Shown: positions 1-20,857 of the stretch, piece after piece | Position numbering within the stretch: position 1 is the stretch's first letter | How the letters are laid out: each line of letters begins with the position of its first letter | Virus record (IMG/VR): IMGVR_UViG_3300028027_000284 | Span: 1 to 20,857 of that record | Origin: a virus | Reading direction: 5' to 3' (one strand) | DNA length: 20,857 nucleotides | Position numbers and translations under genes: made by a program | The notes under the pieces: model-generated | What the model was told of the DNA's origin: nothing | What the model saw: the letters and a program-made list of their open reading frames with translations, nothing else | Database searches by the model: none

Positions 1-1
1 T

Positions 2-175
2 TTAAAGATTCTACATTGGTATGAACTTGAGATATTACGCTTGTATTCAGAGAATGGACAGAACATAATGTCACTTTCACGGGATACTGGCATCCCTTAT
101 AGGTCACTGATGAAGACAATTAAAAAAACCAAGACACTTTTAAAATATAAAATCAAAAACCATGCACTTACTTAA
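2..175 (+). CDS. C-terminal end of a helix-turn-helix (sigma-region-4-like) protein, 5' truncated
   Basis: An open frame enters from the left edge and stops at TAA 173-175, giving the last 57 residues of a protein. The visible part reads as two helices (LHWYELEILRLYSENG) followed by a helix-turn-helix core (SLSRDTGIPYRSLMKTIKK) and a basic tail. This layout is typical of small phage DNA-binding regulators related to sigma region 4, often found just before the packaging genes. It overlaps the next gene by 14 nt, so the two are probably co-transcribed. By position it may be a late-gene regulator, but that is inference and the N-terminus is missing. Confidence 0.6.
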   Translation, partial: LKILHWYELEILRLYSENGQNIMSLSRDTGIPYRSLMKTIKKTKTLLKYKIKNHALT

Positions 176-413
176 AATCGTTATCGCATCACTTTTCTTT
201 GTCTTTTACTTCATTGAGATGGCAAGACTGCCTGAACGCTGGAAGGTCAATATAAAGCCTCTGAATTGCAATATGTGCCTTTCCGTATACGTTGCTATCA
301 TTTTGTACTTCGTGCCTGTTTGGGTCTTAAATTGCACTCTCGTTGCATTTGTTGCAGGGGTATCTGCTCCACTATTTAGAAACCTAATGAATAACATATT
401 TTTTAAAAAATAA
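162..413 (+). CDS. Small multi-pass membrane protein with CxxC motif
   Basis: This 83-residue protein has a hydrophobic N-terminal helix (about residues 3-19), a short basic loop, then NCNMC (a CxxC pair near residues 35-40) leading into a long hydrophobic stretch (about 42-74) that could form two membrane helices. It is therefore probably an inner-membrane protein. Small membrane proteins with a Cys-x-x-Cys-Leu-Ser start to the second helix recur in tailed phages, but I know of no assigned function. It overlaps the preceding HTH gene by 14 nt and is followed after 4 nt by the next gene. Accessory or lysis-related roles are both possible; no lysis motif is seen. Confidence 0.65.
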   Translation: MHLLKIVIASLFFVFYFIEMARLPERWKVNIKPLNCNMCLSVYVAIILYFVPVWVLNCTLVAFVAGVSAPLFRNLMNNIFFKK

Positions 414-417
414 TCAC

Positions 418-720
418 ATGACACAAGAGGATGAAAAATTTATAGAAGAAAACATTTACAACTTTGAATGCGTAAAGATAGGGTTCATGAAAAACCTTCC
501 CTTGCATATCTTGGTTGGATATGAGCAGATTTACAGAAGGTATCTTGACCCTGGGTTTATTCTTACCAGTTGGTGCAGCAATTGTGTTGCCGACATGATG
601 AAAAGACTTGCAAGGTATTGGGATGAATACCAAGCACAAAAGCAACTTGATGCAGAAGTTGTACAAGAACCTGTACAAGTACCAAAGAAAAAAGGTAGAC
701 CATTTAAAAACAAGCAATGA
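418..720 (+). CDS. Hypothetical protein with basic, AT-hook-like tail
   Basis: This is a 100-residue soluble protein that I do not recognise by function. The first 75 residues are mixed alpha-helical and include the segment YEQIYRRYLDPGF and a CSNC pair. The C-terminus is rich in Gln, Val and Lys and ends in KKKGRPFKNKQ, whose GRP core flanked by basic residues resembles an AT-hook that inserts in the DNA minor groove. Its stop overlaps the start of the glycosyltransferase gene by 4 nt (ATGA at 717), so it belongs to the same translationally coupled cluster. DNA binding is only an inference from the tail. Confidence 0.65.
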   Translation: MTQEDEKFIEENIYNFECVKIGFMKNLPLHILVGYEQIYRRYLDPGFILTSWCSNCVADMMKRLARYWDEYQAQKQLDAEVVQEPVQVPKKKGRPFKNKQ

Positions 721-1718
721 GAATTATAACAGTCGGTCAACGTAACTCAGGGGTATCTTTCCATAGGTTGTTTAATCCATTAATCTACCTGCCGAAAGAT
801 TACGCAATGATGACCGATGTACTTACTGAGGAAGAACTTGAGAAAGGTTATGACATACTTTTTATCAATCGGTACATAGCAGGGATGGAGATTGAGAAAG
901 TTGTAAGATTGAAAGAGAAGTACGGATTCAAGTTGGTAGTTGATATAGATGACTTTTGGCATCTTGACCCTTGGCATATCCTTTACGGAAAATATCCTAC
1001 TAAAAAGGTCATTGACCATATGAAGGTAGCGGACATGGTCATCTGTTCAAATGAACTCTTGGCATTGGAGATATACCAATACAATAAAAACTGTATGGTA
1101 GTCCCTAATGCTTTACCTTATGGAGAAGACCAGTTTACAGATGTAAAGACTGAATCTGATAAGGTCCGATTTGTTTATGCAGGGTCAATAACTCACGGCA
1201 AGGATATTGCAATACTTAAAAATCCCATGAAGAGGGTGGCAGGGGATTCAATGGTAAAGAATAACTCAACCTTTATCCTTTGCGGTTATAGTGAAGATAA
1301 GCACGTAGCAAACGAATGGGGCAGGATGATTAACGATTACCTTCACGGGTTCAAGGTTGATGGGTATATACGTGCAGCGTTACCAGTGGACCAATACATG
1401 AACTTTTATAATGAAGCAGATGCCTGTCTTGTTCCTTTGGTAGATTCTAAGTTTAACTCAATGAAGTCTAACCTTAAGGTCCTTGAGGCAGCAACTAAAA
1501 ATGCACCTGTTATATGTTCCAATGTTCAACCTTATGCAGATTGTAAGCATATCATAAGAGTAAACAATCAGTCTGACTGGTTCATAAATATTAAAAAAGT
1601 TGTTAAGGATGCTATTTATAGGAAAGAGATGGGTCTTGCCAATGGGGAATGGTGCAGGGAGAACTTTAATCTTGTCAAGGTAAATGAATTAAGGACACAG
1701 ATATTTAACTCATTATGA
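717..1718 (+). CDS. GT-B fold glycosyltransferase (GT4-like)
   Basis: This 333-residue protein has the two-domain layout of a GT-B sugar transferase. The N-terminal half carries VVDIDDFWHLDP (about 74-84) and a second short acidic and aromatic region. The C-terminal half starts at VRFVYAGSITHGKD (about 150-163) and contains ADACLVPLVD followed by FNSMKSNLKVLEAATKNAP (about 234-264). That matches the nucleotide-sugar-binding region of GT4-like enzymes, where an acidic residue of the KxxE-type segment contacts the donor. It probably acts in the cytoplasm with a nucleotide-sugar donor; the acceptor is unknown. It overlaps both neighbours by 4 nt and is the first of three glycosyltransferases in this cluster. 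Confidence 0.85.
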   Translation: MRIITVGQRNSGVSFHRLFNPLIYLPKDYAMMTDVLTEEELEKGYDILFINRYIAGMEIEKVVRLKEKYGFKLVVDIDDFWHLDPWHILYGKYPTKKVIDHMKVADMVICSNELLALEIYQYNKNCMVVPNALPYGEDQFTDVKTESDKVRFVYAGSITHGKDIAILKNPMKRVAGDSMVKNNSTFILCGYSEDKHVANEWGRMINDYLHGFKVDGYIRAALPVDQYMNFYNEADACLVPLVDSKFNSMKSNLKVLEAATKNAPVICSNVQPYADCKHIIRVNNQSDWFINIKKVVKDAIYRKEMGLANGEWCRENFNLVKVNELRTQIFNSL

Positions 1719-1942
1719 AAGCAACACTGACCTTTGACCTTGATGAACCTGATGATAAGATAGAGCATTTAAGATGTGTGCAGTCATCTGAACTGTATTC
1801 TGCGGTATTTGATTTTATACAGAACTCAAGAAAGAGATTAACCGAGAAGGCGGTTGAGGTATGGACTGCGATACTTGCAGGTGGTAAGTATACAGACAAG
1901 AAACCAAAAGAAAAGAACACAAAAACTAAACTCAATGGGTAA
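1715..1942 (+). CDS. Small hypothetical phage protein
   Basis: This 75-residue protein begins MKATLTFDLDEPDDKIEH, a strand-forming, acidic N-terminus, followed by an amphipathic helix (LYSAVFDFIQNSRKRL) and a very basic tail (DKKPKEKNTKTKLNG). Small phage proteins of this pattern (TFDL then an acidic turn, then a helix with paired basic residues) are common in phage genomes, but I know of no established role. Its start is the ATGA shared with the stop of the preceding glycosyltransferase, and its last 8 nt overlap the next glycosyltransferase. That tight coupling is the best evidence that it is real. Confidence 0.7.
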   Translation: MKATLTFDLDEPDDKIEHLRCVQSSELYSAVFDFIQNSRKRLTEKAVEVWTAILAGGKYTDKKPKEKNTKTKLNG

Positions 1943-2717
1943 AGTCTTAATAGCAATGGCAGTGCATGATACTTATGAAAATAAGAGGTCAGAACTTACT
2001 GAGGCGGTCCTGCATGAATTAAAATATCAGGATGTTTTCACAGACCATGACTTTTGGGTAATAGATAATAACTCTTGCCAAGCAACTAAAGATATTATCC
2101 AACATTATGAAGATGAAGGTCTGATTAATGTCATCACTAATGAGCAGAACATTGGAACTGCTGAAGCGGTTAATCTTGCATGGAAGCATCGTAAAGCAGG
2201 TCAGCACTGCATCAAGATGGACAATGATGTTATCATAAACTATTATGACTGGGTAAAGGAAATGGTGGAGGCAATTGAAAGAGAACCAAAGATTGGAATT
2301 GTAGGTCTGAAGCGTAAGGATTGCTGGGAAGAACCGAATCATGCCTTGCCTGATTGGAGAAGCGAGTTGATAATGTTGCAACATTTTGCAGGTCAGCGGT
2401 GGATAATCGTTGAAAAGTGCCACCACATTATAGGTACTTGCCAAATGTACTCATCCGCTTTGCTTGACAAAATTGGTTACCTTTGCCAACCTAACCTCTA
2501 TGGTTACGATGATGTACTTGCATCACATAGGTCAACAGTAGCAGGAATGTGGAATGTATTTCTTCCGCACATTGAGATAGACCATATTGATAAAGGAGAA
2601 ACCGAATATCAAACGTGGAAAGAAAAACACAGTTCTGAGGTAACCCAAGAAGTTATCAAAATGACCCACGAATATTATCACGGTACAAGACCAATATACT
2701 ACAATCCTTTCCAATGA
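1935..2717 (+). CDS. GT-A fold glycosyltransferase (family 2-like)
   Basis: I start this gene at ATG 1935 (MGKVLIAMAVHDT) because the frame upstream encodes only a basic non-homologous-looking extension and lies inside the preceding gene. The resulting 260-residue protein has the GT2 pattern. A first strand is followed by VIDNNS (about 42-47), then NIGTAEAVNLAWKHR (72-86) and the metal- and sugar-nucleotide-binding DND at 96-98. A later acidic segment, LYGYDDVLAS, probably supplies the catalytic base. It should transfer a sugar from a nucleotide-sugar donor with inversion; the acceptor is not predictable. It overlaps the small gene before it by 8 nt and the next glycosyltransferase by 4 nt. 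Confidence 0.88.
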   Translation: MGKVLIAMAVHDTYENKRSELTEAVLHELKYQDVFTDHDFWVIDNNSCQATKDIIQHYEDEGLINVITNEQNIGTAEAVNLAWKHRKAGQHCIKMDNDVIINYYDWVKEMVEAIEREPKIGIVGLKRKDCWEEPNHALPDWRSELIMLQHFAGQRWIIVEKCHHIIGTCQMYSSALLDKIGYLCQPNLYGYDDVLASHRSTVAGMWNVFLPHIEIDHIDKGETEYQTWKEKHSSEVTQEVIKMTHEYYHGTRPIYYNPFQ

Positions 2718-3334
2718 AAGTAATCGTATCACTTGACAATCCGAATCATGCAGGGTGGTTAAAGTTAGAGGAATCCCTTAAACGGCATGGATGGGATTAC
2801 CATCCAATCGTAAAAGAATGGAAAGGGTTTGGCACTAAGATAATAGGACTTTACGAGTACCTTTGTTCAACCGATACGGATGAGTTCATTTACTTGGATG
2901 CATACGATAACTACTGCATAGCAGGACCTCAAGAGTTCAAGTTTAAAAAGAAAGACTACCCTATGATAGTATCAAGTGAGAAAGGGTGTTATCCTGACAC
3001 GCATAAAATGGGAATGTTTCCTGTGGTATACCATGAATGGAAGTATTTAAATAGTGGGCAGATATACGGAAACAAGGAACATTTTCTTAATGTATACCTT
3101 AGCAACCCTCCGAGGTTTGAGGATGATGACCAGAGGTGGTACACTGAACGCTTCCTTGCAATGCCTTACAGCATAGGACTTGACTATTGTAACATCTTTC
3201 AATCAGTAGCGTTTGAGGTTGAAGGTGACTTTACTTTAACCTATAATAGATTGTACAATAATAAGACCCATACCTTTCCTATGTTTATTCATGGGAACGG
3301 GAAAACCGATATGACTAAATTTTACGCACTATGA
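2714..3334 (+). CDS. PLOD/LH3-like glycosyltransferase (procollagen-type GT domain)
   Basis: This 206-residue single-domain protein keeps the ordered motifs of the glycosyltransferase domain of lysyl hydroxylases (human LH3/PLOD3). They are IYLDAYD (59-65, a DxxD metal-binding pair D62/D65), LNSGQIYG (112-119, compare LNSGGFIG in LH3), EDDDQRWYTERF (136-147), LDYCNIFQ (156-163) and FIHGNGKT (191-198), where the His is the third metal ligand in LH3. The fold should bind Mn2+ and a UDP-sugar. The animal enzymes glycosylate hydroxylysine, but no hydroxylase domain or separate hydroxylase is seen here, so the acceptor is unknown. Similar domains occur in other viruses and bacteria. It is coupled by ATGA overlaps on both sides. 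Confidence 0.85.
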   Translation: MKVIVSLDNPNHAGWLKLEESLKRHGWDYHPIVKEWKGFGTKIIGLYEYLCSTDTDEFIYLDAYDNYCIAGPQEFKFKKKDYPMIVSSEKGCYPDTHKMGMFPVVYHEWKYLNSGQIYGNKEHFLNVYLSNPPRFEDDDQRWYTERFLAMPYSIGLDYCNIFQSVAFEVEGDFTLTYNRLYNNKTHTFPMFIHGNGKTDMTKFYAL

Positions 3335-4002
3335 TGGAATGGATAGTAAAAGAATACACGGATAAGGTCAACGCAGACCATGAACTAAAAGCATATCGGG
3401 ACTGGATAGAAGAAAACGCATTCGGATTCGGCGAAAGATGCTTTCTTTGGATGTGGAATGAGATAGTACAAAAGATGCCTCAAGAGTTTACCTTTATGGA
3501 GATAGGGGTCTTCAGAGGTCAGATTCTCGGACTGGTTAAACTACTTGCAGACCGACACGGCAAAAAGGTTAGGCGAATCGGAATCACACCACTTGATTCA
3601 TCTGATGGTCATTGGGAATCTGACTACGAAGCAGATATTATAAGACTTCACGATGAGTTTGATATTACGGCAGACTATGAGTTAATCCGTTTAGATTCAA
3701 CCAATCCAAACGCAGTTAAACTTGCATCTCAGAATCCTCCTGATGTACTTTATATTGATGGAGGGCATACCTATGAGGTGGTAATGGCAGACCTCAATAA
3801 CTATCTACCTATTCTCAAGGTAGGCGGTACACTGGTCATTGATGACTGTAACAACGCAATACCAATGCCTTGGGGTTACTTCGCAGGGATTCAATCGGTA
3901 TCAAACGCAGTAGACCAATTCCTGCCAAGAGAAGGACAGACAGAACATTGGAAGCATGAACTAAACTTGGTGCATAATCGTGTACTCACTAAACTGAAAT
4001 AA
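3331..4002 (+). CDS. SAM-dependent class I methyltransferase (Methyltransf_24-like)
   Basis: This 223-residue protein has the Rossmann-type SAM-binding motif FMEIGVFRGQ (about 55-64), with the acidic E57 and glycine turn. Motif DVLYIDGGHTYE (138-149) and then VGGTLVIDDCNN (164-175) follow. The YIDGGHTYEVVMADL segment is characteristic of sugar or small-molecule O-methyltransferases of the Methyltransf_24 / cephalosporin-hydroxylase-like group, where the DD pair often binds a metal. Following three glycosyltransferases with a 4-nt overlap, it may cap or modify the added sugar; that is inference. It is not a typical DNA methyltransferase: no DPPY or PCQ motif is present. TerS begins 1 nt downstream, so the modification genes run straight into the packaging genes. 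Confidence 0.85.
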   Translation: MMEWIVKEYTDKVNADHELKAYRDWIEENAFGFGERCFLWMWNEIVQKMPQEFTFMEIGVFRGQILGLVKLLADRHGKKVRRIGITPLDSSDGHWESDYEADIIRLHDEFDITADYELIRLDSTNPNAVKLASQNPPDVLYIDGGHTYEVVMADLNNYLPILKVGGTLVIDDCNNAIPMPWGYFAGIQSVSNAVDQFLPREGQTEHWKHELNLVHNRVLTKLK

Positions 4003-4003
4003 G

Positions 4004-4435
4004 ATGGCAAAGAGAGGAGAAAATAAACCACCAATAAAGCAAAAATACATAGACACACCCGATAATCTTCTAAAGATATGGGATGAGTATAAGCAACACA
4101 TTGACAATAATCCAGATGTCCAAGAGATAGCAACGGGTAAAGGTGTGCAAGTTATAAGGGTTAAGAAACCATACCAAAAAGTAGGGTTTGAGAGTTTTGT
4201 TTTTAGGAATTATGGGTTCAATGTTCATCAATATATTGACAATTATAAGGGTGCATACGATTCCTATTTGGGAGTCGTTACGTGTATGAGAAGAGAATGG
4301 GAGGAAGACCAAATAGAGGGAACGCTTACAGGTAGATACAAAGCACCTAATTTGGTAGCAAGACTTAACAACCTGGTAGAGAAGACTGAGAATAAACATG
4401 AGGTAAGTGAGATAAAGATAACGAGGGATAGATAA
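4004..4435 (+). CDS. terS: Terminase small subunit (P22 gp3-like)
   Basis: This 143-residue protein lies immediately before the large terminase. Its sequence (TPDNLLKIWDEYKQHID, then KPYQKVGFESFVFRNYGF, YLGVVTCMRREWEEDQIEG, YKAPNLVARLNNLVEK) follows the pattern of P22 gp3-like and Bacteroidota-phage small terminases: a DNA-recognition N-terminal part and a helical oligomerisation part. TerS recognises the packaging initiation site and hands the DNA to TerL. It starts 1 nt after the methyltransferase stop. A short dyad follows its stop codon and could be a binding site. The identification rests on position plus pattern. Confidence 0.8.
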   Translation: MAKRGENKPPIKQKYIDTPDNLLKIWDEYKQHIDNNPDVQEIATGKGVQVIRVKKPYQKVGFESFVFRNYGFNVHQYIDNYKGAYDSYLGVVTCMRREWEEDQIEGTLTGRYKAPNLVARLNNLVEKTENKHEVSEIKITRDR

Positions 4436-4442
4436 ATCAGTA

Positions 4443-4459
4443 GTCAAGGATTCCTTGAC
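4443..4459. repeat. Perfect 8-bp dyad between terS and terL
   Basis: GTCAAGGA and TCCTTGAC form a perfect inverted repeat around a single T, in the 32-nt gap between the terS stop and the terL start. The spacer is too short for an RNA hairpin with all pairs formed, which fits a protein-binding site on DNA better. A role in packaging-site recognition or terL control is speculative. Confidence 0.45.
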
Positions 4460-4467
4460 AGTTGAAT

Positions 4468-5640
4468 ATGCAAATAAATGTAAAACTACATAACCCACAC
4501 GATGCTCAAAAGAAGGTCATAGATTGCGATAAAAGGTTTATCGTAATGATGGCAGGGCGAAGGTTTGGCAAGTCCTTAATCAGTCAGACAATTGCCTTAG
4601 AAAGCGGTATAGAGGGTAAGAGGGTGGCATACATTACACCAACGTATCAACTCGGTAAAATATTCTTTCAGGAGTTGCTTGATATGTTACCCATTGAGAT
4701 TTACAAAAAGAATGAGGCAGACTTGGTCATAACCTTTATCACAGGTGGAACAATCCGATTCTTCACAGGTGAAAGGTTGGACAATCTCCGAGGTCTGAAG
4801 TTTCACCTTTGTATCATTGATGAAGCATCTTTCATCCCTGATTTAGAGGGTGGATGGTTAAACTCCATCCGTCCCACTTTAACTGATTATAAGGGACGGG
4901 CATTGTTCCTGTCTACCCCAAAGGGTAAGAACTACTTCTATTCTCTTTTTATGAAAGGGAACGGAGGGGAAGAAGATTGGCAATCGTTTAAGTTTAGCAC
5001 ATATGACAATCCATACATAGATAAGTCAGAGGTTGATTCGGCAAGGATGCAATTACCTGAAGTAGTCTTTGAACAGGAGTACATGGCGAACCCTGCCGAG
5101 AATGCTGCCAATCCTTTTGGGTCTGCTTACATTCGCCAGTGCATATTCCCGATGTCTACCAATCCTGTTGCTTGTTATGGCATTGACCTTGCCAAAGCGG
5201 TTGACTGGACTGTGGTTATAGGACTTGATAAGAACGGGTCTGTATGCCATTATGAACGATTTCAGAGGGATTGGAGGCAGACTAAGGAGTATATCATCAA
5301 TCTACCTAAAGCACCTATCCTAATGGATTCTACGGGGGTAGGAGACCCAATCTTTGAAGATATGCAAAGGGAGGGTCTTGATGTGCAAGGGTATAAATTT
5401 AGCAGTACCTCAAAGCAGATGCTAATGGAGGGACTTGCATCTGCTATTCATCAAAGGAAGATAACCTTCCCACCTGGTCCTATCGTTGATGAACTTGAAA
5501 TCTTTGAGTACCAGTACACATCCTTTGGGGTAAAGTACTCAGCACCTCAAGGATTCCATGACGATTGCGTTGTTAGTCTGTCCCTTGCTTGGCAACATCT
5601 CCAAAAGAATGTAGGCAGTGGGAGGTATAGTTTTATTTAG
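4468..5640 (+). CDS. terL: Terminase large subunit (ATPase and nuclease)
   Basis: This 390-residue packaging motor shows a Walker A-like AGRRFGKS (about 29-36), a Walker B CIIDEA (about 115-120), and the coupling motif FLSTPKGKNYF. The C-terminal RuvC-like nuclease follows, with acidic clusters in YGIDLAKAVDWTVV, LMDSTGVGDP and FHDDCVVSLSLAW. It translocates DNA into proheads and cuts concatemers. Both ATPase and nuclease motifs are intact, so it appears functional. The frame also allows a TTG start at 4462, but ATG 4468 (MQINVKLHNP) is preferred. The length is slightly short for TerL but complete in motifs. The portal gene is not adjacent, unlike in most phages. Confidence 0.96.
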   Translation: MQINVKLHNPHDAQKKVIDCDKRFIVMMAGRRFGKSLISQTIALESGIEGKRVAYITPTYQLGKIFFQELLDMLPIEIYKKNEADLVITFITGGTIRFFTGERLDNLRGLKFHLCIIDEASFIPDLEGGWLNSIRPTLTDYKGRALFLSTPKGKNYFYSLFMKGNGGEEDWQSFKFSTYDNPYIDKSEVDSARMQLPEVVFEQEYMANPAENAANPFGSAYIRQCIFPMSTNPVACYGIDLAKAVDWTVVIGLDKNGSVCHYERFQRDWRQTKEYIINLPKAPILMDSTGVGDPIFEDMQREGLDVQGYKFSSTSKQMLMEGLASAIHQRKITFPPGPIVDELEIFEYQYTSFGVKYSAPQGFHDDCVVSLSLAWQHLQKNVGSGRYSFI

Positions 5641-5668
5641 GGGACTAAGTTAGGGACTAAGTTAGGGA
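5641..5668. repeat. Tandem 12-bp direct repeat after terL
   Basis: The unit GGGACTAAGTTA occurs twice in a row directly after the terL stop codon (5641-5652 and 5653-5664), followed by a partial third copy, GGGA. It could be a binding site or simply slippage-generated DNA; only its presence is certain. Confidence 0.6.
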
Positions 5669-5716
5669 GGAAACTACCAACTAAAATATTTTTTAAAATA
5701 AATAAGATAAAATGTG

Positions 5717-5743
5717 TTGGTATTGTGAAAAGCATTATTTTTG
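5717..5743 (+). promoter_or_regulatory. Candidate Bacteroidota-type promoter for the 5773 gene
   Basis: TTGGTATT (5717-5724) and TATTTTTG (5736-5743) match the Bacteroidota -33 (TTTG/TTG) and -7 (TAnnTTTG) elements. The 16-nt gap between TTG and TA is a little shorter than the preferred spacing. Transcription would start near 5750 and give an A-rich, unstructured leader of about 23 nt. The same TTGGTATT element occurs in the promoter at 6137. Confidence 0.5.
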
Positions 5744-5772
5744 TGTAACAAATCACAATTAAACCAAACACA

Positions 5773-6123
5773 ATGACATTTTTAACATTAGAACAATTAA
5801 TGAAAAATGATACTTATAAAATGTTATTGCAGAAAAGTGAGCAAGACTATTTTACTAAGGATAAGGTAAAAATGCCATCAATATCTAAAATTCAAAACCT
5901 ACTCCAAGATATTGGAATAGAAGTATTTGAAACTTATGAAAAAGACACATTAAAGGTTGGTAGAATACCAAATTATATTTATCGTGCAGATGGTACACCT
6001 ATTCAGCATGGTTACGGTTATGAAATTAAGTTTAGTACAAGAGATGGTTATTATTCAAGAAATACTCCAATTCATGCCAAAAAAGTTATAGATTACATAG
6101 AAAACTGGATTGGGAAAAAATAA
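5773..6123 (+). CDS. Hypothetical protein, AT-rich moron-like gene
   Basis: I do not recognise this 116-residue protein. It is soluble, Lys- and Tyr-rich, and has a helical N-terminal half (TFLTLEQLMKNDTYKMLLQK; SISKIQNLLQDIGIEVFETY) and a strand-rich C-terminal half with GYGYEIKFSTRDGYYS. Its codons are visibly richer in A and T than those of its neighbours. It sits between terL and the tail operon with its own candidate promoter and a 132-nt upstream gap, whereas most genes here are coupled. These are the marks of a moron, a later-acquired gene expressed separately from the virion genes. Superinfection exclusion or anti-defence would be guesses; nothing in the sequence shows either. Confidence 0.7.
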   Translation: MTFLTLEQLMKNDTYKMLLQKSEQDYFTKDKVKMPSISKIQNLLQDIGIEVFETYEKDTLKVGRIPNYIYRADGTPIQHGYGYEIKFSTRDGYYSRNTPIHAKKVIDYIENWIGKK

Positions 6124-6136
6124 TTTTCCAAAAAAC

Positions 6137-6165
6137 TTGGTATTCTAAAATATTTAGTATTTTCG
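6137..6165 (+). promoter_or_regulatory. Candidate Bacteroidota-type promoter for a small RNA
   Basis: TTGGTATT (6137-6144) and TATTTTCG (6158-6165, one mismatch to TAnnTTTG) are separated so that 18 nt lie between TTG and TA, close to the preferred Bacteroidota spacing. The predicted start near 6171-6172 falls right at the first base pairs of the structured RNA that follows. Confidence 0.55.
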
Positions 6166-6170
6166 CATAG

Positions 6171-6264
6171 TCAATCCGAAAGATAGTAGAGTATGTTTCG
6201 GGTTTGATTCATGCAAACCTGCATCAATTAGACCCACCTGCTCTACCAGTGTGGGTTCTTTTTT
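6171..6264 (+). ncRNA. Candidate phage small structured RNA with kissing loops
   Basis: This 94-nt stretch folds into three consecutive hairpins with almost no unpaired linker. H1 pairs 6173-6181 with 6196-6204 (AATCCGAAA/TTTCGGGTT, one G-T pair) around a 14-nt loop. H2 pairs 6211-6215 with 6220-6224 (ATGCA/TGCAT, loop AACC), with TTG 6204-6206 and CAA 6225-6227 able to extend it. H3 is the terminator hairpin. The H1 loop contains GTAGAG (6186-6191), the exact complement of the H3 loop CTCTAC (6241-6246), so a 6-bp loop-loop contact is possible within one molecule or between two. A promoter lies just upstream and a T-tract ends the unit. I do not recognise it as a known RNA class. A frame at 6204-6398 crosses it but shows no protein-like pattern. 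Confidence 0.55.
6232..6264 (+). terminator. Rho-independent terminator of the small RNA
   Basis: ACCCAC (6232-6237) pairs with GTGGGT (6251-6256), extended inward by CTG/CAG across a bulged T, with loop CTCTAC. The run TTCTTTTTTG follows directly. The stem, loop and T-tract are those of an intrinsic terminator. Confidence 0.7.
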
Positions 6265-6380
6265 GTCCGTACCCTATTGATATTGCAAGTAGACCACTAC
6301 CTCTCAAAGTTCTGAATTCAAGGAGTTTAAATCTGTTAAATGAAAAGAAGGATGTAACTTTTTCCCTTTTCAGCCGACTA

Positions 6381-6490
6381 ACCCGATTACCTATGTGACG
6401 GAGTAGATGGTCAGTAGTTGCTTACTCTTGGGGGAGGGGGGCAACTTCTGTCCTGACCAACTTCCCTCATAACCTTGTTCGGGAGTAGAT
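6381..6490 (+). other. Structured leader upstream of the tail operon
   Basis: TGGTCAG (6408-6414) pairs with CTGACCA (6453-6459), and inside it AGTTGC (6416-6421) pairs with GCAACT (6441-6446). The loop holds the G-rich run GGGGGAGGGGG, whose GAGGG (6434-6438) could pair with CCCTC (6464-6468) as a pseudoknot. CCCGA (6382-6386) and TCGGG (6479-6483) could close the whole element. The 9-mer GGAGTAGAT occurs at 6400-6408 and again at 6482-6490. It lies 47 nt before the first tail gene and may be a leader or a packaging-related site. In the rest of the gap, 6265-6380 shows nothing I can support. Confidence 0.4.
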
Positions 6491-6536
6491 AAATATTCAC
6501 TTATACATTATTTCACATTTAAACTATTTAAAGTAT

Positions 6537-7214
6537 ATGAATTGGTCCAACGTAACAGTCTTCCAATACCAGCAGATTAATGAACTTTATGCTAATAGCA
6601 AGGACTTGACTGACCTTGACATATCCGTAAAGGTTGCCTCAATACTGACCAATCAGACTGAGAATCAGATTGATAGTTTACCCGTTAAGGAACTTGGACC
6701 ATTGCTTGAATCCATTGCTTTTATCAATGATGATATTAAACCCGAAGCGGTAAAGGTGTTAAAGATTAACGGAAAGAGGTACAAGTGCGTTTACGATGTG
6801 CGGAATATCCCTGCATCAAGGTACATTGAATCTAAACACTTCAGCAGTGATGTAATGGGGAACTTGCACAAGATTATGGCGTGTATGGTGATACCTCAGA
6901 AGAAAGGATTCTTGGGATGGGTGGATGATAAATACGATGCAGGTAAGCATAGCGACTATGCTCAAGATATGCTTGAAGCACCTATCCAATCCGTTTTAGG
7001 TTCGGTTGTTTTTTTTTATCAAGTATACAGGCTTTGGATAAAGAATTCAAAGGACTTTATGGTCCGACAGATGATGGAGCAGGGGGTGGAGAAGATGAAA
7101 GCGGAAGAAGTGCATCAGGTTTTATGCACCATTATGGATGGATATACCAAACCAAACTGGTTGCCGACTTTGAGGGAATCACACTTGACCAAGCATTTAA
7201 CTTACCTGTCATAA
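6537..7214 (+). CDS. Tail assembly chaperone-like protein, unshifted frame
   Basis: The unshifted product is 225 residues. The N-terminal 150 residues (VFQYQQINELY, INGKRYKCVYDVRNIPASRYIE, VMGNLHKIMACMVIP) look like the first part of tail assembly chaperones that open siphovirus tail modules. At residues 157-160 the codons GTT TTT TTT TAT form a nine-T run. Beyond it this frame continues for 65 residues, but its codons become rich in third-position G, unlike the rest of the genome. The overlapping -1 frame instead looks like typical protein, so a programmed or artefactual frameshift is likely. Such chaperones bind the tape measure and guide tail-tube polymerisation, often as short and frameshifted long forms. 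The gene starts the tail operon after a 413-nt gap. Confidence 0.65.
   Translation: MNWSNVTVFQYQQINELYANSKDLTDLDISVKVASILTNQTENQIDSLPVKELGPLLESIAFINDDIKPEAVKVLKINGKRYKCVYDVRNIPASRYIESKHFSSDVMGNLHKIMACMVIPQKKGFLGWVDDKYDAGKHSDYAQDMLEAPIQSVLGSVVFFYQVYRLWIKNSKDFMVRQMMEQGVEKMKAEEVHQVLCTIMDGYTKPNWLPTLRESHLTKHLTYLS
7009..7017 (+). other. T9 slippery run, candidate -1 frameshift site
   Basis: Nine consecutive T residues are read as (G)TT TTT TTT T(AT) in the upstream frame, giving a T TTT TTT heptamer of the X XXY YYZ type. The -1 frame is open from 6977 through to the stop at 7297. A homopolymer undercall of one T in the assembly would create the same picture. Confidence 0.55.
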
Positions 7215-7297
7215 ACTTTCTAAATGACCTTGCATACTTGAAAGCGAAGATGGAACATGATAACGAATTAATACGAAAGAGTTATGCCAAAGGTTGA
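7016..7297 (+). CDS. Frameshift extension of the tail assembly chaperone (gpT-like part)
   Basis: Reading -1 after the T9 run adds 93 residues to the first 160 of the upstream gene, a fusion of about 253 residues. The segment begins LSSIQALDKEFKG, passes through a Gly/Asp/Ser-rich linker, and ends in a well-ordered helical part: YGWIYQTKLVADFEG, then LPVINFLNDLAYLKAK. The pattern of GW, then an acidic helix, then LP, then LAYLKAK is what I expect at the end of tail assembly chaperones in related phages. Codons here match genome usage. A TTG at 7034 or ATG at 7124 could start a separate small protein, so the fusion is not proven. It overlaps the next gene by 14 nt. Confidence 0.6.
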   Translation, partial: LSSIQALDKEFKGLYGPTDDGAGGGEDESGRSASGFMHHYGWIYQTKLVADFEGITLDQAFNLPVINFLNDLAYLKAKMEHDNELIRKSYAKG

Positions 7298-7976
7298 CAT
7301 GGAAGTGGTTATTGATGATGCGATAATAGCATCGGAAGCAGCAAAGAGTACAGATTATGCATCGTTAAAGGAATTACCATTCGTTGAAAAGGTTATCCTA
7401 TCTTATGCTGCAAAGTTCATTATCCAAGTACAGAAGAACTTAATTAAGGAAAACAAGACCGATACTGGTAGGCTTGAAGATGATATACAACAAGGAGACC
7501 TAATCAAAGCAGATGGTTCATATCTAATAGACATTGGATATCCTAAGAGTTCAGAAGGTTCTAAATATTATGACTTTGTGAACAAGGGTGTAAAAGGATT
7601 CAAGTCAGGCACTCCTAACTCCCCGTACTCATTCAAGTCTGCTTACCCTTCCATGAACGGACCAATGGTAAATGCCATTCAAAAATGGGTAAAAAGAAAT
7701 GCAAAGTTAGTAAGGAGGGAAGACCAAAAGTATAACCTTACAAGTCTACAAAAGAAAAGAAAGTCAGTTTCCGAATTAAACACTGGAAGGACCACTGCCT
7801 ACCTCATAGCAAGGAAGATAAAGCAAAGGGGATTACCAAGAACGGGATTCTTTGATGATGCCATTGACCAAGTCTTTAATGAGCAATTTTATAACAAGAT
7901 GGCACAAGCATTAGGCGGAGATGTGAGGTTGTACATAAAACAGGCTGCTTCGCTAATTAATGAAGAGAACAAGTAA
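7284..7976 (+). CDS. HK97 gp10-like tail completion / minor virion protein
   Basis: This 230-residue protein follows the HK97 gp10-like pattern. A helix with Gln and Asn (FIIQVQKNLIKENK) is followed by TDTGRLEDDI, a strand region IDIGYPKS, and YYDFVNKGVKG where the Gly of the family is kept. A long basic region (NAIQKWVKRNAKLVRRED; SLQKKRKSVSEL) and a C-terminal AYLIARKIKQRGLPRTGFF then DDAIDQVF follow. Family members sit at the head-tail joint or tail end and complete assembly. The basic middle is longer than in HK97 gp10. It starts 14 nt inside the frameshift extension and is followed 2 nt later by the next tail gene. Confidence 0.6.
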   Translation: MPKVDMEVVIDDAIIASEAAKSTDYASLKELPFVEKVILSYAAKFIIQVQKNLIKENKTDTGRLEDDIQQGDLIKADGSYLIDIGYPKSSEGSKYYDFVNKGVKGFKSGTPNSPYSFKSAYPSMNGPMVNAIQKWVKRNAKLVRREDQKYNLTSLQKKRKSVSELNTGRTTAYLIARKIKQRGLPRTGFFDDAIDQVFNEQFYNKMAQALGGDVRLYIKQAASLINEENK

Positions 7977-7978
7977 TT

Positions 7979-9166
7979 ATGGCAATAACAGTTAATAGCA
8001 TCCCTGAACAATACGCTTCGCTGCACGATGAACTTTGGTTTGTCGTGGATAGCACCAACAAGGCATCAAGCAATTTTAAGTATGTCTTTGATATTTACGT
8101 AGATGCTACCTTGATAGCAAGAATAAAGCAGTTCCCTGATGTGACAAGCACAAAGGGGATATTTAACGCAGGTAATATAATGCGTAATTATGCTCAATCG
8201 TATTTCATACCGAACACCTTGCAAATTTTATTTAGTGGGTCAAATGATAATATTTATAAGGAATACACCATAAAATACGGGGAAGAGTATGGAGGGGTAA
8301 CCTATACCAACCTGCTTGAGCAAACCTATGTAGCGTTCAACTTTTATTATCCTGACTTTTACAATCCTGCCCAATCACCTACATACTTTAAGTCATACAT
8401 AAACGAATGGTTGACCAATAGGGACCTGAGCAATGTGGAATGTGCATTTACGGATAAATTGCATATTGGTTGGATGTCAGCAAGTGGGGTAACTACTAAT
8501 ATATATCCTTCTGTTCAGTTGTATAATGAGAATGGAAGCACAAGTGGAAGTCCAGTAACAACTGCAACAGACCCACAGGAAACATTCAGTTTGCTTGACA
8601 TATCACCTGCTGGTATCAATGAATGGTATGGTTCAACTGTCGTTCCATCAACTGCTTACGCATACGGAATTAAATTGCACAATGGGACAAGTTTTGGAGA
8701 TGAGGTGAAGGTTAAACTTGTTTGCAATCCTAACTACACACCAATCGCATTACACTTCCTGAATCAATTAGGAGGTTACGATACCATGCACTTTAGATTG
8801 GTCAATAAGGAATCAAGGAACGTGGAATCTAAGCAGTACGAAGGTAGCAAGTTTAGGTATAACGCTTCTGCTGCTGCTATGCGGTCCTATGATGATTACA
8901 ACAGAATCAACCCAGGTGCTACTAAATATGTGGTTGAGCATTCTACAATGTACAAACTGAGAAGTAATTACTTAAATGTGACTGATTATAACTGGTTGAG
9001 GGAATTAATCCAATCACCTGAAGTATACTTTGAGCAGGGTGGATATTACTATCCCGTAGTCACTATGACAAGCAATTGGGAAGAGAAAAAGAGAATAGCA
9101 GACAAGATGTTCAACCTTGAACTTGATGTGCAGATTGCGAACAAAAAATATAGTCAATTCCGATGA
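7979..9166 (+). CDS. Tail structural protein (baseplate / distal-tail-like)
   Basis: This 395-residue protein has no transmembrane segment, is rich in aromatic, Asn, Thr and Gly residues, and is probably mostly beta-structure, as expected of a virion protein. Visible pieces include SIPEQYASLHDELWFVVDS at the N-terminus, LHFLNQLGGYDTMHFRLVNK near residues 258-277, and YFEQGGYYYPVVTM near the C-terminus. Proteins of this kind in Bacteroidota phages are found beside the large tail protein and tape measure. The exact place (distal tail, hub or tip) cannot be decided by eye. Its stop overlaps the next gene by 4 nt, suggesting the two proteins are made together. Confidence 0.6.
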   Translation: MAITVNSIPEQYASLHDELWFVVDSTNKASSNFKYVFDIYVDATLIARIKQFPDVTSTKGIFNAGNIMRNYAQSYFIPNTLQILFSGSNDNIYKEYTIKYGEEYGGVTYTNLLEQTYVAFNFYYPDFYNPAQSPTYFKSYINEWLTNRDLSNVECAFTDKLHIGWMSASGVTTNIYPSVQLYNENGSTSGSPVTTATDPQETFSLLDISPAGINEWYGSTVVPSTAYAYGIKLHNGTSFGDEVKVKLVCNPNYTPIALHFLNQLGGYDTMHFRLVNKESRNVESKQYEGSKFRYNASAAAMRSYDDYNRINPGATKYVVEHSTMYKLRSNYLNVTDYNWLRELIQSPEVYFEQGGYYYPVVTMTSNWEEKKRIADKMFNLELDVQIANKKYSQFR

Positions 9167-11196
9167 GGACAGAGGTATACATTGATAATTATAGACTTGA
9201 TTTAACAAAGGAAATCTCAGCAGAGTTCACCTATGCTATTGATGAAATACAAGACTTTGCGACAAGGAACACCTCATTTAGTAAAACAATAATCTTACCT
9301 GGCAATGATACTAATAATAAATTATTCGGTAACGTATTTGAGTTCGGGTTATCAAATGACTATAACCCAGCAGAACCCAACGTGGGTTACAACTTCAACG
9401 CTACCAAGTCCGTTCCTTGCATCATCTTGGTAGATAAGATTCAGATTTTTAAAGGTGTTTTGCGACTGCTTGAAATCATCATAGATGGTAAAAGTATAGA
9501 ATATGAAATTTGTGTGTTTGGTGAATTAGGTGGATTTATCACGGCACTTGGTAATAAGAAGTTAGAAGACATAGACTTTGGCATAGCAGACCAAACGTGG
9601 AACGTTAGTAATATTTCAGCAAGTTGGGATAACATTAGCGGTACAGGGGTTTACTATCCTCTTATTGATAATGGTCAGGTATCAACCAATAAGATTGACT
9701 TTTCCTATGATGCCTTCAGACCTGCACTTTATGTAAAGCAATACTTGACTAAACTATTAGATGGGTCAGGTTATACCTATGACTTCCCTTTGCTGAGTAC
9801 GGCATTGATGAATAGGTTAGTAATACCAAACAATCAGAAGACATTAACCAAAAGCAGTACAACAGTATTCAAGGCAAATGTTACGGATGTAACCTATACT
9901 TCAGCATCAGCAGTAAAGTTCACAGGTGTAACACTTGGGTCTTTCTCATTAAACTTTGCTACTGACTTGATTACCTATGGCGGTGCAAGTGCAATAACAA
10001 CAAACATATCATTTACCATTAGCGGACAGTTCAATAATATTGACCCTACAAATGGGTATGTCTATTTTGAGTTCATGAAGAATGCTACCCTAATAGCAAC
10101 ACAGAGCATTTTCGTGGCATATACGCCATACTACTTTACAGTAAACCTATCTGTTCCAAATGTTATTATAAGTCCTTCTGATACCCTTTCTGTGAACGTG
10201 GTAGCTACTACGAACAACTATCGGTTATATGGTGATACTTTGCTCATAGAATCAACTACTCCCACTGATGTAACGTTAAATTATGGTGATAGCATTGTAA
10301 TTAATAACACAATACCAAAGGGAATCTTTCAAAAGGATTTCTTTGCCTCCATTGTTAAGATGTTTAACCTTTATGTCTATGAAGATAAACTGGTTGAGAA
10401 GAAACTAATCATCAAACCTTACATTGATTTCTACGATGGTACTCAGATTGATTGGACAGGTAAAGTAGATAGGGGAAGTGTTATGAGGGTGAAACCAATG
10501 TCTGAGTTTACTGCCCGTTATTACGATTATAAGTACAAGCAAGACAATGACTTCTATGCTGAAAACTATCGTAAAAAGTACAATGAAGGTTATGGTGATT
10601 TGATTTATGATACTGAGAACGAGTTTGTAAAAGAAGTTGATTCAACAGAGGTAATCTTTGCAGGAACTATCCTTTACCAATATAGCGGTACTGATAAAAT
10701 TTATAGCAGTATTTATAAACTTTCCAATTCAAACAATGCTGAAGATAAGATGGATTCTGTTATCCGTATTCTTCAAGCAAAAAAGATAACAGGAAGGACC
10801 ACTTGGGCAATTAAGAACGGAGTTGGTGGAAGTACATTGGCATCTTATACTGCTTATGGGTACGCAGGTCATGTTGATGACCCATTCAATCCACAAGCAG
10901 ATATAAACTGGGGAGCAACTAAGGAGGTCTTTTATAATGCAACAGCGGTCACAGCAGCAAATCTGTTTGCAGGTTATTGGTCCGAATACATTGCAGAGAT
11001 TATAGACCAAAACAGTAAAATGCTTACTTGCTCAGTGAAGTTGAATGAGATTGATATTTATAACCTTGATTTTAGCAAACTAATTTATATTGATGGTTCA
11101 CTTTGGCGGTTAAATAAAGTTTTGGATTATAATCCTATGGACTTTAACGTGACAAAGGTGGAACTTCTAAAAGTAATTGAATTAACATACGTTTAA
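9163..11196 (+). CDS. Large tail / baseplate protein
   Basis: This 677-residue protein is the largest in the tail block apart from the portal fusion. Its N-terminus (VYIDNYRLDLTKEISAEFTY, then FATRNTSFSKTIILPG, then NKLFGNVFEF) is a pattern I associate with baseplate or tail-tip proteins of Bacteroidota phages. The middle (about 240-380) is Thr/Ser/Val-rich beta-repeat-like sequence. The last third (KMFNLYVYEDKLVEKKLIIK, DGTQIDWTGKVD, FSKLIYIDGSLWRLNKV) looks like a hub domain. It has no enzymatic motif that I can see, so cell-wall hydrolysis is not supported. It sits between another tail protein and the tape measure, in keeping with a tail-tip role. Confidence 0.6.
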   Translation: MRTEVYIDNYRLDLTKEISAEFTYAIDEIQDFATRNTSFSKTIILPGNDTNNKLFGNVFEFGLSNDYNPAEPNVGYNFNATKSVPCIILVDKIQIFKGVLRLLEIIIDGKSIEYEICVFGELGGFITALGNKKLEDIDFGIADQTWNVSNISASWDNISGTGVYYPLIDNGQVSTNKIDFSYDAFRPALYVKQYLTKLLDGSGYTYDFPLLSTALMNRLVIPNNQKTLTKSSTTVFKANVTDVTYTSASAVKFTGVTLGSFSLNFATDLITYGGASAITTNISFTISGQFNNIDPTNGYVYFEFMKNATLIATQSIFVAYTPYYFTVNLSVPNVIISPSDTLSVNVVATTNNYRLYGDTLLIESTTPTDVTLNYGDSIVINNTIPKGIFQKDFFASIVKMFNLYVYEDKLVEKKLIIKPYIDFYDGTQIDWTGKVDRGSVMRVKPMSEFTARYYDYKYKQDNDFYAENYRKKYNEGYGDLIYDTENEFVKEVDSTEVIFAGTILYQYSGTDKIYSSIYKLSNSNNAEDKMDSVIRILQAKKITGRTTWAIKNGVGGSTLASYTAYGYAGHVDDPFNPQADINWGATKEVFYNATAVTAANLFAGYWSEYIAEIIDQNSKMLTCSVKLNEIDIYNLDFSKLIYIDGSLWRLNKVLDYNPMDFNVTKVELLKVIELTYV

Positions 11197-11197
11197 T

Positions 11198-12970
11198 ATG
11201 GCAGAAGAAATAGTAGGCGTCAAGGTCAAAGTTGATGCAAGTGATGTAGGCAAATCGGTTGGTTCACTCAAGCAACAATTGAGAGAAGCACAGAATGAGG
11301 TAAATACCTTGTCTGAAAAGTTCGGTGCGACATCAAAGGAGGCAATCAATGCAGCAAAGAAAGCAGCACAATTGAAAGATGCCATTGGTGATGCTAAAGC
11401 ATTAACTGATGCATACAATCCTGATGCAAAGTTTAAAGCATTTGGTGCTGCATTGCAAGGTGTTGTAGGAGGATTCTCGGCAGTTCAAGGTGCTATTGGT
11501 TTATTCGGTGTAGAAAGCAAAGAGGTTGAACAGACTTTGCTCAAGGTTCAGTCTGCAATGGCATTAAGTCAAGGACTTGATTCTATATTGGAGGCAAAGG
11601 ATTCTTTTGCAAACTTAGGAACACAAATAAAAAATAGCACTGCTTTTGTTAAGTTAAACGAATTAGCAAACAAGGCAGCAGCAGGTGCTATGAAATTATT
11701 TGGTGTTGCAGTAGAAACAACATCAACCTCATTTAAAGTTCTTAAAGGTGCTATTGCTGCCACTGGTATTGGTTTGCTTGTTGTAGCAGTTGGTGAGTTG
11801 GTTAATGCTTTTCAAAACTATCAATCAGCAGCAGAGAAGGCAAAGAAAGCACAGGATGATTTAAATGAATCTGCAAATAAAGGAGCAAAGACTGCTTTTG
11901 ATGCAGAGGTTGCATCTCTTGAAAGGCAAAAGCAATTAGAGATTGCAAAGGCAAAAAATAAAGGAGCAACAGAAAAACAATTATTTGAAATTGAGCAATC
12001 TTATGCAAATTTAAAAATTAAATCACAGGAAAGATTTAATAAAGATTCAAGAGCATTAACTGCTGAAGACCAAATTCAGCAAGAAAAAGATTTAAAAAAT
12101 CAACAAACTGCAATTGAAGTTGCTGAATTAAATTTCCAAACAAGTCAAAACCAAAAGAAAAAAGAGCAAAACAAAAAGGATAAGGAAGATGCTACAACTA
12201 AAAAGAAAGAGGATGAAGCAGAAAGAAAAGCAAAACAAGAGCAGCAATATAATGACTTTGTCCAATTCGTTAATGATAGAAAAGCAGCAGATGATGCAGA
12301 ATTAGAACTTCAAGCATTTTTAATTGATGAACAAAAAAGAAAAGAACAAGAACTTTTTGACTTCCGTGTACAAATAGCACAACAGAGGTATGATGAATCT
12401 GAGGCAGAATTTGCATTCTTACAAGAATTAAACAAGAAAACTCTTGATGATGAACAAAAAACACTTGATGCAAAATTATCTGCACAGTTGCAATTTGCTG
12501 GTGCAATAGGGAATGTTCTCGGTACTTTATCAGGATTATTTGCACAAGGTACTGCTGCAAGTAAAATTGCTGCTATTGCTGAGATTGGTCTTGGTACAGC
12601 AACTGGTTTTATTCAAGGTTTAGACATTGCACAAAAGGGAGCAAAAGCGACTGGTCCTGCTGCACCTTTTGCATTCCCTATATTTTATGCATCACAGATT
12701 GCTGCCGTTTTAGGTGCTGCTGGTAAAGCAAAACAAGTTCTATCTCAAGTTAAAGGTGGAGGAGGAGGTGTAAATTTACCCAATGGTGGAGGTATTGCAA
12801 CTGCACCAGTAAGTCCACAATTATCAACAGTCAACACAGTTACACAATTAAATCAAGCATCAATCAATCAAATGGGTTCAGCAGCAGGTAGGGCATACGT
12901 TGTAGAATCTGACATCACTAATCAACAAGAAAAGATTGTAAGAATAAACAGGGCAGCAAGACTTGCCTAA
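11198..12970 (+). CDS. Tail tape measure protein
   Basis: This 590-residue protein has a helical N-terminal part (VGSLKQQLREAQNEVNTL) and several hydrophobic Ala/Gly-rich stretches: GVVGGFSAVQGAIGLFGV near 86-103, AIAATGIGLLVVAVGELV near 184-201, GAIGNVLGTLSGLFAQG, and PAAPFAFPIFYASQIAAVLG. A long charged Lys/Glu/Gln coiled-coil region lies between them (about 205-420). The end has a Gly-rich linker and a polar tail. Tape measures set tail length at about 0.15 nm per residue, so about 90 nm is expected. It acts inside the tail tube and may help DNA cross the cell envelope. The coiled-coil part is noticeably A-rich in codons. It starts 1 nt after the large tail protein. Confidence 0.88.
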   Translation: MAEEIVGVKVKVDASDVGKSVGSLKQQLREAQNEVNTLSEKFGATSKEAINAAKKAAQLKDAIGDAKALTDAYNPDAKFKAFGAALQGVVGGFSAVQGAIGLFGVESKEVEQTLLKVQSAMALSQGLDSILEAKDSFANLGTQIKNSTAFVKLNELANKAAAGAMKLFGVAVETTSTSFKVLKGAIAATGIGLLVVAVGELVNAFQNYQSAAEKAKKAQDDLNESANKGAKTAFDAEVASLERQKQLEIAKAKNKGATEKQLFEIEQSYANLKIKSQERFNKDSRALTAEDQIQQEKDLKNQQTAIEVAELNFQTSQNQKKKEQNKKDKEDATTKKKEDEAERKAKQEQQYNDFVQFVNDRKAADDAELELQAFLIDEQKRKEQELFDFRVQIAQQRYDESEAEFAFLQELNKKTLDDEQKTLDAKLSAQLQFAGAIGNVLGTLSGLFAQGTAASKIAAIAEIGLGTATGFIQGLDIAQKGAKATGPAAPFAFPIFYASQIAAVLGAAGKAKQVLSQVKGGGGGVNLPNGGGIATAPVSPQLSTVNTVTQLNQASINQMGSAAGRAYVVESDITNQQEKIVRINRAARLA

Positions 12971-12994
12971 TTAAAAACAATAAAAAAAGTAACA

Positions 12995-13597
12995 ATGGAA
13001 AAGAATATACCAATTTTTAATTTAGAAATAACCAATGACCTTGAAGATGATGTCGAGGTTGATGTGGTCAGTCTGGTAGATAGACCTGCTATTGAAAGAC
13101 AATTTCTTGCATTCAATGAGAATAAAGAAATCAAAATGGACTTTGCTATCCAAGATGAAGACCAACAAATCATAAGCGGTCCATTAATGTTGGCAGATAC
13201 TCCAATTTATCGCAATGACCATAACGGAGAATATTATGTGGTCTTCACAAAGGAAACGATAAAAAAGATAGCACAGAGATACTTCAAGAAAGGGTATCAA
13301 GCAAACGTGAATTTGATGCACGATTCAGGACAATCCGTTGAAGGGGTTACAATGTTTGAATCATTTATAAGCGACAAGGTTAGGGGTATCCATCCCATGA
13401 AAGGATTTGAGGATGTACCTGATGGGTCTTGGTTCGGTTCGTTCAAGGTAGATAATCCTGAAGTATGGGCAGAGATTAAGGCGGGGAATGTACGGGGGTT
13501 CTCAGTAGAGGGGCAGTTTAATTACAGGAAAACAGGAGATAAAAAGATAGAGCAACTTTGGGAAAATGTCCTTAAGGTGCTATCTATGGTCAAGTAG
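12995..13597 (+). CDS. XkdF-like prohead protease
   Basis: This 200-residue protein matches the XkdF-type phage serine protease pattern. Its N-terminus (VDVVSLVDRPAIERQFLAF) is followed by ISGPLMLADTPIYRNDHNGE, YYVVFTKETIKKIAQRYF, NVNLMHDSGQSVEGVTMFESF, and GSWFGSFKVDNPEVWAEIK with VRGFSVEGQF. The His in NLMHDSG and the Ser in GFSVEG are the likely catalytic residues, as in related prohead proteases. It would cleave scaffold and capsid precursors during maturation. It is followed by a strong terminator and then the scaffold-like gene and major capsid, the usual head-morphogenesis order. The leader before ATG 12995 is 24 nt of almost pure A and T, with no Shine-Dalgarno. Confidence 0.85.
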   Translation: MEKNIPIFNLEITNDLEDDVEVDVVSLVDRPAIERQFLAFNENKEIKMDFAIQDEDQQIISGPLMLADTPIYRNDHNGEYYVVFTKETIKKIAQRYFKKGYQANVNLMHDSGQSVEGVTMFESFISDKVRGIHPMKGFEDVPDGSWFGSFKVDNPEVWAEIKAGNVRGFSVEGQFNYRKTGDKKIEQLWENVLKVLSMVK

Positions 13598-13620
13598 ACT
13601 TTTTTCATAGCGTTTGGTTA

Positions 13621-13650
13621 GGCAGGGTGTTTCCACACCTTGCCTTTTTT
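13621..13650 (+). terminator. Strong intrinsic terminator after the protease gene
   Basis: GGCAGGGTGT (13621-13630) pairs with ACACCTTGCC (13635-13644) over 10 bp including one G-T pair, with loop TTCC, and six Ts follow (13645-13650). It lies 23 nt after the protease stop and upstream of the scaffold-like gene. I see no convincing promoter after it, so it may partly attenuate read-through. Confidence 0.8.
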
Positions 13651-13698
13651 GTATATGGTACATTGGTAAATGCCTCCTATTTATTACCAAAAGTTATT

Positions 13699-14280
13699 AT
13701 GACAACTTTGGAAGCAATTAACAAGATTAAACAAATGTTCGCAGAAGCGGGTGAATTGCCTGTGGCATCTGCTGAACCACTCCAGTCTTTTGCAGAATAC
13801 GTTCTGAAAAGTGGAGCAAAGGTGATGATTGATAAGTATGAAGTCGGTGGTAAAGTTTCTTTGGTAGATGAGGCGGGTAATGAAGTTCCTGCACCTGCTG
13901 GTGAACATGAACTTGCTGACGGTTCTGTAATGGTTTTGGATGAAAACTCTATCATCACAGAAATCAAAGTACCTGAAATGGAAGGTCCTGAAGTAGAAAT
14001 TGAGGTTACTGCACCACTTGCAGAGGACCTGATGAAGAAAAAGATTGAGGAAATGCAGAAGCAGCTTGATGAAATTAAGATGGCATACGATGCCAAACTT
14101 GCATCTCAAGAAGCGAAGTTCAGCAAGGGCATGAGTGATATTTCAGATGTGTTGGTGCAACTTTTAAGCACACCATCTGCTAATGCAACTGAAGCACCTA
14201 AAGAGAAGTTTAATCAACACGTAGAAAAAAAGGAAGACAAGATTAGCCGTTTCCTTGATTTTGCAAAGTCAATCAAGTAA
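13699..14280 (+). CDS. Head scaffold-like protein
   Basis: I start at ATG 13699 (MTTLEAINKIKQMFAEAGEL). The upstream extension of the frame would run back through the terminator hairpin and encodes an unrelated hydrophobic stretch. The 193-residue protein has an N-terminal helix, an acidic central region rich in Glu, Pro and Val (EMEGPEVEIEVTAPLAEDL), and a helical coiled-coil segment (MKKKIEEMQKQLDEIKMAYD). Its C-terminus is basic and helical (KISRFLDFAKSIK), the typical place where scaffolds bind the capsid. Its position between protease and major capsid supports a scaffold, which would be removed by the protease before DNA entry. A short A-rich leader separates it from the capsid gene. Confidence 0.7.
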   Translation: MTTLEAINKIKQMFAEAGELPVASAEPLQSFAEYVLKSGAKVMIDKYEVGGKVSLVDEAGNEVPAPAGEHELADGSVMVLDENSIITEIKVPEMEGPEVEIEVTAPLAEDLMKKKIEEMQKQLDEIKMAYDAKLASQEAKFSKGMSDISDVLVQLLSTPSANATEAPKEKFNQHVEKKEDKISRFLDFAKSIK

Positions 14281-14310
14281 CAAATTTTCAAACAATAAAA
14301 ATTAAATAAA

Positions 14311-15261
14311 ATGAGTTTTTCAGTAGGAACATTGGCAGCCTATACTAAAGAGAACGAGCAACTGCTTGTTTCTGCTTCAGTACTTGGTAGCAAAACAGCA
14401 GGTCTTATTAAGGACCAAGGTAATGTTATGGTAGGAGTTAAATCCGCAGAGACCATAAATATTTTGTCAACAGATGCAATCTTCCAAGATGGTTCATCTT
14501 GCGGATTCAATGCATCAGGTCTGACTTCATTCACACAAAGGACTGTGACTGTAGGAAAGATTAAAGTTAACGAAGCACTTTGTATGAAGGACCTGGAAGC
14601 AAAATATTTGCAGAAGGCACTTCCTGCTGGTTCACGTTATGATTCAATGGTATACTCTGAAGAGTATTCTAACTTGAAAGCATCTAAGATTGCATCTCAG
14701 TTGGAGAACACCATTTGGCAAGGTAACACAGGAAGCGTAGATGTAAACTTGAATAAGTTCACTGGTATTCTTTCTTTGATTACTTCTGCAGGTGCAGCAG
14801 TTGTAAATGCTAACAGCGTAGCATATCATGGAGTAGTTGAGACTTCTATCACTGATACAAACGTAGTTAGCATCTTTGATGATATCTACAAGGCAATTCC
14901 TGCCTCTATCATTGATAAGGATGATGTTGCTATCTTCTGTGGTATGGATACTTTCCGTACTTACACTGTTAAATTGAAATCTTCTAACCTTTATCACTAT
15001 CAATTTGATGGTAAGGCAAACACTGAGTTTTACCTCCCAGGTACAAACATCAAAGTTATTGCAGTTCAAGGTTTGAATGGTACAGGTGACATCGTTGCAA
15101 TGAGAATTTCTAACTTATATCTTGGTACAGACCTTTTGAACGAAGAAGAAAGATTTAGCATCTTTTATGCGATGGAAGCCGACCAGGTACGATTCGTTGC
15201 AGAATTCAAGATGGGTGTTAACTTCGCCTTCCCTGATGAGATTGTTAAGTTTTTTACCTAA
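14311..15261 (+). CDS. Major capsid protein (HK97-fold expected)
   Basis: This 316-residue protein begins MSFSVGTLAAYTKENEQLLV and contains ETINILSTDAIFQDG, TQRTVTVGKIKVNEALCMKD, LENTIWQGNTGSVDVNLNKF, IYKAIPASIIDKDDVAIFCGMD and a C-terminal MEADQVRFVAEFKMGVNFAF. The ordering of an N-arm helix, a strand-rich E-loop area, a long helical P-domain, and a final beta-region ending in FPDEIVKF is that of HK97-fold capsids of Bacteroidota phages. Its place after protease and scaffold agrees. It has no obvious N-terminal scaffold domain fused to it, consistent with the separate scaffold gene. Codons are more biased to common triplets than those of its neighbours, as expected for a highly expressed protein. 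Confidence 0.85.
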   Translation: MSFSVGTLAAYTKENEQLLVSASVLGSKTAGLIKDQGNVMVGVKSAETINILSTDAIFQDGSSCGFNASGLTSFTQRTVTVGKIKVNEALCMKDLEAKYLQKALPAGSRYDSMVYSEEYSNLKASKIASQLENTIWQGNTGSVDVNLNKFTGILSLITSAGAAVVNANSVAYHGVVETSITDTNVVSIFDDIYKAIPASIIDKDDVAIFCGMDTFRTYTVKLKSSNLYHYQFDGKANTEFYLPGTNIKVIAVQGLNGTGDIVAMRISNLYLGTDLLNEEERFSIFYAMEADQVRFVAEFKMGVNFAFPDEIVKFFT

Positions 15262-15271
15262 ATAACCAATG

Positions 15272-15305
15272 AGGCAAGGGGTGTAAATCATCCCTTGCTT
15301 TCATT
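15272..15305 (+). terminator. Terminator-like hairpin after the major capsid gene
   Basis: AGGCAAGGGGTG (15272-15283) pairs with CATCCCTTGCTT (15289-15300) over 12 bp including two G-T pairs, with loop TAAAT. The trailing T-tract is short and interrupted (CTTTCATT), so it may be a weak terminator or a 3'-end stabiliser of the capsid mRNA. Confidence 0.65.
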
Positions 15306-15319
15306 ATAAATTTTATATT

Positions 15320-15832
15320 ATGCCGTGTGCTTTAACTCAAGGATATGTATTGGATTGTAAAGAATCCATTGGTGGTATCAAAGCGGTTTGGTTTATTCCA
15401 TTCGCTGATGTTACCACAATTACTGAGGCATCAGGCGTTGTTACTACTATCACAAAGTCAGCAGGAAAGGTGTTTTATAAGTACCAACTTGTAAAGCAAA
15501 CCTCTTCACTTACTGAGAACATCACTGCCTCTGTTGAGAATGGCACTGTGTTCTATGCTCAAGAATTGTCAATCATCCTCAATAAACTTCAAGCATCTAC
15601 AAGGAACGAGATTCTTCTCCTTGCTAAGAACAACTTGCTTGCAGTGGTTCAAGATGGTAACGACAAATATTGGTTGCTCGGTAAGGTAAACGGTGCTGAC
15701 TTGACTGGTGGTAATGGTGCAACTGGTGCTGCTTTCGGAGATAGGAATGGTTACACATTGACCTTCACAGGCAATGAACCTGCACTTGCTCCTGAAGTTT
15801 CAAGTGCGATAATTGCAGGTCTTACTGCGTAA
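15320..15832 (+). CDS. Structural protein, tail-tube-like
   Basis: This 170-residue protein starts MPCALTQGYVLDCKESIGGI and runs as alternating strands (KVFYKYQLVKQTSSL; ENGTVFYAQELSIIL), a helix (KLQASTRNEILLLAKN), then LAVVQDGNDKYWLLGK and GNGATGAAFGDRNGYTLTFT. The two-strand, helix, strand pattern and the AFGDRNGYTLTFTG segment resemble small major tail-tube proteins seen in related phages, where the gene also follows the capsid. A capsid decoration or adaptor protein is the main alternative. It is bracketed by two hairpins, so its mRNA is made as its own unit, which suggests high expression. Confidence 0.5.
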   Translation: MPCALTQGYVLDCKESIGGIKAVWFIPFADVTTITEASGVVTTITKSAGKVFYKYQLVKQTSSLTENITASVENGTVFYAQELSIILNKLQASTRNEILLLAKNNLLAVVQDGNDKYWLLGKVNGADLTGGNGATGAAFGDRNGYTLTFTGNEPALAPEVSSAIIAGLTA

Positions 15833-15854
15833 ATAGGAAGGTTTAGAATTGAAT

Positions 15855-15886
15855 AAAGGCATCCAATCTCGGGTGCCTTTCTTTTT
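15855..15886 (+). terminator. Intrinsic terminator after the tail-tube-like gene
   Basis: AAAGGCATCC (15855-15864) pairs with GGGTGCCTTT (15871-15880) over 10 bp including one G-T pair, with loop AATCTC; CTTTTT follows. The A-run on the left side and the T-run on the right make it potentially bidirectional. The remaining bases to ATG 15921 show no promoter I can support. Confidence 0.75.
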
Positions 15887-15920
15887 GGGTAAAAGTTAAC
15901 GGAATACCTATTTAGATACA

Positions 15921-16298
15921 ATGATACAACTGACACAAGGGGCAACTGAATTCATTTACTTAACATTAACGGAGAAGCAAACGCTGACTACTCCGAATTA
16001 TTTATTCCGTTTTGTCAATAGGACTACACGGGATGAAGTAACTTTTGTTTTGCTAAATGCTCTTGATGTATCACTTTACAAGGATAGATACAACAAGTTT
16101 AGTATCAAAGTACCTAAATACTTTGGATTGGGTAACATTGGCGAGTGGTTGTATTATGTCTATGAACAAGCAAGTGCTTACAATGTAGACTACACCCAAG
16201 CAACAGGATTGCTTGAAGAGGGTATAATGAAACTGTCACCATCAACCACTTTTGAATATACACAGCATGAGGTTGACAATACATACATAACAAGATGA
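15921..16298 (+). CDS. Hypothetical virion-associated protein
   Basis: This 125-residue protein begins MIQLTQGATEFIYLTLTEKQ and contains NYLFRFVNRTTRDEVTFVLL, LYKDRYNKFSIKVPKY and EWLYYVYEQASAYN, then a short helix and a polar C-terminal part ending TYITR. The pattern (a beta-rich fold with two aromatic YY/FF strands) looks like a small protein widespread in Bacteroidota phages, always near structural genes, but no function is established to my knowledge. Its stop overlaps the portal start by 4 nt (ATGA at 16295), so it is translated with the portal. A head or neck accessory role is plausible but not shown. Confidence 0.6.
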   Translation: MIQLTQGATEFIYLTLTEKQTLTTPNYLFRFVNRTTRDEVTFVLLNALDVSLYKDRYNKFSIKVPKYFGLGNIGEWLYYVYEQASAYNVDYTQATGLLEEGIMKLSPSTTFEYTQHEVDNTYITR

Positions 16299-18436
16299 TG
16301 AATGATTTAGTCATATTAAATTTTCAAGAGGCAAGACAACCTGAGTACAGGGAAAAGAGGGGTAAGGGATATATTGAGTTCGGTGAAAAGAATGATTACC
16401 CAAACTATCTTTTGGCACTTTACAATAAGAGTGCAAAGCATAACGCTATCGTAAAGGGTAAGGTTAATTACATTATCGGAAACGGATGGAAGGCAGATGA
16501 AGCAGACCCGATAGCAGACCAATTCATTGCTCAACCTAATCAGTTTGAATCTTTAGCAGATTTAACAAGGAAGGTGTCTATTGATATTGAAATCTTTGGA
16601 GGTGCTTATCTTGAAGTAATTTGGTCCGTAACAGGTGGGCAATTAACTGATGTGCTTCATATTGATTATACTAAGATTAGGAGTAATACAGACAACTCTC
16701 AGTTTTGGTACAAGAAAGATTGGAACGAGAGGAAAGATGAACTAATACCGATGATGGCATTCAACACGAAGGTCAGACAAGGTAAGCAAATACTTTACAT
16801 AAAAGAGTATAGACCAGGACTTGATACTTATGCTCTTCCAGGTTACATGGGTGCATTGAACTATATTGAATCTGATATAGAAGTCTCAAGACACGTTTTG
16901 GGGAATGCTCAAACGGGTTTCAGTGCATCCAAACTTATTACCCTTCCAAATGGTGAACCTTCTCCTGATGAGAAGCGTAACATTGAGAGAAGATTTACAG
17001 ATAGATTTAGTGGTAGTGATGGTAAGAAATTTATCCTATCCTTTACCACTGACCCTGCAAGAAAACCAATCATTGAAGACTTAGGTGCAAGTGATATCAC
17101 TAAGGAAGATTTCACAAGGGTTGACTTAATTATACAGAATAATTTGTTTGCTGGGCATCAGGTTACATCTCCAAGTTTATTTGGTATTGCAGAACCTGGT
17201 CAATTAGGCAGCAGAACTCAGATGAGGGACAGTTACGAAATCTTTAAATCTACCTACGTTAATGACAAGCAGCAATTCCTTGAATCTATATTTAATGAAC
17301 TTGCAACCTTAAAGGGTGCTACCTCTGAGATTAGCATTATACCTGTAGAACCTATTAACTACGAATTTAGCGAGGCAATCCTTACTCAAAACATGACTAA
17401 GGATGAACTTCGTGAGGCGTTGAATCTTCCTGCTATTGAGCAGACTGCATCATCTTCTGCACAAGCAGTAACAGATGCGATTAATGGACTTAGTCCTTTG
17501 GTTGCAAACAAGGTCCTTGAATCAATGAGTGCGAATGAGATAAGGGCATTGGTTGGTCTTGGTGGTGTGGTGGGTGGAGAAACTCCAGTAGGTGCAACAG
17601 TTGATAGCACTATATCAGATGGGATGAATAGTGAAAGTCCTGTTAATGATAACTTGAAGAACCTAAGCGGTAGACAATACCAGCAATTGATGCGAGTTAT
17701 TAGGCAGTTTTCTCAGGGTAAGATATCCAAAGAGATTGCGGTAACTATGCTAAAATCAGGTCTTGGAATGACTGACAATGAGGTTAATGCTATGCTTGGT
17801 ATAGATGATGACCCAATGACTGAGGACTTCAGTTTTTCTGCATTGGATGAGGACACTGTTATAGGCTTATTCAGAGAGGTTGGTGAACCGAAAGAGGATT
17901 ACACCATAATCAAATCAAAGGCGGTTTTTAGTGCCAAGGATGCGTTCGCAGAGGATGCGTTGATAGACAAGACACTTGATAAGCAAATCCTTGCCTTGAT
18001 TGATAAGGACAAGAAAATAAGCATTGATGATATTGCAAAGGCAGTAGGTAAAAGCAGGGAAGTGGTACAGGGCAGGTTGACCTACTTGGTTGAATCTGGT
18101 GCGGTAAGTTATGACCCAAAGATTGAGGAAAGGAAGTTGACTAAACCACTGAGCAAGTTGGTTGATGATATGGAGATAACAACCTTTGAGGTTAAGTATT
18201 CCTATGAGTGGAAACCGATTGTGCCATACGAAGAGAGAGACAAGAATGGTCACTTCTCAAGGTCTTTCTGCCGTAAGTTATATGGTGAGCAAAGACTTTG
18301 GAGTAGAGCAGGAATTGAAATGCTGAGTGCAAGACTTGGTTATTCAGTCTTTGATAGAGGCGGTGGTTGGTGGGGAGATTCTCCCTCTTGCAGACACGAA
18401 TGGAGAAGAAATGTGGTAGTTAAAAAGAAAAAATAA
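16295..18436 (+). CDS. Portal protein fused to a winged helix and a CRH-type head domain
   Basis: This 713-residue protein has a portal domain in its first ~400 residues (GKGYIEFGEKNDYPNYLLAL, KVSIDIEIFGGAYLEVIWSV, NNLFAGHQVTSPSLFGIAE, SEAILTQNMTKDELREAL), resembling PBSX/SPP1-type portals. A helical linker follows (NLSGRQYQQLMRVIRQFSQG, about 450-500). Residues ~555-610 look like a winged helix-turn-helix (LDKQILALIDKDKKISIDDI, then AVGKSREVVQGRLTYLVESG). The last ~75 residues (FSRSFCRKLYGEQRLWSRAG, LGYSVFDRGGGWWGDS, CRHEW) match the C-terminal domain of minor head proteins. Most portals are about 450-550 residues, so this fusion is unusually long. The portal ring docks terminase and connectors at one capsid vertex. 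Confidence 0.85.
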   Translation: MMNDLVILNFQEARQPEYREKRGKGYIEFGEKNDYPNYLLALYNKSAKHNAIVKGKVNYIIGNGWKADEADPIADQFIAQPNQFESLADLTRKVSIDIEIFGGAYLEVIWSVTGGQLTDVLHIDYTKIRSNTDNSQFWYKKDWNERKDELIPMMAFNTKVRQGKQILYIKEYRPGLDTYALPGYMGALNYIESDIEVSRHVLGNAQTGFSASKLITLPNGEPSPDEKRNIERRFTDRFSGSDGKKFILSFTTDPARKPIIEDLGASDITKEDFTRVDLIIQNNLFAGHQVTSPSLFGIAEPGQLGSRTQMRDSYEIFKSTYVNDKQQFLESIFNELATLKGATSEISIIPVEPINYEFSEAILTQNMTKDELREALNLPAIEQTASSSAQAVTDAINGLSPLVANKVLESMSANEIRALVGLGGVVGGETPVGATVDSTISDGMNSESPVNDNLKNLSGRQYQQLMRVIRQFSQGKISKEIAVTMLKSGLGMTDNEVNAMLGIDDDPMTEDFSFSALDEDTVIGLFREVGEPKEDYTIIKSKAVFSAKDAFAEDALIDKTLDKQILALIDKDKKISIDDIAKAVGKSREVVQGRLTYLVESGAVSYDPKIEERKLTKPLSKLVDDMEITTFEVKYSYEWKPIVPYEERDKNGHFSRSFCRKLYGEQRLWSRAGIEMLSARLGYSVFDRGGGWWGDSPSCRHEWRRNVVVKKKK

Positions 18437-19029
18437 TGAGCAGGAATATTTTATTTATTTCAGTTGATACGATAAAGGACAGAACAGGTCTTCACGTTAA
18501 CGTTGACCCTAAGTTGGTCTTTCCTGATATCCTTTATGCACAGGATGCATATATCCTTCCTGCATTGGGTACGGCACTTTATGAAAGACTACAAAGCGGT
18601 ATTGAATGTGGTGACTTGAATTGTGATGAAGAAACTTTGCTGAATACCTACATAACACCTTGTCTTGTTTACTATGTTATGTCTGAACTGCCAATGGCAT
18701 TGTCATATCAGTTTTACAATAAAGGGGTAGTAAGGAAAACAGGAGATAACCAAACAGAACCAAGTGCATCAGATTTGGCAGATGTTGCTAATAGGTATGG
18801 AGCAAGAGCAGAGTTTTATAAGCAAAGATTAATCAAGTTCCTCAAGCAAGAATCCCAAGCAAGTGCTAAATATCCTGAGTACATAAACCCTGGTACTGGA
18901 GTAGATACTATTGTTCCCGACAATGATGCCTACACTACGACCATTTGGTTGGGGGATTACGATTGTGAGAGGTATAAAACTTTTGAAGAAAAATATCAAG
19001 GTAATACAAACCGATGCTGTGGCGAATAA
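18436..19029 (+). CDS. Head-tail connector-like protein
   Basis: This 197-residue protein begins MSRNILFISVDTIKDRTGLH and continues with VFPDILYAQDAYILPALGTA, YITPCLVYYVMSELPMALSY and YQFYNKGVVRKTG. The helical pattern of a first helix pair, a hydrophobic helix pair, and a long C-terminal amphipathic helix with a basic stretch (YKQRLIKFLKQESQA) is common to connector (gp6-like) proteins that follow the portal. The Cys pair RCCGE at the end and ECGDLNCDE in the middle could bind metal, but this is uncertain. Its start shares one base with the portal stop. It probably forms a ring under the portal that links to the tail. Confidence 0.65.
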   Translation: MSRNILFISVDTIKDRTGLHVNVDPKLVFPDILYAQDAYILPALGTALYERLQSGIECGDLNCDEETLLNTYITPCLVYYVMSELPMALSYQFYNKGVVRKTGDNQTEPSASDLADVANRYGARAEFYKQRLIKFLKQESQASAKYPEYINPGTGVDTIVPDNDAYTTTIWLGDYDCERYKTFEEKYQGNTNRCCGE

Positions 19030-19082
19030 AACTTACACAAAAAAGAACCAAGAGAAACTACGTGTCTATCTTGAAAAAATAA
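19014..19082 (+). CDS. Possible 22-residue basic micro-protein
   Basis: A very short frame starts at ATG 19014 inside the end of the connector gene and stops at 19082, 6 nt before the next start. The product, MLWRIKLTQKRTKRNYVSIL plus two Lys, is strongly basic. It bridges an otherwise empty 59-nt gap between two coupled genes, so it may serve translational coupling or be a real small protein. The alternative reading of this gap as part of a longer frame (18911-19177) looks like a shadow of the two neighbours. Confidence 0.3.
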   Translation: MLWRIKLTQKRTKRNYVSILKK

Positions 19083-19088
19083 AAAAGG

Positions 19089-19535
19089 ATGACCCTCAAC
19101 CAAATAATTCAAACGATAGAAAACTTGGGAAACTCCCATCAACAAATCAAAACGACCTTCTACGGAAACGCTTTTGATTTTTTGAGCAAGGGTACTGATA
19201 ACGTTTACCCTGCTTTATTCTTTGATTTAACAGGTGCATCTATCAATGGCAAAAGTTCAACTATCAACTTCACTTTGTTTTTTTGTGATAGGGTTCTTCC
19301 TGAGCAATCAAATGAACAAGAGGTGCTATCTGACCAATTGCTGACTGCTCAAGACATAGTTGCTCAATTGCACTACAATGATTTTGACTTTGTCTTGCAA
19401 GATTCGGTAACACTTGACTTTTTTACAGAAGATACTCCTGAGTATTTAGCGGGAGTGAGTGCAACAATTGCTCTTGATTTACCATATATACAGAATAGGT
19501 GTGAAGTTCCAACAGACTACACATATCCATCTTAA
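19089..19535 (+). CDS. Tail completion / tail terminator-like protein
   Basis: This 148-residue protein starts MTLNQIIQTIENLGNSHQQI and goes on with YPALFFDLTGASINGKSSTI, NFTLFFCDRVLP and LTAQDIVAQLHYNDFDFVLQ. It ends with DFFTEDTPEYLAGVSATIAL. The order of an N-terminal helix, a strand, a second helix (QDIVAQL) and then final strands is the alpha-beta pattern of tail terminator proteins, which cap the tail tube and meet the head connector. Its place right after the connector fits. Its ATG follows a GGA run (AAAAAAGGATG), one of the few possible purine-rich ribosome sites in the window. Confidence 0.6.
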   Translation: MTLNQIIQTIENLGNSHQQIKTTFYGNAFDFLSKGTDNVYPALFFDLTGASINGKSSTINFTLFFCDRVLPEQSNEQEVLSDQLLTAQDIVAQLHYNDFDFVLQDSVTLDFFTEDTPEYLAGVSATIALDLPYIQNRCEVPTDYTYPS

Positions 19536-19555
19536 TACTATTTAAAGAAAAAGAA

Positions 19556-19903
19556 ATGGCATCAGATTTTAGACCAGGAAAACTTGATATTCAAATTTGG
19601 AGGAATGACACTTGGCAGCAGGTGTTTACTCTTTTGGCAGATACTACACCAATAAGCCTATTGGGTGCAACAGTTTATATTCAAGTCCGTAAAGGATGCG
19701 GAGGTGTACTTGCTTTGAGTTTGACCAATGGAAGCGGTGTAACTATTGGAGGTGTAAGCAATAACCAAATAACAGTTAGCAAATTGGTTGATATTGCCAA
19801 AGGTAATTACGTGTGGGATATGCAGGTGACTTTTACAGACCTTACTGTTAAGACCTATTTGGAAGGTGATTTTATTGTGTATGATGATGTAACTAAACCA
19901 TAG
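19556..19903 (+). CDS. Tail fibre / baseplate adaptor-like protein
   Basis: This 115-residue protein begins ASDFRPGKLDIQIWRNDTW, followed by QVFTLLADTTPISLLGATV, YIQVRKGCGGVLALSLTNG and GNYVWDMQVTFTDLTVKTYL. It ends with EGDFIVYDDVTKP. The order of a Trp-containing first strand, a Leu-Gly-Ala strand with IQVR, then a G-NYVWDMQVT strand and an EGDF-VYDDVT end is the pattern of small beta-sandwich adaptor domains found before fibre genes (similar to BppU-type N-terminal domains). It therefore probably joins the fibre to the tail end. The next gene is a tail fibre that begins 3 nt after its stop. Confidence 0.6.
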   Translation: MASDFRPGKLDIQIWRNDTWQQVFTLLADTTPISLLGATVYIQVRKGCGGVLALSLTNGSGVTIGGVSNNQITVSKLVDIAKGNYVWDMQVTFTDLTVKTYLEGDFIVYDDVTKP

Positions 19904-19906
19904 AAG

Positions 19907-20857
19907 ATGAGCATTGATGTAAACGTACAAAATGATTTAGTCATTGTAACTGAGAGCAGTGAAGACATAACGGTTAACGTTAGCAATGCAGCAGGACCAG
20001 CAGGACCAGCAGGTGCAGCAGGTGTTGGAGTTCCTACTGGTGGTAGCACGGGTCAAATATTGAAAAAACTTAGCAATACTAATTATGATACTTATTGGGC
20101 ATTAGATGGTGGTGGTGTTCCTTATAGTGGAGCAACAGGTGATGTAGACTTGGGCGAATATGAACTCAAAGCGGGTCAAGTTGAGTTTGACCAAACACCA
20201 ACGGGAACAGCAGGAGTTGGGGTAATGAGATGGAATGATAGTGATGGGACAGTTGATTTGGGTTTGAAAGGTGGCAATGTAACGCTTCAAGTTGGACAAG
20301 AGCAAATACTTAGGGTAGTAAACAAAACAGGTTCAGACCTGCTTGAGAGTCAATATAGTGCGGTAAGGATTAGATTAGCAGCAGAAGGCGGTTCACAAGG
20401 TCAGAGGTTAGCGGTTGTTCTCGCACAAGGCAATAATGATGCCAATAGTAGTGATACAATCGGAATCGTAACTGAGACAATTACCAATAATCAAGAAGGA
20501 TTCATTTGTACGAGTGGTATTGTTAGGGGAATCAATACAACAGGAAGTCTACAAGGCGAAACATGGGCAGATGGTGACATCATTTATTTGAGTCCTACTA
20601 CGGCAGGAGCAATTACAAAGGTTAAGCCTACTGCACCAAACCATTCTGTAATACTTGGGTATGTAATCTATGCTCATGCTGTCAATGGTAAGATATTCGT
20701 AAAATGTGATAACGGGTATGAGATAGGTGAATTGCATGATGTTTACGCACCTTCTCCATCCAACAATGATGGAATATTTTGGAATACTGCTAATCTTAGG
20801 TATCAAAACAATAGCATTGCAGGAGTATTAGGATATACTCCTGTTCCTACTACACGC
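19907..20857 (+). CDS. Tail fibre protein, 3' end beyond the window
   Basis: The frame opens at ATG 19907 and stays open for 317 codons to the right edge, so no stop is present in the window. It starts MSIDVNVQNDLVIVTESSED and a short collagen-like run (GPAGPAGAAGVG, residues 30-41) follows. Beta-rich segments come next (QILKKLSNTNYDTYWALDGG; LGLKGGNVTLQVGQEQILRV), with a long region ending near SVILGYVIYAHAVNGKIFVK. The final AGVLGYTPVPTTR is a GYTP-type repeat common in phage tail fibres. It should form an elongated trimer for host recognition; the receptor-binding tip is missing here. It lies 3 nt after the adaptor-like gene. Confidence 0.8.
   Translation, partial: MSIDVNVQNDLVIVTESSEDITVNVSNAAGPAGPAGAAGVGVPTGGSTGQILKKLSNTNYDTYWALDGGGVPYSGATGDVDLGEYELKAGQVEFDQTPTGTAGVGVMRWNDSDGTVDLGLKGGNVTLQVGQEQILRVVNKTGSDLLESQYSAVRIRLAAEGGSQGQRLAVVLAQGNNDANSSDTIGIVTETITNNQEGFICTSGIVRGINTTGSLQGETWADGDIIYLSPTTAGAITKVKPTAPNHSVILGYVIYAHAVNGKIFVKCDNGYEIGELHDVYAPSPSNNDGIFWNTANLRYQNNSIAGVLGYTPVPTTR
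19994..20029 (+). repeat. Collagen-like triplet run in the tail fibre gene
   Basis: Four G-x-y triplets (GPA GPA GAA GVG) are encoded, with the 9-nt unit GCAGGACCA repeated at DNA level (19991-20008). Short Gly-Pro-Ala stretches are frequent trimerising linkers in phage fibres. No Lys lies within the run. Confidence 0.7.

What the first reader, a model, noticed from the sequence alone, without database searches (positions are those of the whole stretch)
717..4002. Three different glycosyltransferases and a methyltransferase joined to the terminase genes
A GT-B enzyme, a GT2-like GT-A enzyme and a PLOD-like enzyme plus a Methyltransf_24-like enzyme overlap by 4-8 nt with one small protein, and terS follows after 1 nt. 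They would therefore be expressed with late packaging genes. A layered glycan with a methyl cap, on virion proteins or on phage DNA, is a reasonable inference. No base-hypermodification gene is visible in the window, which slightly favours a protein target.
Basis: partly seen in the sequence, partly recalled or inferred. Interest (0 to 1): 0.7.

Follow-up and report, generated by a model that had tools for sequence, protein, structure and literature searches.

The report
Conserved phage sugar-building gene cassette
A freshwater phage carries, directly before its DNA-packaging genes, a conserved set of three sugar-adding enzymes (one related to the enzyme that puts glucose on collagen) and a likely sugar-methylating enzyme, which most likely build a methyl-capped sugar chain on its own particle proteins.

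Summary
Window 717-4002 carries a GT-B enzyme, a small ORF, a GT2-type enzyme, a PLOD-type (collagen-glucosyltransferase) enzyme and a Methyltransf_24 enzyme. They overlap by 4, 8, 4 and 4 nt, and terS starts 1 nt later. The gene before the cassette (418-720) also overlaps it by 4 nt, so it lies inside a longer operon. All enzyme genes are under strong purifying selection. GT-B is found in 56 of 57 TerL-anchored relatives with at least 4 kb upstream; the other contig ends before it. The PLOD enzyme keeps 11 of 12 alignable active-site residues of mimivirus R699 and folds like R699/LH3. The methyltransferase resembles sugar O-methyltransferases. In one relative the PLOD enzyme and the methyltransferase are one fused protein, followed at once by terL. 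An unrelated phage lineage with a different TerL carries the same enzyme set just upstream of its own TerL and portal. DNA-hypermodification genes (TET, TAGT) are sporadic and separate. Best reading: cytosolic building of a capped glycan on virion proteins (confidence 0.6). The target, the sugars and the timing are not shown. Known kind (phage virion glycosylation), new variant.

The parts
418..720 (+). 100-aa protein of unknown function (f23), conserved directly before the cassette; overlaps GT-B by 4 nt
717..1718 (+). GT-B (GT4-fold) glycosyltransferase, 333 aa; the core enzyme of the cassette, kept in all relatives in which its place is on the contig
   Evidence: PF13692 1.4e-6; phrog_7162 1.3e-63; AF2 pLDDT 84.4; Foldseek hits GlgM, MshA, BshA, TarM, MMP mannosyltransferase; tally
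1715..1942 (+). 75-aa ORF between GT-B and GT2, weakly conserved; function unknown
   Evidence: dN/dS 0.11-0.28
1935..2717 (+). GT2-type GT-A glycosyltransferase, 260 aa, no TM segment
   Evidence: PF00535 2.5e-14; PDB profile hits 6yv7 8.1e-8 and chondroitin synthase 2z87 8.9e-8; hydropathy
2714..3334 (+). stand-alone PLOD-type GT domain, 206 aa, relative of mimivirus R699 and the human LH3 GT domain
   Evidence: PF25342 2.7e-22; 9dyt R699 3.8e-20 and 6wfv LH3 1.6e-9; 11 of 12 alignable R699 active-site residues identical; AF2 pLDDT 92.5; Foldseek ranks 1-15 all R699 or LH3
3331..4002 (+). Methyltransf_24 family, likely sugar O-methyltransferase, 223 aa
   Evidence: PF13578 3.7e-12, RMNT_CmcI 0.0012, TylF 0.018; PDB profile hits 6g7d 1.3e-4, 3ssm 0.013, 8ia9 0.03; fused to the PLOD GT in L057
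4004..4435 (+). terminase small subunit, 1 nt after the methyltransferase gene
   Evidence: phrog_606 0.0016; conserved position
4468..5640 (+). terminase large subunit (ATG 4468; ORF tool start TTG 4462)
   Evidence: phrog_2 3.6e-41; PF03237 2.8e-7
19907..20857 (+). start of the tail-fibre-like gene (cut by window end) with a 4-triplet collagen-like stretch that holds no lysine; a possible glycan acceptor only by guess

Best explanation
The cassette is a cytosolic glycan-assembly line for the phage's own proteins, most likely virion proteins. GT-B, the one enzyme that every relative keeps, attaches or extends the inner sugar (inferred). The GT2 enzyme adds another sugar (inferred). The PLOD-type enzyme, which keeps the active site of collagen glucosyltransferases, adds an alpha-1,2-linked glucose to a sugar already present rather than to protein (inferred from R699 and LH3). 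The Methyltransf_24 enzyme caps the chain by sugar O-methylation (inferred from its nearest relatives and its fusion to the PLOD enzyme). Shown here: enzyme families, predicted fold and catalytic residues of the PLOD enzyme, gene order, selection, fusion, and recurrence just upstream of TerL in two lineages. Not shown: acceptor, donors, linkages, timing.
For: (1) Core gene: GT-B in 56 of 57 testable TerL-anchored relatives; dN/dS as low as terL, MCP and portal. (2) The same enzyme types sit 3.3-4.1 kb upstream of a complete TerL-like ORF in 12 of 16 distant contigs; a 13th (L059) has that ORF cut by the contig end, L051 and L057 end too early to tell, and L046 lacks it in the stretch held. One member of the ORF family scores as TerL with phrog_6681 1.2e-68 and the next gene as portal. 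(3) L057 fuses the PLOD GT (1.7e-34) and Methyltransf_24 (2e-11) in one 453-aa ORF, 3 nt before a TerL of the window's type. (4) R699 glucosylates galactosyl-hydroxylysine and makes kojibiose, i.e. extends sugars (PMC9546862 abstract; PMC11838735 outline and passages); 11 of 12 residues kept. (5) No TM-like segment in the five cassette proteins. (6) In Synechococcus phage S-8S55 a PLOD GT homologue lies in a gene annotated as 2OG-Fe(II) oxygenase, in a group of such genes that follows the tail fibre gene. (7) DNA-hypermodification genes are rare and separate.
Against: No mass data, no known acceptor motif, and no virion protein shown to covary with the cassette. G010 and L082 lack GT2, PLOD and MT24, so most of the chain is dispensable. 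The nearest GT-B relatives with a genome context (phAPEC8-like phages) sit beside primase/helicase and DNA polymerase genes, not structural genes. In the distant lineage the genes before the cassette include a DnaG/DnaB-like one, so middle expression is possible.
Confidence: 0.6

Rival explanations
1. DNA glycosylation: the GTs decorate a hydroxylated base to block restriction, the methyltransferase caps the sugar.
For: TAGT genes occur in 4 of 36 virus records searched, TET_JBP in 1 (G031, next to TAGT), and a TAGT lies just before terS in L161. GT chains on phage DNA are known (PMC13390438 passages). The GT-B relatives in phAPEC8-like phages lie near replication genes.
Against: In most full-length relatives no enzyme that would make a hydroxylated base was found: TET 1 of 36, thymidylate-synthase family 1 of 36, C5 methylase 2 of 25. 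The cassette is present with or without TAGT/TET, and where those occur they are separate genes at varying places. Vequintavirinae and relatives incl. phi92-like phages are reported as very restriction-sensitive (PMC8594841 passages); whether the tested isolates carry this GT-B was not checked. A precursor enzyme of an unknown kind would be missed.
Confidence: 0.15
2. Host-surface glycan change (receptor masking, superinfection exclusion) as in O-antigen conversion.
For: GT2 gives a weak hit to phrog_841, GtrB-like (0.00064); phage-encoded surface modification is common (recalled).
Against: No TM-like segment in the five cassette proteins, no flippase or GtrC-type gene seen in the window or in the relatives' genes that were scanned, not all of which were. 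Strong conservation rather than allelic diversity. Upstream of TerL in two Pollutibacter prophages, in the ~8 kb held, no cassette homologue was found, although lysogens would gain most from such a change.
Confidence: 0.13
3. The enzymes modify a host cytosolic protein or a small molecule during infection (take-over or anti-defence), and the place next to terminase is historical.
For: PHROGs files the GTs under moron/host takeover; no acceptor is known.
Against: Same enzyme set next to TerL in two lineages with unrelated TerLs; four co-conserved enzymes are more than a single-target modification needs.
Confidence: 0.12

Closest known systems
Mimivirus R699 / human LH3 (PLOD3) collagen galactosylhydroxylysyl glucosyltransferase
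   Same: GT-A fold (TMq 0.82-0.86 to R699), Mn-binding D-x-x-D, and K62, D83, Y85, D86, E114, N138, D162, D163, Q164, H216, N218 of R699 all kept
   Different: No accessory domain, no hydroxylase, W118 is Tyr in the window protein (Trp in many distant relatives), collagen-cleft residue N193 is Glu; no collagen acceptor seen
Mycobacteriophage virion glycosylation (Freeman et al. 2023; recalled and as cited in PMC12619734 and PMC12691614, passages)
   Same: Phage-encoded GTs thought to act on structural proteins
   Different: Other enzyme set, other host phylum; here a PLOD-type GT and a likely sugar methyltransferase sit next to the terminase; no mass data here
phAPEC8-like phage GT run (Escherichia phage nieznany gp197-gp200)
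   Same: A protein that aligns with the GT2 profile over its C-terminal part (hhalign probability 69%, E 4.5e-5) followed by two GT-Bs of phrog_7162; GT-B 31-34% identical
   Different: No match of its first GT to the PLOD profile; next to replication genes, not terminase
Sugar O-methyltransferases MeT1 (6g7d), MycE (3ssm), TylF-type (8ia9)
   Same: Best PDB matches of the MT24 profile; D-x-x-H and D-D residues kept in all 8 rows (enzyme names beyond the PDB molecule names and the metal/catalytic role are recalled)
   Different: Weak matches (1.3e-4 to 0.03); phage protein 223 aa, acceptor unknown
TET-TAGT phage DNA hypermodification
   Same: Occurs in a few relatives of this phage
   Different: Separate genes, absent from the window and most relatives; cassette GTs are of other families

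Membership tests
Collagen-type (PLOD/R699) glucosyltransferases | GT-A fold of R699/LH3 | tested here: met
   AF2 model pLDDT 92.5, Foldseek ranks 1-15 all R699 or LH3
Collagen-type (PLOD/R699) glucosyltransferases | Active-site residues of R699 | tested here: met
   11 of 12 alignable residues identical, W118 to Tyr; W48 and K222 not covered by the alignment (residue roles from PMC11838735 passages)
Collagen-type (PLOD/R699) glucosyltransferases | Collagen with hydroxylysine as substrate | tested here: inconclusive
   Only one 12-residue Gly-X-Y stretch without Lys in the fibre protein; no PF13640 oxygenase in 36 virus records; window incomplete
Collagen-type (PLOD/R699) glucosyltransferases | UDP-glucose donor, alpha-1,2 linkage | not testable with these tools
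   needs enzyme assay
Phage virion glycosylation system | GT genes kept with structural/packaging genes over evolution | tested here: met
   56 of 57 TerL-anchored loci hold GT-B upstream of TerL; second lineage
Phage virion glycosylation system | Glycans on virion proteins | not testable with these tools
   needs mass spectrometry
Phage DNA glycosylation | Enzyme that makes a hydroxylated base (TET/JBP or thymidylate-synthase-type) | tested here: not met
   none in the window by family search (TET, control silent there; TAGT PF20691); relatives: TET 1 of 36, PF00303 1 of 36 virus records; the missing ~14 kb of the window's genome is untested
O-antigen conversion (gtrABC) | Membrane flippase and membrane GT | tested here: not met
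   No TM-like 19-residue window in the five cassette proteins (highest mean hydropathy 1.33); no such Pfam/PHROG hit in the window proteins scanned
TylF/MycE/MeT1-type sugar O-methyltransferases | Sequence relation and D-x-x-H / D-D metal-base residues | tested here: met
   (motif meaning recalled); E-values weak

The most novel reading that the evidence does not exclude
A whole group of uncultured freshwater phages, probably of Bacteroidota, and an unrelated second phage lineage carry a dedicated, packaging-linked virion-glycosylation island in which a collagen-type glucosyltransferase, cut down to its catalytic domain and free of collagen and lysyl hydroxylase, extends a glycan that is then capped in an exchangeable way: by O-methylation in the window's group, by a hexapeptide-type acyltransferase in the sister group.
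Probability: 0.4. Interest if true: 0.72.

Novelty: new variant of a known kind. Interest (0 to 1): 0.52.

Why it matters
Glycosylated phage particles are known from few phages (recalled). If true, glycan-coated virions are a core trait of a phage group seen in many metagenomes, and a collagen-type glucosyltransferase works without collagen. The stand-alone, soluble 206-aa enzyme and the PLOD-methyltransferase fusion make the chemistry directly testable, and mass spectrometry of virions could settle the target at once.

Tried and rejected
Genome-contig scan with the PLOD alignment found no relative; the second scan with TerL found Chitinophagaceae and Pollutibacter loci. Looked for bacterial PLOD GTs: 4 of 395 Bacteroidota genomes have PF25342; their ~3.5-kb loci showed no match to cassette families other than PLOD, apart from weak hits in L168. 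Promoter, terminator and TAnnTTTG scans gave no more than shuffles, so the transcription unit is not defined. Collagen as acceptor was considered and is not supported. The PDB sequence profile of GT-B found nothing; its fold is generic GT4. Papers: Freeman et al. 2023 is not held, so it is recalled and cited through others. Searches of open-licence PMC papers listed none whose title or abstract start describes a PLOD-type GT next to phage terminase genes; subscription papers were not searchable. 'Freshwater' is my impression of the sample set (water-type metagenomes with many near-identical relatives) and comes from no call; sample names were not looked up.

Rows left out or doubled: the 80 TerL loci are the best of at least 599; tallies use those with at least 2.5 or 4 kb upstream (67 and 57 of 80). 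L053 and L055 look near-identical, as do L048 and L049, so the 16 distant contigs are fewer independent cases. dN/dS rows with saturated dS gave no number.
Full report
What is there. The window is a 20,857-base virus record, about 60% of a ~35-kb genome, judging by relatives of 33-36 kb, three of which end in a 127-base direct repeat (G003, G005, G009). Window 717-4002 holds five overlapping genes: GT-B, a 75-aa ORF, GT2, a PLOD-type GT and a Methyltransf_24 enzyme. They are followed after 1 nt by terS and then by terL. The gene at 418-720 also overlaps GT-B by 4 nt. Nearly all genes of the relatives lie on one strand, so close spacing by itself is weak evidence; conservation is the better test.

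Conservation. Of 80 TerL-anchored relatives (the best of at least 599 matches), 57 have at least 4 kb upstream of terL: all four enzyme families in 18, GT2+GT-B in 33, GT-B alone in 4, and GT2+MT24+PLOD in 2. In one of those last two GT-B lies just outside the counted stretch, in the other the contig ends before it, so GT-B is present in 56 of 57. Among 20 loci with the PLOD gene, 19 keep the order GT-B, GT2, PLOD, MT24, terL. L082 and L084/G010 lack GT2, PLOD and MT24 but keep GT-B. A sister group (G005 type) has GT2 then GT-B, no PLOD and no MT24, and a gene upstream whose homologue in L161 is a hexapeptide-type acyltransferase (PF00132 2.1e-18). dN/dS against up to nine relatives of the window's own group is 0.05-0.11 for GT-B, 0.02-0.07 for GT2, 0.03-0.08 for PLOD and 0.05-0.08 for MT24, against 0.03-0.11 for terL, 0.05-0.15 for MCP and 0.05-0.10 for portal; dS is mostly near or above 0.8, so these are rough.

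A second lineage. Sixteen contigs found through the PLOD gene (31-42% identity) carry GT2 and PLOD together in 16 of 16 and MT24 in 14 of 16, and a GT-B-type protein in 15 of 16, in one of them elsewhere on the other strand. A complete TerL-like ORF of 676-725 aa follows PLOD after 3.3-4.1 kb in 12 of 16; L059 has it cut by the contig end, L051 and L057 end too early, and L046 lacks it in the stretch held. One member scores phrog_6681 TerL 1.2e-68 and its neighbour phrog_6547 portal 3.2e-39; the window's TerL is phrog_2. That TerL's relatives are phages of Flavobacterium, Cellulophaga, Tenacibaculum and Maribacter; two annotated ones examined show no gene annotated as a GT upstream of TerL. 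L057 is the bridge: GT-B, GT2, a homing-endonuclease-like gene, a second Methyltransf_24, then one 453-aa ORF with PLOD GT (1.7e-34) and Methyltransf_24 (2e-11), then a TerL of the window's own type. Such a fusion supports action on one product.

The PLOD enzyme. phmmer finds mimivirus R699 (9dyt, 3.8e-20) and human LH3 (1.6e-9). The AF2 model (pLDDT 92.5) matches R699 and LH3 in Foldseek ranks 1-15. Eleven of 12 alignable R699 active-site residues are identical; W118 is Tyr93. R699 puts glucose on galactosyl-hydroxylysine with UDP-glucose (PMC9546862 abstract) and also makes kojibiose from glucose (PMC11838735 outline and passages), i.e. it extends sugars. The phage protein lacks the accessory domain. 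No acceptor collagen is evident: the fibre protein has one 12-residue Gly-X-Y stretch without Lys, and PF13640 oxygenases were not found in 36 virus records. In the phage collection only nine Synechococcus phage records hold a relative, about 30% identical. In S-8S55 it is part of a gene annotated as 2OG-Fe(II) oxygenase in the group after a tail fibre gene.

The other enzymes. The MT24 profile's best PDB matches are 6g7d (1.3e-4), 3ssm (0.013) and 8ia9 (0.03); that 6g7d is MeT1 and 3ssm MycE is recalled. D143, H146, D171 and D172 are invariant in eight rows; that these are the metal/base residues of sugar O-methyltransferases is recalled. GT2's profile matches 6yv7 and chondroitin synthase. 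The GT-B model (pLDDT 84.4) is a generic GT4 fold, top match GlgM. Its phage relatives are mainly phAPEC8-like coliphages, about 31-34% identical, where GT2-like and two GT-B genes lie in a run of four GTs beside replication genes; this does not favour a structural-gene link there.

DNA target? In 36 virus records TAGT is found in 4 (G011, G031, G033, G035), TET_JBP in 1 (G031), and the thymidylate-synthase family in 1 (G006). A C5 methylase is found in 2 of 25. Where TAGT occurs it lies at different places, between f36 and f22 in L030 and (by position and size, in an unannotated 284-aa ORF) L100, between GT-B and terS in L101 together with TET, and before terS in L161, while the cassette's GT-B is there regardless. 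The window has no TAGT or TET match (the TET control was silent in that call, but the model did ring in G031). Many records are fragments, so absence is not proof.

Host. TerL relatives of 59-64% identity lie in a Chitinophagaceae MAG and in Pollutibacter soli contigs; in the latter no cassette homologue was found upstream of TerL in the ~8 kb held. A Bacteroidota host is likely; the MAG contigs could be mis-binned.

Reading. Soluble enzymes, co-conserved with packaging genes in two lineages, a PLOD GT fused to a sugar-type methyltransferase, and no base-hydroxylating enzyme in most relatives together favour a methyl-capped glycan on phage proteins. The acceptor, sugars and timing remain inferred. 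The kind of system (phage virion glycosylation) is known; the enzyme set and its place are, as far as the searches named in Tried and rejected show, not described.

Noticed in passing
L023, L039, L073-L082, L084 (upstream of terL): terS comes as an exchangeable module: all 13 loci with the terS2 type (DUF5681) carry a homologue of a ParB_N + N6/N4 DNA methylase just upstream, against 2 of 55 loci with the other terS (families); a link between DNA methylation and packaging-site recognition is worth testing.
   Followed up: partly
L101:1642-3253, L030:3723-4622, L100:1946-2800, L161:6871-7605: Sporadic TAGT genes, once with TET_JBP, in close relatives: a separate, possibly mobile DNA-glycosylation module.
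   Followed up: partly
window 4004-4435: terS is only about 41-43% identical to relatives whose terL is 93-98% identical, so terS is mosaic.
   Followed up: no
window 5641-5670: Short tandem repeat (gggactaagtta) directly after terL, in a gap that holds different small genes in relatives.
   Followed up: no
L057:3210-4571: PLOD GT fused to Methyltransf_24 in a single ORF, a compact candidate for enzyme assays.
   Followed up: yes
L056:7337-7957, L057:2636-3250: A second Methyltransf_24 gene next to the cassette in the distant lineage.
   Followed up: no
L162, L163 (Pollutibacter soli): TerL and portal relatives inside 421-601 kb bacterial contigs, i.e. likely prophages related to this phage group without the glycan cassette in the stretch seen.
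   Followed up: partly

Follow-up and report, generated by a model that had tools for sequence, protein, structure and literature searches.

Introduction

Few natural RNAs are known to assemble through covarying loops, namely the packaging RNA (pRNA) of phi29-type phages, GOLLD, ROOL and OLE. Short promoter-terminator transcripts ahead of co-directional genes are familiar from the late leader of lambdoid phages (pR'-tR'), which yields the terminated 6S RNA. In phi29 pRNA, covarying loops that pair over 3-4 nt are required for function and join the molecules hand in hand into multimers (PMC12670572). GOLLD, ROOL and OLE, the first two of which occur in phages, form protein-free homo-oligomers through covarying intermolecular kissing loops (PMC12286853), and RNA I of ColE1 folds into three stem-loops whose loops set its specificity (PMC9458437).

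Here we analyse a predicted RNA of 95 nt that adjoins the terminase gene terL in IMG/VR record IMGVR_UViG_3300028027_000284. The window, by which we mean the whole stretch of 20,857 nt, spans positions 1-20,857 and thus the whole record. Like phi29-type pRNA, this phage RNA measures about 100 nt and has two distinct complementary loops that covary (PMC12670572), but the pairing extends over 6-7 nt instead of 3-4 nt, and the RNA consists of three serial hairpins in an optional cassette that is not tied to the terminase; the partner motor is different and there is no Rfam match. Our best reading is that the RNA would work in the manner of phi29 pRNA loop pairing, yet is no pRNA. With GOLLD, ROOL and OLE it shares a structured fold with covarying kissing loops, its own oligomer being a prediction; it differs in having a single kissing pair and only 95 nt, against about 600 nt in OLE and over 800 nt in many GOLLD RNAs, and in the window and eight relatives we found neither a match to their Rfam models nor a large ornate structure. 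The ColE1 RNA I/RNA II pair resembles it in its three stem-loops and in loop diversification that leads to orthogonal alleles, but RNA I pairs with an overlapping antisense transcript, whereas here both loops lie in one RNA. The lambdoid late leader is likewise a short promoter-terminator transcript before same-direction genes; the difference is that no Q-like factor was identified here and that the cassette is optional and also found inside early operons.

The locus and its relatives

The features discussed below are as follows.

4462-5640, upstream of the RNA: terL, terminase large subunit gene (PHROG 2 match, E 4e-41)
5773-6123, between terL and the RNA: ORF of 116 aa
6137-6165, plus strand: Bacteroidota-type promoter, with TTG at 6137-6139, an 18-nt gap and TATTTTCG (-7 box) at 6158-6165
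6170-6264, plus strand: small RNA (predicted transcript, 95 nt)
6173-6204, plus strand: hairpin 1, compensatory changes at 5 pairs
6186-6191, plus strand: loop 1, GTAGAG, 7 nt in most relatives
6211-6224, plus strand: hairpin 2 (upper stem), compensatory changes at 3 of 4 upper-stem pairs
6231-6257, plus strand: hairpin 3, the terminator hairpin, 99% of cells paired, compensatory changes at 3 pairs
6241-6246, plus strand: loop 3, CTCTAC, partner of loop 1
6258-6264, plus strand: T-tract of the intrinsic terminator, conserved in relatives
6286-6497, plus strand: module A, conserved noncoding, boundaries approximate, compensated stems in the alignment

Relatives were sought with TerL and the ORF at 6537 as starting queries. 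In the loci found, blastn identified 29 distinct copies of the RNA, one of them that of the window. The covariance search that the initial annotation had proposed (model R1), together with scans of all IMG/VR contigs for patterns of the RNA and of module A, expanded the set to 47 distinct RNAs, which score 73-114 bits, and an IMG/VR scan for modules B and E (see below) added further copies beyond the 47. There is one copy per contig. Weak model matches in L132, L134 and L135 (15-20 bits) were discarded as terminator-like hairpins after XRE-type genes only, and minus-strand matches at the same places as mirror images of the RNA hairpins.

DNA searches of INPHARED gave no credible relatives of the RNA, and the nearest TerL among phages has 32% identity. 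Across 84,980 prokaryote genomes a first pattern had 0 matches, and among the 80 listed loci that a relaxed pattern gave and that were rescored, none matched the model (best 14.9 bits), a result that for the relaxed pattern concerns the matches listed and is compatible with distant prophage copies. At gathering cut-offs Rfam returned nothing for the window RNA, in line with its initial description as belonging to no known class, and it gave no match in relatives L158, L176, L145, L172, L153, L150, L002 and L169. At E<=5, window positions 6100-6540 matched only OmrA-B, an identity that we dismiss at 18.6 bits against a gathering threshold of 40 (E 0.45), as we do the trpB motif RF04312 in relatives (21.9-30.3 bits against 59). 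The RNA very likely represents an undescribed, conserved family of uncultured phages, as judged from its sequence relatives. The hosts of these phages are probably Bacteroidota, because of the promoter type and, in L153, a gene next to the RNA that has a BT4734-like domain.

The locus is a mosaic of optional units, comprising small ORFs, HNH endonucleases and a DNA methylase. In the window, the 116-aa ORF has no matches in PHROGs, Pfam or PADLOC and apparently has its own promoter, TTG-TATTTTTG; many relatives have differing small ORFs between terL and the RNA. In a set of more distant relatives (L106, L108, L112, L120, L121, L125 and L137), the interval upstream of the 6537-type ORF holds, by eye, a TATATTTG promoter, a small ORF and an XRE-like ORF. 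ORFs for HNH endonucleases and N6/N4 DNA methylases, possible agents of locus mobility, are inserted before the RNA in L005, L006 and L103, after the module in L004, L008 and L092 and after module C in L146 and L169. In L146 the TerL match (3304-4383) falls into three overlapping pieces of differing identity, which suggests a frameshift or recombination in that contig.

Transcription signals and folding

The promoter, hairpin, loop and T-tract motifs all lie where the initial annotation had placed them, and the promoter, the three hairpins and the T-tract are each conserved in relatives. Counted from the first paired G (G6170), the motif TAnnTTYG occupies precisely positions -12 to -5 in 48/48 distinct upstream regions (as exact TAnnTTTG in 41/48), and the boxes are kept in relatives where the spacer sequence has been replaced. 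The sigma-A -7 box and its position are as reported for Flavobacterium (PMC9723704), and by the spacing convention of that study transcription would start at G6170, one base upstream of the initial placement at 6171. The arrangement of hairpin 3 followed by a T-tract is conserved across relatives. Sigma-70 and terminator scanners listed neither the promoter nor the terminator of the RNA, and our support for both is their conservation in relatives. The fixed distance of the promoter box and the conserved hairpin 3 and T-tract make it very likely that a 95-nt RNA is transcribed.

Protein coding across the RNA was considered and rejected, since the alignment shows frames broken by indels in the loops and in hairpin 2, and ARAGORN found no tRNA or tmRNA. 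The earlier claim of a self-contained noncoding RNA is supported, and we regard the small RNA as very likely real, self-contained and separately transcribed.

The 94-nt sequence 6171-6264 folds at -32.7 kcal/mol, compared with -17.7 +/- 2.9 kcal/mol for dinucleotide shuffles (z = -5.1; 0/200 shuffles as good). Preservation of the stems and of the loop pairing by compensatory changes, on which the initial annotation had staked its proposal, is what the relatives display. Hairpins 1 and 3 each vary in length by one pair and do so independently of each other, as read from the alignment. The loop of hairpin 2 has a conserved AAACC/AACCC, and the whole hairpin is swapped for another in L013, L022, L103, L146 and L164. 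The invariant 5' GUCAA (6170-6174) can pair with UUGAU (6204-6208), which lengthens the base of hairpin 1 and competes with the lower stem of hairpin 2; the choice made by ViennaRNA varies by sequence, and the two are not distinguishable because the pairs are invariant. Pairing of GGTTT (6201-6205) with AAACC (6215-6219), put forward earlier as an alternative to the first two hairpins, is available with at least 5 bp in 45/47 relatives, including a co-changed GGTCT/AGACC, but is predicted to be 5-9 kcal/mol less stable in the examples computed; a second state of the RNA formed in this way is possible.

Complementarity of loops 1 and 3

Complementarity of the two loops, first noticed in the window as GTAGAG and CTCTAC, holds in 47/47 relatives. 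In 19 loop alleles from these 47 RNAs, 323/323 base pairs between the loops are Watson-Crick, without a single G-U, with the loops of L182 set by eye where the model alignment misplaces them, and with six unpaired cells in two columns that reflect gap placement in 6-nt alleles such as the window's own. A 20th allele, GTAGGAG/CTCCTAC, occurs in L312, outside the 47-RNA count. All 7 loop-pair columns have two-sided changes (6-23 sequences each) and no one-sided changes. When the 18 seven-nt alleles were re-dealt at random (20,000 shuffles), a mean of 70/126 and a maximum of 94 pairs were obtained, and the covariation signal was lost when the partners were slid out of register. The complementarity is far beyond chance, and these paired changes show, at the level of the alignment, that loops 1 and 3 of one RNA are held strictly complementary. 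By eye, loop 3 resembles the complement of a tRNA D-arm, a likeness that was dropped, as it is lost in other alleles.

A two-part noncoding cassette

Directly 3' of the RNA, and co-directional with it, lies a conserved noncoding module of about 200-340 nt that occurs in at least five types (A-E). Among 53 distinct cassettes, 30 have module A, 9 B, 6 C, 2 D and 4 E, and the remaining two are cut off or have a tRNA-like insert. Modules B and E begin with one common 23-base pattern and may be related. The same loop allele is found with different modules and the same module with different alleles, which indicates that the parts of the cassette recombine. In scans of IMG/VR, the RNA lay upstream of module A in 33/34 contigs (the last one cut by the contig end), of module C in 6/6, of modules B and E together in 17/17 and of module D in 2/3 (the third cut). 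Modules A-E occur only with the RNA, which is the constant first half of an accessory noncoding cassette, and this cassette behaves like a moron.

For modules A, C, D and E, Rfam gave nothing above the cut-offs with gathering and permissive thresholds. Fold z-scores of the downstream modules range from -2.9 to +0.3 and are mostly unremarkable, so that we rely on their conservation and on the compensated stems of module A in the alignment (AAAAG/CUUUU, GUAUAG/CUAUAC and GGUUAG/CUAACC). Module A also has an optional covarying hairpin and, at about 6397-6492, a direct repeat GGxxUAG ... GGxxUAG with a spacing of 80-90 nt, the copies of which change in step (GGAGUAG, GGUAUAG, GGAAUAG, GGACUGU) and are identical, not complementary. 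Separately, tRNA-like elements were observed in L012 (7577), L110 (396), L147 (minus strand, 1008), L175 (minus strand, 5566) and L310 (4803); they combine an acceptor stem (GTCAGG/CCTGAC or similar) with a T-arm, which is altered in L310, and the anticodon domain is replaced and the D-loop sometimes expanded. ARAGORN found no tRNA in L012, L147 and L175.

Discussion

We give a probability of roughly 0.5 to the whole of our preferred explanation, an accessory phage RNA of about 95 nt whose loops kiss mainly between copies and which serves a second RNA. Host RNA polymerase would start at G6170 from a Bacteroidota sigma-A-type promoter and stop at hairpin 3 and the T-tract, as their conservation suggests. 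The RNA would fold into three hairpins, and the covariation points to a Watson-Crick kissing helix between the 6-7-nt loops 1 and 3. By geometry, kissing would occur mainly between two copies, which would close into a two-fold dimer with loop 1 of either copy paired to loop 3 of its partner. Counting 2.8 A per bp, the rod made up of hairpin 1, the kiss and hairpin 3 (31-34 bp) would be about 87-95 A long, while nothing but hairpin 2 and 0 to about 10 unpaired nt lies between the feet of these two hairpins. An internal kiss would be strained, as the ends of the rod must meet across hairpin 2, a strain from which a closed dimer of two rods would be free. Independent variation of the stem lengths fits the dimer, which closes whatever these lengths are. 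It is very likely that copies of the RNA lock onto each other, most probably as a homodimer, and each phage allele would recognise itself best. The self-associated RNA would then serve the variable second RNA, as their co-occurrence suggests, and not the packaging motor. The cassette may help the phage to take over its host or to contend with host defences or competing phages, a guess that we base on its moron-like, optional and diversifying nature.

The main rival is intramolecular kissing, with the RNA as a cis-acting leader or attenuator in which loop 1 captures loop 3 during transcription and tunes read-through. The loop covariation is compatible with both intermolecular and intramolecular kissing, and the conserved terminator and the promoterless module of many relatives would fit a cis-acting leader equally well. 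The terminator hairpin itself carries loop 3, the conserved module always follows directly 3' and co-directionally, and in the phages of 50-63 kb the linker has no TAnnTTTG box, so that the module would need read-through; by eye, there is also no T-run terminator between the module and the next ORF. The next genes vary between phages, however, the empty-site relatives described below do without the whole arrangement, and a 7-bp intramolecular kiss is sterically strained, although about 10 unpaired nt and hairpin 2 might span the gap if the lower stem of hairpin 2 were open. Weighing both sides, we hold the attenuator to be possible but on the unlikely side.

A trans-acting antisense small RNA, in which loop 1, loop 3 or both would nucleate pairing with mRNA of the phage or its host and the loop-loop pairing would only mask this seed, would be in keeping with the RNA's own promoter, terminator and exposed loops, and phage small RNAs that target host RNAs have precedents (PMC12197685, PMC4104026). 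Both loops of this RNA, however, are free to vary provided that they stay complementary, and a third-party target would have to change too; we think this reading quite improbable.

The initial annotation had offered a packaging-related or a regulatory RNA, and it is the packaging half of this proposal that the relatives contradict. A pRNA-like RNA of the adjoining terminase motor was suggested by the position of the RNA beside terL in the window's phage group and by the complementary loops, which resemble those of phi29 pRNA (PMC12670572). Against this, the RNA is absent in L010 and L011, whose TerL is 97-98% identical to that of the window, and also in L020 (84%). In all three, terL is followed directly by the 6537-type ORF and the RNA is found nowhere in the contigs (19.4, 34.6 and 33.2 kb); these records are classed as fragments in IMG/VR, and a lost end, though possible, would have to remove the same element three times. 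In other phage groups, the RNA lies in early regions beside genes for dNMP kinase, DnaB-like primase/helicase or Erf, and in several such contigs (33-63 kb) it is on the opposite strand and at least 14 kb from TerL, which in the early-region phages is of another family, PHROG 6681; in L153, L158 and L307 it is about 1.5-2.5 kb upstream of TerL. The TerL of the window is a phrog_2-type terminase, which we take to be distinct from phi29 gp16, and no Rfam pRNA family was matched even at E<=5. The empty sites with near-identical TerL and the RNAs far from an unrelated TerL lead us to reject a packaging role, and on this comparative evidence we consider the RNA refuted as an essential part of packaging, with hardly any credence left for a pRNA-like function. 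The stretch might also act as DNA and not as an RNA gene, for instance as a site of recombination or of packaging initiation that contains inverted repeats. This would suit a mosaic site of module exchange, but the fixed-distance promoter box and T-tract are conserved on one strand only, and it is hard to see what duplex DNA would gain from complementary loops in separate hairpins; we find this reading scarcely credible.

Returning to the preferred reading of an RNA that kisses between copies, a more far-reaching form of it, which we offer tentatively and consider rather unlikely, is a mobile two-RNA system of phages, made of a constant, self-recognising kissing RNA with allele-specific loops and one of several unrelated, interchangeable structured RNAs. 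Loop identity would distinguish self from non-self and so determine the output of the second RNA, for instance through control of read-through that varies with concentration, and co-infecting phages with different alleles would not interfere with each other.

For the study of phage genomes, this locus illustrates that a packaging role can hardly be read from adjacency to terL alone. The cassette points to several undescribed structured phage RNAs that in every case accompany the kissing RNA. The kissing RNA itself is small and easily made in vitro, with a loop pair of 6-7 bp and at least 20 natural versions, and this combination of small size and many natural versions makes RNA self-recognition and its evolution directly testable.
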